Assembly: GCF_000226975.2 (NCBI RefSeq)
Contig: NZ_CP019285.1
Location: forward strand, 2,976,001 to 3,040,000
From: Halobiforma lacisalsi AJ5
GTDB lineage: Archaea > Halobacteriota > Halobacteria > Halobacteriales > Natrialbaceae
Direction of reading: 5' to 3'
DNA length: 64,000 nt
A model generated the notes under the pieces. That model did no database searches, was not told where the DNA came from, and saw only the letters and a program-made list of their open reading frames with translations. Positions 1 through 64,000 of the stretch are shown in pieces. The first letter of the stretch is position 1. The number at the start of each line of letters is the position of its first letter. A program made the position numbers and the translations under genes.

Positions 1-288
1 GACACCGTCGTCCTCCGACTCGTCGGCATCACCCACCCCAGTCTCGTCCTCGCTTTCGTCGATCTCGTCGCTGTCGGCGGCTCCCGGGTCGCCGTACTCC
101 TCCAGCACCTGCTCGACGATCGAGGTGGTCGCGCCGCTTACGTCGTTCGCGATTTCCGCCATCGATGCGTCCGGACGCGACTCCGCGACGTCGAGGATTT
201 TCTTGTGCAGGACTGCTCGAGGGACGGTATCGTCGTGGTCGCCGTTGCGGTCAGCGGACGTCGACGAGGTGTGCGTTTTCGATCCCAT
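1..288 (-). CDS. Partial gene: haloarchaeal protein with short helical domain and acidic tail (cut by window edge)
   Basis: Only the N-terminal 96 codons are in the window; the gene runs off the left edge on the minus strand from the ATG at 288. After a polar start, residues ~23-67 form a compact helical segment (RAVLHKKILDVA … IVEQVLEEYGDP) that resembles a small winged-helix or helix-turn-helix unit. It is followed by a run of Asp, Glu and Ser typical of disordered haloarchaeal linkers. The spacing of helices suggests nucleic-acid or protein binding, but I do not recognise the family and the C-terminal part is missing. About 100 bp of A/T-rich DNA separates it from the PIN toxin gene on the same strand. 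Confidence 0.6.
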   Translation of the reverse strand, partial: MGSKTHTSSTSADRNGDHDDTVPRAVLHKKILDVAESRPDASMAEIANDVSGATTSIVEQVLEEYGDPGAADSDEIDESEDETGVGDADESEDDGV

Positions 289-387
289 ACGGTTCTCGTT
301 CGTGTCAGGGAATTCCAGCCTCGGCGTTATAATTTTCTCACGGAAAATACAATTACAGGCTCCAAGAAACGATTAGTCAATTAAGTA

Positions 388-876
388 TTAATCCCCTAAT
401 TCCCGGAGTTTTTGTTGTACTTGAGAGTACACTTTCGGATGAAGATTCATCCCTGAATCTACGAGGTCATACAAGACCTCGTTTGCTTCTGTGGAAGTCA
501 ATACTCCTTCTTTCGTACATTTAAGCAACAACGTTGTCACCCACCAACACTCGACATCGTGACTCCGGGCAACCTCTATAAGACCCTTGTCGTTAGCGAG
601 AAGAATTTCCTCTCCATCATCTGCCAGCAAAATTACTGACGCATCGGCTACCGCAACACCCTCCAACGATGCCACTTCCTCAGCTTCAGGAGGCGTCTCA
701 CAAATCGAAACGTCATCAAGAAATGATTTAAGCGATGCAGTTCCTCGCTTCCCCTCGGTGAGAACTTCGTCTCTCACTCTCTCAGTTGTCCGTATCTCAT
801 CGCAGGTGGCCGAGATGAGGTCAAGACGGCCCACCCACGAAAGCGGGATTAGCGCAGACGAATCAACAACAACCAT
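388..876 (-). CDS. PIN-domain toxin (DUF3368-like) of a type II toxin-antitoxin pair
   Basis: The protein is 162 residues with a PIN-domain pattern. An early aspartate follows a hydrophobic strand (VVVDSSALIPL), there is a central acidic stretch (VADASVILLA), and a later aspartate in LLANDKGLI; these would form the metal site of a PIN ribonuclease. The family normally acts as an RNase toxin held in check by a cognate antitoxin. Its ATG at 876 overlaps the TGA of the upstream antitoxin gene by one base (TGATG), so the two are translationally coupled; a TTG one codon earlier is a weaker alternative. GC content and codon use are clearly lower than in the neighbours, pointing to recent acquisition. 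Confidence 0.85.
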   Translation of the reverse strand: MVVVDSSALIPLSWVGRLDLISATCDEIRTTERVRDEVLTEGKRGTASLKSFLDDVSICETPPEAEEVASLEGVAVADASVILLADDGEEILLANDKGLIEVARSHDVECWWVTTLLLKCTKEGVLTSTEANEVLYDLVDSGMNLHPKVYSQVQQKLRELGD

Positions 877-1169
877 CAAATTCGCCCGAGGTCTCGTTCG
901 AGTTCGTCAGTTGTGTATCCGGTATCGATGCCCTCCTCGGCGGCGAGTGAAAGCATCTCAACATACGTTACGTCGGCAATTTCAGCCGCACGGCGAAGAG
1001 TGACTTTGTGTTCTCGAAGTTGGTCGAGTGCCTTCTCCTTCCGCCAGTCAGTAAGGCCGTCCCGAATGAGGCGGCGAAGAACCTCTGACCTGTCTGCGGC
1101 CATCTCTTGTTCAAGTTCTGCTAACAACTCTTCGTCGTCTTCAGGTATTCGAGTTGTGACGGTTTTCAT
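876..1169 (-). CDS. UPF0175-family antitoxin
   Basis: This 97-residue protein has an N-terminal ribbon-helix-helix-like segment (KTVTTRIPEDDEELLAELEQE) and a following helical region with RRAAEIADVTYVEMLSLAAEEGI, the signature of UPF0175 proteins. In archaea these are commonly paired with PIN/DUF3368 toxins, as here. It would bind the downstream toxin and repress its own promoter. The ATG at 1169 lies just downstream of a set of inverted repeats that could be its operator. The gene shares the low-GC character of its partner. Confidence 0.85.
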   Translation of the reverse strand: MKTVTTRIPEDDEELLAELEQEMAADRSEVLRRLIRDGLTDWRKEKALDQLREHKVTLRRAAEIADVTYVEMLSLAAEEGIDTGYTTDELERDLGRI

Positions 1170-1184
1170 CGTTACGATAGGATG

Positions 1185-1210
1185 CGTTACGTTACGTAAT
1201 AGACGTAACG
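1185..1210. promoter_or_regulatory. Inverted repeats upstream of the toxin-antitoxin operon (candidate operator)
   Basis: CGTTAC (1185-1190) and GTAACG (1205-1210) are perfect inverted repeats, and between them lies the 8-bp palindrome TTACGTAA (1192-1199). They sit 16-41 bases upstream of the antitoxin ATG, where a haloarchaeal TATA/BRE would be, so binding would block transcription. A ribbon-helix-helix antitoxin typically binds such short repeats. A further 10-bp palindrome, CATACGTATG, is at 1254-1263. Function is inferred from position. Confidence 0.45.
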
Positions 1211-1379
1211 AAATTCTTCCTGCGGAAATCTGTATAAAGAAATCGCGTTCCTACATACGTATGGATAGAGAATCAGTGAAGTGCGACAGAAAGGAAGAAG
1301 GTAAACGAAGAAAAGAGGTAGGCAAGACGACGATGAGAAGCCATCTGCAGGACCTCCTGACTCCCCCGACCCAATACCC

Positions 1380-2081
1380 ATGACTCGAGGCGTCGGCGTC
1401 ACCGAACTGCTCCGCGAGACGCTCCCGGAGTGGTCGGTCCCCCTATTCGAGTTCGTGGCGCTACTGGGTGACGAACTGCTCGTCGGCGCCGTCTTGCTGC
1501 TTCTCGCCTGTACGGACGCCTACCGGTCGTTCCGCCACGGCGATGATCGACTCCTCTCCGATCGCACGGCGTTCGTCCTGGCGGTCGTCCTCGGCGGGCT
1601 CGCGTTCACGCTCGCGTTGAAGTCCGCTTTCGGCCTTCCCCGGCCCCCGGCGTCGCTGCGGGCGATTCCCAAGGAAACGCCGGGCTTCCCGAGCGGCCAC
1701 ACGATGGCCGCGACGGTCTGCTGGACCGCGCTCGCGCTGTGGTCCACGCGGTGGACGCGCCGCCGTCGGCTCGCACTCGCGGCGGTCCCGATCGGTCTCG
1801 TCGCCGTCTCCCGGCTCGCGCTCGGGGTCCACTACCTCGTCGACGTCGTCGCCTCGATCGGTTTCGGCGTCGGCTACCTCATCCTCGCGGCGACACTCAC
1901 CGGCAAGGATCCGACGAAAGCGTTCGCCGGCGCGGCGATACTCGGTGTGGCCGCGCTCGTGGTCACCGGCGGCACCACGGACGGCTGGCTGGCGTTCGTC
2001 GGCTGTCTCGGCGGTGCCGTCGGCTGGTGGGTGATCACCCGACCGACGGTCAGGGAGCTGTGGGTGTCGGCCTCGAGTTGA
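1380..2081 (+). CDS. PAP2-superfamily membrane phosphatase
   Basis: A 233-residue integral membrane protein with about six hydrophobic segments. The three PAP2 active-site motifs are visible in order: K-x6-RP (KSAFGLPRP, ~80-88), PSGH (~104-107) and SR-x5-H-x3-D (SRLALGVHYLVDV, ~141-153). The family dephosphorylates lipid phosphates such as phosphatidic acid or isoprenyl pyrophosphates with the active site at the membrane face; the haloarchaeal substrate is not known. The ATG at 1380 gives a normal N-terminus. It stands alone between a toxin-antitoxin pair and an ATPase gene. Confidence 0.88.
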   Translation: MTRGVGVTELLRETLPEWSVPLFEFVALLGDELLVGAVLLLLACTDAYRSFRHGDDRLLSDRTAFVLAVVLGGLAFTLALKSAFGLPRPPASLRAIPKETPGFPSGHTMAATVCWTALALWSTRWTRRRRLALAAVPIGLVAVSRLALGVHYLVDVVASIGFGVGYLILAATLTGKDPTKAFAGAAILGVAALVVTGGTTDGWLAFVGCLGGAVGWWVITRPTVRELWVSASS

Positions 2082-2183
2082 GCGGACTGGTTTTCGAATC
2101 GGGTGACGGCGCTCGAGCTCTACTGTCAACACTCGAATACGGTTCTGTTACTACAGGTAGTAGATCACCAAAACGCCCAAGTC

Positions 2184-2197
2184 ATTATCGTGATAAT
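2184..2197. promoter_or_regulatory. Perfect inverted repeat in front of the AAA ATPase gene
   Basis: ATTATC-GT-GATAAT is a perfect 6+6 inverted repeat with a 2-bp spacer, 13-26 bases upstream of the ATG at 2211. Its A/T richness and position fit a TATA region for a leaderless transcript. The symmetry also suggests a repressor site overlapping that promoter. Confidence 0.4.
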
Positions 2198-2210
2198 CAT
2201 TAGGCAAAGT

Positions 2211-3602
2211 ATGACCTTCTACGATCGGGAAGACGAACTTGCCTCGCTCGAGACCGCGTATTCATCGCCCGGTCACGCCTTCTACGTCGTCTACGGACGC
2301 CGCCGTGTTGGAAAGACAGCGCTTCTCAAAGAGTTCTGTGCTGATCGGCCTCATCTCTACTATCTCGCTGCGCAGGAGGCGGAGGATCGCCAACGTGAGA
2401 AATTCGTCGAACAAGTCGCCGAGGTGTTCGAGGAGCGCGTGCCACGAATCGACGGCTGGGACGACGCGTTCGAGTATCTCGGTGAGAAACTCGAAACGGA
2501 GGATCGAGTCGTGGTCATCGACGAGTTCCCGTATTTGGTCGAGGAAAACGACTCACTCCCCTCCTATATCCAGGCGTTCGTTGACGAACAGCTCCAGGAG
2601 ACTGCGTCGATGCTCGTGCTGTGTGGCTCGAGCGTGAGTACGATGGAATCGGAGGTGCTCGGCCACGAAAGTCCACTCTACGGTCGGCGGACTGGACAGA
2701 TCGATCTGCAACCGTTCTCGTTTCAGCAGGCCCGGGACGTCATCTCGTACGATATTGTGGATGCGGTCCGATCGTACTCGGTCACCGGCGGGACGCCGAT
2801 GTACCTCACGCTCTTCAACTACGAGCGGTCCCTCGCAGAGAACATCCAGACGCATATCCTCTCACCGACGGCAATGCTGTACAACGAACCGGAGTTCCTG
2901 CTTCGGACCGAACTTCGAAACCCTGCGCGGTACCTGAGCATCCTCGAGGCGGTGGCGCTGGGCCACACGACGCCAAACGAAATTTCGGGAGCCACCGGCA
3001 TCGATTCCGGACCGCTGTCGAAGTATCTCCAGACGCTTCGCCGGCTCCGACTCCTCGATCGTGAGGTTCCGGTTACGGCATCCGGGAAGAAGTCAAAGCG
3101 TTCCCGGTACCGGGTCGCTGATGAGTTCCTCCGGTTCTGGTTCCGCTACGTCGAGCCGAATCGGTCCAGCATCGAAGAAGCGCCGTCCGTCGTGTTCGAT
3201 GGCACGATCGAGCCGGACCTCCCCACGCACGTCGCGACGACGTTCGAAGACATCTGCGAAGAGGCCGTCTGGGAACTGGTTCGATGCGAAGAACTCGAGC
3301 CGTACTCCGAGATCGGCCGCTGGTGGTACGGAGAGGAGGAGATCGATATCGTCGGCCTCGCACCCGGTGATGACCGGCTCCTGCTCGCCGAATGTAAGTG
3401 GACCAGTGAGCCAGTCGGCCACCAACTCGTCGACGATCTTCGGGCAAAGGCTGCGAGCGTTCGGTGGGGACCAGGGGACCGGTCCGAGCGGTTCGCCCTG
3501 TTCTCGAGAAGCGGATTCGTCGAGGGCCTCGCCGAGGATCTCAACGATAACTGGTCGTTGTTTGACCTCGAGGAACTCGATCGAGTCTTTTCCGGGGCGT
3601 GA
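2211..3602 (+). CDS. Archaeal AAA-type ATPase (PF01637) with C-terminal DUF234 nuclease-like domain
   Basis: This 463-residue protein begins MTFYDREDEL, as is usual for the archaeal ATPase family, so the ATG at 2211 is preferred over in-frame codons further upstream. Walker A is GRRRVGKTALL (~26-36) and Walker B is VVVIDEFPYL (~99-108). A winged-helix segment follows the ATPase (~270-330). The C-terminal third (~340-463) is DUF234-like and carries E-x-DIVG … LLAECKW, the D-(x)n-E-x-K arrangement of PD-(D/E)xK nuclease folds. These proteins are widespread in archaea with unknown role; conflict or mobile-element functions are often suspected. Its GC is somewhat below that of the downstream region. 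Confidence 0.85.
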   Translation: MTFYDREDELASLETAYSSPGHAFYVVYGRRRVGKTALLKEFCADRPHLYYLAAQEAEDRQREKFVEQVAEVFEERVPRIDGWDDAFEYLGEKLETEDRVVVIDEFPYLVEENDSLPSYIQAFVDEQLQETASMLVLCGSSVSTMESEVLGHESPLYGRRTGQIDLQPFSFQQARDVISYDIVDAVRSYSVTGGTPMYLTLFNYERSLAENIQTHILSPTAMLYNEPEFLLRTELRNPARYLSILEAVALGHTTPNEISGATGIDSGPLSKYLQTLRRLRLLDREVPVTASGKKSKRSRYRVADEFLRFWFRYVEPNRSSIEEAPSVVFDGTIEPDLPTHVATTFEDICEEAVWELVRCEELEPYSEIGRWWYGEEEIDIVGLAPGDDRLLLAECKWTSEPVGHQLVDDLRAKAASVRWGPGDRSERFALFSRSGFVEGLAEDLNDNWSLFDLEELDRVFSGA

Positions 3603-3662
3603 GTACTGGACAGCGCGAATCGGTTGACCGAGGCTCCGCTCGCATGACGAGCGATGAGGGGA

Positions 3663-4454
3663 TCACTCCGAATCGGCGGAACGCTCCTCGCCCGCCCCGT
3701 CATCGTCGTCGCTGCCTTCTCCGTTGCCGTCGTTTCTGTGCTCGGCCAGCGCCTCCTCGATCGTCAACTCGCCCGCGGCGACCCGCCGGGCGAGCACCTC
3801 GTCGATCGCCCGGTTGGTCTCGCTTTGCTCCCTGGACCGATCCTTGATCACCTGGAGCTCCCCCGCCGTCGGCTCGATCTCGCGGGCATCGACGACCTCG
3901 CCCTCGAGGCGGGCGATGTTCACCGCGGCGAGGACGTCCTCCATCCCCCGGCCGCCGGTCCCGAGGTAGGGGGTCGTCCCCGTCTCGTCGACGAGTTCGA
4001 CCCGAACGTCCTCGAGGTCGTTGACGAGTTGTGCACCCTGGAGGCGGGAGCCGTCGCCGATCCGGACGACGGGGTCGGCGGCCTCCGCCACTTCGCGCTG
4101 GATGACGTCGACGGCGTCGGCGAGCGGGACCTGGAACGCGGCGACGACCATCTCGCCAGCGAGGACGGCGATGCCGGGCTTGCGACCCGGATCGACGCCG
4201 ATGATCGTGCGGCCGCCGTCGCCACGGACCGCGGTCAGCGCCTGGTCGACCGCCCGCCGGGGCGCGTCGGGGTCCGCGACGATCGTGGTCGCGTCGGGGA
4301 AGTCCTCCGCGTGGTCGGCCGCGGTGATGACGACGGTCGTCCCCTCGGGGAGTTGGTCGTCGGGTTCGACGGTCGTGAACTCGGTCCCGCGGTCCCGCAG
4401 CTCGTTGACGACGCCGTGGTACACTTCGAAGTCCGACGTTGCGACGACGATCAC
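3663..4454 (-). CDS. Putative RNase H-fold (RuvX/YqgF-like) nuclease next to radB
   Basis: I chose the GTG at 4454, giving 263 residues (MIVVATSDFEVYHG…); the open frame continues further upstream only as antisense to radB. Residues ~1-75 look like a small Rossmann-type alpha/beta domain. Residues ~82-185 carry the marks of a RuvC/YqgF RNase H fold: IIGVDPGRKPGIAVL with Asp88, ELVDETGTT with Asp156/Glu157 (compare DERxTT of YqgF/RuvX) and MEDVLAAVNIA with Asp173. The C-terminus is helical, then disordered and acidic. It is divergent from radB with a 144-bp gap. Haloarchaea use Hjc as resolvase, so the substrate here is unknown. The fold assignment is mine from motifs. Confidence 0.6.
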   Translation of the reverse strand: MIVVATSDFEVYHGVVNELRDRGTEFTTVEPDDQLPEGTTVVITAADHAEDFPDATTIVADPDAPRRAVDQALTAVRGDGGRTIIGVDPGRKPGIAVLAGEMVVAAFQVPLADAVDVIQREVAEAADPVVRIGDGSRLQGAQLVNDLEDVRVELVDETGTTPYLGTGGRGMEDVLAAVNIARLEGEVVDAREIEPTAGELQVIKDRSREQSETNRAIDEVLARRVAAGELTIEEALAEHRNDGNGEGSDDDDGAGEERSADSE

Positions 4455-4598
4455 GTCTCGAGGTTCGTCGCCGGGGCGAATAAACGTATTCCGAACGGCC
4501 GGGATCACCGCCCGCCTCGAGTCCGTCGTACGGTGGGGTTCGACCTTTCCTGCGGTCCGTTCCGGGGGGTTTTTGCGGCGACCGTTCGAAAGCCGACC

Positions 4599-5387
4599 GT
4601 GAACGACGAGGCGATTCCGACCGGCTGTGATCCGGTCGACGACCTGCTCGGCGGCGGGTTCGAGCGCGGGACCGTCACGCAGTTGTACGGCCCGCCGGCC
4701 GCGGGGAAGACCAACCTCGCGCTGTCGGCCGCCGTCGAGACGGCCGCCGCGGGCGGGACGGTCGTCTACATCGATACGGAAGGGGTGTCGGTCGACCGCT
4801 TCGAGCAGTTGCTCTCGGCGCGGGTCAACGGCGACGGGGCCAGCACAGCCGACTCGAGTGCGTTGGTCGAGTCCGACGGCGCCGGCGAGCCGGATTCGCC
4901 CGCATCCGACGACCTCACCGTCGAGGACGTCGCCTCCCGGATCGTCATCGAGGACGCCGTCGATTTCGAGGAACAGGCCGAGGCCGTCCGCGACGCCGAG
5001 GAGTTCGCCGAGCGGGCGGACCTGATCGTCCTCGACAGCGCGACCGGCTTCTACCGCCTCGAGCGGACCGGCGACGACGACGAGGGCGATGCGCTGCGCC
5101 GGGTCGCCCGACAGGTGACCCACCTGCTCTCGCTGGCCCGAAAACACGACCTCGCGGTCGTGCTCACGAACCAGGTCTTCTCGGATCCCGACTCCGACCG
5201 CACCCGCGCGCTCGGCGGGAACACCCTCGAGCACTGGACCGGCGTCGTGCTCCGCCTCGAGCGCTTCCGCGGCGGGAATCGTCGCGCGACGCTCGAGAAA
5301 CACCGCTCGAAGTCGGCCGGCGACTCCGTCCAGTTCCGGATCACCGATAATGGTCTCGAGGGCGGCGAAGACGGACAGCGGTTCTGA
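4599..5387 (+). CDS. radB: RadB, DNA repair and recombination protein (RecA/RadA paralogue)
   Basis: The product is 262 residues from the GTG at 4599, starting VNDEAIPTGCDPVDDLLGGGFERG, the usual RadB N-terminus without the helix-hairpin-helix domain of RadA. Walker A is GPPAAGKTN and Walker B is LIVLDSA; the L1/L2 region and HWTGVVLRLER near the end also match RadB. A Ser/Asp-rich insert of about 30 residues after the Walker A region is a haloarchaeal expansion. RadB is a recombination mediator that helps RadA at DNA breaks and Holliday intermediates. The partner on the other side of the promoter is an RNase H-fold protein, which may be related in function. Confidence 0.93.
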   Translation: MNDEAIPTGCDPVDDLLGGGFERGTVTQLYGPPAAGKTNLALSAAVETAAAGGTVVYIDTEGVSVDRFEQLLSARVNGDGASTADSSALVESDGAGEPDSPASDDLTVEDVASRIVIEDAVDFEEQAEAVRDAEEFAERADLIVLDSATGFYRLERTGDDDEGDALRRVARQVTHLLSLARKHDLAVVLTNQVFSDPDSDRTRALGGNTLEHWTGVVLRLERFRGGNRRATLEKHRSKSAGDSVQFRITDNGLEGGEDGQRF

Positions 5388-5499
5388 TCGGGTTCGAGAG
5401 GCGGCACGAAACTCGAGTCCGGGCACGAAACCCGAGTCGAAAATCAGAACGGCCCGGACGGGCCCGAATCGAAGTCGAAGCCGACGTCGGCGGCGGCCG

Positions 5500-6657
5500 T
5501 TACAGCTCGTTCAGCTTCCGCAGCAGCTGGCCGCGGTACTCCTCGTCGCTGGTGACCCCCTTGACCTCGAGGACGTTGCGCTCGAGTTTCTCGAGGGCGA
5601 CGCGGAAGGCGTTTTCCGCGCCGTAGCCCTCGCCGGTGCCGGCGACCTGGCCCTTGTTGGTGCGCAGGCGGATCTGACAGTGGATCAGCGGCGTGCCACG
5701 GAGCTTCTCCTTGTGTTCCTTGAAGCGGACGTGGGCGTGCAGTACCTGCATGTCGGCGTACTTGTCCGACACCTCCTCGATGCTCTCGTGGACGGACTCC
5801 CGGGAGATGGTATCGAGCAGGGAGACGTTCGTGATCTGGACGTCCATGCGCTCCTCCTCGGTGAAGGTCAGCGCCCGCAGGACGTCCGTCTTGGTGAGAA
5901 CGCCGATGACGACCCGGTCGTCGTCCTCCGGCGTGACCATCAGCCCGGCGAAGTCCTGGTCGAGCATCGTCTCAACGGCCGTCTCGACGCTGGCGTCGAG
6001 CGTCGTCGTCTCGACCGGGCTGTTCATAATGTCGTAGACCGGCACGTCGAGCAGCCGCTGGCTGTCGCCGACGCGGTCGCCGGTCGTCGTCGTCTCGTTT
6101 TTCCGGATCACGAAGTCGGCGATGTCGTGGGTCGTCACGACACCGGAGAGATAGCCGTTTTCGTTGAGGATCGGGAGACGAGAGATACCGTGTTCGCGCA
6201 GGTGGTTGATCGCCTTCCCGACGCCGTCGTCTTCCTGGAGCGTGACCGGGTCGGCGGTGTAGACGTCCTCGACGGTCAGCGTATCGAGGTTCTCGAGGAC
6301 GGCCTCGAGGATAGCGTCGTCGGAGATGACACCCCAGAGGTCGCCGTTCTCGAAGACCGGGGCGACCTTCGAGTTGCTCTCGATCAGCAGACGTGCGGTC
6401 TCCCGGACGTCTTCCTCCCGGTCGACCTGCGGGGACGGATCGTTCCGGCTGGGCTTGATGAGCGCCGCCACCTTCGCGTCGTCTTCGACGTGAGACTGGA
6501 GGACTTCCCGCTCGCTGATGACGCCCTCGTATTCCCCGTCGTTTTTGACGATAATTCCCTTGGGGCCGCCGTTCTCGAAGGTAGAAGGGACCTTCCCCAT
6601 GCGCGTGCCGACGTCGACTTCGATGTAATCCTGGGTGGCGATATCAGCGATATTCAT
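5500..6657 (-). CDS. Four-CBS-domain protein fused to a probable HPF/S30AE ribosome-hibernation domain
   Basis: The 385-residue protein starts at the ATG at 6657 (MNIADIATQDYIEVDVG). Four CBS motifs follow: ~1-55, ~60-120, ~125-185 and ~203-268, the last ending GVLTKTDVLRAL. CBS pairs usually bind AMP, ATP or S-adenosylmethionine. The tail (~272-385) reads VQITNVSLLDTI … HAHVRFKEHKEK … CQIRLRTNKG … AFRVALEKLERNVL, which matches the beta-alpha-beta-beta-beta-alpha layout of HPF/YfiA (S30AE) proteins that block the ribosome decoding centre. The family link of the tail is made by eye. If right, the protein would couple adenylate level to ribosome storage. It is monocistronic and convergent with radB. 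Confidence 0.8.
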   Translation of the reverse strand: MNIADIATQDYIEVDVGTRMGKVPSTFENGGPKGIIVKNDGEYEGVISEREVLQSHVEDDAKVAALIKPSRNDPSPQVDREEDVRETARLLIESNSKVAPVFENGDLWGVISDDAILEAVLENLDTLTVEDVYTADPVTLQEDDGVGKAINHLREHGISRLPILNENGYLSGVVTTHDIADFVIRKNETTTTGDRVGDSQRLLDVPVYDIMNSPVETTTLDASVETAVETMLDQDFAGLMVTPEDDDRVVIGVLTKTDVLRALTFTEEERMDVQITNVSLLDTISRESVHESIEEVSDKYADMQVLHAHVRFKEHKEKLRGTPLIHCQIRLRTNKGQVAGTGEGYGAENAFRVALEKLERNVLEVKGVTSDEEYRGQLLRKLNEL

Positions 6658-6764
6658 CGTTGTAGGTGGATGTACTGCCGCCGGGGTTTTGAAGATATTG
6701 CCTGTTCCCACCGGCGTCGGGAACGCTCTTTGCCGATACCCTCGAACGTGGTGGTAGGTCACGC

Positions 6765-7088
6765 ATGGAATCGAAACCCGACATCAGCGTTTTCGGCCGG
6801 TACACGTACCTCGTCACCGAACTGTTCTGGGGCGCGATCGCCGTCTTCCTGTTGCGCCGGGAGAACGCCCTCCGGAAGGCCGCAGTGACGATCCTCGCGC
6901 TGTACCCCGTCGCGTACGTCTGGGACCGATACACCCTCGCCGTCGGTATCTTCGACATCAAGCTCCGGACGGGGATCGACATTGCGGGGATCCCGCTCGA
7001 GGAACACCTCTTCATGGCCGTCGTCCCGGGACTGGTGATCGGCTTTCACGAGACGATCTTCGGAAGCGGGACCGACGGGTCGACGTAG
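6765..7088 (+). CDS. Single-repeat lycopene-cyclase-domain membrane protein
   Basis: A 107-residue protein with three membrane helices and the motif GIPLEEHLFMAVVP, the PLEE signature of CrtYc/CrtYd-type lycopene cyclase domains (PF18916). Functional archaeal cyclases have two such repeats in about 220-250 residues; this one has a single repeat, like the separate CrtYc and CrtYd subunits of Gram-positive bacteria. It could be half of a heterodimer or a diverged paralogue not involved in beta-carotene formation. No second repeat or other carotenoid gene is adjacent. The ATG at 6765 is 107 bases from the divergent CBS gene. Confidence 0.8.
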   Translation: MESKPDISVFGRYTYLVTELFWGAIAVFLLRRENALRKAAVTILALYPVAYVWDRYTLAVGIFDIKLRTGIDIAGIPLEEHLFMAVVPGLVIGFHETIFGSGTDGST

Positions 7089-7248
7089 GGGTAGGGATCG
7101 GGGTCGATCCCGGTCCCGACGACGGTGACAATACGGACTCCGAACGCGAAGCGGCCCGGAATCGCCCGCCATCGGCCCTCTCCCGGGCGGCTATCAGCGG
7201 CTGCAACGGACCGTCGCAATCATGCGGACGGCGCCCTACCCTCCGACA

Positions 7249-8133
7249 ATGAGCCGCCCGGGAACGGATCCCGAACCGGACGCCGACACGAACGCGGGCC
7301 CGGAGACGAATACGGGGACGGGCCCGTCGGACACCGAATCGGATTCGGTCCGCCCGACCTCCTCGAGCGACGACGCCCTGCTCGGTACCGGTACCCCACA
7401 GCGCACCGATCGCGCACTCGTCCGTACCCTGCTCAGCCTCGCCTTCTTCGCGGTCGTGCTCGGAACGGTGGTCCTCGGCGGCCTCCTGCTCGGCCCGACG
7501 GCGCTCGAGACCGTCGAGGACATAGCGGATGCCGACGAGATCGAGATCGTCGACGGGCCGAGTCCGAGCCCGAGCGCCGAGCCCCCGCCGGCCGGCGAGC
7601 GCAACCCCGACGTCATGGATCCGGCCGATCCCGGCGAGTCGACCTACGAGACCGACGTCGAGCCCATCTCGTCGGCGACCGTCGAGGACTTCGTCCACGC
7701 CGAGGTCAACGACCGTCGCGCGGCCCACGACCTCGAGCCCATCGAGTGGGACGGCACCGTCGCCTCGGTCGCCCGGGCCCACAGCTACGACATGGCCCAG
7801 CGGGACTACTTCGCGCACACGAACCCGGACGACGAAGGGCCCTACGACCGGTTCACCGCCGTCGACGACTACTGCCGGGCCTACGGCGAGAACATCGCCC
7901 TGACGTGGGTCGACCGGCCGGTCGACCGTCCCGGCGGGGACGACGTCGTCGAGTACCAGACCGCCGAAGGCGTCGCGACCGGACTCGTCGATCAGTGGAT
8001 GAACTCGACCGCACACCGGGAGGCGATCCTCGAGGAACACTCCTCGCACGGGTGGGACCGGGGCGGCGTCGGCGTCTACATCGACGACGACGGCGCGGTC
8101 TACGCGTCGCACAACTTCTGTCTGGCGGCTTAA
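7249..8133 (+). CDS. CAP/SCP-domain extracellular protein with one membrane anchor
   Basis: The 294-residue product begins MSRPGTDPEPDAD (an ATG nine codons earlier at 7222 is also possible). A disordered acidic N-terminus is followed by one hydrophobic helix at ~65-88 (LSLAFFAVVLGTVVLGGLLLG), then a Pro/Ser/Glu linker, so the rest should face outside. Residues ~145-294 are a CAP (SCP/PR-1) domain: VNDRRAAHDLEPIEWD, ARAHSYDMAQRDYFAHTNP, YGENIA, and HREAILEEHSSHGWDRGGVGVY. The conserved histidines and glutamates of the CAP cavity are present. Substrates of archaeal CAP proteins are unknown. Confidence 0.85.
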   Translation: MSRPGTDPEPDADTNAGPETNTGTGPSDTESDSVRPTSSSDDALLGTGTPQRTDRALVRTLLSLAFFAVVLGTVVLGGLLLGPTALETVEDIADADEIEIVDGPSPSPSAEPPPAGERNPDVMDPADPGESTYETDVEPISSATVEDFVHAEVNDRRAAHDLEPIEWDGTVASVARAHSYDMAQRDYFAHTNPDDEGPYDRFTAVDDYCRAYGENIALTWVDRPVDRPGGDDVVEYQTAEGVATGLVDQWMNSTAHREAILEEHSSHGWDRGGVGVYIDDDGAVYASHNFCLAA

Positions 8134-8240
8134 CGGGTGACCTGACGATCGGTCTGACTTCCATCGTGGACTCCCCGCTTACAGTATCAGCTACTGTACG
8201 AACCTGTCACACTCTTGGACCTCCTCGTCGAAGGACCACT

Positions 8241-9026
8241 ATGGACGGGAAGGGAACGCTCGTCGCGATCTATCGCACGGCGAGCGACCGCGATATCACG
8301 TTTCTGGCTGCCGCGTTCGCTTACTACGCGTTCGTGTCGTTGATTCCGATGGTACTGCTCGCGCTCGTGGCCGGCTCGCTGCTGGGCGGCGAGGCCACGG
8401 CGGAACGGTTGATCCTGGTCGCCGGGGACTTCCTCCCAGAGGCCGGCGAAGACCTCGTTACCGAGGCGCTGGCGACCGAGGCCGGACGCGCCCAGGCGAC
8501 CGTCGTCGCGCTCGCGGTCGCCGCCTGGGGTGCGCTCAAGGTGTTTCGTGGCCTCAGCCTCGCGTTCGATATGATCTACGACGAGGTGTCGTCGGATTCG
8601 CTGCTCGAGCAGGTCCGGGACGGGCTCGTCGTCATCCTCGCTGGCGTGGGCGCACTCGCGCTGATGATCGTGATCGGAACTGTTCTCGGGTTCGCCGCCG
8701 GCCGTGTTCCGTTCGCTGGGCTGTTGAGTTGGGTAACCCTCTTGCTCGGTCTCGTATTCGTCTTCCTGCCGATCTATTACGTGCTCCCGCCGATATCGGT
8801 CGGAGCCGGCGAGGTCCTGCCGGGGGCGGTCGTCGCGGCCGTCGGCTGGACCGTCCTGCAGGCGGGGTTCCAGCTCTACGCGTCGAACGCCGGGCGCTAC
8901 CAGGCCTACGGCGCGGTCGGCGCGGTGTTGCTGTTCGTCACCTGGCTCTACTTTGCAGGGATCATCATCCTGCTCGGCGCAGTGGTCAACGTCGTTCGCG
9001 CTCGGCCCGCGCTCGCGGAGCCCTGA
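8241..9026 (+). CDS. YihY/BrkB-family inner membrane protein
   Basis: A 261-residue protein with six predicted membrane helices starting at the ATG at 8241. It carries the YihY/BrkB hallmarks: AAAFAYYAFVSLIPMVLLAL near the N-terminus, WGALKVFRGLSLAFDMIY in the middle and GAVGAVLLFVTWLYFAGIIILLGA near the C-terminus. The E. coli paralogue was once misnamed RNase BN; the family's role (possibly transport) is unresolved. It follows the CAP gene by 107 bp on the same strand and may be transcribed separately. Confidence 0.88.
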   Translation: MDGKGTLVAIYRTASDRDITFLAAAFAYYAFVSLIPMVLLALVAGSLLGGEATAERLILVAGDFLPEAGEDLVTEALATEAGRAQATVVALAVAAWGALKVFRGLSLAFDMIYDEVSSDSLLEQVRDGLVVILAGVGALALMIVIGTVLGFAAGRVPFAGLLSWVTLLLGLVFVFLPIYYVLPPISVGAGEVLPGAVVAAVGWTVLQAGFQLYASNAGRYQAYGAVGAVLLFVTWLYFAGIIILLGAVVNVVRARPALAEP

Positions 9027-9124
9027 GGGACCCACACCGTCCACCGCAGGGACCCGGAACGTTTCTTGATCGGCTCGAGGACGTGGGAGAAAGGTTATGG
9101 TGTCGCGCCCGCCTCCACCACACA

Positions 9125-10030
9125 ATGAGCGACGAACGAGAACCGACGGCCGACGGGAACGACGAGGGGGACCCGGACGGCGACGGTCCCGCGGGCGGGA
9201 TCGAGACCGGCGGCGGCCCCCAGCGGGTCGTCTCCGAGGGGAGCGTCGACGACATCCTCGAGTCGATCGGCGGATCCGATTCCGATTCCGATTCCGATTC
9301 CGACACGGACCCCGATCCAAGCCCCGAACTCGAGGCCGGTGACGAGTCACACGTCGACGCGGATGCCGACCCAAGCACGGAGGGCCTCGAGGGCTCGAGC
9401 AGGGAGCCGACAGACGGAGCCGACGACGCGGAGTCGTCGACGGGAGAGATAGACACCGGCGAGACGCCGGAACCGGACCGCGATCCGGGCGACGATTCGA
9501 AGGGAGAGGAAGAAGACGACGGCGACGAGGACGACGGGACCACGGGCGAAACCGGAACCGGAACCGAAGCCGACGTCGAAGCCGCCGCAGCCGCCCTCTC
9601 CGACTCGAGCGGGACGCCGGCCGGAGACGACGGTGGGTCCGGTCCGGCGGGCGATTCGAGTCTCGAATCCGATAACAGCTCCACAGCCGACGCCGACCCC
9701 GATCCCGACCCTGATCCCGAAGAACTCGCCGCCCGCATCGAACGCGGCGACGTCACCGGCGCCGACGTTCGCGCCGCCGAAGCGGGCGAGGACCGGGACC
9801 CGACGCCCGAGATCGACGACGTCGACCTCTCGCTGGACGACCTCGAGACCGGCGGCGTCGGCGACACTGGAAGCGCCAGCGAGGATGCCGGCCCGCTCGC
9901 AGGGTCGATCGATCCCGCCGGGGAGGCTCCTGCCGATACCGACGCCTCGAGCACGAGCGATCGAGAAGACGGGTCCGACGACGGAGCCGCCGGGCTGCTC
10001 GGGCGACTCAAGAACCTGTTCTCGAAGTAG
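9125..10030 (+). CDS. Long acidic, intrinsically disordered haloarchaeal protein
   Basis: The 301-residue product from the ATG at 9125 is almost entirely Asp, Glu, Ser, Gly and Thr. It includes an (SD)n tract encoded by a GATTCC hexanucleotide repeat at ~9278-9301 and a DPDPDPDP tract. Three short ordered islands stand out: VVSEGSVDDILESIGG near residue 40, PEELAARIERGDVTGADVRAAEAGED (~198-222), and a C-terminal amphipathic helix GLLGRLKNLFSK. The pattern suggests a scaffold with peptide-binding motifs and a membrane- or partner-binding tail. I do not recognise a family. It lies 98 bp after the BrkB-like gene. Confidence 0.7.
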   Translation: MSDEREPTADGNDEGDPDGDGPAGGIETGGGPQRVVSEGSVDDILESIGGSDSDSDSDSDTDPDPSPELEAGDESHVDADADPSTEGLEGSSREPTDGADDAESSTGEIDTGETPEPDRDPGDDSKGEEEDDGDEDDGTTGETGTGTEADVEAAAAALSDSSGTPAGDDGGSGPAGDSSLESDNSSTADADPDPDPDPEELAARIERGDVTGADVRAAEAGEDRDPTPEIDDVDLSLDDLETGGVGDTGSASEDAGPLAGSIDPAGEAPADTDASSTSDREDGSDDGAAGLLGRLKNLFSK

Positions 10031-10068
10031 TCAGTACGCGCTCGCGGTTCGGTTCTCGACGCCGGGGC

Positions 10069-10977
10069 TCAGCCGAGCAGCGCGATCAACACGAACAGCG
10101 TCGCGATCGAGGCCAGCGTCGTCGTGAAGACGTTCAGCGAGGCGAACTCCGCATCGCCCCCGAGTTCCGTCGCGAAGACGAACGTCGAGACCGCGGTCGG
10201 CGTCCCCAGCATGACCACGCTCGCGGTGAACGTCGCCGGGTCGACCTCCAGCAGGGAGAAGACGACCCAGGCCAGCACCGGCATACAGCCGATCTTGAGC
10301 GCGACGACCGACCCCGTCGCCCCGGGGTCGATCGAGGGGAGGTCCACCTCGAGCGACGCACCCACACAGAGCAACGCGAGCGGCAGCGCCAGCGCGCCGA
10401 GGTAGTCGAGCCCAGTCGCCGCGGCTGCCGGGAACGGAACCGCGGTCGATCCGAAGGCGAGACCGACGAGTAGCGAGAGCAACACGGGGTTGGTCGCCAG
10501 CCCGCGTATCTCCGAAGCGAGCGAGACGTCGGCCCCGTTGATCGTCGAGAGCAACAGGATCGTCAACGGCAGTTGCATCAGCGTGACGACACCAAGGACG
10601 ACGCTCGCGACCGCGGTCACGTCGGCGTCGAAGGTCGCCGCGACCAGCGGCAACCCGAGGTAGCCGATGTTCGAGTGGTACGACTGGACGACGGCGACGC
10701 TGCGTCGCGCCGCAGTGTCGCGGTTCCGGTGGACGACCCAGGCGATCGAGGCCGTCCCGAACAGGACGAGCAGGAGACCGGCCAGCAGCGCCGGCGAGAG
10801 GAGTCCGGCGATCGGCTGGTCGTACGTCGAGACAAAGATCAGCGCGGGCAACGCGACGTAGTAGGCGACGGCGTTCAGCGCGGCGGTTCGGCCGCTGTCG
10901 AGGATTCCGGACGACCGGAGCCCGGTCCCGAGGAGCAACACCACGAGCAGCGCCAACAGGCGGCCGACGACTTCCAT
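10069..10977 (-). CDS. AEC-family transporter (auxin efflux carrier type)
   Basis: A 302-residue membrane protein with ten hydrophobic segments in two five-helix halves, as in AEC (PF03547) carriers. Recognisable elements are NAVAYYVALPALIFVST in the first half and SNIGYLGLPLVAATFD at the crossover helix. Bacterial and archaeal members move carboxylates such as malate or other small anions; the substrate here cannot be read. The start is the ATG at 10977. It is convergent with the disordered acidic gene and divergent from the CTAG-motif cluster. Confidence 0.87.
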   Translation of the reverse strand: MEVVGRLLALLVVLLLGTGLRSSGILDSGRTAALNAVAYYVALPALIFVSTYDQPIAGLLSPALLAGLLLVLFGTASIAWVVHRNRDTAARRSVAVVQSYHSNIGYLGLPLVAATFDADVTAVASVVLGVVTLMQLPLTILLLSTINGADVSLASEIRGLATNPVLLSLLVGLAFGSTAVPFPAAAATGLDYLGALALPLALLCVGASLEVDLPSIDPGATGSVVALKIGCMPVLAWVVFSLLEVDPATFTASVVMLGTPTAVSTFVFATELGGDAEFASLNVFTTTLASIATLFVLIALLG

Positions 10978-11110
10978 GTCCCCGCCCAGTTCGCTCGTGG
11001 CCTTTTATCGTTCGGTTAGCTGGTACGGGACGATTCTAGGTCCTGAAAGGGGCTCGAGAGTTCACGCCGGCTGTGTCCCCGGGACCGTATCAGCGTATCG
11101 TGAGGCCCCC

Positions 11111-11536
11111 TCACTGCTCCGCGACGCCGAGCTGCTCGAGCATCTCCTGGCGGTCGTAGTATATCCGATGCTCCTGCACTTTACCGTCCGCGAGCAGGAA
11201 CTTGTCCATCCCCTCGAGTTCGATTTCGCGTTCGGTCGGCGGAATCCCGTTGAATTCGCCCTCGTGCGTCCCGGTGGCCGTCCACTCCGCCATGACGACG
11301 TCGGCGGCGGCGAGCACGTCGCCGAGCCTGACCTCGAAGTCCGGGAATCCCGTCCGGATCTCGCGGACGAATCCCTCGAGCGCGTCGTGCCCGTGTAGTT
11401 CTCCGCCGGGAGCGCCCGGATCGAAGACGTCGACCGATTCGTCGACGACGTCGGGGAGCTTCGAGTAGTCCGCTTCGTTCCAGACGTCTACGTAGTCGCC
11501 GAGTAGTGATTCGACCTCCTGATTCGGTTCTGCCAT
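11111..11536 (-). CDS. SnoaL-like (ester cyclase type) protein 1
   Basis: A 141-residue protein of the SnoaL/NTF2-like cone-shaped fold: YVDVWNEADYSKLPDVVDESVDVFDP, then HGHDALEGFVREIRTGFPDFEV, then WTATGTHEGEFNGIPPT, and a C-terminal strand with KVQEHRIYYDRQEMLEQLG. This order is typical of the 'ester cyclase' subgroup. These small proteins isomerise or cyclise polyketide-like substrates, but most members have unknown activity. A second SnoaL gene lies 2 kb away (13346-13771) with the same ending (MLEQLG). The gene has the shared CTAG upstream motif at 11586-11602. Confidence 0.85.
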   Translation of the reverse strand: MAEPNQEVESLLGDYVDVWNEADYSKLPDVVDESVDVFDPGAPGGELHGHDALEGFVREIRTGFPDFEVRLGDVLAAADVVMAEWTATGTHEGEFNGIPPTEREIELEGMDKFLLADGKVQEHRIYYDRQEMLEQLGVAEQ

Positions 11537-11585
11537 CGGTGGGTCACCCGGTCCACCATGGACTAGTGAGCCGCTTAAACGCGGA

Positions 11586-11602
11586 CTCTAGATAACGCTA
11601 GG
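11586..11602 (-). promoter_or_regulatory. Shared CTAG motif, copy A (upstream of SnoaL-like gene 1)
   Basis: Read on the minus strand this is CCTAGCGTTATCTAGAG, 50-66 bases before the ATG at 11536 and followed by an A/T-rich TTTAAG. It matches copies B and C in the sequence TATCTAGAG and copy C in the leading CCTAGC. It is proposed to be an activator or promoter element of the cluster. The similarity is seen directly; the function is inferred. Confidence 0.5.
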
Positions 11603-11613
11603 GCCACGTGCAG

Positions 11614-12033
11614 TTACCCGTCGATCGCCTCCGCGTGCTGGAGCAGTTCCTCGAGGGTCGTGACGAGTCCGTCGCGGGCGAGATCCAGATGTTCGGTGGC
11701 TTCGACGTGGATCGGATACACCCGGGGATGCCGACGGAGTTGGGAGTCCAGATGGGCCCGATCGATGAGGTCCTCGAGGAGGGTTTCGACGGCAACCCTG
11801 TCGCCATCATTGGCGGCCTCGAAGGCGTCGTGAGCGGTGATCGGGGAGCGAAACGGGACGTCGTGCAGGTCCCGACGGTCCCGGTGGTTGTCGAGATGCG
11901 TGTTGTAACTGCCGACGGCCTCGTTGTAGCGCCGGCACTCCTCGCGGAACTGCTCGAGGGCCGATTCCAGCAGGGAGTCGGGAGGAACCGAGCGACGGGG
12001 AGGATGCTCGCGTGGGGGGCGACGATCGGTCAT
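11614..12033 (-). CDS. Helical haloarchaeal protein of unknown function
   Basis: From the ATG at 12033 the product is 139 residues, mostly alpha-helical and rich in Arg, His and Glu (for example LLESALEQFREECRRYNEAVGSYNTHLDNH and HDAFEAANDGDRVAVETLLEDLID). The helices have heptad-like spacing, so a coiled coil or four-helix bundle is likely. No signal peptide or metal motif is seen. A GATAGTTCGAGGGGT element at 12116-12130 (minus strand) resembles the upstream element of the GYD gene, so it may belong to the same regulon. I do not recognise the family. Confidence 0.6.
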   Translation of the reverse strand: MTDRRPPREHPPRRSVPPDSLLESALEQFREECRRYNEAVGSYNTHLDNHRDRRDLHDVPFRSPITAHDAFEAANDGDRVAVETLLEDLIDRAHLDSQLRRHPRVYPIHVEATEHLDLARDGLVTTLEELLQHAEAIDG

Positions 12034-12173
12034 GCCTGCTTCCCCGTGAGTGCCGCCCGCGGTTCCGTCTCCGGGCGTCGTATGCAGGTCGCGCGGGCGT
12101 GGGCTCGGATATGTGACCCCTCGAACTATCGCTGGCCGAGTATCGAGGGACGGGCGAAAAACTCGCAGGTCGA

Positions 12174-12323
12174 TCAACAGCCTTCCCGGGGACGATAGCT
12201 CGCTGCGACGGTGAGCAGCGTGCTCGCTATCGCGGCCAGGGTGGAGAGGTACGCCGCTCCCAGGACGATATTCCGCGATGGCGCGCCGGGGGTCATGCCC
12301 GGGACGTGTGGTGTCACGCTCAT
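12174..12323 (-). CDS. Small (49-residue) single-span membrane protein
   Basis: The reading frame from the ATG at 12323 to the TGA at 12174-12176 encodes MSVTPHVPGMTPGAPSRN followed by a 20-residue hydrophobic helix (~19-41), then SYRPREGC. The composition is that of a small membrane peptide rather than an antisense shadow, and third positions are mostly G/C. It lies between the helical-protein gene and the cupin gene in the CTAG-motif cluster. No family is recognised. Expression is not shown by the sequence. Confidence 0.45.
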   Translation of the reverse strand: MSVTPHVPGMTPGAPSRNIVLGAAYLSTLAAIASTLLTVAASYRPREGC

Positions 12324-12497
12324 GTTCGATCACGGTCGTTTTCCGCGTGGTCCTTGGACATCAGTAGCACCCCTCGTGGTGATCAGACGCCCCGTTCCGT
12401 CGTAAATCTCCCCTCAACTCTGTTCTAGACGTCCCGGTGCTTCCCCGGTTCCTCGCTCGGTCGGTGAACCTGAACAGCACCGCTCGTACGGCCGCCG

Positions 12498-12514
12498 TCT
12501 AGGGCTATCTAGAG
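12498..12514 (+). promoter_or_regulatory. Shared CTAG motif, copy B (upstream of cupin gene)
   Basis: TCTAGGGCTATCTAGAG, followed by GCGGTTAAGCG. It shares TATCTAGAG with copies A and C and the downstream GCGxTTAAGCG with copy A. The cupin ATG is 93 bases downstream, so a leader or a second start is possible. Sequence match observed; role inferred. Confidence 0.5.
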
Positions 12515-12606
12515 CCAGCGGTTAAGCGAACAGTCGCGGTCGTTGTTACGAGAGGACCCCTGCGCTTCGAACGACCAGCTACGACCAACCCCTTAGCCAT
12601 AGACCG

Positions 12607-13221
12607 ATGACAGACCACAGGTCGAAGGTAACGACCGTCGACCCGTTCGTGATCGTCGAACGCCCGGAGGATCCCCGAACGGATCCGCTCCGGTTGGAGT
12701 ACACGGTTCACCCTGCGCCGGATTCTGAGGGGGGCGTCGATCTCCCACACGCCCGCTGGGTCGCCGACCTCGCCGATCGGCACGTCAATCCCCGGTGGGA
12801 CGAACGGTTCGAAGTCGTCGACGGAGCGTTGCGAGTCGGTATCGACGGAACCGAAACGACGCTCACCGAGGGCGAGGACGTCGTCATTCCCGCTACCGTT
12901 CCCCACCGTCACTGGAACCCGACCCCCGAGCCGGCCCGCGTACGCTACGAAGCGCGTCCGGGGCTTCGAGCGGCCGAGGCCCTCGAGACGCTGTACACGC
13001 TCGCACAGGCCGGTCGGACCGACGAGGAGGGGGTCCCGAATCCGCTTCAGTTCGCGGTGATCCAGGACGCGTACCCTGGGTACTTCTATTCGACCGACCA
13101 GCCTCGGATCCTCCAGCGGGCAATGGTCGCCACGCTCGCGCCGATCGGGCGCCTGCTCGGGTACGAAGCCACCTACACGCGGGACGAAATGGGGCCCCTT
13201 CGACGGAGTTCGACGCGGTGA
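12607..13221 (+). CDS. Cupin-domain protein
   Basis: A 204-residue protein with a single cupin beta-barrel at ~50-110. The motif region HVNPRWDERFEVVDGALRVGIDG is followed by GEDVVIPATVPHRHWN, giving two to three histidines and a glutamate as probable metal ligands. The C-terminal ~80 residues are helical (LEILYTLAQAG-like, then a hydrophobic LAPIGRLLGY). Such proteins bind small aromatic or organic ligands, sometimes as dioxygenases, but the reaction cannot be named. It is flanked by SnoaL genes and shares their upstream motif, suggesting a common small-molecule pathway or stress response. Confidence 0.82.
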   Translation: MTDHRSKVTTVDPFVIVERPEDPRTDPLRLEYTVHPAPDSEGGVDLPHARWVADLADRHVNPRWDERFEVVDGALRVGIDGTETTLTEGEDVVIPATVPHRHWNPTPEPARVRYEARPGLRAAEALETLYTLAQAGRTDEEGVPNPLQFAVIQDAYPGYFYSTDQPRILQRAMVATLAPIGRLLGYEATYTRDEMGPLRRSSTR

Positions 13222-13345
13222 GGCCGGAACCCCCCTCACGAGCGCCGGCCGCCGTCTAGCGGTTGGCGACCAGGCCCGCCCGGGCGAGCGTGTGCTGGGG
13301 TCGGATCGTGATGGCCGGCGTCGTCGCCTCGCCGTTCGCGTGCGA

Positions 13346-13771
13346 TCAGTCCGCCAGGCCGAGTTGCTCTAACATGCTCAGTTCGTCGGGGTTGTACCAC
13401 TTCTCGACGATCTCGCCGTCTTCGATCCGGAAGAACGCGAGGGCGCGCATGGTAAAGGATTCACCCGTTGCCGGCAGCTCCCCCAGTTGCCCCTCCTGGG
13501 TACCGCTGATCGTCCAGTGGACCGCCGCCATGTCCCCCTCGGCGATCAACGCCTCCGTCTCGACCTCCGCGTCCGGCATCGCTCTGAAGAGGTCGCCCGC
13601 CCACTCGAGGTACGCGTCGCTGCCGTGCAGGGACCCGTCGACCCCGTGGAGTCCGTGGACGACGACGTCGTCCGCTACCGTCTCCTCGATGACCGCCGGG
13701 TTCTCCTCGTTGTACCCCTCTTCGGTGTATCGCCGAACGACGGCTTTCGCGGTTTGTGGTTCCGTTGCCAT
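13346..13771 (-). CDS. SnoaL-like (ester cyclase type) protein 2
   Basis: A 141-residue SnoaL/NTF2-fold protein: AVVRRYTEEGYNEENPAVIEE, HGSDAYLEWAGDLFRAMPDAEVE, MAAVHWTISGTQEGQLGELPATG, then FFRIEDGEIVEKWYNPDELSMLEQLGLAD. It has the same length and domain order as the SnoaL-like protein at 11111-11536 but is clearly diverged, so the two are an old duplication or independent recruits. It is divergent from the copper-protein gene, and the gap between them holds copies C and D of the shared motif. Confidence 0.86.
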   Translation of the reverse strand: MATEPQTAKAVVRRYTEEGYNEENPAVIEETVADDVVVHGLHGVDGSLHGSDAYLEWAGDLFRAMPDAEVETEALIAEGDMAAVHWTISGTQEGQLGELPATGESFTMRALAFFRIEDGEIVEKWYNPDELSMLEQLGLAD

Positions 13772-13820
13772 GGGTAGTCACGCTCCCCTGTGGAGAGCAG
13801 GTGGTGGTCCGATCGGCGGA

Positions 13821-13851
13821 ACCGAAAAGCACCGTTCAAATTAGTACTAGG
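13821..13851 (-). promoter_or_regulatory. Shared CTAG motif, copy D (upstream of SnoaL-like gene 2)
   Basis: On the minus strand the element reads CCTAGTACTAATTTGAACGG and continues TGCTTTTCGGT. It aligns without gaps to the GYD-gene element (18188-18217) over about 30 bases, sharing CCTAG, a TTTGA core and a GGTG-x-TTTTCGGT tail. It begins 80 bases before the ATG at 13771. It lies in the 327-bp gap 13772-14098, which otherwise holds copy C and no gene. Confidence 0.5.
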
Positions 13852-13951
13852 TATCGGACCCCTATCTGGGATGGGTTCGACTCCCGTTCGAGGACCATCG
13901 AAGGACCAGACACGATGGCACGCGAGCGGTCGAGCGCCCTTCTCCGACGGT

Positions 13952-13968
13952 CCTAGCACTATCTAGAG
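13952..13968 (+). promoter_or_regulatory. Shared CTAG motif, copy C (upstream of copper-protein gene)
   Basis: CCTAGCACTATCTAGAG followed by GGGGGTTTGTC. It contains two CTAG tetramers nine bases apart, as do copies A and B. It is 131 bases before the ATG at 14099 (or 83 before the GTG at 14051). Confidence 0.5.
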
Positions 13969-14098
13969 GGGGGTTTGTCAAGGCCATTAGGCGGTACTGA
14001 ACACGCGTCGTGTCGCACGGATCCCAGCATGCGGACTCGGCTGAATCGGCGTGGGATTCGTCCGGCACGACCTGCCAACGATCGAAAACGGTGGTACG

Positions 14099-15352
14099 AT
14101 GACACGCTCGAACGCGGAGAAAACGGACGAATCGACCGAGGAACCGACCGGCGACCGGCTCGGTTTCGAACGGCGACCGCTCCTGAAAGCGGTCGGTGCC
14201 GGCACCGCACTCGCGGCCGGCGCCGGTATCACGACTGCTGGAGGGGACGAAGACGACGAATCCCACGAAGACGACGGGTACGACGGGACCGACGAGGGCG
14301 ACGGCACCGACACGGCGTCCGAGACCCGGGAGATCCATCCCGTGTACGGCTATCCGGCGAGGGACGCCGCAGCGATTCCGGACTCCATCGAACCGGACCA
14401 CGAAATCACGTTGGACGTCGCTCCACCCGGACCGGATCAGCCGCCGTTCCTCTACTTCGACCCCACCGGGCTTCGTGTCGATTCCGGTGACGTCGTGCAG
14501 TTCACGTTCGCCAGCCCCGACCACACCGTCACCGCCATGCATCCCGAGATCGGACTGCCCCAGCGGGTTCCTGACGGGGCCGAGCCGTTCTCGTCGCCCG
14601 TCCAGGGGCCGGGGTCGGCCTGGCTGTACCGCTTCGACCACGAGGGAGTGTACGACATCTACTGCGCTCCCCACCTCGATTTCGGCATGGTGATGCGGGT
14701 CGTCGTCGGAACCCTCGAGGAAGCGGAACTGCCGGAGTACGCGAGGACGGTCGAGGACCTGCCAAGCAGGGAGGACGTCAGTGCCGGGCTCAACGAGATG
14801 AGCGAGCAAAACGAGGGCTGCGAGTGGCCGAACCTGATGCCCGCCGGGATCCTCGGAACGGACGCGCTGGACGCGATGACCATCCAGAGAGCGGGTACGG
14901 TTCCGTTCAGCGCAGTCGTCGAGGAACTCGGCTACGAACTGATCGAAGCGCCCGAGGGACCACCCTCGGAAGTGGGTGAACCGACCGTCCGGGTCCGCGA
15001 CCATCCCGACTACGGCGAGCTCCTGGTCGGCCCCGAGGGAATGACGGTCTACATGTTCGACCAGGATACACGGAATGCCGGCGAAAGCGCCTGTAGCGGT
15101 GACTGTGCGGACGCCTGGCCGCCACTAACTGTCGACGGCGACAGGGAGCCGGTCGCCGGCGATGGCGTGACCGCAGACCTCGAGACGTTCGAGCGGGACA
15201 CCGGCGAGCGCCAGGTGACGGCGAACGGGTGGCCCCTGTACTACTTCTCGCGAGACGAGGAGCCGGGCGACGTCCAGGGACAGGGCGTCAACGACGTGTG
15301 GTGGGTCCTCCGACCGGACGGGACCCCGCTCAGGACCGACTCCGACGACTAG
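14099..15352 (+). CDS. Tat-exported copper protein: cupredoxin domain fused to a 'secreted repeat' (PF03640) domain
   Basis: The 417-residue product has a twin-arginine signal (FERRPLLKAVGAGTALAAGAG) followed by an acidic linker. Residues ~100-215 are a plastocyanin/halocyanin-like domain with type 1 copper ligands: His in SPDHTVTAMH, then Cys, His and Met in IYCAPHLDFGM. The C-terminal part (~300-417) has the secreted-repeat signature twice: LLVGPEGMTVYMFDQDT … CSGDCADAWPPL and NGWPLYYFSRDEEPGD … WWVLRPDG. It should be an extracytoplasmic electron carrier. An earlier GTG at 14051 is in frame but adds no signal features. It belongs to the CTAG-motif group. Confidence 0.85.
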   Translation: MTRSNAEKTDESTEEPTGDRLGFERRPLLKAVGAGTALAAGAGITTAGGDEDDESHEDDGYDGTDEGDGTDTASETREIHPVYGYPARDAAAIPDSIEPDHEITLDVAPPGPDQPPFLYFDPTGLRVDSGDVVQFTFASPDHTVTAMHPEIGLPQRVPDGAEPFSSPVQGPGSAWLYRFDHEGVYDIYCAPHLDFGMVMRVVVGTLEEAELPEYARTVEDLPSREDVSAGLNEMSEQNEGCEWPNLMPAGILGTDALDAMTIQRAGTVPFSAVVEELGYELIEAPEGPPSEVGEPTVRVRDHPDYGELLVGPEGMTVYMFDQDTRNAGESACSGDCADAWPPLTVDGDREPVAGDGVTADLETFERDTGERQVTANGWPLYYFSRDEEPGDVQGQGVNDVWWVLRPDGTPLRTDSDD

Positions 15353-15412
15353 GAGCGAACCAACATTTTTCCGGGCCCCTCGAGCCGAGGTGGGTGAACT
15401 CGCCCCGCGGAG

Positions 15413-17767
15413 TTAGTGTAGTTCCCCGACGAAGGCCGTCGCGAGCGTCTCGAGCGCGTTCCGCAGGTGATAGTGGAAGGTCGTCTCGGAGATGTCCATC
15501 GAGTCGGCGATGTCGCCCGCAGTGCTCCGACGCGGCCACTCGAAGTAGCCGGCGTGGTAGGCGCGCTGTAGCGCTTCCTGCTGTCGGTCGGTCAGTCGGT
15601 CCGCGATCGACTGGCGGATCTCGATCGGCTTCTGGACGGGCCGATCGAATTCCCGCTGGGCGACCAGCGTCGACTTCGGGTACGCGGTCTGTAGCCGATC
15701 GGACAGCTGTCGGATGTCGGTCGTCTGCGGCGCTTCGATACAGAACCGCCCCCGGCCGTCGTCGGCGTATCCCGAGGTGAGCATCGCCCCGTGTTCTGCG
15801 AGTTCGGTGACCGCCGGGCCGTTCATCGCGAACTCGAGCAGTCCGGTCTCGCCTTCGTCGGCGACGACCCGCGCTCGCTCCACGTCCGGATCCGCCGTCG
15901 CGACCTCGCGGACGGCCGCCGGCTCGGCGCCGTCGACGGTGAGGTACACGCTCCACGTCCCCGACGCCGACTCGACGTAGCCGGTGATGTCGATTTCACA
16001 CGCGAGGCGATCGGACGCCCGGACGAACACCAGCCCGGAGTCGGTGACCTCGAACTCGAGTTCGACGATCGTGTCCGCAAACAGGAGCGCGTGCTCCTCG
16101 ATGGCGTTGATGGCGAAGCCGACAGCCTCGCCGAGAACCTCGAACCCGCTTTGCTCGCGCCGGCTGAACGCGAGCGGACGAGTCGCGTAGACGGCCAGGA
16201 TGCCGTACGTCCGGTCGCCGTGGACCAGCGGCACCGCGGCGGCGGACTCGACGCCGCGCTCGAGGGCCGCGTCACGCCACGGTTCGAACGTCGGATCGGT
16301 CCGGATGTTCTGGCTCACCTGGACCTCGCCGCTTCGGAAGGCGCGGCCGGCCGGCCCCTGCCCGGTCTCCTCCCCCGCGGTCGTGACCGTCACGGTCTCG
16401 ACGTACCCTTCGTCGATTCCGGCGTTGGCACGGGGAACGATCCGCTGCCCGCCCGTTTCGGGCGCACCGATCCAGGCGAACTGGTAGAGATCGGAGGTGG
16501 CCAGTCGATCGCAGACCGTCTGTTCGATCTCGGTCCGCGTCGGCGACGCGAACAGGTCACGGGTGATCTCGAGGAGGAGTTCGTTGATCCGGTTGAGCGT
16601 CTCGAGTTCGTCGCGCTGGCGCTCGAGTTGCCGTTCGCGTCGTCTGCGCTCCGAGATGTCGATGGCCATCAGGATCGCACCCTCGAACTCGTCGTCCCGG
16701 TACAGCGGGACGCCACGCCCGGTGAAGTACGCTTCCTTGCCGTAGATGGATTCGAACGGGAACTCGAACTCGATCGTCTCGCCGTCTTTGAGCCGCGTAA
16801 AGAGGTCGGCCTGCCCGGTCTCGGCGATCGACGGCAGGTCACGAATATCCGTGCCGATCGCCTCCGACTCCTGTTCGTTCTCGGGGAGGCCGATGATCTC
16901 TTCGGCCCGCTGGTTCTCGTACGTGATCCGCAGTTCGTCGTCGAGGCGGAACATCCCGAACGGTGCGTTCTCGACCAGTTCCTCGTTGAACCGTCGGGTG
17001 GTTCGGAGTTGCCGTTCGCGTTCCGTCCGGTCGGTGACATCGCGTGCGACACCACACCGATAGATCCGGCCCGTCTCGCGGTCCTCGAACGTCGTTCCGC
17101 GGAACTCGTGGGGGACTCGCTCGCCGTCTTTCGTGACGAGGTCGACCTGCCGGTCGCCGAGTTGGTCGAGGCAGCCGCCGGCGTCGGATCCGGAACCCGA
17201 ATCGGAACCCCGTTCGCGTTCTTCCGGCGCGATCAGTTCCGCCGGCTCGAGTCCGGCGATCTCCGAATCCGTGTAGCCGGTCACCTCGCGGAGCGTTGCG
17301 TTCCAGAGAACCGCATCACCGTCCTCGTCGAAGACGTAAACGATGTCCTCGACCGCGTCGAACGCGCGCTCGAGCAATCGAGTGTGCTCTCGCGCGTCCC
17401 GTCCTGTCCGTTCCTCACCCGCGGCCTCGCGCGCGGTACAAACGTACTGATCGTCGGTCAATCGGGCGATCGACAGTTCGTGCGAAACCGTGGTTCCGTC
17501 CCGTCGCCGGCCAGTGATCGTCCCCCGCCAGTACCCCTCTGATCGACACGACGGGAGGATCTCCCGTTCCAGTCGGGATCGCTCGTCCTCCGCGAGACGG
17601 CGATCCCACGGTTCGCCGACCAGGTCGTCCGGACGCGAAAACCCGTATAGATCGGCGTACGCCGCGTTGACTGCCCCGTGTCGTTCGCCGTCGACGATGG
17701 CTATCGCGTCCGTCGACGCGGTCGACACTCGCTCCCGCTCCCGTATAGCCCCGGCTCCGTCACCCAT
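15413..17767 (-). CDS. PAS/GAF sensor with bacterio-opsin-activator HTH (Bat-like, HTH_10) regulator
   Basis: The 784-residue protein from the ATG at 17767 has an N-terminal PAS (~15-110), a second PAS (~120-245), a third PAS (~260-380; RFNEELVENAPFGMFRLDDELRITYENQ), a GAF domain (~400-555) and the bacterioopsin-activator region ending in HTH_10 (~730-784: LTDRQQEALQRAYHAGYFEWPRRSTAGDIADSMDIS). It has no transmembrane helix, so it senses inside the cell. Bat-type regulators respond to redox, light or oxygen and switch on nearby genes. It sits between the copper-protein gene and the GYD gene, and is the obvious candidate to read the shared CTAG motif. Confidence 0.88.
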   Translation of the reverse strand: MGDGAGAIRERERVSTASTDAIAIVDGERHGAVNAAYADLYGFSRPDDLVGEPWDRRLAEDERSRLEREILPSCRSEGYWRGTITGRRRDGTTVSHELSIARLTDDQYVCTAREAAGEERTGRDAREHTRLLERAFDAVEDIVYVFDEDGDAVLWNATLREVTGYTDSEIAGLEPAELIAPEERERGSDSGSGSDAGGCLDQLGDRQVDLVTKDGERVPHEFRGTTFEDRETGRIYRCGVARDVTDRTERERQLRTTRRFNEELVENAPFGMFRLDDELRITYENQRAEEIIGLPENEQESEAIGTDIRDLPSIAETGQADLFTRLKDGETIEFEFPFESIYGKEAYFTGRGVPLYRDDEFEGAILMAIDISERRRRERQLERQRDELETLNRINELLLEITRDLFASPTRTEIEQTVCDRLATSDLYQFAWIGAPETGGQRIVPRANAGIDEGYVETVTVTTAGEETGQGPAGRAFRSGEVQVSQNIRTDPTFEPWRDAALERGVESAAAVPLVHGDRTYGILAVYATRPLAFSRREQSGFEVLGEAVGFAINAIEEHALLFADTIVELEFEVTDSGLVFVRASDRLACEIDITGYVESASGTWSVYLTVDGAEPAAVREVATADPDVERARVVADEGETGLLEFAMNGPAVTELAEHGAMLTSGYADDGRGRFCIEAPQTTDIRQLSDRLQTAYPKSTLVAQREFDRPVQKPIEIRQSIADRLTDRQQEALQRAYHAGYFEWPRRSTAGDIADSMDISETTFHYHLRNALETLATAFVGELH

Positions 17768-17864
17768 AGTATGACATCCCCTAGCAAACAACTTAATGCC
17801 CGAGCCCCGCCGATCCCCGGCCTCGAGAGCTCCCAACACGGCGGTACGTGATCGACCGGGGCGG

Positions 17865-18164
17865 CTACTGTTCGGGCAGTCCCTCGATGACCTCCCGGTA
17901 CTCGTCCTCCGGGAAGGCCTTCAGCGTCTCGCTGCTTATTGCCCCCGCTCGCGTGACGGTGAGCACGAGCTGGGCAGCGGTTTCGTCGTCCGGAGCCTCG
18001 ATGACGGCCACGGCGTCGTACTCTCCGAACGTCAGATAGAACTGGTCGACCGTACTGTCCATCGATTCGGCCAGTTCCCTCGCGTTGGCGAGCCGATCCG
18101 GACTCTCGTCGATGTTCTGGATCCCCTGTTCCGTGTACTCCAGCAGGCTGATGTAGGTCGGCAT
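17865..18164 (-). CDS. GYD-domain protein
   Basis: About 99 residues starting MPTYISLLEYTEQGIQNIDESP, the standard start of GYD-domain (PF08734) proteins, so the ATG at 18164 is preferred over the one at 18182. The name-giving region is FGEYDAVAVIEAPDDETAAQL. The fold is a ferredoxin-like dimeric alpha/beta barrel; the function is unknown, although these genes often sit near redox regulators. The upstream copy E of the CTAG motif lies directly in front. Confidence 0.88.
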   Translation of the reverse strand: MPTYISLLEYTEQGIQNIDESPDRLANARELAESMDSTVDQFYLTFGEYDAVAVIEAPDDETAAQLVLTVTRAGAISSETLKAFPEDEYREVIEGLPEQ

Positions 18165-18187
18165 GGGCTCGTTTAGGTCCATATTGA

Positions 18188-18217
18188 CCGAAAAACACCC
18201 CTCAAACTATCTCTAGG
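18188..18217 (-). promoter_or_regulatory. Shared CTAG motif, copy E (upstream of GYD gene)
   Basis: On the minus strand CCTAGAGATAGTTTGAGGGG followed by TGTTTTTCGG. It aligns with copy D over about 30 bases. If translation began at the ATG at 18182, the ATAGTTT core would sit near -25, so the element may include the TATA box. Confidence 0.5.
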
Positions 18218-18357
18218 CGGGGATCCCGTCGTTCTCGAGTCCCGCCTCTGAGGCGGAGCGGAGAGACGAACGACGAACGCTCGTTCGACCGTGATCGGGT
18301 TAACTCGACCAGGCTCTGGAAACCGGTCGCTCACGGATCAACTCGCGACAGAAGTAG

Positions 18358-18432
18358 TGGGTTGGGGCAGATTTGAACTGCCGACCTCCTCCATGTCAAG
18401 GAGGTGTCATAACCAGACTAGACCACCAACCC
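18358..18432 (-). tRNA. tRNA-Val (anticodon GAC)
   Basis: The minus strand folds into a cloverleaf: acceptor GGGTTGG/CCAACCC, anticodon stem CCTCC/GGAGG with loop TTGACAT (anticodon GAC, reading GUC and GUU), T-stem GGCAG/CTGCC with loop TTCAAAT, discriminator A. No intron is present and the CCA end is not encoded. It stands alone 180 bp upstream of trpD on the opposite strand. Confidence 0.95.
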
Positions 18433-18568
18433 GCCTGGTTTTCTCCGTGGCGCGTCGCGCCACGTTGTCTGCACTCATTCGTTGCCGGCCACCATAATTG
18501 AAGGTTTCGAATCGGTCGCCGTACGCGAGGGATCACCACGGGAGGCTCCACCGGCACGCTTAAGTCCA

Positions 18569-18604
18569 TGTACTCATTTGGACATTACAAGACAACTACG
18601 TACA
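18569..18604. promoter_or_regulatory. Candidate trp-operon control region (TGTAC / GTACA half-sites)
   Basis: Upstream of trpD there is TGTAC at 18569-18573 and GTACA at 18600-18604, 31 bp apart start to start, about three helical turns. They resemble the TGTACA boxes bound by the archaeal repressor TrpY. GTCCA … TGGAC (18564-18583) also forms an inverted repeat. The ATG of trpD is only 13 bases beyond the second box. Similarity is by eye and the regulator is unknown. Confidence 0.3.
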
Positions 18605-18616
18605 TTGGTGTTCACT

Positions 18617-19651
18617 ATGCAGGATTACGTCGAACGCGTCACCGAAGGAGAGGATCTCACTCAGGCGGAGGCTCGAGCGGCCTCGAGCGCGGTGTTCGAG
18701 GACGCGACGGAGGCACAGATCGGCGCGTTGCTCGCCGCGCTCCGAGCGAAAGGCGAGACCGAAGCCGAGATCGCCGGCTTCGCGGAGGGGATGCGCGAGG
18801 CGGCGCGGACGATCACGCCGGACCGCGAGCCGCTGGTCGACACCTGTGGCACGGGCGGAGACGACTACGACACGATCAACGTCTCGACGACGAGTGCGGT
18901 CGTCGCCGCCGGAGCCGGCGTCCCCGTCGCGAAACACGGGAACTACTCGGTGTCGTCCTCGTCGGGCAGCGCGGACGTCCTCGAGGTCGCGGGCGTCGAC
19001 GTCGAGGCCGAGCCGCCGGCCGTCGAAGGGGCGATCGAGGACGACGGGATCGGCTTCATGCTTGCGCCCGTCTTCCACCCCGCGATGAAGGCCGTGATCG
19101 GTCCGCGCAAGGAACTGGGTATGCGGACGATCTTCAACGTGCTCGGCCCGCTGACCAACCCCGCGGGTGCGGACGCCCAGGTCGTCGGCGTCTACGATCC
19201 GGACCTCGTCCCCGTACTCGCGGACGCCCTCGCGCGAATGGACGTCGAGCGCGCGCTGGTCGTCCACGGCGCGGGCACCGACGAAATCGCGATCCACGGC
19301 GAGACGACCGTCGCGGAGGTCGACGGCGAGGACGTCGAGGAGTACACGCTCGAGCCCGCCGATCTCGGCCTCGAGGAACACGACATCGATGACATCGCCG
19401 GCGGCACCCCCGAGGAGAACGCCGACGACCTGCGGGGGATCGTCGACGGGACCGTCGACGGCGCGAAACGCGACGTCATCCTCGCCAACGCCGGCGCGGC
19501 GATCTACGTCGCCGGCGAGGCCGACACCCTCGAGGAGGGTGCCGAAATCGCGCTCGAGGCAATCGAATCGGGCGACGCCGCGGCCAAACTCGAGCAGTTG
19601 CGGGCGAGCCCGGAAGCGGACGCGGAACCGGAACCGCGGGAGGCCCGATGA
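18617..19651 (+). CDS. trpD: Anthranilate phosphoribosyltransferase TrpD
   Basis: This 344-residue protein is a complete TrpD, catalysing the transfer of phosphoribose from PRPP to anthranilate in tryptophan synthesis. Visible motifs are DTCGTGGDDYDTINVST (the PRPP loop GTGGD), KHGNYSVSSSSGSADVLE, and FNVLGPLTNPAGADAQVVGVY. The start at 18617 is taken because MQDYVERVTEGEDLTQAEA matches the family; the open frame further upstream is noise. It opens a four-gene operon, overlapping trpF by four bases (ATGA). Confidence 0.95.
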   Translation: MQDYVERVTEGEDLTQAEARAASSAVFEDATEAQIGALLAALRAKGETEAEIAGFAEGMREAARTITPDREPLVDTCGTGGDDYDTINVSTTSAVVAAGAGVPVAKHGNYSVSSSSGSADVLEVAGVDVEAEPPAVEGAIEDDGIGFMLAPVFHPAMKAVIGPRKELGMRTIFNVLGPLTNPAGADAQVVGVYDPDLVPVLADALARMDVERALVVHGAGTDEIAIHGETTVAEVDGEDVEEYTLEPADLGLEEHDIDDIAGGTPEENADDLRGIVDGTVDGAKRDVILANAGAAIYVAGEADTLEEGAEIALEAIESGDAAAKLEQLRASPEADAEPEPREAR

Positions 19652-20337
19652 CGATGCCGCCGGCGCGCGACGGTCGTACCCGGACGCGCACCAAAATCTG
19701 CGGGCTGACGAACGTCCCGGACCTCGAGACCGCCGTCGAGGCCGGCGCGGACGCGGTCGGAGTGGTCTGTGACGTCCCCGTCGAGACGCCCCGGGAGGTC
19801 TCGGTCGAACGCGCGAAGCGGCTCGTCGATGCGGCCCCGCCGTTCGTGACCGCGGTACTCGTGACGATGCCCGACGATCCCGGAGCCGCGATCGACCTCG
19901 TCGAGACGGTCGAACCCGACGCGGTTCAGCTCCACGGCGGGTTCGCCGCGGGTGATCTGGGCTACCTGCGTTCGCGGGTCGACGCGTCCGTTCTGTACGC
20001 GGTCGACGCCGACGAACCGGACGCCGCGAGCACCTACGACGACGTCGTCGACGCCCTGGTCGTCGACTCCGCTGACGAGGACGGCGGCGGCGGGACCGGC
20101 GAGACCCACGACTGGGATCGGACCCGAGAAGCGGCCGCGGACCTCGAGTCGCCGCTAATCCTCGCGGGCGGGCTTGAGCCGGACAACGTCGCCGCAGCCG
20201 TCCGGACGGTCGACCCGTTCGCGGTCGACGTCGCGAGCGGCGTCGAGGCTGCAGGTGGAAAAAAGGACGCCGACGCCGTCCGCTCGTTCGTCGAGCGCGC
20301 AGCGAACGCGACCGCCGATCGGAGGGTCGAGCCCTAG
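19648..20337 (+). CDS. trpF: Phosphoribosylanthranilate isomerase TrpF
   Basis: A 229-residue (beta/alpha)8-barrel enzyme for the third step of tryptophan synthesis. The start motif TKICGLTNVPDLETAVEAGADAVGVV carries the catalytic Cys, DAVQLHGG follows, and LILAGGLEPDNVAAAV with VASGVEAAGGKKDADAV forms the phosphate site. The first ATG (19648) overlaps trpD by ATGA; an ATG two codons later could also be used. An Asp/Gly-rich insert at ~145-155 is a haloarchaeal loop. It ends one base before the trpE ATG. Confidence 0.94.
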   Translation: MTMPPARDGRTRTRTKICGLTNVPDLETAVEAGADAVGVVCDVPVETPREVSVERAKRLVDAAPPFVTAVLVTMPDDPGAAIDLVETVEPDAVQLHGGFAAGDLGYLRSRVDASVLYAVDADEPDAASTYDDVVDALVVDSADEDGGGGTGETHDWDRTREAAADLESPLILAGGLEPDNVAAAVRTVDPFAVDVASGVEAAGGKKDADAVRSFVERAANATADRRVEP

Positions 20338-20338
20338 C

Positions 20339-22069
20339 ATGTCGGTCGACTTCGATCTGGGTCGCGAGGAGTTCGTGGAGTACGCCGCCTCTGAGGACGA
20401 AGGCGGGAACGAAGACGACAACCGTCCCGTCGTCGTCCGCACCGTCGCCACCCTCGAGGTCGAGACGACCCCCCTGTCGGCCTACGCCGCGTTGACCGGG
20501 CGTACGCCGGGCAGCGACCGCGACCGGTCGCCCTACGCGTTCCTGCTGGAGAGCGCGGAAAAGACTGCCTCGAGCGATCCGGACGGCGCGTTCCGCCCGA
20601 GCACCGCTGGGGCCGAACGCCACGCACGGTTCTCCTACGTCGGGTACGATCCCGAGGCAGTCGTCACGGTCGAACCGGAGGGAACGAGCGTCGAGGCCCT
20701 GACCGAGGACGCACCCCTCGAGTCGATCGAGGTCGAGGGCGACGGCTCGGCCGACACCGTCGACGCGCTCCGGGCGGCCATGCCGGACGCACGACTCGAG
20801 AACGCGCCCGATCCGGGCCGCGATCGACAGCACCTCACCGGCGGCCTGGTCGGCTTTCTCGCCTACGACGCGGTCTACGACCTCTGGCTCGAGGAGGTCG
20901 GCGTCGAGCGGCCGGACTCCCGGTTCCCCGACGCGCAGTTCGTCCTGACGACGAAGACGCTCGCGTTCGACGAGCGCGAGGGGACGGTCTCGCTCGTCTG
21001 TACGCCGGTGCTCGAGGCCGACGACGACCCGGAGGAGGTCTACGACGAACTCCGCGCGGAGGCGGCCGCAGTCGCCGAGACGCTGCGGGCGGTCGGTGAC
21101 GAGCGGCCGGACGCCGGCGGGTTCGTCCGCGAGGACGAGGTCGCGGGGTCGAAAGCGGCCTACGAGGAGAGCGTCCGGGCGGCCAAAGAGCACGTCCTCG
21201 ACGGCGACATCTACCAGGGCGTCGTCTCCCGGAAGCGGGAGCTGTACGGGGACGTCGATCCGCTGGGGTTCTACGAGGCGATGCGCGAGGTCAACCCCTC
21301 GCCGTACATGTACCTGCTCGAGCACGACGACCTCACCGTGGTCGGAGCCAGCCCCGAGACGCTGGTCTCCGTGCGCGGGCGCGAAGTCATGTCGAACCCG
21401 ATCGCGGGGACCTGTGATCGGGGGACGAGCCCGGTCGAGGATCGCCGGCTCGCCGGCGAGATGCTTGCCGACGAGAAGGAACGCGCCGAACACACGATGC
21501 TGGTCGACCTGGCGCGCAACGACGTCCGCCGCGTCTCGGAGGCCGGCACGGTCCGGGTCGACGAGTTCATGAACGTCCTCAAGTACAGCCACGTCCAGCA
21601 CATCGAGTCGACGGTGACGGGAAAACTCGCCGCGGACGCGGATGCATTCGACGCGACGCGTGCCGCGTTCCCCGCCGGGACGCTCTCGGGCGCGCCGAAG
21701 ATCCGCGCGATGGAGATCATCGACGACCTCGAGTCCGAACCCCGCGGGCTGTACGGCGGGGGCGTCGGCTACTTCTCCTGGACGGGGGACGCGGATTTCG
21801 CGATCGTGATCCGGACTGCGACGGTCGAGGAGGGCGTAACGCTACCCGACGCGGACGGACGACAGAAACGGGAACGGGAACGGGAACGGGATCGCATCAC
21901 GGTCCAGGCCGGCGCCGGACTGGTGGCCGACAGCGACCCCGAAAGCGAGTACGAGGAGACCGAGAAGAAGATGGGCGGCGTCCTCGCCGCGCTCGAGCGG
22001 ATCGAGGAGGACGTCGAGGCGACGACCGAGACCGCCGATGCGCTCGAGACCCCGGAGGTGAGCCGATGA
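20339..22069 (+). CDS. trpE: Anthranilate synthase component I TrpE
   Basis: The 576-residue TrpE makes anthranilate from chorismate with ammonia from TrpG. C-terminal chorismate-binding motifs are complete: DIYQGVVSRKRE, PSPYMYLLEHDDLTVVGASPE, NPIAGTCDRGTSP, LVDLARNDVRRVSEAGTVRVDEFM and FPAGTLSGAPKIRAMEIID. The loop before RITVQAGAGLVADSDPESEYEE carries a run of RERERE encoded by a CGGGAA hexanucleotide repeat (~21869-21890), an unusual local expansion. The N-terminus has an acidic extension. It overlaps trpG by four bases. Confidence 0.95.
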   Translation: MSVDFDLGREEFVEYAASEDEGGNEDDNRPVVVRTVATLEVETTPLSAYAALTGRTPGSDRDRSPYAFLLESAEKTASSDPDGAFRPSTAGAERHARFSYVGYDPEAVVTVEPEGTSVEALTEDAPLESIEVEGDGSADTVDALRAAMPDARLENAPDPGRDRQHLTGGLVGFLAYDAVYDLWLEEVGVERPDSRFPDAQFVLTTKTLAFDEREGTVSLVCTPVLEADDDPEEVYDELRAEAAAVAETLRAVGDERPDAGGFVREDEVAGSKAAYEESVRAAKEHVLDGDIYQGVVSRKRELYGDVDPLGFYEAMREVNPSPYMYLLEHDDLTVVGASPETLVSVRGREVMSNPIAGTCDRGTSPVEDRRLAGEMLADEKERAEHTMLVDLARNDVRRVSEAGTVRVDEFMNVLKYSHVQHIESTVTGKLAADADAFDATRAAFPAGTLSGAPKIRAMEIIDDLESEPRGLYGGGVGYFSWTGDADFAIVIRTATVEEGVTLPDADGRQKRERERERDRITVQAGAGLVADSDPESEYEETEKKMGGVLAALERIEEDVEATTETADALETPEVSR

Positions 22070-22704
22070 CGGCGAACGCGACGGTCGACGAGACGGAACC
22101 CGCCGACGAACGCGCCGAAACGCGGCGCGTCCTGTTCGTCGACAACTACGACTCCTTTACCTACAACCTCGTGGAGTACGTCAGCCAGCAGCCGAACACC
22201 GAGACCGAGGTGCTGAAAAACACCGCCTCGCTCGAGGAGGTGCGCGCAGCCGATCCCGACGGGATCGTCGTCAGCCCCGGTCCCGGCCACCCGAAGAACG
22301 ACCGTGACGTCGGCGTCACGACCGACGTCCTCCGGGAGGTGAGCCCCGACGTCCCGACCCTGGGGGTCTGTCTCGGCCTCGAGGCGGCGGTCTACGAGTA
22401 CGGCGGGACCGTCGGGCGAGCCCCGGAACCGATCCACGGGAAGGCATCCGCGGTGGACCACGACGGCGAAGGCGTCTTCCGGGGACTGGAGCAGGGGTTC
22501 CGGGCCGGCCGATACCACTCGCTGGTCGCGACGGCGGTGCCGGACTGTTTCGAGGTGACGGCGACGGCCGAACACGGATCGGAGACGCTCGTGATGGGCG
22601 TACGCCACCGCGAGCACTCGATCGAAGCCGTCCAGTTCCACCCGGAGAGCGTGCTCACGGCCGTCGGACACGACGTGATCGAGAACTTCCTCACGCTGCT
22701 GTAA
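22066..22704 (+). CDS. trpG: Anthranilate synthase component II TrpG (glutamine amidotransferase)
   Basis: A 212-residue class I glutamine amidotransferase. The catalytic Cys is in LGVCLGLEAAVYEYGG, and the His and Glu pair is in SIEAVQFHPESVLT. It starts with an acidic N-terminal extension before RVLFVDNYDSFTYNLVEYV. It supplies ammonia to TrpE and completes the trpDFEG operon, the arrangement known in haloarchaea, where trpCBA lies elsewhere. It is not the glutamine amidotransferase of folate synthesis, judging by the operon. Confidence 0.94.
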   Translation: MTANATVDETEPADERAETRRVLFVDNYDSFTYNLVEYVSQQPNTETEVLKNTASLEEVRAADPDGIVVSPGPGHPKNDRDVGVTTDVLREVSPDVPTLGVCLGLEAAVYEYGGTVGRAPEPIHGKASAVDHDGEGVFRGLEQGFRAGRYHSLVATAVPDCFEVTATAEHGSETLVMGVRHREHSIEAVQFHPESVLTAVGHDVIENFLTLL

Positions 22705-22750
22705 GAGAAGAGGGACTGTGCCCCGATCGAGTTGCCGACTCCGCGTCCGT

Positions 22751-22939
22751 CTATCCCGAAACGCCGGGTAGCATCCCCAGCGTCCCGGTCGCATACAGCG
22801 CGGCGAGCACTATCGCGGCGACGATGCCGACGCGAACAGCCAGTTTGATCGCGATACGGATCGCGATGACGGCGACCGCGAAGGCCGCCAGCCCGGCCAA
22901 CACGAGGAGGACCGTCGATCCGGTAAATGGTTCGAACAT
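22751..22939 (-). CDS. Small membrane protein (62 residues)
   Basis: Starting at the ATG at 22939 (MFEPFTGSTVLLVLAGL), this short protein is nearly all hydrophobic, with two predicted helices at ~9-31 and ~33-52 and a short Gly/Leu tail. No family is recognised. It is convergent with trpG. Confidence 0.6.
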   Translation of the reverse strand: MFEPFTGSTVLLVLAGLAAFAVAVIAIRIAIKLAVRVGIVAAIVLAALYATGTLGMLPGVSG

Positions 22940-23343
22940 AGGCAACACCCCGTTCCGAAGGGACGTAATCTTTCTGGATATCGTGACAGACGCGAGCAAG
23001 CAACCGTCATCGAAACGAACGGGTAGAACTCTCGACTAGACCGAAAATCGTGGGAACGGCTTTCACTTTCAGTATGGTCTGAAAATCGTTAAGGCCTCCG
23101 CGCCCGTAGCCTCCGACAGGAGTCGACGCGACCGTTTCCGCGGTCGTCTCGGGGGGACAACCAGACCCAGTAGAGACGTCTGTGAAAAATAAATTGTATT
23201 AGTTCAATAAAAATGGGACAGCTAGGACAGCTTTATGGTGAATGCATGAATACCGAACCTTCGTCACGAATGATGAGAGCCAGGACCCGGACTGACGCCA
23301 GAATCGACACAGGCCGACCCGATAGCAGCGAGGTGAGCCACGC
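22940..23343. other. 404-bp intergenic and leader region of nrdJ
   Basis: No conserved gene is seen. The right half is A/T-rich (AATAAATT and CAATAAAAA at ~23189-23213), as expected for a promoter. Other signals are an inverted repeat TTTCAG-TATGGT-CTGAAA (23067-23084), two copies of GAAAATCGT (23043 and 23081), a direct repeat GGACAGCT-A-GGACAGCT (23216-23232), and a 33-codon frame from the ATG at 23246 that ends on the nrdJ start codon (GTGA overlap). I looked for a cobalamin riboswitch and saw no B12-box consensus. Confidence 0.5.
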
Positions 23344-26300
23344 GTGAGCGAAAGCGAACTCTCCGCGGAGGAGCTTACCCTCCCGATCAAACGCACCGAG
23401 GGGGACACGCTCGAGGACCGTCTCACTGGTAACGCCTATCACAACATCCTCCCGGCCCGATATCTCCGGAAGGACGCCGACGGAGACCTCATCGAAGAAC
23501 AGGAGGACCTCTTCGAACGCGTCGGGGAGAACATCGCGCTCGCAGAGGCCGTCTTCGAGGCCGAAAAACGAGACGTCGAGATCACGGTTACGCCGGATCA
23601 GCTCAAGCCCGACCACCCGCGGCGGGACGAACTCGCCGAGGAGGTCTTCGGCGCCGGCACGACCGCGGAAGACGACGACGAGGCGACTCTCTCGATCTAC
23701 AACGTCAACAAGTTCGCCTACGAGACCGTCGTTCCCGAACTCCCCGACGAGATCCGCGACCACGTCGAGTCGGTTGCCGACGAGTTCCAGGGAATGATGG
23801 AGAACCTCGATTTCATGCCGAACTCGCCGACCCTGATGAACGCAGGGGACGAGCTTCAGCAGCTCTCGGCGTGTTTCGTCGACTCCCCCGAGGACGACAT
23901 CGACGACATCCACCAGACCGCCAAGGAGGCCGCACAGGTCTTCCAGAGCGGCGGCGGCATGGGCTATGCCTTCTGGCGGCTTCGACCCTACGGCGACGCG
24001 GTCGGCTCGACCGGCGGCATCGCCAGCGGTCCGATCACGTTCATGCGCACGTACGACCAGATGTGTGAGACGATCGCCCAGGGTGGCGCGCGACGCGGCG
24101 CCCAGATGGGCGTCATGCGCGTCTCCCATCCGGACGTCATCCAGTTCATCCACGCCAAGAACAAGGACGTCTCGCTGGCCGAGACGCTGCGCCTGAACGA
24201 CCCTGACGACTACACGCACACCTCCTTCCAGGAAGCCTTAGAGGAGGCCCGCGAACTCATCGACGACGAGGGAAAAGTCCCCAAGCACCTCCGGAACGCC
24301 GTCGAGGGCCACCTCTCGAACTTCAATATCTCCGTCGGCATTACCGACGACTTCATGGACGCGGTCAAAAACGACGAGGAGTTTACCTTTACCAACCCCC
24401 GGACGGGCGAGCCACACGTTGCGACCGAGGAGACGAAGGAACTCTACGAGATGTTCGGCCTCGGGGACCACGTCGAGGTCGGCGAAGAACTGTCGGTGCC
24501 GGCCGGGGAACTCTGGGACGACATCGTCGAGGGCGCCCACGAGAACGGCGAACCCGGTGTCATCTACCTCGAGCGCGTCAACAAGCAACACTCCTTCGAC
24601 GTCGAGAAACACCCCGATCACCGTATCCTCGCAACGAATCCCTGTGGCGAACAGCCCTTAGAGGAGTACGAGGCCTGTAACCTCGGCCACATCAACCTCT
24701 CGACGCTCGCCGACCTCGAAGCGCCCGACTGGCGCGTCTGGTACGACGAACACGGCGACAAGTACGACGACCTCGAGGCCGCCGTCGACGCTTTCCTCGA
24801 GGAGGCCGTCGACTTCGAGGAGTTCGACCGCCGCATCGAGATGGGGACGCGCTTTTTGGAGAACGTCGTCACCATGTCGGACTTCCCGGTCGACAAGATC
24901 GAACAGAAGGTCCGGGAGATGCGCAAGATCGGGCTGGGCATCATGGGCCTGGCACAGCTGTATATCCAGCTGGGCATGGAGTACGGCAGCGAGGCCTCCA
25001 ACGAGGTCGCACGCCAGCTGATGACCCACATCAACCACACCTCGAAGTGGACGTCCCACGAACTCGCCGAGGAACGGGGCAGTTTCGAGGAGTGGGACAA
25101 GTCCAAGTACGCGAACCCGACCGAGTACCGCGAGTGGTTCGAGCACCAGACCGGCCTCGACGCCGACGACTGGGCGGACGGGTTCCCGATCCGGAACCAC
25201 AACACGACGACCATCGCGCCGACGGGCACGACGAGCATGGTCGGCAACACCACCGGCGGCTGTGAGCCGATCTACAACGTCGCCTACTACAAGAACGTCT
25301 CCGACGACGTCCAGGGCGACGAGATGTTAGTCGAGTTCGACGACTACTTCCTCCGTGTACTGGAGGACAACGACATCGACGTCGACGCGGTCAAGGAGGA
25401 GGCCAAAGAGCAGATGGCGACCAACCAGTTCAACGGCGTCGAGGGGCTCTCGACGGTGCCCGACGCCATCGGCGAACTGTTCGTCACGACCGGCGACCTC
25501 TCCGCGAAGGAACACGCCGGCGTGCAGGTCGCCTGCCAGGAGGGCGTCGACTCCGCCATCTCGAAGACTGTCAACGCGCCCAACGACTCGACGCTCGAGG
25601 ACGCCAAGGACGTCTTCGAGTACATCTACGAACACGGCGGCAAGGGCGTCACCTACTACCGCGACGGCACCCGCTCGAAGCAGGTGCTGACGACCCGCGC
25701 CGACAACACCGACTTCGCCGACGAGACCGAAGCCGCCGAGGCGCTGGTCGAGCAGATCGACGAGATCTTCGGCGGCCTCGAGGCGTTCCTCGAGAACGAG
25801 GACGTCCAGGAACTGCTCGAGGACGAGGTCCCGACGATCGCGACGGACGACAGTGACGTCAAACCCATCGAGGTCGACTTCACCCAGAAGCGCGAGCGGC
25901 CCGACGCCCTGCAGGGCGTCAGCCAGCGCATCGACACCGGCTACGGCAAGGTCTACGTGACGATCAACGAGGATCCCGAGACCGGCCAGCCGTTCGAACT
26001 GTTCGCGAACATCGGCCACTCGGGCGGCTTTACCAACTCCTTCACCGAGGCGCTGGCGAAGGTCATCTCGACCTCGCTGCGCTCGGGCGTCGACCCCGAG
26101 GAGATCGTCGACGAACTCTGTGGGACGCGCTCGCCGAAAGTCGCCTGGGACAAGGGCGAACAGATCCAGTCGATCCCCGACGCCATCGGCACCGCGATGC
26201 GTCGCTACCTCGAGGACGAGATCGACAAGCCGTACCCGACCCAGCAGACGCTCGAGGAGTCGGCCGACGCGGGGGCAGCCGAGTACGACGGCCCGCAGAC

Positions 26301-26478
26301 CGACGGCGGCGCCGCGGCGGCCGAGACCGCCGGTAGCGATACCGACACCGACACCGACGCGACGCAGGACCTCATCGACGCCGGCGAGTCCCCCGAGTGT
26401 CCCGACTGTGGCTCGCTGTCGCTGTACTACTCCGAAGGCTGCAAGACCTGCGAGTCGTGTGGCTGGAGCGAGTGTTAA
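23344..26478 (+). CDS. nrdJ: Adenosylcobalamin-dependent (class II) ribonucleoside-diphosphate reductase
   Basis: A 1044-residue enzyme that reduces ribonucleotides to deoxyribonucleotides using coenzyme B12. The GTG at 23344 is the only reasonable start because an in-frame stop precedes it. Conserved parts are NSPTLMNAGDELQQLSACFV, the catalytic stretch NPCGEQPLEEYEACNLGHIN (Cys-x-Glu) and PTGTTSMVGNTTGGCEP. The C-terminal end carries CPDC … CKTCESCGW, a four-cysteine zinc-type element that probably relays electrons. Inteins are common in haloarchaeal NrdJ genes; none is present here. About 50 disordered residues (DTDTDTDAT) precede the zinc tail. Confidence 0.95.
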   Translation: MSESELSAEELTLPIKRTEGDTLEDRLTGNAYHNILPARYLRKDADGDLIEEQEDLFERVGENIALAEAVFEAEKRDVEITVTPDQLKPDHPRRDELAEEVFGAGTTAEDDDEATLSIYNVNKFAYETVVPELPDEIRDHVESVADEFQGMMENLDFMPNSPTLMNAGDELQQLSACFVDSPEDDIDDIHQTAKEAAQVFQSGGGMGYAFWRLRPYGDAVGSTGGIASGPITFMRTYDQMCETIAQGGARRGAQMGVMRVSHPDVIQFIHAKNKDVSLAETLRLNDPDDYTHTSFQEALEEARELIDDEGKVPKHLRNAVEGHLSNFNISVGITDDFMDAVKNDEEFTFTNPRTGEPHVATEETKELYEMFGLGDHVEVGEELSVPAGELWDDIVEGAHENGEPGVIYLERVNKQHSFDVEKHPDHRILATNPCGEQPLEEYEACNLGHINLSTLADLEAPDWRVWYDEHGDKYDDLEAAVDAFLEEAVDFEEFDRRIEMGTRFLENVVTMSDFPVDKIEQKVREMRKIGLGIMGLAQLYIQLGMEYGSEASNEVARQLMTHINHTSKWTSHELAEERGSFEEWDKSKYANPTEYREWFEHQTGLDADDWADGFPIRNHNTTTIAPTGTTSMVGNTTGGCEPIYNVAYYKNVSDDVQGDEMLVEFDDYFLRVLEDNDIDVDAVKEEAKEQMATNQFNGVEGLSTVPDAIGELFVTTGDLSAKEHAGVQVACQEGVDSAISKTVNAPNDSTLEDAKDVFEYIYEHGGKGVTYYRDGTRSKQVLTTRADNTDFADETEAAEALVEQIDEIFGGLEAFLENEDVQELLEDEVPTIATDDSDVKPIEVDFTQKRERPDALQGVSQRIDTGYGKVYVTINEDPETGQPFELFANIGHSGGFTNSFTEALAKVISTSLRSGVDPEEIVDELCGTRSPKVAWDKGEQIQSIPDAIGTAMRRYLEDEIDKPYPTQQTLEESADAGAAEYDGPQTDGGAAAAETAGSDTDTDTDATQDLIDAGESPECPDCGSLSLYYSEGCKTCESCGWSEC

Positions 26479-26660
26479 GTAGCGGGTAGTTTTACCTCAC
26501 CTCTCACTCTCCGTTCTCCTCTCCACTGCGATCCGAGATCCGAGCAGCGCGACGGTCGCCCGGAGCGCCGGCAGCATCGATCGGCAGGCGTCCTCAACGC
26601 CACTTCGCTCGAGCGCGGTTCCGAACACTTAGCACAGTCGAGAGCGAGGTGTACGACGAG

Positions 26661-26828
26661 ATGAGCGATGGCGACGGCGACGGCGTCGGCGACCCCGACC
26701 ACGAGGCCGAACGAGACCACGGCGGCCGCCCCTGTCCACACTGCGAGCGCCCACTCTTCAAGCGCCATTGCAAGTACGTCTGTCCTCAGCACGGCGTCGT
26801 CTACGACTGTGCGGACACCTTCTGGTGA
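26661..26828 (+). CDS. Small zinc-finger protein (HVO_2523-like family)
   Basis: A 55-residue protein: acidic N-terminal 20 residues, then CPHCERPLFKRHCKYVCPQHG and VVYDCADTFW. The CPxC and CPxH/C pairs would form one or two zinc sites, and the KRHCKYVCPQHG region matches the haloarchaeal family typified by HVO_2523. These small proteins are conserved across Halobacteria, and some relatives affect motility or biofilm; the mechanism is unknown. The ATG at 26661 is used; a GTG four codons earlier is possible. Confidence 0.75.
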   Translation: MSDGDGDGVGDPDHEAERDHGGRPCPHCERPLFKRHCKYVCPQHGVVYDCADTFW

Positions 26829-26916
26829 GGTCTGGCCCCCGCTCGAGCGACCCGTCGTCTCCGGCGACAGTCACTCGCCGGAACCTATTTAGCCCAGAAT
26901 CACCCTGCATCCAACG

Positions 26917-27627
26917 ATGCGAATACCTACGGGCGTACCGGGGTTCGACGAGCTAGTCGACGGCGGGCTCCTGGAAGACCGGCTGTACATCGTCAGCGGA
27001 CCGCCGGGAAGCGGCAAGACGACCTTCTGTTCGCAGTTTCTCACCAAGGGCGTCTTCGAGGGTGAGACGGCACTGTACCTGAGCATGCACGAGTCCAAGG
27101 AGGAACTCGTCACCGACATGTCGAACTTCGAGTTCGGCTTCGAGCAGGCGATCTCCTCGAGCCAGATGAAGTTCCTCGACGTCTTCGACGCGGAGGCAAA
27201 GCGGCTGTTCTCCTCGTCGTCGCGGACGGGCGCCGACTCGCCCGGCAGCGTCGAGAACCTCTCGAACAAACTGGTCTCGTTCGTCGAGTCGAAAGGCGTC
27301 GACCGGCTCGTCATCGACTCGACGATGCTGCTCGAGTACTACTTCTCGGACGACGTCGACGAGCTCGTCACCTTCCTGACGAAGCTCAAGCGTTCGGACG
27401 CGACCGTCCTCCTGATCTCGGAGATGACCGATCCGACCTCCTACTCGGACGGTCACTACCTCGCCCACGGGGTCGTGTTCATGCACAACTACCTCGAGTC
27501 CGGCGGGATGACCAGGGGCGTCCAGATCATCAAGATGCGCGGCACCCAGATCGACTGCGACATCAGGGAGGCCGAGTTCACCGATCGGGGACTGCGCGTC
27601 AAGCCGAACGAAAAGATCCAGTCCTGA
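26917..27627 (+). CDS. KaiC/RAD55-like RecA-superfamily ATPase (HTR-like protein)
   Basis: A 236-residue single RecA-fold ATPase beginning MRIPTGVPGFDELVDGGLLE as KaiC-like proteins do. Walker A is GPPGSGKTTF (~28-37) and Walker B is VDRLVIDST (~126-134). It has a single ATPase domain with no second copy and no DNA-binding tail. In haloarchaea these 'HTR-like' proteins are linked with signal transduction, but function is unproven. It is followed by a gene six bases downstream that is probably co-transcribed. Confidence 0.85.
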   Translation: MRIPTGVPGFDELVDGGLLEDRLYIVSGPPGSGKTTFCSQFLTKGVFEGETALYLSMHESKEELVTDMSNFEFGFEQAISSSQMKFLDVFDAEAKRLFSSSSRTGADSPGSVENLSNKLVSFVESKGVDRLVIDSTMLLEYYFSDDVDELVTFLTKLKRSDATVLLISEMTDPTSYSDGHYLAHGVVFMHNYLESGGMTRGVQIIKMRGTQIDCDIREAEFTDRGLRVKPNEKIQS

Positions 27628-27633
27628 TCCCCG

Positions 27634-28335
27634 ATGTACGAGCGCACTTTCGGTACCGACTGGGAGACGATCGACGACCGGGACCGGATCGTCCGGCGGG
27701 CGTTCGCGCTCGGGGTCGCCAAGGAACTGGGCGAGGAGTTTCCCGGCGAACTGGAGCGACTCAGCGATGAGATCGACACCGCTTACGACCGGAGTTTCGT
27801 GGAAATCGCATACCAGAAGGGGCGTGAGAAGGCGGGCAACCTGAAGCCGACCGCCGACGGCGAGACCCACGTCTGGGAGGAACTCGTCGAAGAGAAGACC
27901 ACGATCGATCCCGACGCCCAGCCCGACGGGGTCGACCTGGACGAGACGATGGATCTGCCCGACCCCCTCGAGGGTATCGACATCGCCCGCTATCAGGTCG
28001 ACAGCCGGGACCGGGTCCGCCGACCGAGTTTTCTCGAGCGCGACGGCGGGGGCGACCGCGGCTCCGACCCCGGGAACCGGGGGAAAGACGGCGACCGGAG
28101 CCCGTTCGGCCACTCCCCGAGCGACGACCGTCGCCGACGGTTCGACGATGGAAACGGGACCGGGAACGGGACCGGGACCGGTGCCGAAGCCGAAGACGGC
28201 AATGCCGGCGGTGACGGGGACGCGGACGACGCGAACCCCGGACCCGACGACGAAATCGGCGATGCAGGCCCCTGGGAACCGGACTCGAGCCACGGTGACG
28301 AGGAGGCCGACAATCCCGACCGGCCGGATCGCTGA
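27634..28335 (+). CDS. Hypothetical partner of the KaiC-like ATPase, with disordered tail
   Basis: A 233-residue protein starting six bases after the ATPase gene. Residues ~1-110 are ordered and mostly helical (RDRIVRRAFALGVAKELGEEF, DTAYDRSFVEIAYQKGREKA, HVWEELVEEKTTID), while residues ~130-233 are Gly/Asp/Asn-rich disorder. The first part may dock on the ATPase. I do not recognise the family. The end is followed after five bases by the convergent TVP38-type gene. Confidence 0.65.
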   Translation: MYERTFGTDWETIDDRDRIVRRAFALGVAKELGEEFPGELERLSDEIDTAYDRSFVEIAYQKGREKAGNLKPTADGETHVWEELVEEKTTIDPDAQPDGVDLDETMDLPDPLEGIDIARYQVDSRDRVRRPSFLERDGGGDRGSDPGNRGKDGDRSPFGHSPSDDRRRRFDDGNGTGNGTGTGAEAEDGNAGGDGDADDANPGPDDEIGDAGPWEPDSSHGDEEADNPDRPDR

Positions 28336-28340
28336 CCGGC

Positions 28341-29126
28341 CTAATCGGACTGCGACGGCCGACTCGAGCGCGAATCGGCCGATTCTACAGCGAACCGACC
28401 GCGAAGCGCCCGGTACGCCGGCCCGGCAAGTAACAGCACAGCGCCGAGGCCACAGGCGACGGACAGCGCGAGGCCGAGATCACCGAGGCCGTCCGTCGTG
28501 ACGGTCGCGGCCGACGCGCCCACGACCACCGCAGCGACAGTCCACGGGAGTTCGCCCGCGACCGTTCCGGCCACGAAGTGACGGAGTCGAACGCCGCTCG
28601 CTGCCGCTGCGGCGGTCGCTATGTCCGACGGAATCGGAGCCAGCCGCGAGGCGGTCACCCCCCGAAACTGTCCTGTGGCCCCGTAGTATCGGTCCGCGAC
28701 GGCACCGGCCCGCTCGAGCAGGGGTTTCGACCGATCGGCGTCGCCAGTACACTCGGAGCGGGAGTCAGCCTCCTCAGCTTCCCCAGAACGGAACCGACGA
28801 ACGGCGAGGAAGACCGGGAGAACGGTCGCGACCACTCCGAGGAGCGCGATCGGGACGCCGACTGCGATCCCGTAGCCGTAGCCGACGACGACCGCGAGCG
28901 GGGTCGTCGGCCAGGCCAGCGCCGGCCGGGCGAGGTAGAGCCCACCCACGACGAGCCCGAAGCGGTACGGATCGGCCGCCAGCGACTCGAGTCCCCCCAG
29001 GACGTCGCCGGGAGAGACTGCCAGCCCCGCGAGAACGAGTGCCCCGACGGTCAGCGCGCCGAGGAGCGTACGGATGGATCCTGACGAGGATCGCAGCGAG
29101 GGCGGCGACGGCAGGGACGGCGACAT
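28341..29126 (-). CDS. TVP38/TMEM64 (DedA-related) membrane protein
   Basis: The 261-residue product from the ATG at 29126 has about five hydrophobic segments. The central block (VVVGYGYGIAVGVPIALLGVVATVLPVFLAV, then RGVTASRLAPIPSDIATAAAAASGVRLRHFVAGTVAGELPW) is the VTT/SNARE-associated domain of the TVP38 family, which includes lipid scramblases in eukaryotes. The archaeal role is unknown. An open frame continues upstream but is antisense to the start of the DUF5830 gene, so the ATG at 29126 is chosen. A short charged insert (~120-140) interrupts the domain. Confidence 0.8.
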   Translation of the reverse strand: MSPSLPSPPSLRSSSGSIRTLLGALTVGALVLAGLAVSPGDVLGGLESLAADPYRFGLVVGGLYLARPALAWPTTPLAVVVGYGYGIAVGVPIALLGVVATVLPVFLAVRRFRSGEAEEADSRSECTGDADRSKPLLERAGAVADRYYGATGQFRGVTASRLAPIPSDIATAAAAASGVRLRHFVAGTVAGELPWTVAAVVVGASAATVTTDGLGDLGLALSVACGLGAVLLLAGPAYRALRGRFAVESADSRSSRPSQSD

Positions 29127-29241
29127 CGATTCGACCGCGGATTTCGACTCGAGGACCGAAGCTTTTGTGTCTCCGTCGAACGCCCAGTGTCGTCTCCGGA
29201 CCTCGAAAGAGAGTAGTCGCTCCGGGCCGACGTCTCCGGCG

Positions 29242-29706
29242 ATGGCCGACGAGGGCGACGAACCGGCGACGGCGAGGGAACCGGACACGACGGCCGGAGC
29301 GGGACGGACCGACGACGACCCCGAGGGGGACGACCGCCATCGCCACCGTCACCCCGACGACCGGGTCGAACTCGGGCTCGCCCTCCTCGCGCGACTCGAG
29401 CACGAGTCGTTGCCCCTGCCCGAGGCGGTCGACCGGATCGAGACCGTCACGACCGATCCGACCGCCACTCGGACGATCCTCGACGAGGCCGAACTCCGCG
29501 GGATCATCGACCGCGAGGACGGGATCGTTCGCCCGAAGAGCCGCCAGTACGTCAGCTTCGATCGCGACGTCATCACCAAGGAGGGCGAGTTCACCTGCCG
29601 GCGCTGCGGGTCCGGGCTCTCAACCGGCTATTTCGTCGACCTCGAGGCGGGCGAACTCGGTCCCTTCGGGTCCTCGTGCATTCGAAAGGTGACGGGCCGG
29701 GAGTGA
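29242..29706 (+). CDS. DUF5830-family protein
   Basis: A 154-residue protein starting at the ATG at 29242 (MADEGDEPATARE) with an acidic lead of about 50 residues. A conserved helical region follows (VELGLALLARLEHESLPLPEAVDRIETVT), then an HTH-like segment (TILDEAELRGIIDREDGIVRPKS), then a four-cysteine-type FTCRRCGSGLSTGYFVDL … SCIRKV that may bind zinc. This order matches the haloarchaeal DUF5830 family. A role in transcription is plausible from the HTH but is not shown. Confidence 0.75.
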   Translation: MADEGDEPATAREPDTTAGAGRTDDDPEGDDRHRHRHPDDRVELGLALLARLEHESLPLPEAVDRIETVTTDPTATRTILDEAELRGIIDREDGIVRPKSRQYVSFDRDVITKEGEFTCRRCGSGLSTGYFVDLEAGELGPFGSSCIRKVTGRE

Positions 29707-29779
29707 GTCCACCGTCGGGCCCGCAGTCGAACGAACCCACCAGAGTTTTGGGTGTCGTCCTCTCTCACACGGATACCGC

Positions 29780-31459
29780 ATGACCGACTTCGGTTCCATC
29801 GATCTCGATCGCTTCGATTCTAGACGCTCGACCGTCTACGGCAACCGCGGCATGGTCGCGACGAGCCAGCCGCTGGCCGCCGAAGCCGGGCTCTCGATCC
29901 TCCGGGACGGTGGCAACGCCTTCGACGCCGCCGTCGCCACCGCGGCCGCGCTCAACGTCGTCGAACCCACCTCCACGGGGCTTGGCGGCGACGTCTTCGC
30001 GCTCTATCGCACCGCCGACGGCGAGGTCGGCGCGATGCGTTCCTGTGGCTACGCGCCCGAAGACGCCACCATCGAGAACGTTCGCGGGACACTCGAGGAG
30101 GCCGACGAAGACGAACTCGAGGCGTACTACCCCGAATCCCGCGGCTACGCCGTCGACAGCGACGACGAGGCCGACGACCTCGAGATGCCGTTCCTCGGCC
30201 CGCACGCGGTCACCGTTCCCGGTACCGCTCGCGGCTGGGAGACGACCGTCGAGGAACTGGGTCGAAAGTCCCTCGCCGACGTGCTCGAGCCCGCAATCGG
30301 CTACGCGACGGAAGGCTATCCCGTCTCGGAGGTCATCGCCCACCACTGGAGCGGTGCCGAGGACCTGTTCACCGACGAACACGCCCGCGAGGCGTACCTC
30401 TTCGACGGCGACAGTCCCGATCCCGGACAGACCGTCACGCTGCCCCGACTCGGCGAGTCGCTCCGCAAGATCGCCGAGCGGGGCGCCGACGTCGTCTACG
30501 AGGGCGAGATCGCGGACGCGATCGTCGAGGAGATCCAGTCCGCCGGCGGGTTCATTCGCCACGAGGACCTGGCCGACTTCGAACCCGAGTTCGTCGACCC
30601 CGTCAGCACGACCTACAACGGGACCGAAGTCTACGAACTCCCGCCGAACAACCAGGGACTGCTCGCCCTCGAGGCGCTGAACATCGCCGAGGAGATCGGC
30701 GCGGGCGAGCACGACTACGACTCGGCCGAGCGGATCCACGCCTTCGCGGAGGCAATGAAGCTGGCGTTCGTCGACGGCCACCACTACGTCACCGACCCCG
30801 AGTTCGAGGAGATCCCGCCGCTGGCGTCGAAGGAGTACTCCCGCGAGCGCGCGTCCGCGATCGGGAATTCGCCCATCTCGAACCCGGAGGTCGGCGTCCC
30901 GAACGCCAACGCCGAGGACGCCGACACCGTCCTGCTGACCGTTGGCGACGAGGAAGGCAATCTGGTTTCCTACATCAACTCCCGGTTCGCCGGCTTCGGG
31001 AGCGGACTCGTCGCCGGCGACACGGGCATCGCCCTGCAGAACCGCGGCGCGTCGTTCTCGCTCGATCCCGACCATCCCAACAGCTTAGAGCCCGGCAAGC
31101 GCCCGTTTCACACTCTGGTTCCGGCGGTCGCGAAGCTCGACGAGGACGACTGGATGGCCTTCGGCGTCATGGGCGGTTACATGCAGCCCCAGGGCCACCT
31201 CCAGGTCGTCTCGAACCTGGTCGACTACGGGATGAACCCGCAGGCGGCGCTGGACGCGCCGCGCTGGCGCTACCGCGAGGACGGGACGATCGGCGTCGAG
31301 GAGCGGCTCCCGGCGAAGTCGAAACTGGCACGGAAGGGCCACGACGTCGGCGTCCTCCCGCCCGTGATGTTCGGCGGAGCACAGCTAGTTCGTCGGAAGG
31401 GCGACACGCTCGCCGGCGCGACCGAACCCCGGAAGGACGGCGTCGCGATCGGGTTCTGA
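29780..31459 (+). CDS. Gamma-glutamyltransferase-family protein
   Basis: A 559-residue protein of the self-cleaving gamma-glutamyltranspeptidase fold. The conserved opening GMVATSQPLAAEAGLSILRDGGNAFDAAVATAAALNVVEP and later VPGTARGWE, RFAGFGSGLVA and FHTLVPAV fit the YwrD/acylase-like branch. The nucleophile Thr at the cut site is probably the one in DADTVLLTVGDEEGN (~residue 379). It hydrolyses or transfers gamma-glutamyl groups of peptides such as gamma-glutamylcysteine, the haloarchaeal thiol. The acidic insert DSDDEADDLE (~137) is a halophile loop. Confidence 0.9.
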   Translation: MTDFGSIDLDRFDSRRSTVYGNRGMVATSQPLAAEAGLSILRDGGNAFDAAVATAAALNVVEPTSTGLGGDVFALYRTADGEVGAMRSCGYAPEDATIENVRGTLEEADEDELEAYYPESRGYAVDSDDEADDLEMPFLGPHAVTVPGTARGWETTVEELGRKSLADVLEPAIGYATEGYPVSEVIAHHWSGAEDLFTDEHAREAYLFDGDSPDPGQTVTLPRLGESLRKIAERGADVVYEGEIADAIVEEIQSAGGFIRHEDLADFEPEFVDPVSTTYNGTEVYELPPNNQGLLALEALNIAEEIGAGEHDYDSAERIHAFAEAMKLAFVDGHHYVTDPEFEEIPPLASKEYSRERASAIGNSPISNPEVGVPNANAEDADTVLLTVGDEEGNLVSYINSRFAGFGSGLVAGDTGIALQNRGASFSLDPDHPNSLEPGKRPFHTLVPAVAKLDEDDWMAFGVMGGYMQPQGHLQVVSNLVDYGMNPQAALDAPRWRYREDGTIGVEERLPAKSKLARKGHDVGVLPPVMFGGAQLVRRKGDTLAGATEPRKDGVAIGF

Positions 31460-31650
31460 TCGCCCGGAAGGGCCACGACCGGAACCGAATCGATCGCTCG
31501 AGGGTCCGTCCGACGGGTACGCTCTCGACCACTCGAGGCCGCTCGAGACCCTCGAGATCCTCGAGAACGGAGAACGCGCGACGACGACTCGACGGACCTC
31601 CATCTCGGAACGGCGTCGAGACTCCAGTTCGAACGTGACTGTCGTAAAAG

Positions 31651-31801
31651 TGCCCGGGGAGGGCTCCGAACCCTCGATCTCCGCATGTCCCAGGTCCGAG
31701 GCTCGGCGGTCCTCGTGGGGACACGGAGGCTTCCAAGGCGAACCGCACCGAATCTCTGAACCCTATGAGTGCGGCGCTATGTCCAGCTAAGCCACCCGGG
31801 C
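31651..31801 (-). tRNA. Elongator tRNA-Met (anticodon CAT) with intron
   Basis: The minus strand gives a cloverleaf split by an intron after base 37. Exon 1 is 31764-31801 (38 nt, ending CTCATA), the intron is 31687-31763 (77 nt) and exon 2 is 31651-31686. Acceptor GCCCGGG/CCCGGGC, anticodon stem CCGCA/TGCGG and T-arm GAGGG/CCCTC all pair. Anticodon CAT and the acceptor sequence identify the elongator rather than the initiator. The intron-exon borders should form the bulge-helix-bulge cut by EndA, as for the haloarchaeal tRNA-Met intron known in Haloferax. Confidence 0.9.
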
Positions 31802-31903
31802 TCACTCTCCCGTAGTGCGGTCTTTCTCTTTAACCTTCTCATTCGGAATCGTCGTGCAACGGGGACCCACGGATTTATCACAGGCCCTTACGAAAACCGC
31901 TGC

Positions 31904-33073
31904 ATGAACGTTCCCGGCATCGTACAGTCTGCTCTCGATGGCGAGGAGATCGCGGCACGAGTTTCTCTCGGCGGCGACGACGAACTCTTCGTTACTTCCT
32001 CCAGCACGCTCGTCTATCGCGCGGACGGTCTCCTGAGCGACGAATCTGTCGACGAGTACGGCCACGAAGCCGAACGGCTCACCCTCTCTGAGGGCCGACG
32101 CAAGACCAAGTTCACCCTCGAGTATCCCCTCGAGGGCTCCCGGGAGTTCGCGATCCCCTCGGGCAAGACCGACGCCGTTCTCCACCCGGTGCTTGCCGGC
32201 GTGCTCAACGGCAACGACATCACCGACCCCGGCGAGACGGTCGTCCAGACCTACCGATTCAGCGAACTCACGCTGATCGTCACCAGCGAGCGGCTGGTCA
32301 AACACATCGGCGAGGCAGTCTGGGACGAGGATTACGAGGAGTACCACTTCTCGGACGTGACCAATTTGGCGTTCGAGGACGGCAGCGTCGCAACCCAGAT
32401 CGTCCTCACCGTCGACGGACGGCCCCAGCGGATCAAGGCCCCCAACGACGAGGCCAACGATCTCCGCGAGCGACTCAAGCGGGCCTTGTTCGACTACCAC
32501 GACGTCTCCTCGCTCGAGGAACTCAACGAGACGGTCGGCGGCCAAGAGGACGACGACTCCGCGAGCGCCAGCGCCAGCGCCGGCAGTTCCTCGATGGACT
32601 TCGGCGACGGCGTCGATCCGCTCGACGCGGATCCGCCCGAGCCCGACGACCGAGAGACCGTCGACGCGGACGTAAACGGCGCCGCACAGGGCCAGGGCCA
32701 GCCCGTCGACGGCTCCGGCCAGGGGTCGAACTCGAACGGGGCCATCGGCGCCGCCGACTCGAGCACGCCTCAGAGCCGCAGTACCGCCCAGGAGACCGCT
32801 ACGGAGTCGACGGCCGGGTCGATCGGTTCGGCGGAGAACGACGCCGGGTCCCGACCGTCGACCGACGAACCGGAGCCCATCGAGACCGGCGACGTCTTCG
32901 AGACGGCCGATACGTCTACCGAAACCGCCGACGAACCCGAGCCACGGACGGATCCGGAACTGCTCGAGCGCATCGAAGCCCTCGAGACCGCCGTCGAACG
33001 CCAGAGCGACCTCATCGAGCAACAACAGGGGACGATCGAGCAGTTGATCGAGGAGCTTCGGCAGGGCCGATAG
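31904..33073 (+). CDS. Haloarchaeal protein with PH-like repeats, disordered linker and coiled-coil C-terminus
   Basis: The 389-residue protein from the ATG at 31904 has two similar beta-rich modules: ~1-90 (LFVTSSSTLVYRADGLLSDESVDEY) and ~95-205 (YRFSELTLIVTSERLVKHIGEAVWDEDYEEYHFSDVTNLAFEDG). Both look like bacterial-type PH domains. A Ser/Asp/Gly-rich linker (~210-345) leads to a C-terminal coiled coil (LERIEALETAVERQSDLIEQQQGTIEQLIEELRQ). It probably scaffolds through its tail. A homologue may be DUF7115, but I am not sure of the number. It follows the tRNA-Met gene on the other strand. Confidence 0.7.
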   Translation: MNVPGIVQSALDGEEIAARVSLGGDDELFVTSSSTLVYRADGLLSDESVDEYGHEAERLTLSEGRRKTKFTLEYPLEGSREFAIPSGKTDAVLHPVLAGVLNGNDITDPGETVVQTYRFSELTLIVTSERLVKHIGEAVWDEDYEEYHFSDVTNLAFEDGSVATQIVLTVDGRPQRIKAPNDEANDLRERLKRALFDYHDVSSLEELNETVGGQEDDDSASASASAGSSSMDFGDGVDPLDADPPEPDDRETVDADVNGAAQGQGQPVDGSGQGSNSNGAIGAADSSTPQSRSTAQETATESTAGSIGSAENDAGSRPSTDEPEPIETGDVFETADTSTETADEPEPRTDPELLERIEALETAVERQSDLIEQQQGTIEQLIEELRQGR

Positions 33074-33112
33074 TTCGGCCCCAGCCGCGACGAGCAGTAA
33101 CGGGACGGACGT

Positions 33113-34315
33113 TCAGTTGCGAGCCGTCTCCGTGTCGATTCGGTCCTCTACCGAGAGCGGCGCGTGTTCGACCCGGTAGCCGGTTCCGGACGTCCAGTCC
33201 GAATTACCACGGGTTCCGGTTCCGGTTCCGGTTCCGGTCTCGGAGGGTTCGGCCGCCGTCCCCTCTTCAGAATCGATTCGTTCACTTACGCCCTCGAGCG
33301 GGTCCTGGTCGACACCGACGACCTCGCGTAACCGGAGCCCGCGTTCCATCTTCGTCACCACGGGTGTGTCGTAGTACTCCGCCTCGTACTCGAAGCCCTT
33401 CCCGGCTTCGCGGCGTTCCTCGACGAACTCGCGGTGGCGCTCCAGCCGCGCCCGCCCGACCGCCCGCGAGAGTTCCGGGACGTCCCCGATCCGGTCCTCG
33501 AAGACCTCGAGGAACTCCGGCTCGAGTTCGTACCCTGCGGAGTGTCGCCCGGCGCACATCGCCGCCAGCGTCGTCGTCCCCGTCCCCCAGAAGGGGTCGA
33601 GCACGGTGTCGCCGTAGGCCGAGTACATGCAGATCAGCCGGTAGGGGATCTCGAGCGGGAACGCCGCCGAGCGGTCCCGAAGGTCGCCATCGTCGTCGCC
33701 GAAGTCGAGGTCCTGCAGTTCGCCCCTGACCTCCGTCCAGACGTCCGAGAACCAGCGGTTGCGCTCCTCCCAGAAGTACGCCGCCTCGTAGCGCCGGTCG
33801 GCCTTCGGCTCGAAGCCGCGTTTCGCCTCGCCGTTTCGGAAGATCAGCACGTATTCGTGCTCGAGGGTGACGTAGGCGTTCGGCGGGAGGGTGCCGCTGC
33901 CCATGAACTTCGCGGCGCTGTTGGCCGGTTTTCGCCAGAGGACGTCCGGGAGCGGATCGAATCCGCGGGACTCGAAGGCCTCGAGCACGCGGGCGTGGTT
34001 GGGGTAGACCCGGAAACTGTCGTCGAGCGTGCGCGTCGCGTCGCCGACGTTGACACAGACGATGCCGCCGTCGACCAGCACCCGCTCGAGTTCGTCCCAG
34101 ACCCGATCGAGTTGCGCGTGCATCGCCTCGAAGGCCCGACGGCCGTCGCCCGACTCGAGCGCGTCGCCGACCGCAGGATCGAGCTCGGCGAAGAGGTCGT
34201 CCCACATCTCGATCATCGGATACGGCGGCGACGTGACGACGAGTTCGACGGAATCGTCCTCGATCCCGGACAGTTCCCGGGCGTCGCCGACGAACACTCG
34301 ATGGGTCGTCTCCAT
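33113..34315 (-). CDS. zim: DNA methyltransferase, probable CTAG-specific N4-cytosine type (Zim-like)
   Basis: The 400-residue methylase has motif IV TSPPYPMIEMWDDLF (SPPY is the m4C/m6A catalytic loop) near the N-terminus and motif I DPFWGTGTTTLAAMCAGR later, so the order is the beta class. The start METTHRVFVGDARELSG resembles the conserved orphan methylase Zim of Halobacterium and Haloferax, which modifies CTAG. I assign CTAG by that resemblance only. No restriction nuclease is next to it, as expected of an orphan enzyme. A GTG three codons upstream is an alternative start. The C-terminus holds a GTGTGTGT tract encoded by a GGTTCC-type repeat (33211-33238). Confidence 0.8.
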   Translation of the reverse strand: METTHRVFVGDARELSGIEDDSVELVVTSPPYPMIEMWDDLFAELDPAVGDALESGDGRRAFEAMHAQLDRVWDELERVLVDGGIVCVNVGDATRTLDDSFRVYPNHARVLEAFESRGFDPLPDVLWRKPANSAAKFMGSGTLPPNAYVTLEHEYVLIFRNGEAKRGFEPKADRRYEAAYFWEERNRWFSDVWTEVRGELQDLDFGDDDGDLRDRSAAFPLEIPYRLICMYSAYGDTVLDPFWGTGTTTLAAMCAGRHSAGYELEPEFLEVFEDRIGDVPELSRAVGRARLERHREFVEERREAGKGFEYEAEYYDTPVVTKMERGLRLREVVGVDQDPLEGVSERIDSEEGTAAEPSETGTGTGTGTRGNSDWTSGTGYRVEHAPLSVEDRIDTETARN

Positions 34316-34479
34316 TGGCTTCACACTGTCGGCGTCGCCCCCTTAGCTCCTTCGTCAGCGAGAGCGGTCGACGGGTCGAGTCCGGACGACGTACAGCCGA
34401 CTCCTCCTCGACAGTGACCGAATCCCGAACACCGCGAACGTGTATCCCGCTAAAAGCGACCCCGAGTCTCGGGGCGGTT

Positions 34480-35091
34480 TTACTCCTCGGCTTCGTCCGA
34501 TTCGGCTTCCTCGTCCCCTTCCATCGCTTCTTCTTCCTCTTCGGCTTCCTGCTCTTCTTCCTCGGCCTCTTCCTCCTCTTCGTCGGACCCGATGTCCGTC
34601 GCCGGTTCGAACTCCTCGATCGGCTCCCACTCCTCTTCTTCGCCCTCGGAGAGGCGGCGGCGAAGCAACACGGCAGCGCCGAGCAATGCGAGACCGAGAA
34701 CGAGCCGCGAGAGCAGCGACGATTCGTCCGCCTCTTCGCTGGGTTCGTCGCCGTCAGGTTCCGCCTCGGCCTCCTCTTCGCTCTCCATCACGTCCTCGAT
34801 GATCTCGGGCTCTTCGATGTCGACCCCTTCGATGCTCTCGAGCCCCTCGAGTTCCTCGAGCGAGCGCCCGGAGAGGTCCAGATCTTCGGAGCTACGACCC
34901 GCCAGGTAGCCAAGCGCCGCACCGAGTCCGAAAACCGCCCCCGCAACCGGGAGTCGGCTCGAGCTCCCGCCTTCGGACTCCTCGACGGCCTCGAGGATCG
35001 AGTCCCGCAGCGGGCTGTCGAGTCCTTTACCGACCGCTTCCTTGACGACGACCTCGGACAGCGTCTTGTCCTGTTGTTCCGTTTCCGGCAT
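34480..35091 (-). CDS. Acidic haloarchaeal membrane protein with two short hydrophobic helices
   Basis: A 203-residue protein with an N-terminal helical region (LSEVVVKEAVGKGLDSPLRDSILEAVEES), a first hydrophobic helix at ~48-65 (LPVAGAVFGLGAALGYLAG), an acidic loop, a second helix at ~128-145 (LVLGLALLGAAVLLRR) and a tail made almost only of Glu, Asp and Ala. The tail would face the cytoplasm if both helices span the membrane. No enzyme motif is seen. It is recognisable as a haloarchaea-type protein only by composition. Confidence 0.65.
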   Translation of the reverse strand: MPETEQQDKTLSEVVVKEAVGKGLDSPLRDSILEAVEESEGGSSSRLPVAGAVFGLGAALGYLAGRSSEDLDLSGRSLEELEGLESIEGVDIEEPEIIEDVMESEEEAEAEPDGDEPSEEADESSLLSRLVLGLALLGAAVLLRRRLSEGEEEEWEPIEEFEPATDIGSDEEEEEAEEEEQEAEEEEEAMEGDEEAESDEAEE

Positions 35092-35173
35092 AATTCGGGT
35101 CGACCACTTCCCGGCACATAATCCTGTTCAACGTTTCTACTTGTTCGTGGAGGAACGAACGGCGTTAAAAGCG

Positions 35174-35190
35174 TCTTACCGTCGGTAAGA
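35174..35190. promoter_or_regulatory. 17-bp palindrome upstream of two divergent genes
   Basis: TCTTACCGTCGGTAAGA is a perfect inverted repeat of eight plus eight bases around one base. It lies in the 377-bp gap between the acidic membrane protein (start 35091) and the next + strand gene (start 35469), 83 bases in front of the former. The sequence continues TCGTATTACC, a partial repeat of the arm. It looks like an operator. Nothing else gene-like is seen in the gap. Confidence 0.4.
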
Positions 35191-35468
35191 TCGTATTACC
35201 AGCCGGGATTCGTCGACCGTATCCACGGCCAGGAACGGTCTACACCGAGTACGGGAACGCTGTACGGACACCACAAACGGATCATGCCGGCCGTCGCCGA
35301 CCGTTCGTCGAACCCGACCCACAGTGCCACCGGACGATCGCCTCGAGCGTGCGATGCCTCGATCGGCGAGGGAAATCGATCGTTACCCGCGTATCAAGGG
35401 CCTCGATGCCGCGTTCAAATCCTGGTAATGTCTCGCATAACGAAACGGGTAGCGGTGGAAGAACGGGT

Positions 35469-36131
35469 ATGAGCGTCATTCGCCAGCCCGGCGTTCTCGG
35501 TCGAGCGACCCGGCGACGGGTCGTCGGGACGACCGCGGCGCTTTCGGCTGCCGCCCTGGAGACGGTCGCCGTCGGGCTCTGGTTCTGGCTGCTCGTGGGG
35601 TCGAAAACGACGTCGACGGCGCTTGCCGGGCTCGGGATCCTCTTCTGTGGGGCGCTCCTCCGGACGAGCCTCTTCGAGGCGACCGTCAGCCAACTCGGGG
35701 ATTTCCTTCACCCGCGACGCCTCGGAGCGGCCGTCGCCTGGACCGCGAGCTGGGTCCTCTGGCTGCTCGTCGCCGACACCGTCGGCGGGATCACCGGCAT
35801 CGTCGCCGCGACCGCTGGACTCGTCGGCTTGCTCGTCGTCCAGTTCGCGTTCGAACGACGTGCGTTCCGCGTTCGAGGCGGCCGCGGTCTCGTGTCGCCC
35901 GCGACCCTCGCCCCAGCGGTCGCCCTCGCCGTCGGCGCGGCCGCCTTGCTCGCCTCGGGACGGGTCACCGAGTGGACGCTCGTCTCGCCACCGATCTCGC
36001 TTGGGGTGACGACGTTCGTGATCCGGATCGAGGCGATCCACGTCGGTCTCGTCCTGTTCGCCTTCGCCGCGTTTCTCGCACACAAACAGCGGTTCCAGCG
36101 GCTACTTAGCTACGACGGCGAGCGGTTCTGA
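35469..36131 (+). CDS. Haloarchaeal multi-pass membrane protein
   Basis: A 220-residue protein with about six hydrophobic segments from the ATG at 35469 (MSVIRQPGVLGRATRRR). The helices are Ala/Val/Leu-rich with few charged residues, and a loop with QFAFERRAFRVRGGRG separates the halves. The C-terminus is HKQRFQRLLSYDGERF. No transport or enzyme motif is recognised. It stands alone. Confidence 0.6.
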   Translation: MSVIRQPGVLGRATRRRVVGTTAALSAAALETVAVGLWFWLLVGSKTTSTALAGLGILFCGALLRTSLFEATVSQLGDFLHPRRLGAAVAWTASWVLWLLVADTVGGITGIVAATAGLVGLLVVQFAFERRAFRVRGGRGLVSPATLAPAVALAVGAAALLASGRVTEWTLVSPPISLGVTTFVIRIEAIHVGLVLFAFAAFLAHKQRFQRLLSYDGERF

Positions 36132-36155
36132 GCCGATTCGCCGATCGTCACCCCG

Positions 36156-36749
36156 TCACTTCCCTTCGGCCCCGACGTTCTGGTCGCTCTCGAAGGAATC
36201 CGGATCCGGCTCGATCGTCGCGTACTGGACTGCGCGCACGCCAAGCGTCGCGACCCGCTCCTCGAGATCGGGGTCGACGAACGCCCCGTCCTCGAAGGCC
36301 GACCCGGATCGCGGGACCGCCGCCTCGTGGGGGATTACCCAGGCGTTGAGCGCCCGACAGACCGAGCGCAGATGCTCGAGCGCCGCCACCGGAAAGGCAC
36401 CGCCCGAGACGGCGAGCAGGCCGACGGTCTTCCCCTGGAACTCGTCGAAGCCACAGTAATCGAGTGCGGTCTTGAGCGGCGACGAGTACGAGCCGTGGTA
36501 CATCGGCGAACCGAGCAGAACGGCGTCGGCAGCCCGGATCCGAGCGGCGAGCGTGTCGGCGTCGCCGGCCGCCGAGCGGTCCCGGTCGGCGTCGAACGTC
36601 GGGAGGTCGTGCTCCCGGAGGTCGACCAGTTCAGTCGTCGTGTCCGAACCCGTACGCGCTGCCGCCTCGAGCGCACGCTCGAGGGCGATCCGCGTCGTGC
36701 TGTCGTCCCGGAGGCTCCCACAGACGCCGGCAATGCGAACGTTTGCCAT
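36156..36749 (-). CDS. NADPH-dependent FMN reductase (flavodoxin-like)
   Basis: A 197-residue protein of the NAD(P)H:FMN/quinone reductase family: VRIAGVCGSLRDDSTTRIALERAL is the FMN-phosphate loop, and DAVLLGSPMYHGSYSSPLKTALDYCG and GKTVGLLAVSGGAFPVAALEHL follow. It reduces flavin, azo compounds or quinones with NADPH. The last ~25 residues are a haloarchaeal extension. It is convergent with the membrane gene at 35469. Confidence 0.88.
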   Translation of the reverse strand: MANVRIAGVCGSLRDDSTTRIALERALEAAARTGSDTTTELVDLREHDLPTFDADRDRSAAGDADTLAARIRAADAVLLGSPMYHGSYSSPLKTALDYCGFDEFQGKTVGLLAVSGGAFPVAALEHLRSVCRALNAWVIPHEAAVPRSGSAFEDGAFVDPDLEERVATLGVRAVQYATIEPDPDSFESDQNVGAEGK

Positions 36750-36831
36750 ACGACTGTCGACGACGGCCGGGTGGAAGTCGTTGGTGGCTGAACGCTGAAG
36801 CCGGGGTCGACGGCCGATCGGTGGTCGTCCG

Positions 36832-39603
36832 TCAGTCGTCGATCCGTACGTGCGTGAGGTGGTGATCGCGGAACAGGATCCCGACTGCGGCCGGGTCCCG
36901 ATCGCGACGCGAGTCGAGGTCGTCGACGTCGACGGTCGTGGAATCGCCCTCGGAGACCGTGCCGTCGCCGTCCCAGTCGGTCGGCTCGGGACTGAGGGGC
37001 TCGACGATCACGGCCAGGTCGGCCGCATCGATCCCGTCACCGCCGGCGTGTTCGACGGTGATCTCGTCGTCGTCCGCGTCGTAGTCGACCTCGAATTCGG
37101 CGTCCGGGACGACCACGTGGTTGCGGACCTCGCGGGGCTCGTCCGGCACGACCCAGCGGAAGCTCAGTTCGGTTCCGGCCTCGAACTCACCGAGTTCGAT
37201 CTCGTCCTCCGCCGTCAGCGTGTCGTGTCGATCCGACGGCTGGACGTCGGCGGGTTCGCCGTCGACGAGGATCTCGAAGTTGTCCGCGTCTCGAGTCGTT
37301 CGTTCGTGGTAGACGGCGACGAGTCCGTCCTCGTCTCCGTCCCCGTCCTCGCTCCCACGGTCCTCGACGGAAAACGCCCAGCGTGGCTCCGGGGTGAACC
37401 GGAAGATCGAGCTCCGGGACGAGTAGTTCTCCCCTTCCTGGACCAGCATGACCGAAATCCTGTCGTCGATTTCGACGTCCTCGAGGACGATACTGTCGCC
37501 GTCGGTCAGGCTGTCGTACTCCTGGGCGAACAGGTCCTCGTCGTCGCCGGACGACCTGCTGCCGCGCTGGCTGACGGTCAGATTCGACGGGTCGGCCGGC
37601 TGTTCGCCGGTGTAGACGATCTCGACCTCGTCGGTATCGGGGTCGTACTCGGCGTCGAACGCGCGCCGGCCGACGGTGACACGGCCGAGCCCGTACTCGG
37701 TGTCGTCTCCGCCCTCCCACACGAGTTCGACCGTCGCGAAGGGATCGGCCTCGACCGTGAGGTCGTCGCCGGGCGCGAACGTCTCGTACTCGTCCGCCGG
37801 CTGGACGGGCGCCGGCTCGTCGGCGATCCGAAGCTCGAGGTCGTCGGCATCGATCTCGTCGCCCTCCTCGTAGTCGGCCGTAACTGTCCCCGCACTGTCG
37901 TCGTAATCCATGTCGATGCGTGCGTAGGGGCGGAGGACCCGTTCCGTGACGACGACGGGGTCGTCCGGCTCGAGCCACTCGACGGCGACGTGTGTTCCGT
38001 GGTCCAGCTCGCCGAGTTCGACCCGGTCGTGTTCCGACAGCGTGTCGGTCACGTCGCTGAACTGGACGTCCGCGGGTTCGTCCTCGACCAGCACGCGGAA
38101 CTCGTCGGCGTCGCGGTCGATGTCGCCCCAGTACCTCGCGACGACGGTTTCCTCGCGCCGCGAGAGGTGCATTCTGGGCGGACGAACTCTGACGGACGAC
38201 AGCGATCGCTGGCCACGGTTCGGATTGGCCGGTACCGACAGCTCCAGGGAGACGCGGTCACCAAGGGTGACGCCGTCGACCGTGATCGTCTCGCCGTCGA
38301 CAAGCGGTCCGTCGACGTCGAGATCACCCCGATCCAGATCGTACGAGCCGTCGTCGTCGCTCCGGTGGACGAGCTCGACGAGGTCGGAATCGACCTCGAG
38401 GCCGCCGGTGTAGGTGAACTCGACCGTCTCCTCGTCGGGGTCGTACTGCCCGTCGAACGACTCCGCGCCGACGACAGTCGTATCGTAGTAGTAGTAGACG
38501 TCCGCTTCCTCGTCGAACCAGCGCAGTCCGACGTCCGCGAGCGGACCGGTCTCGAGTTCGAAGGTATCTCCCTCCGTGAACGTGGCATACTCGTCGGCGA
38601 GCTGGTCGTCGGCGAGGTCGCCGTCGCGCCAGACCTCGAGCGAGTCGGTCTCGATCGGCTCCCCGCCGACGTGTTCGAACGTCACGACGCCTTCGTCGGC
38701 GTTCGAGCGAGCCCGAACGCGCGCATCGGGTGCAGCCTCGCGGTCGCGTTCCGGGGGTTGCTCGACCACCGCCTGGACGTAGACCACGTCGTCCGACCGA
38801 TCGATCGACGTCTCGAGGATTTCGTTCCGCTCGATCGACTCGACTCGGTCGACGATCCACTCGTCGTCGACGTGGGCTCCGGCGTCGGGATCGAGGTGAA
38901 GGACGTAGTCGTTTTCGAGGGTGTCGCTGTCGTCCTCGCGAGCCATCGGCGCGGTCTCGAGACCCACGCCGAACGCCTCGACGACGTCGCCGTCGAACTC
39001 GTTGTGGGGTACCTCGGAGACGTCCGGGACGAAGGTGACGTACGACTTCGACTCGAGGTGATCGAACGTGGTGCTGGCCGTCTCGGGATCGGCGAGGATC
39101 GTCTCGGTGTCCTCGTCGTCGGCGGCCTCGAGGGCAGCGTCGACGATTTCGTCGCCGTCGTCGCCGGTCGCGACCACGAGCGCGCCTTCGGCGGCCGCGA
39201 CCGGTTCGTCGTCGACCTCACCGACCGTCCAGCCGTCGAGGTCCGCGTCGTCGCCGACGTCGGGCGCGTCGAACTCGCCAGCGACGACGCTGAGTCGCGT
39301 CTCGTCGTCGGTGACGACCACGACCAGCTCGGCGACTGCGTCGGCGTCGATATCCAGTTCCTCGAGCACCTCGTGTCCGCCCAGATAGAGGGGAGTGGAA
39401 CCGGCGTCGTCCACTCGCGAGTAGACGACGTGTCGGTAGTTCGCGTCGAGGGCCGATTCGCCGGGGACCAGTTCGAGTACGGACTCGAGATCGGACGGGA
39501 GGGAGGGCCGATCGTCGTCGGCGTCCGTCGCTGCGCCGGTGTACCCGGAGAGGGCGATCGCTGCGACGGTACCGCTGCCGACGATCATTTCACGTCTTCG
39601 CAT
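36832..39603 (-). CDS. Large secreted protein with seven tandem pilin-like beta repeats
   Basis: I use the ATG at 39603 (MRRREMIVGSGTVAAIALSGYTG), giving 923 residues with a Tat/Sec-like signal. An N-terminal domain covers ~30-285. It is followed by seven repeats of about 80-95 residues at ~293-379, 380-476, 477-559, 560-644, 645-738, 739-832 and 833-923. Each begins like DAEYDPDTDEVEIVYTG and contains DxDxLxV and a GD-type turn, as in the C-terminal part of haloarchaeal type IV pilins. Repeats 1, 4 and 7 match each other best, as do 2 and 5, and 3 and 6, so a three-repeat block was duplicated. A cell-surface or adhesin role is inferred. Confidence 0.7.
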   Translation of the reverse strand: MRRREMIVGSGTVAAIALSGYTGAATDADDDRPSLPSDLESVLELVPGESALDANYRHVVYSRVDDAGSTPLYLGGHEVLEELDIDADAVAELVVVVTDDETRLSVVAGEFDAPDVGDDADLDGWTVGEVDDEPVAAAEGALVVATGDDGDEIVDAALEAADDEDTETILADPETASTTFDHLESKSYVTFVPDVSEVPHNEFDGDVVEAFGVGLETAPMAREDDSDTLENDYVLHLDPDAGAHVDDEWIVDRVESIERNEILETSIDRSDDVVYVQAVVEQPPERDREAAPDARVRARSNADEGVVTFEHVGGEPIETDSLEVWRDGDLADDQLADEYATFTEGDTFELETGPLADVGLRWFDEEADVYYYYDTTVVGAESFDGQYDPDEETVEFTYTGGLEVDSDLVELVHRSDDDGSYDLDRGDLDVDGPLVDGETITVDGVTLGDRVSLELSVPANPNRGQRSLSSVRVRPPRMHLSRREETVVARYWGDIDRDADEFRVLVEDEPADVQFSDVTDTLSEHDRVELGELDHGTHVAVEWLEPDDPVVVTERVLRPYARIDMDYDDSAGTVTADYEEGDEIDADDLELRIADEPAPVQPADEYETFAPGDDLTVEADPFATVELVWEGGDDTEYGLGRVTVGRRAFDAEYDPDTDEVEIVYTGEQPADPSNLTVSQRGSRSSGDDEDLFAQEYDSLTDGDSIVLEDVEIDDRISVMLVQEGENYSSRSSIFRFTPEPRWAFSVEDRGSEDGDGDEDGLVAVYHERTTRDADNFEILVDGEPADVQPSDRHDTLTAEDEIELGEFEAGTELSFRWVVPDEPREVRNHVVVPDAEFEVDYDADDDEITVEHAGGDGIDAADLAVIVEPLSPEPTDWDGDGTVSEGDSTTVDVDDLDSRRDRDPAAVGILFRDHHLTHVRIDD

Positions 39604-39735
39604 ACCGATCCGTTCCGTACCTTTCCCCTTCAATCCATTGGAAAGCTAAAACGTATATTTTACCGATATTTCACGAGAGGTAATCACACACTCGACGAGA
39701 CGGACCGAGCCGACGTCCGGAAGCGATATCGACCG

Positions 39736-40665
39736 TTAGCGGCGCAGACGCGCGACCACCGACTCGCCGTCTCGATCGAGTTCGACGAGTTCTTCGTCTG
39801 CGAGATCTGCGAGGAGTCCCTCGAGCCACTCCCGGCCGTACTCGCCGTCGGGTGCGTAGTCGACCCGGATACGCGGCCCGAGTCGATCCAACTCGAGTTC
39901 GTTGTACTCCTTGAGCGTCGAGATGATCCGTCCGCGGAACTGGCGGCGGCTCCCCTCGAAACTGGGCTGGGTGGGGACGTCGGGCGCGGTGAAGTCGCCG
40001 GTTTCGTAGGCCGAACACCACTCCCGCCAGGGACAGCCGGCCTCGTCACACCGGGGCGTCTGCCCGCAGGCGACGCCGCCCAGTTCCATGATGCCGTTGT
40101 TCCAGACCCGCGACCGCCCCGCGGGCATGAGGTCGTTCGCGGCGTCCTCGAAGACCGAATCGTCGTCCGGAACGTCGAACGCCCGATAAAGGACCCGTTT
40201 GACGTTCGTGTCGACGACCGCGTCCCCGTTGTTGAACGCGAAACTCGCGACCGCGTTCGCGGTGTAGGGGCCGACGCCCATCAGTTCCTGCAGTTCGGCG
40301 GGCGTCTCGGGGAACTCGCCGCCGTACTCGGCTTCTATCTGGGCGGCGGCTTCGTGGAGATACTTCGCGCGGTTGTTGTAGCCGAGGCTGTGGTCCGTCC
40401 AGAAGCCCACGACGTCGGCCCTGTCGGCGGCCGCCAGTTCGGCCGTCGTCGGCCAGCGCTCGAGGAAGGCTTCCCAGGCCTCGACCACCCGGCCGAGCTG
40501 GGTCTGCTGGCTCATCACCTCGCTGACGAGGATCGCGTATGGATCGTCGGTGCGTCGCCACGGGAAGTCGCGGTGGTCGTCCTCGTACCACTCGATCAGC
40601 GCCGTCCGGACGGCCTCGAGGTCGTCGGGGAACGACGGCTCCGGCGGCGACTCCGTGTCGGTCAT
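39736..40665 (-). CDS. mutY: A/G-specific adenine DNA glycosylase MutY
   Basis: A 309-residue DNA glycosylase of the endonuclease III superfamily that removes adenine opposite 8-oxoguanine. It has the MutY opening DDPYAILVSEVMSQQTQLGRVVEAWEAFLERWPT, the HhH-GPD motif LMGVGPYTANAVASFAFNNGDAVVDTNVKRV with the catalytic Asp, and an iron-sulfur cluster of four Cys (C-x5-C-x4-C-x5-C, ~200-216). The C-terminal NUDIX-like domain is short and diverged. It stands alone, with the secreted repeat protein on the same strand downstream. Confidence 0.92.
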   Translation of the reverse strand: MTDTESPPEPSFPDDLEAVRTALIEWYEDDHRDFPWRRTDDPYAILVSEVMSQQTQLGRVVEAWEAFLERWPTTAELAAADRADVVGFWTDHSLGYNNRAKYLHEAAAQIEAEYGGEFPETPAELQELMGVGPYTANAVASFAFNNGDAVVDTNVKRVLYRAFDVPDDDSVFEDAANDLMPAGRSRVWNNGIMELGGVACGQTPRCDEAGCPWREWCSAYETGDFTAPDVPTQPSFEGSRRQFRGRIISTLKEYNELELDRLGPRIRVDYAPDGEYGREWLEGLLADLADEELVELDRDGESVVARLRR

Positions 40666-40782
40666 CGCCGGAAGTTAGGATGGCGCGGGTTTAGGGGTGA
40701 TGGTCCGTCCCGCCCGCAAAACCGGTGGCAAACCCCGACGGAGAGCCACAGTCCTAAGCCGCCGGAACCGTTCGATCCAGGT

Positions 40783-41640
40783 ATGCGAACGCTGGCACAG
40801 AACGCACGACTGGCACTCTTGCTCGAGGTCGCGGGCACACCAAAGCCGGGTAACGTCGACCGCCGGCGGGACCTCGAGGAGTTGCGGTTCGACCACTTCC
40901 TCGCGGGAACGGTCGGCACGGAGCGTGGGCTCGAGCTGGCCCAGGAAGGCGAGCCCGTCGGGCGGGCCTTCGAACGAGCGGTCGAGGGAATGGCGGCCCA
41001 GGGCGGCGGTAACACGCAGTTCGGCGCGTTGCTGTTGGTGGTGCCGCTGGTCCGGGCCGCCGCCGGGTCCGAGCCGCTCTCGCCCGGAGCCGCCGAGGAC
41101 GTCGTCGCCGACACGAGCGTCGCGGACGCCGCGGGTTTCTACCGCGCGTTCGATCACGTCGACGTCTTCGTCGACGAACCGTCCGCCGACCTCGAGCCGC
41201 TGGACGTTCGGCGCGGTTCCGACGCCGTCCCCGCGCTCGAGGAACGCGAACTGACCCTGCTCGACGTGATGGAGCGAAGCGTCCCCGGCGACGACGTCGC
41301 CCGCGAGTGGACGACGGGGTTCGAGCGCTCGTTCACCGCGGCGGATCGGCTCGCCGAGGCTGACGGCCCGGCAACGGATCGTGCTGCGGCGGTCTTCCTC
41401 TCGTTGCTCGCGGAGCGGCCGGACACCCTGGTCGCGAGCCGCCGGAGCGAATCCGTGGCCCGAGCGGTCAGCGACCGCGCGGCTGCACTCGACGAGCGGG
41501 ACGCCCTCGAGACCGACCCCGACGCCGTCGAGGAGTTCGCCGACGACCTCGTCGAGCGCGGCATCAACCCCGGGACGACGGCCGACCTGACCGCGGCGGG
41601 ACTGTTCATCGCCCTCGAGAACGGGAGGGTGACGGTATGA
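40783..41640 (+). CDS. Triphosphoribosyl-dephospho-CoA synthase family protein (CitG-like)
   Basis: A 285-residue helical protein of the CitG/MdcB family. The conserved parts are LLEVAGTPKPGNVDRRRDLEEL, GGGNTQFGALLLVVPLVRAA, and NPGTTADLTAAGLFIAL at the C-terminus. CitG makes a prosthetic-group precursor for citrate lyase in bacteria, but this genome region has no citrate lyase genes, so another ATP-dependent coupling is likely. The TGA overlaps the ATG of a DUF447 gene by four bases, so the two act together. The much longer frame on this strand further left is antisense to other genes. Confidence 0.85.
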   Translation: MRTLAQNARLALLLEVAGTPKPGNVDRRRDLEELRFDHFLAGTVGTERGLELAQEGEPVGRAFERAVEGMAAQGGGNTQFGALLLVVPLVRAAAGSEPLSPGAAEDVVADTSVADAAGFYRAFDHVDVFVDEPSADLEPLDVRRGSDAVPALEERELTLLDVMERSVPGDDVAREWTTGFERSFTAADRLAEADGPATDRAAAVFLSLLAERPDTLVASRRSESVARAVSDRAAALDERDALETDPDAVEEFADDLVERGINPGTTADLTAAGLFIALENGRVTV

Positions 41641-42212
41641 GCGAGTCCGGGGCCGACTGGCCCATCTCCCTCTCCGGGGTCACCGAGACCGTCGTCACGA
41701 CCCTCGGCCCGAACGGGAAGTGGAACGCGGCCGCGCTCGGCCTCTTCGACGGCGACCCCGCCACCGCGACGACGTGGGGGTCGACGCGCACGCGCGGGAA
41801 CTTCCACCGGCAGGGCGAGGGGTACGTCCAGTTCGTCGACGACCCCGTCGTCTTCGCGGACGCCGCGCTCTCGATCGACGAGTACGACGACCCCGTCCTC
41901 GAGGCCGCCTGTGCCTGGACGCGGGTCGATGCGACGCCGATCGAGACCGGAACCGACGCGGGCACCGAATGGGAGCGCTGGGAACTCGAGCCCGTCGAGT
42001 CCGCCGTTCTGGAGCGAACCGTGCCGACGATCGATCGCGGATTCGGGGCCGTGATCGAGGCGACGGTCGCCGCCTCACGGCTCGGCATCGACGGCTACGA
42101 CGACGACGAACTCCGCAACCGCCTCGAGTACTTCGCCGACGTCGTCGACCGGGCCGGCGGTCCCCGGGAGCGAACGGCCCTCGAGCGGGTTCGCACCCAC
42201 TCCGAGTGGTAG
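41637..42212 (+). CDS. DUF447 family protein
   Basis: A 191-residue protein matching archaeal DUF447: ISLSGVTETVVTTLGPNGKWNAAALG, then YVQFVDDPVVFADAAL, and HSEW at the C-terminus. It is a split-barrel flavin-binding type fold by family. It follows the CitG-like gene with an ATGA overlap, the same partnering as in methanogens and in the tetrahydromethanopterin gene clusters of methylotrophs. The pair may make or use a C1-carrier-like cofactor. The biochemical role is not established. Confidence 0.85.
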   Translation: MSESGADWPISLSGVTETVVTTLGPNGKWNAAALGLFDGDPATATTWGSTRTRGNFHRQGEGYVQFVDDPVVFADAALSIDEYDDPVLEAACAWTRVDATPIETGTDAGTEWERWELEPVESAVLERTVPTIDRGFGAVIEATVAASRLGIDGYDDDELRNRLEYFADVVDRAGGPRERTALERVRTHSEW

Positions 42213-42278
42213 CCCGGACCCGTCCCGAGCGGGCCTTCCGTCCTCGAGTTTTTAACTGATGCCGCGGCCACCGGCGGT

Positions 42279-43274
42279 ATGGTCTTGCACTTCGGACGAG
42301 CGACGAACGTCTTCATGAAGACGCTACCATTCGTACTGCTCAGGATCGCCGTCGGACTGGGGCTCGGACTGTTTACCGTGCTCTACTTCGGGGCAGTGGT
42401 CTGGATCGGCACCTCGCTGCTCGACGCAGGGACGATCTCCGGCTGGATCGCCGGGATCGGTCTGTTGATCGCCGTCGGCCTGTTCGTCGGGGCCTGGCGA
42501 CTGGTCAGCAAGTACCTGCTGTACCTGGTCAAGGCCGGCCACATCGCGGTCGTCGTCCACGTCATCGAGACGGGCGACGCGCCGGACGACCAGCTCACGT
42601 ACGGGACCGAACAGGTCAAAGACCGGTTCGCGGAGGCGAGCGTCCTGTTCGCTGTCGACAAACTGGTGAAAGCGGTCCTCGAGGAGTTCAACCGGAGCGT
42701 CGTCTCGGTCGCCGATCGACTCGGTGCCGTCCCGAGCCTCGAAAAACTCGTGCGCCTCGTTGGAAAGGCGATCGCCGTCGCGGTGTCGTACGTCGACGAG
42801 GCGATCCTCGCGTACGGGTTCACCGAGGACGCGGCCGACGATCCCTGGCAGTCCGCCAAGGAGGGTGTCCTCCTCTACGGCGAAAACTGGAAGCCGATCC
42901 TCGGCTCGACGATGCTGATCGTGATCGGACTGTACGCGGCTGCGGCGGTACTGTTCCTGGCGTTGACCCCGATAGCCAGCGTCCTCGCCGGACTGTCGCC
43001 GGCGTTCGAGGTCGCGGGCTGGGTCGTCGTCGCCGGACTCACGCTGACCGTCTACGCTGGCGTCCTCAAACCCTGGGTGAAGACGGTCGTGATCACGACG
43101 TTCCTCCTCGAGTCCGCCGACGGGGACCGCCGACCGGACGACGCGATGGCCGACCGGATCGCACGGCGGTCCGAGGCGTTCCAGGAACTCGCCAGCCGCG
43201 CCGGCGGCGAGCGAGCGACCGAGGAACAACCCGCGTCCGACCTCGAAACGACGCCGGAAGCGAGCGCCCCGTAA
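42279..43274 (+). CDS. Haloarchaeal integral membrane protein
   Basis: A 331-residue protein with five or six membrane helices in two groups. TFVLLRIAVGLGLGLFTVLYFGAVVW-like helices and a second pair (LLIAVGLFVGAWRL) come first, an amphipathic middle follows (VKDRFAEASVLFAVDKLVKAVLEEFN), then two to three more helices ending LKPWVKTVVITTFLLE. The C-terminus is acidic. It resembles other uncharacterised haloarchaeal membrane proteins; no enzyme motif is seen. It follows DUF447 by 66 bp. Confidence 0.65.
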   Translation: MVLHFGRATNVFMKTLPFVLLRIAVGLGLGLFTVLYFGAVVWIGTSLLDAGTISGWIAGIGLLIAVGLFVGAWRLVSKYLLYLVKAGHIAVVVHVIETGDAPDDQLTYGTEQVKDRFAEASVLFAVDKLVKAVLEEFNRSVVSVADRLGAVPSLEKLVRLVGKAIAVAVSYVDEAILAYGFTEDAADDPWQSAKEGVLLYGENWKPILGSTMLIVIGLYAAAAVLFLALTPIASVLAGLSPAFEVAGWVVVAGLTLTVYAGVLKPWVKTVVITTFLLESADGDRRPDDAMADRIARRSEAFQELASRAGGERATEEQPASDLETTPEASAP

Positions 43275-43390
43275 CCGACGGGCGACCGGCGATGACGGGC
43301 CACGGGCCGGGCCTCGCTCGAGTCGCCGGGTAGCGGACCCGGACGGGCGAAGAGAAAGGGATTAAGACCCTCCCGACGGAATCCACCAAC

Positions 43391-43582
43391 ATGGCAATCA
43401 AACCGGCCTACGTCAAGAAGACCGGGAACCTCCTCCTGGAGCGGTACCCGGACGCGTTCACGAACGACTTCGAACAGAACAAAGACAGCGTCGAAAAGCT
43501 CACGAACGTCGATTCCAAGGGCGTCCGCAACCGCATCGCCGGCTACGTCACGCGGAAGAAAAGCGCCCAGGCGACCGCATAG
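43391..43582 (+). CDS. rps17e: Small ribosomal subunit protein eS17 (S17e)
   Basis: This 63-residue protein starts [20 protein letters not shown] and contains [21 protein letters not shown], the S17e signature. It is a component of the 30S subunit found in archaea and eukaryotes but not bacteria. It stands alone, which is usual for this gene in haloarchaea. Confidence 0.95.
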
Positions 43583-43717
43583 AGGAGCGATTTGTTCCGT
43601 CTCTACCGTATTCTTTCCCCGTAGCCGCTGGTGTCGGCCGCTGGTCGCGTCGCTTTTCGCGTCGAAACGACGAGCAATCAGGAAGCGATACCGAACGGAA
43701 ACCGTTCGTCGGGGCGC

Positions 43718-43972
43718 TTAACGGTCGAATCCGGGTTCCATGTACAGCGCGGCATACAGGAACACGACGCCGAAGAACCACGTCATCATCAGCCCGGAGA
43801 TCCCCATGACGACGTCCATCTCGGTCCCGACGACCGGGAGTTGGTTGCCCTGATACCCCGTCCAGCCGAGGACGAGACCGACGAGAATCAGGAGTCCGCC
43901 GGCCGCAGCGGAGCCGATGCTGAATCGGGTCTCGAAGAGGCCGGCCTCGCTCGCACTTGCCGTATCCGTCAT
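43718..43972 (-). CDS. Small two-helix membrane protein (84 residues)
   Basis: The product has an acidic start (MTDTASASEAGLFETRFSIG) and two hydrophobic helices (~22-40 and ~57-76) joined by a loop with GYQGNQLPVVGTEMD, ending YAALYMEPGFDR. It looks like one of the many small membrane proteins of haloarchaea. No family is recognised. The ATG at 43972 is 283 bp from asd on the other strand. Confidence 0.65.
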   Translation of the reverse strand: MTDTASASEAGLFETRFSIGSAAAGGLLILVGLVLGWTGYQGNQLPVVGTEMDVVMGISGLMMTWFFGVVFLYAALYMEPGFDR

Positions 43973-44255
43973 CGGGACCACCTCGAGCGGCGACCGATCG
44001 ATGATCCGGCCGAATCGCAACCGGTTGCGGGAGTGTATCGCTCTTGCATCGATCCATAGGTGCCGCTCCGATCGCTTAATTTCTTCTATGCGTGCCGATC
44101 GGGCCACGTCAGTCTGCAGGTCTGCCAGCCCGCCAGCCCGTTAACCAGTCAACCAGTCGGTCGCCGCTCATCAACCGACGACACCTTGGCCGCTATTGAC
44201 ACATATGCCACCGAAACCCAAACGGTTTTGCGGACACAACTCCGAGGGACGGAAA

Positions 44256-45290
44256 ATGGCAGTACGAGTAGGCGTACTCGGCGCAACCGGTGCCGTCGGA
44301 CAGCGACTCATCCAACTTCTCGATCCCCATCCGGAGTTCGAGATCGCCGCGCTGACCGCGAGCGAGGACAGCGCCGGCAAGACGTATCGACAGGCCGCCA
44401 AGTGGCGCGTGGACAGCCCCATCCCGGACGACGTCGCGGACATCACCGTCTCCGCGACCGATCCCGCGGAAGTACCCGACGACGTCGATCTCCTCTTCTC
44501 GTCGCTTCCCTCGAGCGTCGGCGCGGACGTCGAACCGGCCTTCTGCGAGGCCGGCTACGTCGTCTCGTCGAACTCGTCGAACGCGCGGATGGCCGACGAC
44601 GTCCCGCTCGTAATCCCCGAGGTCAACGCCGAACATCTCGACCTCCTCGAGGTCCAGCGCGACGAGCGCGGCTGGGACGGGGCCCTGGTCAAGAACCCCA
44701 ACTGCTCGACGATCACGTTCGTCCCCACGCTCGCCGCACTCACGGAGTACGGCCTCGAGACGGTCCACGTCGCGACCCTCCAGGCCGTCTCGGGAGCCGG
44801 CTACGACGGCGTCAGTTCGATGGAGATCATCGACAACGCCATCCCCCACATCGGGGGCGAGGAGGACAAACTCGAGACCGAGTCCCGGAAGCTGCTCGGC
44901 GAGTTCGACGGTGCGGAACTGAGCCACAACGAGGTCACCGTCTCCGCCTCCTGTAACCGCATCCCGACGATCGACGGCCACCTCGAGAACGTCTGGGTCG
45001 AGACCGAGGAGGACCTCTCGGCCGCAAAAGCCGCCGAGGAAATGGCGGCGTACCCGTCGATCGACCTCCGGTCCTCGCCGGACCAGCTCATCCACGTCTT
45101 CGACGCCCCGGACCGACCCCAGCCCCGGCTGGACCGGACGCTCGGTGACGGGATGGCCGTCGCCGCTGGCGGCCTCCAGGAGACTCCCGACGGACTGCAG
45201 TACAACTGCCTCGCACACAACACCATCCGCGGTGCGGCGGGTGCCAGCGTGCTCAACGGCGAACTCCTGCTCGAGAACGGCTACCTGTAA
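44256..45290 (+). CDS. asd: Aspartate-semialdehyde dehydrogenase
   Basis: A 344-residue enzyme of the archaeal/fungal type that reduces aspartyl phosphate to aspartate semialdehyde, the branch point to lysine, threonine and methionine. The NADP loop is VGVLGATGAVGQRLIQ, the catalytic Cys is in NPNCSTITFVPTLA and the substrate His is in DGHLENVWVE. The ATG at 44256 is chosen; the frame before it is not protein-like. It stands alone. Confidence 0.95.
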   Translation: MAVRVGVLGATGAVGQRLIQLLDPHPEFEIAALTASEDSAGKTYRQAAKWRVDSPIPDDVADITVSATDPAEVPDDVDLLFSSLPSSVGADVEPAFCEAGYVVSSNSSNARMADDVPLVIPEVNAEHLDLLEVQRDERGWDGALVKNPNCSTITFVPTLAALTEYGLETVHVATLQAVSGAGYDGVSSMEIIDNAIPHIGGEEDKLETESRKLLGEFDGAELSHNEVTVSASCNRIPTIDGHLENVWVETEEDLSAAKAAEEMAAYPSIDLRSSPDQLIHVFDAPDRPQPRLDRTLGDGMAVAAGGLQETPDGLQYNCLAHNTIRGAAGASVLNGELLLENGYL

Positions 45291-45318
45291 GGGCCGTCCC
45301 GCCTCCCCGAAGCTGGCG

Positions 45319-46335
45319 TCAGGGACGCACCTGATTCTCTAGGTCGATCCCGTCACCGTCGCACTCGGCGAATCGACGGGCGTTCTCGGCGACGATCTCC
45401 GCCAGCCGATCGTAGTACTTCGGCGTGTGACCCGCGTTGTGCGGCGTGATCTTGACGTTCTCGAAGTTCCACAGCGGATGGTCCTCCGGTAACGGTTCGG
45501 GATCCGTTACGTCAAGCGCCGCCCCGCGGATCCAGTTCGAGCGCACGGCCTCGAGCAGCGCGCCGGTGTCGACGACCGGCCCGCGGGCGACGTTGACCAG
45601 GACGGCCTCGGGGTCCAGTGTCACGAAGGCGTCCCGGTCGATCAGCCCTCGCGTCGTCTCCGTCAGCGGACACGCGAGCACGAGGTAGTCCGTCCGCGCG
45701 AGCGCCTCGTGGAGCGCCTCGGGATCGAAGCCGATCACCTCGTCCGTCGGCCCGCCTTTCTCCGGCGTGTAGCGAATGCCGACCGTCTCGACGCCGAACG
45801 GCTCGAGGCGCTCGGCGACCGCCGTCCCGATCGCACCCAGGCCGACGATCGTCACCATCGACCCCTGGAGTTCGTGGGCTTGGTAGTGTCGCCACTCCCG
45901 GCGGCGCTGCCGCCTGTTCCCGACGTGGAACCGCCGCGTGAACCGCAGGATCGATCCCAGGACGTGCTCGCCGATGTTGGGACCGTGAACGCCCGACGCG
46001 TTCGTCACCGTCACGCCCCGTTGCTCGAGTCGGTCCATCGGGAGGTGTCCCGTCCCCGCGTAGGCACAGGCGAACACCTCGAGGTTCTCCGCACGCTCGA
46101 GGAGGGGCTCCTCGAGCACCATTCCGGTGACGAACTCCGCGTCGCGGATCGACTCCCGCTCGGCCGCCGGTGTACGGGCCAGTTCGACGCTCCCGTCGGG
46201 GAGGCGGTCGCGAAGCGCTGCGGCGTACTCCTCTATCGGGACACCGTGGGTCCCCTTGCGGAGGACGAGGACCGATGGGTCCGTTTCGGTACTGATCTCG
46301 GTACGCCCTCCTGCGTCGCCGTCTCCGTCGCTCAT
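45319..46335 (-). CDS. D-2-hydroxyacid dehydrogenase
   Basis: A 338-residue NAD-dependent dehydrogenase. The Rossmann dinucleotide motif is VGLGAIGTAVAERLE, the conserved catalytic Arg is in LVNVARGPVVD, then DVTDPEPLPEDHPLW, and the His is in ITPHNAG. It is close to the haloarchaeal Ddh that reduces 2-ketocarboxylic acids. The ATG at 46335 gives an acidic 20-residue lead before the first strand. It is convergent with asd. Confidence 0.9.
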   Translation of the reverse strand: MSDGDGDAGGRTEISTETDPSVLVLRKGTHGVPIEEYAAALRDRLPDGSVELARTPAAERESIRDAEFVTGMVLEEPLLERAENLEVFACAYAGTGHLPMDRLEQRGVTVTNASGVHGPNIGEHVLGSILRFTRRFHVGNRRQRRREWRHYQAHELQGSMVTIVGLGAIGTAVAERLEPFGVETVGIRYTPEKGGPTDEVIGFDPEALHEALARTDYLVLACPLTETTRGLIDRDAFVTLDPEAVLVNVARGPVVDTGALLEAVRSNWIRGAALDVTDPEPLPEDHPLWNFENVKITPHNAGHTPKYYDRLAEIVAENARRFAECDGDGIDLENQVRP

Positions 46336-46490
46336 GTACGTCCACTCGTCCCGCAGGTTCCAAAAGAATTCGTTCCCGTGGGCTGTTCGACCACGGCCCC
46401 CGTTCGTTCCTCCCCACTGGATACGCCACCAGCGGTTCGGAGCCACGAATTTCACGCAGTTTAATATGGCCGGCCGAGACCCAACGGAGT

Positions 46491-47882
46491 ATGGAACGCG
46501 TTGACGTCGCGATCGTCGGCGGCGGACCGGCGGGCACATCCGCGGCAGAAAAAGCCGCTGCCCACGGTGCCGAAACGGTCCTCTTCGAACAGGGCGTCCC
46601 GCGGGAGGACCGTGAGGAGCTCGGTCCCGACTCGACCGACGCTGCCGGCATGCTCGACTACTGGATCGACATCATGGACTTCGACTACCGGGAGATCCCC
46701 GACGAGGTGATCCACCGGGAACTCGAGGGCACCGAGTTCATCGGCCCTTCCTCGTCCGTCGAGTTGACGACGACGGGAATCGACTCCAGCTACCCCAACT
46801 TCGGGTACACCTTCCACCGGGCCCGCATGGACGACTGGCTCCACGAGCGCGCCGCCGACGCGGGCGCTGACCTCCGTGTCGGCACCGGCGTCTCCGACCT
46901 CGAGACCGATCTCCGGGCGTCGAGCCCGAAGGGGCCGACCCACACGCTCACCCTCTCGAACGGCGAACAACTCGAGGCCCAGTACGTCGTCCTCGCGGAC
47001 GGCCCGCAACGGCGGATCACTCTCGAGGCCCTCGACCAGTTCACGCCCCCCGGCCGGAGCAGTTCCGACTATCTCTCCCCGCCGGAGGCCAACCACATCG
47101 CCTACCAGGAGTACCGCGAGTTCCCGCCGGAACTGTTCGAGGAGTTCGAAGACCGACTCAAGTTCTGGTGGGGCCACATGCCGGGCGAAACCGCCTACCC
47201 CTGGATCTTCCCCAACGACGGGACGGTCGCCCGCGTCGGGCTGACGATGCCCATCGGGATGACCCTCGAAGACGTCGACAACCCCGGATCGTACAAACTG
47301 CTCCGCCCCGAGGACGAACAACTCCCCTCCGGCTCCGAGTACATCCGTCGGCTCCTCGAACTCGAGTACGGGGACGAGTACGACGTCGACGAAGACATCC
47401 CGATCGTCGAGGACCGCGGCAAGTCCAGGGGGACCGAAACCTATCCCATCTCCTCGACCCGACCGATCGACTCCCCCGTCGGTGCGAACATCGCCGTCGC
47501 CGGCGGTGCGATGGGAACGACCTCCGCCTTCCACGAGGGCGGCTACCACGTCGCCGTCCGCTCGGGCAAAATCGCCGGCCGACTCGCCGGCACCGACTCG
47601 CTCGAGAACTACAACGACGTCTGGAAACGCGCCATCGGCGACGAAATCCTTCGGAACATCGCGTTCGCCGACATCGTCGCGGACTACGAGCCCGACGACT
47701 GGGACTGGGCCTTCGGCGTCGTCAACGACATGCAGGGCGACAGCGGTGACAACGTCCTGATCTCGAACAAGTACACGGCCGGCCTCGACGCGACCAAGAT
47801 CCTCGCGAAGTACAAGAAACGAAAGTTCACCTACCGCGACGGCGGCTACGTCCAGATCGCCGAAGACGAGTACCACTACTGA
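46491..47882 (+). CDS. FAD-dependent oxidoreductase of the geranylgeranyl-reductase family
   Basis: A 463-residue flavoprotein. The N-terminal FAD loop is VDVAIVGGGPAGTSAAEKAAA, and the middle YTFHRARMDDWLHERAADAGADL and ANIAVAGGAMGTTSAFHEGGYHVAVRSG are typical of the GGR/digeranylgeranylglycerophospholipid reductase superfamily that saturates isoprenoid chains of archaeal lipids. It is about 50-60 residues longer than the core family, with a tail FTYRDGGYVQIAEDEYHY. Several paralogues exist per haloarchaeal genome, so the exact substrate is uncertain. It is divergent from the dehydrogenase gene. Confidence 0.83.
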   Translation: MERVDVAIVGGGPAGTSAAEKAAAHGAETVLFEQGVPREDREELGPDSTDAAGMLDYWIDIMDFDYREIPDEVIHRELEGTEFIGPSSSVELTTTGIDSSYPNFGYTFHRARMDDWLHERAADAGADLRVGTGVSDLETDLRASSPKGPTHTLTLSNGEQLEAQYVVLADGPQRRITLEALDQFTPPGRSSSDYLSPPEANHIAYQEYREFPPELFEEFEDRLKFWWGHMPGETAYPWIFPNDGTVARVGLTMPIGMTLEDVDNPGSYKLLRPEDEQLPSGSEYIRRLLELEYGDEYDVDEDIPIVEDRGKSRGTETYPISSTRPIDSPVGANIAVAGGAMGTTSAFHEGGYHVAVRSGKIAGRLAGTDSLENYNDVWKRAIGDEILRNIAFADIVADYEPDDWDWAFGVVNDMQGDSGDNVLISNKYTAGLDATKILAKYKKRKFTYRDGGYVQIAEDEYHY

Positions 47883-48213
47883 ACCGCCCGGTCCGTTTTT
47901 CGGACTCACCCCGACGCTCGATAACGTTTAACCGCGTCGACTCCCTACGTCCACTGCGTGCCTTTTGTCCCCGTCCGAGCATACCCATTCGGGTGCGATG
48001 ACAGTACGGCGAACCCGGGCACGCGACATTCACCACACCCGGCACGAGGGTTAGCCAGCCGACACGGCACGCCGCCACGGGATGACGCTGGACGTTAGTG
48101 TTCCGGGTGACATTTTCCGACGGCTCGAACCAGACGCATAGCCCCTGCCTCGCCCTCGGCCGTGAAGAACTCCGCTCACCGTTTCGCCAGTCCGTCGTTC
48201 GACCCGCCCGCGA
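47883..48213. other. 331-bp intergenic region
   Basis: I see no conserved gene here. Just after the oxidoreductase stop codon a GTCCG-TTTTT-CGGAC hairpin (47891-47905) could help end transcription. The remaining sequence has only short open frames without family features. Confidence 0.5.
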
Positions 48214-48600
48214 CTATTCGGCGACCGAAGTCGACGATCCGCTCGAATCCTCGAAACGACCGCCCGTCGCTTCTAACTCACGCGCCCGTCGAACGAACTC
48301 CGCCATCCCCTCGAATCCGGAACCCCGGACCACGTCGTCGCTATGCTCATCGTACTCGATGACGTCGTGGCGCTCGAGTTTCGGCAAGTGTTTGTGGTGC
48401 AGAGCGATCGTAATCTCGGTCGTCTCCCCCGAATCGATGGAGTCGATAGGAACATTTCGCTCACGCGAGACGAGGCGATGAGCGAGCTCATTGACCGTCG
48501 CATGCTCGGTTTGTAAAAAATAGTACAGGACCTGCCGGCGGCGTGACTCCGATAGCAGCTCGTGTACCGTATCGAGCCACGGACCGTCATTTTCGTTCAT
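48214..48600 (-). CDS. DUF7344-type winged-helix regulator
   Basis: A 128-residue protein with a winged HTH at ~10-85: LSESRRRQVLYYFLQTEHATVNELAHRLVSRE, then TTEITIALHHKHLPKLERHDVIEYDEHSDDV. This layout is the DUF7344 family, which is very abundant in haloarchaea and thought to regulate transcription. The tail is Ser/Gly rich. The gene and its upstream region have lower GC than most of the window. It lies downstream of the 5S rRNA on the same strand. Confidence 0.8.
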   Translation of the reverse strand: MNENDGPWLDTVHELLSESRRRQVLYYFLQTEHATVNELAHRLVSRERNVPIDSIDSGETTEITIALHHKHLPKLERHDVIEYDEHSDDVVRGSGFEGMAEFVRRARELEATGGRFEDSSGSSTSVAE

Positions 48601-48765
48601 ACTCGAGGCCTTTATTAGACAGGTGAATAAAGCCGTTTCCAAAAGTATTTGGTATTGACTAGTCGCCACAGTGAACTGCTGGACCCACATCGATATTGGA
48701 ATCGGGCTCGAAGTGATCGCGAAAGGTACCCCTGCTTGCCCCGGCGGGCATAATATAGCATAAAA

Positions 48766-48798
48766 CCCGATAGCGACTCGTTAGACGTCGCTATCGGG
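48766..48798 (-). terminator. Hairpin terminator of the rRNA operon
   Basis: CCCGATAGCGAC (48766-48777) and GTCGCTATCGGG (48787-48798) pair perfectly over 12 bases with a 9-base loop. On the transcribed strand the hairpin is followed by TTTTATGC. It is 21 bases after the end of 5S, so it ends the operon. No tRNA-Cys follows the 5S gene here, unlike in many haloarchaeal operons. Confidence 0.75.
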
Positions 48799-48819
48799 TA
48801 ATAAGTGTATGAAGTATGA

Positions 48820-48942
48820 GTGGGGCGGCGAATCGACGTTCCCAGAGGGTCTCCCACTCCAGTAGTTGCCGATACGCAGGCGGGCTTATCTTCCGTGTTC
48901 GGGATGGGTACGGGAGGAACCCCGCCGCTCTGGCCGCCTAAA
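48820..48942 (-). rRNA. rrf: 5S ribosomal RNA
   Basis: The minus strand reads TTTAGGCGGCCAGAGCGGCG at the 5' end and contains CCCGTACCCATCCCGAACAC, the strongly conserved 5S loop region; the 3' end pairs with the 5' end. Length is about 122 nt. Ends are estimated to within a few bases. It is the last gene of the rRNA operon. Confidence 0.9.
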
Positions 48943-49007
48943 TGCCGACTCGCGGAATCGAACCGCCGCATCACCAGCCAGGATCGGTCTGACGATGTCG
49001 ACCGTAA

Positions 49008-49047
49008 TGTACGTGTAGTCCAGTTCGCGCCTGGACCCGTCTCCGGG
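49008..49047 (-). other. 23S processing stem, 3' arm, with bulge-helix-bulge
   Basis: TGTACGTGTAGTCCAG (49008-49023) is perfectly complementary to 52050-52065, and 49031-49047 pairs with 52026-52042 with only a small mismatch. Between the two helices are unpaired stretches on both sides (TTCGCGC and TGGACGC). This is the bulge-helix-bulge shape cut by the tRNA splicing endonuclease, which frees pre-23S rRNA. Confidence 0.75.
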
Positions 49048-49073
49048 CTCCAGTTCCGAGAATGCGGTATGAG

Positions 49074-51982
<2,909 letters not shown>

Positions 51983-52025
51983 GTTCATCGGATCGGGATT
52001 GCACTGAAGGTGCAATCTGTAGTGA

Positions 52026-52065
52026 CCCGGGAACGGGTCCAGTGGACGCCTGGACTACACGTACA
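52026..52065 (-). other. 23S processing stem, 5' arm
   Basis: This arm pairs with 49008-49047. The outer helix is CTGGACTACACGTACA (52050-52065), and the inner helix contains CCCGGGAACGGGTCCAG (52026-52042). It lies between tRNA-Ala and the start of 23S. Confidence 0.75.
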
Positions 52066-52215
52066 CACGGTCTCATCTGCAACGCTGTCGACTGCAGCGT
52101 GCATTAACCCTTCCCAGCCACGTTTGCACGGGCTGGTGCATCGGTTTGCGTTCGGATCGAATCGAAGTGCCCTGTCCCACTTAAGGGACACGATCCTTCG
52201 ATTCGAGCCGAGTCA

Positions 52216-52287
52216 TGGACCCACTGGGATTCGAACCCAGGGCATCCTCCTTGCAAAGGAGGCACTCTCCCACTGAGCTATGGGCCC
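52216..52287 (-). tRNA. tRNA-Ala (anticodon TGC)
   Basis: Located in the 16S-23S spacer, as in most archaeal rRNA operons. Acceptor GGGCCCA/TGGGTCC, anticodon stem CCTCC/GGAGG with loop TTTGCAA, T-arm CTGGG/CCCAG. A strong GC hairpin (CCCGCCGGC-GGA-GCCGGCGGG, 52290-52310) sits just upstream on the transcript and may help processing. Confidence 0.96.
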
Positions 52288-52320
52288 ACCCCGCCGGCGG
52301 AGCCGGCGGGTGCGAAGTGT

Positions 52321-52377
52321 TAGCCTTGACAGTTCAAAGGTGCCCGATCGGCCCGGCGTGGCGCGATCGAACGTGGA
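52321..52377 (-). other. 16S processing stem, 3' arm
   Basis: TAGCCTTGACAGTTC (52321-52335) pairs perfectly with 53990-54004, and ATCGAACGTGGA (52366-52377) pairs with 53947-53958, with a further partly paired block between. These arms bracket 16S rRNA and would form its bulge-helix-bulge processing stem. Confidence 0.75.
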
Positions 52378-52414
52378 GCGAAGGTGGGCCAGGGCGTCGC
52401 CCTGGTCCCGGTCA

Positions 52415-53886
<1,472 letters not shown>

Positions 53887-53946
53887 GCTCTTCCCCGCAA
53901 TGCGGGGAGGTTGGCGGTGAATGCAATGCACTCACACTTGCTATGG

Positions 53947-54004
53947 TCCACGTTCGATGACACCGATCGCGGACCGATCGGGCGTCACCGAACTGTCAAG
54001 GCTA
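53947..54004 (-). other. 16S processing stem, 5' arm
   Basis: Complementary to 52321-52377: TCCACGTTCGAT (53947-53958) and GAACTGTCAAGGCTA (53990-54004). It lies 60-120 bases upstream of the mature 16S 5' end. A smaller CCCCGC-AAT-GCGGGG hairpin (53893-53907) sits between. Confidence 0.7.
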
Positions 54005-54079
54005 ACATCAGATCCCATCTGTACGGCGGACCGCAGGGGTGGAATCCTCATCTCCTTCGGACGTATTCCTACGCTCGGT

Positions 54080-54600
54080 AGGGTACTTAACCCCTTCGAA
54101 CGTCGCGTCCGAGTCGACGGAGCCAACCGGCCCCGTCGAACGCGTTTGCGTTCACATCCGAACCCCCTCATACACTTAAGGGCGTCGGATCGGTGCCCCG
54201 CCGGAAACCGCAACCGGCGAGGCAGTGTGCGATCATAGCTGAACGCCCCGAGACGTATAAGGGCAACGGATCGGAAATCGGTTCGAAACCCGACACCGAT
54301 CGTGCCCTGATCGTCGAGAGAGGGCGGATGTGATGTGCCTACCTCCGTGCCAAAGGCCGGAGGGAACGTGGCGGCCTGCGCCACGTCGTTCGCATTATCA
54401 TCGAATACCGGGTGCATATATAAGGCCGTCGAAGCGAACTCTCATCGAATTCCAATACCATGGGACGTTTTTCCAACGAACGTCCGGGTTCGATCCGTTT
54501 TCAATGCTGCGACGAATTGGGCCCTGCTACTGGTTCGTTCCTGTGTCGTTCTCGAGATCGTAGGTGTGCGTTTCGAGAACGGGTATATAGCAAGCAGGCC
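54080..54600 (-). promoter_or_regulatory. Tandem promoters of the rRNA operon (about five)
   Basis: On the minus strand five TATA-like cores recur with a GC-rich lead: TTCGAAGGGGTTAAGTACCC (54081-54100), CCGACGCCCTTAAGTGTA (54171-54188), CCGTTGCCCTTATACGTC (~54252-54269), TTCGACGGCCTTATATATGC (~54414-54433) and CCTGCTTGCTATATACC (~54582-54598). Spacing is about 85-165 bp. Three share a (T)CGACGxCCTT lead and a fourth has CCGTTGCCCTT. Multiple promoters in front of rRNA are known in Halobacterium and Haloferax. No gene is seen in this stretch. Confidence 0.7.
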
Positions 54601-54684
54601 CCGATACGTCGCTACCCGTCACATCGGGCAGGAAACCAGGCCCGAGATCAACACGATTTAGCGACGGGGCACGAACCCTCGAGT

Positions 54685-54894
54685 ATGGACCGCGAGGGCT
54701 TCGTCAAACTCGCCATCGTCGCGTTCGGGATCGTCTTCCTGAGTTTCGTACTCCGGGGGGTCGGGCAGATTCTCGTCGGATTCGAGACCGCGCGACTGCT
54801 CTCGGCACCAGTGGCAGTCGGCGGGTTCCTCTTGCTCGTGTACCTGTTCGTGCGCGCAACGTTCGATGCCATCGGCGTCTGGGAAGTGAAGTAG
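54685..54894 (+). CDS. Small two-helix membrane protein (69 residues)
   Basis: The product starts MDREGFVKLAIVAFGIVFLSFVLRGVG, has two hydrophobic helices (~9-30 and ~37-58) and ends ATFDAIGVWEVK. The ATG at 54685 follows the rRNA promoter region on the other strand. No family is recognised, but hydrophobic pattern and codon use support a real gene. Confidence 0.65.
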   Translation: MDREGFVKLAIVAFGIVFLSFVLRGVGQILVGFETARLLSAPVAVGGFLLLVYLFVRATFDAIGVWEVK

Positions 54895-55004
54895 CCGGCA
54901 ATCTCTCGTGCGTGCGCGAGCGTTCGTTTGGACGTGAACGGGTTGGACAGGAACGAGCCGCCGAGAGGGAAACCGTTTTTCGACGTCCGCGCCAACCCGA
55001 GCAC

Positions 55005-56285
55005 ATGAGTATCGACGTCACGGAGATTCAGGACCTCGGACCCGGCGATCGCGCCGCCTTCTTCGACCGCGACGCCGGCATCGAGGACGTACGCGGGGAC
55101 GTTCGTGAGATCGTCGATCGCGTGCGCGAGGAGGGCGACGTCGCCGTCCGCGAGTACACGAGCGAGTTCGACGGCGTCGAGGTCGGCAACCTCGAGATCA
55201 CTGACGAGTGCGAACGGGCTTACGAGGACCTCGAGGACGACCTTCGCGAGGCGATCGAGGACGCCGCAGCGAACGTTCGAGAGTTCCACGAGGCGCAACT
55301 CCCGGCGGACTGGCGCGAGGAGTTCGGCGACGGGCGCGAACTCGGACGGCGATTTCGGCCTATCGAGCGAGTCGGCGTCTACGTCCCTGGGGGGTCGGCG
55401 GCCTACCCCTCGAGCGCGATCATGGGGGTCGTGCCGGCGGTCGTCGCGGGGGTCGAGCACGTGGCGGTCGTGACCCCGCCCGCGGAGGAGGTGAACCCGG
55501 CCACGCTGGCGGCGATCCACGCCGCGGGGGCGGACTCGGTCTACAGCGTCGGCGGCGTACAGGCGATCGCGGGACTGGCCTACGGGACCGAGACGATCAC
55601 GCGCGTCCAGAAGATCGTCGGGCCGGGCAACAAGTGGGTCACCGCGGCCAAGGCGGAGGTGCGGGGGGACGTCGAGATCGACTTTCTCGCGGGACCGAGC
55701 GAAGTGGTCGTCGTCGCCGACGGGACGGCCGATCCGGAGTTCGTGGCTGCCGAACTCGTCGCCCAGGCCGAGCACGACCCGAACGCATCGGTCGTCGCAG
55801 TAACTGACGACGAGGAGACTGCGAACGCGGTCGCGGCGGCCGTCGACGACCAGGCGAACGCGCGCGAGCGCGAAGACGTGATTCGATCCGCGCTCGACAA
55901 CGACGCCAGCGGTGTGTTGCTCGCACGCTCGATGAGCGAGGCGATCCTCTTCACCGAGGAGTACGCACCCGAGCACCTGGCGGTCGTCGCGGACGACGAG
56001 GAGTCGATCCTCGAGCGAATCGACAGTGCGGGAAGTGTCTTCCTGGGGCCGAACACGCCCGTAGCGGCCGGCGACTACGCCAGCGGGACGAACCACGTGC
56101 TGCCGACCAACGGCGAGGCCCGCGTGACGGGCGGGCTCTCGGTCGAGACGTTCCTCCGATCGACGACGGTCCAGCGACTCTCCCGCGAGGGGCTCGAGTC
56201 GATCGGCGAGACGGTGACGACTCTGGCGGAGGCGGAAGGGCTCGAGGCCCACGCGGAGAGCGTTCGCAAGCGACTGGAGCGGTAG
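55005..56285 (+). CDS. hisD: Histidinol dehydrogenase
   Basis: A 426-residue zinc enzyme that oxidises L-histidinol to L-histidine in two NAD steps. Motifs: RFRPIERVGVYVPGGSAAYPSSAIMGVVPA, the signature IVGPGNKWVTAAKAEVRGDVEIDFLAGPSEVVVV and the metal-ligand HYDPN-type region read here as AQAEHDPNASVVAV, plus TEEYAPEHLAVVADDEE. The ATG at 55005 (MSIDVTEIQDL) is typical. It stands alone, not in a his operon. Confidence 0.95.
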   Translation: MSIDVTEIQDLGPGDRAAFFDRDAGIEDVRGDVREIVDRVREEGDVAVREYTSEFDGVEVGNLEITDECERAYEDLEDDLREAIEDAAANVREFHEAQLPADWREEFGDGRELGRRFRPIERVGVYVPGGSAAYPSSAIMGVVPAVVAGVEHVAVVTPPAEEVNPATLAAIHAAGADSVYSVGGVQAIAGLAYGTETITRVQKIVGPGNKWVTAAKAEVRGDVEIDFLAGPSEVVVVADGTADPEFVAAELVAQAEHDPNASVVAVTDDEETANAVAAAVDDQANAREREDVIRSALDNDASGVLLARSMSEAILFTEEYAPEHLAVVADDEESILERIDSAGSVFLGPNTPVAAGDYASGTNHVLPTNGEARVTGGLSVETFLRSTTVQRLSREGLESIGETVTTLAEAEGLEAHAESVRKRLER

Positions 56286-56350
56286 GCGTTCCGGAAAACC
56301 CCGACATAATCGGCCATAACAAATACCCCGTGGTAACCGAGACCCGTGGT

Positions 56351-58096
56351 ATGGGTAACCCGCTAACGAAGTTTTTCTCGTCGGAGTCGAAGTCTGAGTC
56401 AACGTCGAAAACGGACTCGGAGACGGGAGAGCAATCGGTCTCCAGTGTAGAAGCGAGCCGAACGCCGAACTCGAGTTCGAGTACGGACGCGGGGAACGAG
56501 ACGGCAACGGCGGACGGAGACGGCCACGGGAGTGCCGCGAACACGACAGCGACCGACGGTGGAGCGACGACGGGAGGCCGGCAAGAGGACGACCGAGCCG
56601 AATCGGACACGCTCGGCGGACGGGACTCGGCCGACGAGAACCTGGATATCGCGACCGACGCCCTCCTCGATACGCTGCCCCAGCCCGCTTTCCTCCTCGA
56701 TACGGAACATCGGATCATCGGCTGGAACCGCGAACTCGAGGTTCTCACCGGTGTCGACCGGGAAGAAGTCCTCGGCGAGACCGACGCCGGGGCCTTCTTC
56801 CGCGACGATCGGACGACGACGCTGGCCGACGAGGTCGTCGAGAACCCGGAGAGCGCACACCGCGGGACCGACGCCGAACGCTCCGGCCGCGACCAGCGCG
56901 CGTACGAACTCGAGCGCGAACTCGAAAACGCCGCCGGGGAGACGGTTCACGTCCACTCGGTCGCGACGCCGATCTATCAGCGCGACTCCTTCCAGGGCGT
57001 GATCCAGCTGGTCCAGGACAACACGGCGGTCATCCGGCGACGGGAGGCGATGGCCGATCTGGTGACGGAGGTCACGGAGACGGGGCGGACGCTCAACGAG
57101 GGAGACCTCTCGGCGCGGGTCGAGTATACGGACGAACACGACGTCCTCGACGAGGATATCAAACGGATCACGGACACGATAAACGAGATCGCGGCCCACG
57201 TCGAGACGACGATCCATGGCATCGGCGACGAGGTCGAAGAGCTCTCGGCCGAAGCCGCCGAGATCGCCGAAGCCGCGGCCGACGTCGACGAGCAGGTCGG
57301 CGAGCAGACCGACTCGATCGGGGCGATCGTCGAGGAGATCAGTGACCTCTCGGCGACGATGGAAGAGGTCGCGGCCAGTTCCGACCAGGTGTCGGCCGCC
57401 GCGGAACAGGCCCAGGAAGCGGCCGACGACGGGGTCGAGGTCAGCCGTGAAGCCCGCGAGGAGATGGACGAGGTCCTCGAGGCCTCGGAGGAACTCGTCG
57501 AGACCGTGACCGAACTCGAGTCGCGGATGGACGAGATCGACGAGGTCATCGAGGTCATCAACGACATCGCGGACCAGACGAACCTCCTCGCGCTGAACGC
57601 AAACATCGAGGCGGCCCAGGCCGGCGAGGAGGGCGACGGGTTCGCCGTCGTCGCCAACGAGGTCCAGTCGCTTGCAAGCGAGACGAAAGAACACACCCAG
57701 CAGATCTCGAGTCGGGTCGAGGATCTTCACGACCGGACCGAACGAACCGTCGACGTCACCGAGCGAACCAACGGCAGGATCGCGACGGCCAACGAGCAGA
57801 TCGACGTCGCGATCGAGAACCTCCAGGAGATCGCGGACGCGGTCGACGAGGCCGCCCACGGGATCGACCAGATCGCCGACGCCAACGACGACCAGGCCGC
57901 GTCGGTCGAGGAGGTCGCGTCGGAGGCCGACGGCGTGGCCAACGACGCCGACCGGATCGAGGAGCGGATCGGCGAAGTGACCGAGCGGACCGCTGCCCAG
58001 CGGGACGCCATCGAGGACATGGTCGACTATCTGGAGGAAGTAGCGGACGGTGACGCTGTCGAGCGTTCTCGAGGGAGCGAGTACGGGAGTCGGTAA
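56351..58096 (+). CDS. Soluble chemotaxis-type signal transducer (PAS plus MCP domain)
   Basis: A 581-residue protein with no transmembrane helix. It has a disordered Ser/Thr/Glu start (~1-95), a PAS domain at ~100-220 (LLDTLPQPAFLLDTEHRIIGWNRELEVLTG), a HAMP-like linker (~235-290) and a long coiled-coil MCP domain. The hairpin tip is DQTNLLALNANIEAAQAGEEGDGFAVVA, which binds CheA and CheW. The PAS pocket would sense an intracellular signal such as redox state. Haloarchaea call such proteins Htr/Car type. No che gene is adjacent. Confidence 0.88.
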   Translation: MGNPLTKFFSSESKSESTSKTDSETGEQSVSSVEASRTPNSSSSTDAGNETATADGDGHGSAANTTATDGGATTGGRQEDDRAESDTLGGRDSADENLDIATDALLDTLPQPAFLLDTEHRIIGWNRELEVLTGVDREEVLGETDAGAFFRDDRTTTLADEVVENPESAHRGTDAERSGRDQRAYELERELENAAGETVHVHSVATPIYQRDSFQGVIQLVQDNTAVIRRREAMADLVTEVTETGRTLNEGDLSARVEYTDEHDVLDEDIKRITDTINEIAAHVETTIHGIGDEVEELSAEAAEIAEAAADVDEQVGEQTDSIGAIVEEISDLSATMEEVAASSDQVSAAAEQAQEAADDGVEVSREAREEMDEVLEASEELVETVTELESRMDEIDEVIEVINDIADQTNLLALNANIEAAQAGEEGDGFAVVANEVQSLASETKEHTQQISSRVEDLHDRTERTVDVTERTNGRIATANEQIDVAIENLQEIADAVDEAAHGIDQIADANDDQAASVEEVASEADGVANDADRIEERIGEVTERTAAQRDAIEDMVDYLEEVADGDAVERSRGSEYGSR

Positions 58097-58238
58097 CGGC
58101 GAACCGATCCGGTCGCACGGATCGCCCGAGAGCGCCGGGATCGATGGACCGGGTTCGACGGGGCGATACCGAAATCGGTTTCGCCCCGCCGAATAACGGG
58201 GCGTCAAGGTTAACATCGTCGCGCCGGAAAGGGAGAGT

Positions 58239-58613
58239 ATGAGCACGGACAGCACGGGCGGTGGAGGGGTCGAGACCCAGCCGGAAATCGAGGTCACCGA
58301 GGAGGCGGCAGACCAGGCTCTCGCCCTCCTCGAGAACGAAGGATTGGACGACGGCGAGGCGGGGCTTCGCCTCTTCGTCCAGCAGGGTGGCTGTGCCGGC
58401 CTCTCCTACGGGATGCGCTTCGACGACGGTCCCGACGAGGACGACACGATCTACGAACACCACGGGCTACGCGTGTTCGTCGATCCGGCGAGTCTGAAGT
58501 ATATCGAGGGCAGCATCCTCGATTACGAGTCCGGTCTCCAGGCCGAGGGCTTCCACGTGGAAAACCCCAACGTCGTCAGCGAGTGTGGCTGTGGCGAGTC
58601 CTTCCGGACGTAA
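58239..58613 (+). CDS. HesB/IscA/ErpA-type iron-sulfur carrier protein
   Basis: A 124-residue A-type carrier. The conserved cysteines are in QQGGCAGLSYGMRF and ECGCGESF at the C-terminus, giving the three-Cys pattern that holds an iron-sulfur cluster. It receives clusters and hands them to apo-proteins. The N-terminal ~15 residues are a Ser/Gly/Thr lead. It stands alone; the target enzyme cannot be named. Confidence 0.9.
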   Translation: MSTDSTGGGGVETQPEIEVTEEAADQALALLENEGLDDGEAGLRLFVQQGGCAGLSYGMRFDDGPDEDDTIYEHHGLRVFVDPASLKYIEGSILDYESGLQAEGFHVENPNVVSECGCGESFRT

Positions 58614-58711
58614 CGTTCGCCACGCTACTCGAGTTTCCACCCGTTCTCTCCTACCGTTTCCGTCCTACGGGCGTCCGACGACCCTCGAAAACCGGCGTCG
58701 CCTCGACCGAT

Positions 58712-58912
58712 TCAGTCCTCGAGTTCGAAGGCGACGGTGACTTCGGCCTGATACTCCCGTTCGTCCGCCGTGGCGACTTCGACCCCGAGTTCGTCGACTT
58801 CTACCCAGTGGACGTTCTGGAGCGTGTCCTCGGCGCGGTCGATAGCGTCGTCTGCCGCGGCGTCGAAGCTTTCCGAACTGGTCCCGATCAGGGTGATCTT
58901 CTTGAAAACCAT
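58712..58912 (-). CDS. Dodecin (flavin-storage protein)
   Basis: A 66-residue protein starting [39 protein letters not shown]. The conserved Trp of the haloarchaeal dodecin flavin pocket is in [12 protein letters not shown]. Dodecins assemble into 12-mers that store riboflavin or FMN. The TTGAAAACCATT context is a leaderless-type start. It is convergent with the iron-sulfur carrier gene. Confidence 0.92.
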
Positions 58913-59014
58913 TGCGGTCGTCACTACATGACAGGATAACTTAAAGATACGCCGTGAGTGCGCTCCCGTCGCGAGGAGTGAACGTTTTTGTGGATCCGAG
59001 TATCACGTTTACGT

Positions 59015-60217
59015 ATGGCAAACGCCGAGGATTCAGTCGAGGCACCCGACGTCGGAGAGCTGACGCCGCCGGACCGGACGCTGATGGGGCCGGGACCGAG
59101 CGACGTCCATCCCCGAGTACTACGGGCGATGAGTACGCCGCTCGTGGGCCACCTCGACCCGTCGTTCGTCGAGATCATGGACGAAGTCCAGGAGCTGTTG
59201 CGGTACACGTTCCGGACCGACAACCAGTGGACGATCCCGGTCTCGGGAACGGGGTCGGCGGCGATGGAGGCCGCGATCGGGAACGTCGTCGAACCCGGTG
59301 ACACGATGCTCGTCCCCACCAACGGCTACTTCGGGGGGCGTATGGCGTCGATGGCCCGCCGGGCCGGGGGCGAGGTCGTCGAGGTCGACGCGCCGTGGGG
59401 CGAACCCCTCGAGCCGGCCGACGTCTCCGACGCGCTGGCCGAACACGACCCGGACGTCTTCGGGTTCGTCCACGCCGAGACCAGTACGGGTGTGCTCCAG
59501 CCGAACGTCTCCGAACTCACCGCGGCGGCCCACGACCACGACGCCCTCGTGATCGCCGACAGCGTCACCTCGCTGGGTGGCGTGGAACTGCGCGTCGACG
59601 AGTGGGGTATCGACGTCGCCTACTCCGGACCCCAGAAGTGTCTCTCCTGCCCGCCGGGGGCGAGTCCCCTCACCCTCTCGGACGAGGCCATGGACAAGGT
59701 CCTCTCCCGCGAGACCGACCCGCGCTCGTGGTACCTCGATCTTTCCCTGCTCGAGGGCTACTGGGGCGACGAGCGGGCCTACCACCACACCGCGCCGATC
59801 ACGAACGTCTACGCGATCCGCGAGGCGCTCCGGCTCGTGGCCGAGGAGGGGATCGAGAACCGGTGGGACCGCCACGAACGTCTCGCCGGCGCGCTGAAAG
59901 CCGGCGTCGAGGCGATGGGCCTCGAGATGAACGCCCCCGACGACTACTGGCTGCCGAGTCTGAACGCCGTCCGCGTGCCCGACGGCGTCGACGACGGCGA
60001 GGTGTGTGACGCGCTGATCGACCAGTACGACCTCGAGATCGCCAGCGGCCTGGGCGACCTCGAGGGGGAGATCTTCCGCATCGGCTGTATGGGCCACTCC
60101 GCGCGACCCGAGAACGTGATCTACGTGGTGACGGCGCTGGGCGACGTCCTCGAGTCGATGGGCGCGGACGTCGATCCGGGCGCAGGTGTCACTGCGACGC
60201 GTCGCGCGCTCGAATAA
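59015..60217 (+). CDS. Class V aminotransferase (alanine-glyoxylate / serine-pyruvate type)
   Basis: A 400-residue PLP enzyme. Opening TLMGPGPSDVHPRVLRAM, the PLP-phosphate contact VSGTGSAAMEAAI, the DSVTSLGGVELRVDEWGIDVAYSGPQKCLSCPPG block with Asp at ~186 and the Schiff-base Lys in SGPQKC. It would transfer the amino group from alanine or serine to glyoxylate. The substrate pair is assigned by family only. The ATG at 59015 follows a TATA-like TTTACG. Confidence 0.9.
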   Translation: MANAEDSVEAPDVGELTPPDRTLMGPGPSDVHPRVLRAMSTPLVGHLDPSFVEIMDEVQELLRYTFRTDNQWTIPVSGTGSAAMEAAIGNVVEPGDTMLVPTNGYFGGRMASMARRAGGEVVEVDAPWGEPLEPADVSDALAEHDPDVFGFVHAETSTGVLQPNVSELTAAAHDHDALVIADSVTSLGGVELRVDEWGIDVAYSGPQKCLSCPPGASPLTLSDEAMDKVLSRETDPRSWYLDLSLLEGYWGDERAYHHTAPITNVYAIREALRLVAEEGIENRWDRHERLAGALKAGVEAMGLEMNAPDDYWLPSLNAVRVPDGVDDGEVCDALIDQYDLEIASGLGDLEGEIFRIGCMGHSARPENVIYVVTALGDVLESMGADVDPGAGVTATRRALE

Positions 60218-60247
60218 AAATCGAAGTCGAAGTCGAAGTCGACCTTT

Positions 60248-60556
60248 CTACGCCGTTACTCGCGGTCCTGGCGGGGCTCGTTCGACCTGATAGTCGTCCC
60301 CGTCGACGACGATGATCGCCCACTCGTAGTTGGGATCGGAACTGGTGAGCCGTTCCTCGAGGTCGTCGGCATCTCCCGCTTGCGCGACGAAACAGTGGAA
60401 CTCTCCGGACGACGACGATGGAAGTGTCTCCGTCTCGAGTACCGTGTTGACGTGGACGACCTTCCACGCTCGTTCGGCTCTGAACGCCGGTCCGTTACCC
60501 TCGACGGTGTATCCGAGCTCTGCGAAAATCGACCTGGCCTGCTCGACGAGTCGCAT
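60248..60556 (-). CDS. Haloarchaeal conserved protein (DUF7116-like)
   Basis: A 102-residue protein starting MRLVEQARSIFAELGYTVEG (the ATG at 60571, five codons upstream, is an alternative start). An alpha/beta layout is seen: ERAWKVVHVNTVLE, then GEFHCFVAQAGDADDLEERL and YEWAIIVVDGDDYQVERAP. The family name is uncertain. It is convergent with the aminotransferase gene, and a (TCGAAG)4 repeat lies between (60219-60242). Confidence 0.65.
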   Translation of the reverse strand: MRLVEQARSIFAELGYTVEGNGPAFRAERAWKVVHVNTVLETETLPSSSSGEFHCFVAQAGDADDLEERLTSSDPNYEWAIIVVDGDDYQVERAPPGPRVTA

Positions 60557-60772
60557 GTTAACAGGACCCATTCATCTACGGTTACACCAGGGGTGCACAT
60601 AAATCTTCGCCTGTGAACGAGTCAACCGGAACGATTCGACGGCTGACTACCGAAGGTCGACGAAAACAGAGGAATTATCGAAGAAAGTCCGTGTTCAGTT
60701 CGACAATACCCGATTACTCTCGAGCGGCGCGAGTCGACGCGGATTCGACGATGCACGGACGCGAACGCGGAA

Positions 60773-61012
60773 CTACTCGTGAGCGGCGTCCCACTCGGTC
60801 GGCTTGCGGAAGTTCCCACACCGGTTACACTTGATCCGGCCCATCGCATCCATGGCGTTGTCCAGACTCTCGCAGTTCGAACAGAACCAGCCGTACCGTC
60901 GATCGGCGTCTCGCGTCTCGTAGGCGACGAGGAACGGACCTTTCGACCCTCTGTCGCCTTCGGTCTCCGAGACGTAGACCGCGTCCCCGTCGTCCGTTTC
61001 GGTCCGTTGCAT
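60773..61012 (-). CDS. DUF5816-family small zinc-binding protein
   Basis: A 79-residue protein: RGSKGPFLVAYETRDADRRYGWFCSNCESLDNAMDAMGRIKCNRCGNFRKPTEWDAAHE. The two CxxC pairs (FCSNC and KCNRC) make one zinc site. This is the haloarchaeal DUF5816 pattern. Function unknown. The ATG at 61012 is used. Confidence 0.8.
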   Translation of the reverse strand: MQRTETDDGDAVYVSETEGDRGSKGPFLVAYETRDADRRYGWFCSNCESLDNAMDAMGRIKCNRCGNFRKPTEWDAAHE

Positions 61013-61192
61013 ACCCACTCGTATCCGCCGTTCGAATAAAGGATTGTTCGTCCGACTCGAGTCACGATCCGCGATCGTCGTCCGTTCGTCGTGGAATCGT
61101 TCCTGGCCGTGAACCGACGGGTATGCTACTCTTACCCACGAGTGACGTCGGTACTGAAACCTTTACCCACGCGGGAATCCTTCGAGGACGTA

Positions 61193-61603
61193 ATGACGCT
61201 GGTCGTCGTTCCCGTTCGATATCCCCTGACGAAACACTCCCGCAAGACGCTCGAGCGGGCCATAGAGGTCGCACGCGATCGGGACGCGGCGATGACGATC
61301 CTCCACGTGGACCTCTACCAGAACGGGAAGAAAGTGACGAGAATCGATCTGAAAAACGCGGTCGAGCGCACGTTCGGGCCGCTCGAAAACGCCCGGTACG
61401 TCGTACGAACGGGCTTTCTGGTCGAGGAGAGCATTCTGGACGAGGTCGCGGCGGAGGACGCGGACATCGTCGTGATCGGCAGCGAGCGCGCGAGCCGACT
61501 GCGGCGACTCTTCCGTCGGTTCACGAACAACCCCGACATCGAGGCGTTCCTGCGGGACCACCTCGAGTGCGAGATCATTACTGTCGAGCGACAGCGCGCC
61601 TGA
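61193..61603 (+). CDS. Universal stress protein A-like protein (1)
   Basis: A 136-residue UspA-fold protein beginning MTLVVVPVRYPLTKHSRKTLERAIEVA. The ATP-binding-type end is ADIVVIGSERASRLRRLFRRF rather than the usual G-2x-G-9x-G(S/T), so nucleotide binding is uncertain. It lies convergent with a second Usp gene. The ATG at 61193 is preferred to the frame before it. Confidence 0.8.
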   Translation: MTLVVVPVRYPLTKHSRKTLERAIEVARDRDAAMTILHVDLYQNGKKVTRIDLKNAVERTFGPLENARYVVRTGFLVEESILDEVAAEDADIVVIGSERASRLRRLFRRFTNNPDIEAFLRDHLECEIITVERQRA

Positions 61604-61630
61604 CGCGCCCGACGCGCCGATCGATCGGTC

Positions 61631-62068
61631 TCACCCGTCGTCCGCGTCCCGCACGACGAACACCGGAACCGAGGCGCTGTCGACGACTCGTTCCGAAACG
61701 CTGCCCATCGAGACGACTTTCTCCCGCGGACTCTTGCCGCGCGTCCCGATGACGATCAGGTCGATCCCCTGCTCGTCGGCGTACTCGAGGATCGTCTTCG
61801 CGGGCGTTCCCTTGCGGATCTCGCCGACGGCGTCGAGCCCGGCGTTCGCGGCGCGATCTTGGACCTCGGTGATCGCCGCCTCGCCTTCGGACTCGAGGGT
61901 CGACTCGACGTCGGCGTCGCCGTCGCTCGCGGCCGCCGTGATACGGCTGTCCACCACGTACAGCGCGTGGACGGTCGCGTCGTTGTCCGCTGCGATCGGG
62001 AGCGCGTGCGACAGCGTCTCGGCGACGGTGTCGCTGCCGTCGGTCGGAATGAGGACGTCGTCGTACAT
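61631..62068 (-). CDS. Universal stress protein A-like protein (2)
   Basis: A 145-residue UspA protein: MYDDVLIPTDGSDTVAETLSHAL, a mid-region RKGTPAKTILEYADEQG, and the ATP site DLIVIGTRGKSPREKVVSMGSVSERVV, close to the G-2x-G-9x-G(S/T) pattern. It is the more standard of the two Usp genes here. It is followed upstream by the MscS channel gene on the same strand. Confidence 0.9.
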   Translation of the reverse strand: MYDDVLIPTDGSDTVAETLSHALPIAADNDATVHALYVVDSRITAAASDGDADVESTLESEGEAAITEVQDRAANAGLDAVGEIRKGTPAKTILEYADEQGIDLIVIGTRGKSPREKVVSMGSVSERVVDSASVPVFVVRDADDG

Positions 62069-62140
62069 CGCGTAAGGGTTGGGCAAAGAGAACCATAAAA
62101 ACACCCACAAATCCCCCGTTCGCGGGAGTTTCCGGCGACG

Positions 62141-63202
62141 TTACTCCCCGGGGCCGCTCGAGTCTCCCGACTCGCGCGCTCCGTCGTCGGCTTCCGCTCC
62201 CATCGGCGAGCCGTCGGACGGCGACGCGCGGGCGGGTTCGGGACGGGGTTCCGACTCCCGACCGTCGACCGCCATCCGCGCGACGCCGCTGGTCTCGTCG
62301 AACACGTGGTGGCGATGGGGGTACGCGAACTCGACGTCCGCGTCCGCGAACCGCTCCCGGATCGCTGTCTGAACGCTCGAGCGAACGAGCGCCTGCTTGT
62401 AGGGGTTCTTGATCCAGAAGTACAGGACGAGCGAGATCCCGTCGTCGGCGTACTGGTCGATCGCACACACCGGGGCGGCGGCGTACCGTGCGCTCCCGAT
62501 CCGGATGTCCGGCCCGCCCGAGATAACCTCGTCGACGCTGCGGGCCGCCCGCTCGGCCGCGGTCCGGGCAGTCTCGAGGTCGCTCTCGTAGGTGATGTCG
62601 AATCGCACCGAGATCCGGGTCCGTTCGTCCTCCGCGGAGTAGTTGACGACGTCTCGCTGCTGGATCTCGGAGTTCGGGATGACGATAAACGTGTTCTCGA
62701 GGGTGAAGATCTTCGTGTACCGGATGGTGATGTCCTCGACGAAGCCACGGTGGCCCTGATCGACGACCTCGATCATGTCACCGATCTCGTATGGCTGGTC
62801 CGCGAGGACGAAAAAGCCGTTTATCAGGCTTCCAACCAGCGGCGCGAGGACGACGGCGATCACGGCCGAGATGACGGTCACCGAGAGGAAGATTTCGCCG
62901 CCGCTGACACCCAGGATGTACGCGACGACGATGAGCGTGACGAGCAGGACGGAGACCCTGACGCCGCGAAGCACCGTTCGCGTAACACTGGGGCGTTCGA
63001 TCCGCTGTGCGACCGTCCGGCCCGCCATCCGGACGACGAGTTTCGAGATGAACCAGCCGATCACGAGGACGACGAGCGCGAGGGCGATCTCCTCGAGGCT
63101 GGGGAACGAACTGGCGGCTTCGACGAGCCCGTCGGTCGCCTCGGACTCGGCGCCGGCACCGGGGTCGCCCCCGGACTCCTCTCCCTGGAGGTCGCCGTAC
63201 AT
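62141..63202 (-). CDS. MscS-family mechanosensitive channel
   Basis: A 353-residue channel with three or four membrane helices. The pore helix region is VVLAPLVGSLINGFFVLADQPYEIGDMIEV, and the conserved VVDQGHRGFVEDITIRYTKIFTLENTFIVIPNSEIQQRDVVNYS of the beta domain follows. The C-terminus is disordered and acidic. It protects the cell on hypo-osmotic shock. It is divergent from trmB, with 182 bp between. Confidence 0.93.
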   Translation of the reverse strand: MYGDLQGEESGGDPGAGAESEATDGLVEAASSFPSLEEIALALVVLVIGWFISKLVVRMAGRTVAQRIERPSVTRTVLRGVRVSVLLVTLIVVAYILGVSGGEIFLSVTVISAVIAVVLAPLVGSLINGFFVLADQPYEIGDMIEVVDQGHRGFVEDITIRYTKIFTLENTFIVIPNSEIQQRDVVNYSAEDERTRISVRFDITYESDLETARTAAERAARSVDEVISGGPDIRIGSARYAAAPVCAIDQYADDGISLVLYFWIKNPYKQALVRSSVQTAIRERFADADVEFAYPHRHHVFDETSGVARMAVDGRESEPRPEPARASPSDGSPMGAEADDGARESGDSSGPGE

Positions 63203-63344
63203 GGGAACACACTCAGCCCCGTGGTGGTTAAGGGTTCTGACCGGTCCGCCGCCATCCGCGTTATCGCGCCCGTGACGCTTTCTTCGGCGAAGTATCGCTA
63301 TCCGACGAGGACAACCCGATTTCGAAAACAGATGCTACTCGGTG

Positions 63345-63354
63345 TATAATAAAT
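63345..63354 (+). promoter_or_regulatory. TATA-like element upstream of trmB
   Basis: TATAATAAAT about 31-40 bases before the ATG at 63385 fits a TATA box for a short-leader transcript. The flanking sequence is A/T-rich and no other gene is in the 182-bp gap. Confidence 0.4.
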
Positions 63355-63384
63355 CATTTATCCGTAGGGGTCCTACAGCGGCGT

Positions 63385-64000
63385 ATGGCACCAGACGAAC
63401 TGCGCTCGACGGTCGAGCGCGTTGGGGACCGGTTCAACCTCGGCGAGTACGAGATCGATGCCTATCTCACCGTCCTGGAACAGGGACAGCTCACCGCGAG
63501 CGAGATCGCCGACAGGACCGAGATTCCACAGCCCCGCGTCTACGACACGGTCCGCAGCCTCAGCGACCGCGGCCTGGTCGAACTGCGGGAGTCCCGCCCG
63601 ATGAAAGTCGTCGCGATCGACCCCGCCGAAGCCTTCGACGACGTCCAGAGCTCCCTAGAGCAGATGATCGACGAACTCGAGGCCCGCTACACGGCCCCCG
63701 CCCGCGACACGGAGGCGGTGTCACTGGTCAAGTCCCGATCGACGATCCTGCGGTACTTCGAGGAGGTCATCGACTCCGCGGAGTACGAACTCTCCCTGTC
63801 GCTGACGCCGGACCTGCTGACACGGTTCCAGGACCAACTCGAGGCCGCCGTCGACGCGGGCGTCAGCGTCGACCTGATCGTGACGCCGGCGAGCGAAGCG
63901 CCCGCACCCGAGGAGTTCGACTATCTGTCGGTCGCGACGACGGCCCGTGCGCGCCGCGGGATCACGACCCCGGTCGTCGCCGTCGCGGACGGAAACTACT
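63385..64000 (+). CDS. trmB: TrmB-family transcriptional regulator, cut by window edge
   Basis: The first 205 codons are in the window. The N-terminal winged helix is clear: [63 protein letters not shown]. The following helix ([14 protein letters not shown]) and the start of the sugar-sensing domain ([29 protein letters not shown]) match haloarchaeal TrmB, the regulator of gluconeogenic and glycolytic genes. The C-terminal end is outside the window. Confidence 0.88.

Follow-up and report, generated by a model that had tools for sequence, protein, structure and literature searches.

A promoter box accompanies a Bat-like HTH_10 regulator in haloarchaea and is probably its binding site

Results

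A gene cluster with a recurrent upstream motif

The window analysed in this study is a stretch of 64,000 nucleotides from the 4.38-Mb genome of the haloarchaeon Halobiforma lacisalsi (contig C1, 2976001-3040000), in which we found a cluster of genes on both strands around a Bat-like regulator of 784 aa (15413-17767, minus strand). The minus strand also encodes two SnoaL-like proteins of 141 aa each, SnoaL1 (11111-11536; PF07366, 2.6e-30) and SnoaL2 (13346-13771; PF07366, 9.5e-32), a 'helical' ORF of 139 aa that belongs to no family (11614-12033) and a GYD-domain protein (17865-18164; PF08734, 1.2e-30). On the plus strand lie a cupin protein of 204 aa (12607-13221; PF07883, 9.2e-11) and a copper protein of 417 aa, a secreted-type cupredoxin with Lipoprotein_15 repeats (14099-15352; PF00127, 3.6e-8; PF03640, 1.1e-31) that is also SCO0930-like, below the cut-off.

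Five copies of a motif with the consensus YCTAG-N3-TA-N-Y-T-W-GAG-N-GG precede five of these genes. Site A (CCTAGCGTTATCTAGAGTCC; 11583-11602, minus strand) lies upstream of SnoaL1 and is followed by the T block TTTAAG, site B (TCTAGGGCTATCTAGAGCCA; 12498-12517, plus strand) lies upstream of the cupin gene and is followed by GGTTAAG, and site C (CCTAGCACTATCTAGAGGGG; 13952-13971, plus strand) is found upstream of the copper-protein gene. Site D (CCTAGTACTAATTTGAACGG; 13832-13851, minus strand, then CTTTTCGG) precedes SnoaL2, and site E (CCTAGAGATAGTTTGAGGGG; 18198-18217, minus strand, then TTTTTCGG) precedes the GYD gene. In all five, a T-rich block comes next, some 23 nt from where the motif starts. 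In H. haloterrestris, the 20-mer of site C is identical, site D has the counterpart CCTAGTGATAGTTTGACGGG, and site E is kept (L120).

The initial annotation had located six such elements, all of which we recovered at their positions, and had described them as pointing at genes on both strands; indeed, a start codon follows every copy on the same strand, 35-147 nt downstream. The sixth, site F (GCCAGCGATAGTTCGAGGGG; 12117-12136, minus strand), was correctly seen as a weaker relative upstream of the 'helical' ORF: it scores 13.2 bits, a level reached at one position in the own-genome background (678,384 positions), CCAG replaces CTAG, the T block is absent, and a weak or decayed copy of the motif is a plausible reading. 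Two details had to be revised. First, CTAG does not stand five nucleotides before TATCTAGAG, the actual arrangement being CTAG-N3-TATCTAGAG or, equally, CTAG-N6-CTAG. Second, A, B and C do not form a group apart from D and E: CCTAG-N3-TA-N-Y-T-W-GA is common to all five, which are copies of a single motif.

Frequency of the motif in the own genome

Genome-wide pattern searches with CTAGN3TANNTNGAG returned five exact matches, four of which fall within the 6.6 kb of this locus, and sites D and F match with one mismatch. The binomial probability of this clustering is 2.6e-11, for a pattern derived from the sites themselves. Because the pattern was drawn in this way, leave-one-out and cross-genome matrix tests were chosen as non-circular. 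With leave-one-out matrices and 340 kb of own-genome stretches as background, each of the five copies was equalled or exceeded by 0 or 1 of 678,384 positions (site A, at 16.1 bits, was equalled by one). TATCTAGAG alone occurs seven times genome-wide, three times at this locus, and the stricter pattern CCTAGN3TANYTNGAGGGG has matches in the own genome and in one congener only. The local clustering of the motif is not chance.

Other TATCTAGAG and near matches in the genome (1651282, 2398277, 2534834, 2945967, 3962900 and C2:30375) were examined, and the box-plus-T-block layout is present in none of them.

Promoter layout

Over 21 sites, the sequence logo reads YCTAG-n-G-[CA]-TA-n-Y-T-W-GAG-n-G-G, followed by a variable stretch and a T block at positions 24-27. 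This T block, which played no part in finding the sites or in training, stands at a rigid distance: it starts 22-25 nt past the box start in all 21 sites, and position 25 is a T in 20 of them. In front of several neighbouring genes, the box thus immediately precedes a putative TATA box, a layout of the Bat-regulon type. On the assumption that the T block is a TATA box (about -30 to -25), the predicted location of the box is about -53 to -37.

From the box start to the start codon, we counted 66 nt for SnoaL1, 109 nt for the cupin gene, 80 nt for SnoaL2, 103 nt for the 'helical' ORF, and 147 nt (first ATG) or 99 nt (GTG) for the copper-protein gene. For the GYD gene, the listed ATG, 35 nt from the site start, would precede the predicted transcript start. 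An in-frame ATG at 18164 (MPTYISL), 53 nt from the site start, coincides with the transcript start predicted from the TATA box, and GYD homologues in relatives begin MPTY or MPSY. We consider 18164 more likely than 18182 to be the GYD start, and take the predicted transcript to be leaderless from this position.

In most sites, two CTAG half sites can be made out at a spacing of ten base pairs, with a right half that is often degenerate (TTTG), and the box of G075 is a near-perfect palindrome (CCTAGAGCTATCTCTAGG, 18.9 bits) with a start codon near on neither strand. Two half sites would fit dimer binding. Upstream of the regulator's own gene there is no match within the window, so that autoregulation is not indicated.

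Distribution of the motif in other haloarchaeal genomes

A scan of related haloarchaeal genomes, which the initial annotation had proposed as a check, was conducted with a matrix from the five window copies and yielded 14 sites scoring 18 bits or more near the orthologous regulators of seven other genomes: H. haloterrestris, Halovivax, Halostella pelagica, G324, G150, G075 and Halomicrococcus (three sites each at L083, L084 and L085, two at L067, and one each at L038, L089 and L090). Column-permuted matrices gave a mean of 0.1 and at most two sites in the same seven loci. With the five-copy matrix, no site of at least 18 bits was found within the stretches around the regulators of the sister loci L086-L088, nor near more distant HTH_10 genes, whose surroundings supplied 452 kb of control DNA with a maximum of 14.3 bits.

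Strict orthologs of the regulator (E 1e-160 or better) are present in nine of the 391 genomes of the class. The stricter motif CTAGNRNTANYTWGAG has 20 exact matches in the 391 haloarchaeal genomes, 13 of them in five of the nine strict-ortholog genomes and seven in the remaining 382, and the co-occurrence of motif and regulator by genome has a Fisher p of 1.3e-6. Eleven of the 13 matches fall in the regulator's surroundings. One more (G320:C18), at a contig end beside trpD and trpF, is the promoter of the cluster's GYD gene. The seven matches in genomes without a strict ortholog adjoin no homologue of the cluster genes. One of these seven, at L116 in a Halococcus relative, stands about 100 nt past the end of an unrelated HTH_10 gene; as no promoter there is convincing, we regard it as a chance match. 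Many genomes contain roughly one or two copies each of a backwards-read control pattern, which indicates that the motif itself is rare, consistent with CTAG being scarce in general.

SnoaL genes are present in 19 and GYD genes in 11 of 21 relatives without the regulator, and the GYD stretches of five relatives without a strict ortholog, together with one SnoaL stretch, contain no score above 12.9 bits. The occurrence of the motif thus goes with the regulator rather than with the families of its putative targets.

The box is found upstream of SnoaL genes in L083, L084, L085 and L067 and upstream of the copper protein in L083 and L089, and it also precedes a 365-aa family-less protein (H. haloterrestris), a membrane protein (Halovivax), a secreted DUF6345 protein and others. 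As the downstream genes thus vary among loci, and as the cupin and the 'helical' ORF have a homologue at none of the ortholog loci examined, the predicted regulon appears to retain its box and regulator while member genes come and go.

The regulator and its recognition helix

The initial annotation had called a PAS/GAF/HTH_10 regulator at 15413-17767, and Pfam bears this out with two PAS domains and GAF, BAT and HTH_10 domains (PF04967, 1.6e-21; PF15915, 2.7e-43; plus the GAF and PAS matches). The combination of a C-terminal HTH_10 and BAT part with N-terminal PAS/GAF sensors assigns the protein, which is 95% identical to its H. haloterrestris counterpart, to the Bat/HTH_10 regulators. An AlphaFold model of the BAT-HTH part (mean pLDDT 82) agrees with this assignment in showing an HTH fold with a recognition helix: its last two helices span 186-192 and 197-216 in fragment numbering, and on this model the last of them is the predicted recognition helix (ETTFHYHLRNALETLATAFV; SETTFHYHLRNAL). 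According to Foldseek, the HTH resembles sigma-factor domain 4 (3hug; rmsd 2.1 over 63 columns), a weak match with an E of 0.05. The own genome has 56 HTH_10 matches, and binding of the box by one of the 55 besides the regulator is conceivable.

In the alignment, all eight motif-positive regulators carry the helix ETTFHYHLR, and all three motif-negative ones carry (A/S)PTLxRHxRR. ETTFHYHLR was not found in the other HTH_10 matches of the own genome or, outside the clade, in about 30 relatives. A GAF-BAT tree, from which the HTH was left out, unites the eight motif-positive regulators in one clade (100/98), with the three PTLxRHxRR regulators as its sister clade (97/95). Helix and motif therefore changed together, once, and as a single event on the tree this co-variation counts only once.

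Discussion

The motif is most probably the operator, or upstream activating box, of the adjacent Bat-like HTH_10 regulator. This predicted binding is suggested by three lines of evidence: the phylogenetic footprint, the finding that motif and regulator occur in the same genomes, and the joint change of motif and recognition helix. The same evidence upholds the earlier proposal of one shared promoter element linked to the regulator. Counting against the operator reading are the missing site for the regulator itself, the start-less variant in G075 and the weak site F.

Upon sensing of a signal by its PAS and GAF domains, with redox or electrophile stress being a guess at its nature, the regulator would bind YCTAG-N3-TA-N-Y-T-W-GAG, probably as a dimer whose half sites, ten base pairs apart, are separated by about one helical turn. 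Placed on the box just upstream of the TATA box, it could recruit or stabilise TBP/TFB, and each neighbouring gene would thereby be switched on from its own promoter, on both strands. For the activator role, previously assumed from what is established for Bat proteins, the support found here is positional: the box sits just ahead of the TATA-like block. By analogy with Bat and DmsR, and given this box position, we infer activation rather than repression.

It is unlikely that the box is the regulator's operator but that the regulator represses, blocking TBP/TFB beside the TATA box until a signal releases it. Although the box lies immediately upstream of the BRE position, its last bases may overlap the BRE, and some archaeal regulators bound at the BRE position repress, it occupies the position reportedly taken by the Bat box, upstream of the TATA box and not over it. 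Furthermore, positive regulation is what has been described for the known HTH_10 proteins, Bat and DmsR (PMC1447603).

Chances are slim that the box belongs to another factor, such as a different HTH_10 protein or a TFB/TBP variant, with the regulator gene being merely a cluster member. The genome does hold 56 HTH_10 matches, and co-location alone is no proof of binding, but in several genera the motif accompanies this regulator, none was found near the sister regulators, whose helix differs, and the recognition helix is shared by no other paralog. The idea that the copies are remnants of mobile or repeat elements, or promoter duplications carried along with the SnoaL duplicates and devoid of regulatory meaning, is largely refuted and deserves next to no credence: SnoaL genes are duplicated here and at other loci, but the likeness is limited to the box and the T block within random surrounding sequence, and the copies precede unrelated genes (cupin, GYD, cupredoxin, the DUF6345 protein and the family-less protein).

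Comparative evidence links four components: a regulator, the box it probably binds, the predicted target genes and the helix likely to read that box. The regulon would offer a common frame for SnoaL-like, GYD and cupredoxin proteins. Bat-like (HTH_10) regulators number in the dozens in haloarchaea. We tentatively suggest, as a possibility that is rather less than even, that each of these proteins might act as a specialised local activator that has a box of its own, always at an equivalent place in the promoter, a few helix residues choosing the box. If true, gene neighbourhoods could be used to derive a recognition code for this family, the largest among haloarchaeal regulators. Candidate box-setting residues are E, Y and N of ETTFHYHLRN versus P, R and R of PTLxRHxRR.

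According to Baliga and DasSarma in 1999, the Bat box reportedly lies at -52 to -39 and the TATA box at -30 to -25; the box described here is located 53 to 37 nt before the predicted transcript start. The two differ in sequence, with at least five mismatches at every window site to the Bat box consensus, which we take to be ACCcnactagTTnG. The Bat regulon of Halobacterium comprises bop, brp, crtB1 and blp, with an upstream activating sequence (UAS), and resembles our cluster in that a PAS/GAF regulator with a C-terminal HTH is encoded beside its targets and in that several separate genes each have a short box ahead of their TATA box (PMC1447603, PMC1502140). The present targets are different: SnoaL, cupin, cupredoxin and GYD genes, unrelated to retinal or opsin and without bop, brp or crtB1 among them. 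A Brz-like small CPxCG zinc-finger protein was not found beside the regulator.

DmsR, the HTH_10-type positive regulator of the dms operon, is likewise a positive regulator with a Bat-like HTH that is linked to its own target operon (PMC1447603), but it serves a single operon, one of anaerobic respiration. The nearest whole-protein relatives are the Halococcaceae regulators L086, L087 and L088, which are 42-46% identical over the C-terminal part and differ by their PTLxRHxRR helix and by having no motif copy within the surrounding stretch. In 2006, the Bat box was called the only verified regulatory motif of Halobacterium (PMC1502140), and the literature that we searched contained no later box for the HTH_10 family. 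What is new here is an HTH_10 regulator of a known kind with a predicted box of its own, outside the Bat/bop regulon.

The whole genome of H. lacisalsi AJ5 holds 56 HTH_10 matches, 55 of them above the curated cut-off, and the recognition helices of these proteins are highly varied. Within the window, the probable start of the GYD gene is 18164 rather than 18182, and the transcript of this gene is predicted to be leaderless.

The GYD reading frame of H. haloterrestris is broken after about 14 codons, and its two parts lie on two contig ends (L120, the end of contig C18 in genome G320, and the regulator locus L083). The tail of the split frame resembles an insertion-sequence end; the promoter box of the gene is intact. 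A second SnoaL copy, whose reading passes through one TGA, adjoins this frame.

Sites of the TAGTTTGAG type at the loci of orthologous regulators (L084 8686 and 1905, L085 7420, L083 10039) have a further element, TGTAGC, in common, located about 20 nt past the T block, close to the expected transcript start.

Directly past the gene of the L055 regulator, a relative with the intermediate helix SSSTLHFHLRRAL, lies CAACTATCTAGAG (L055 2373, 14.1 bits). A weak relative of the box, TCTAAACGAATCTAGAA, is kept in two Halococcus loci (L087 6435, L088 6541), at a distance of 2-3 kb from the sister regulators.
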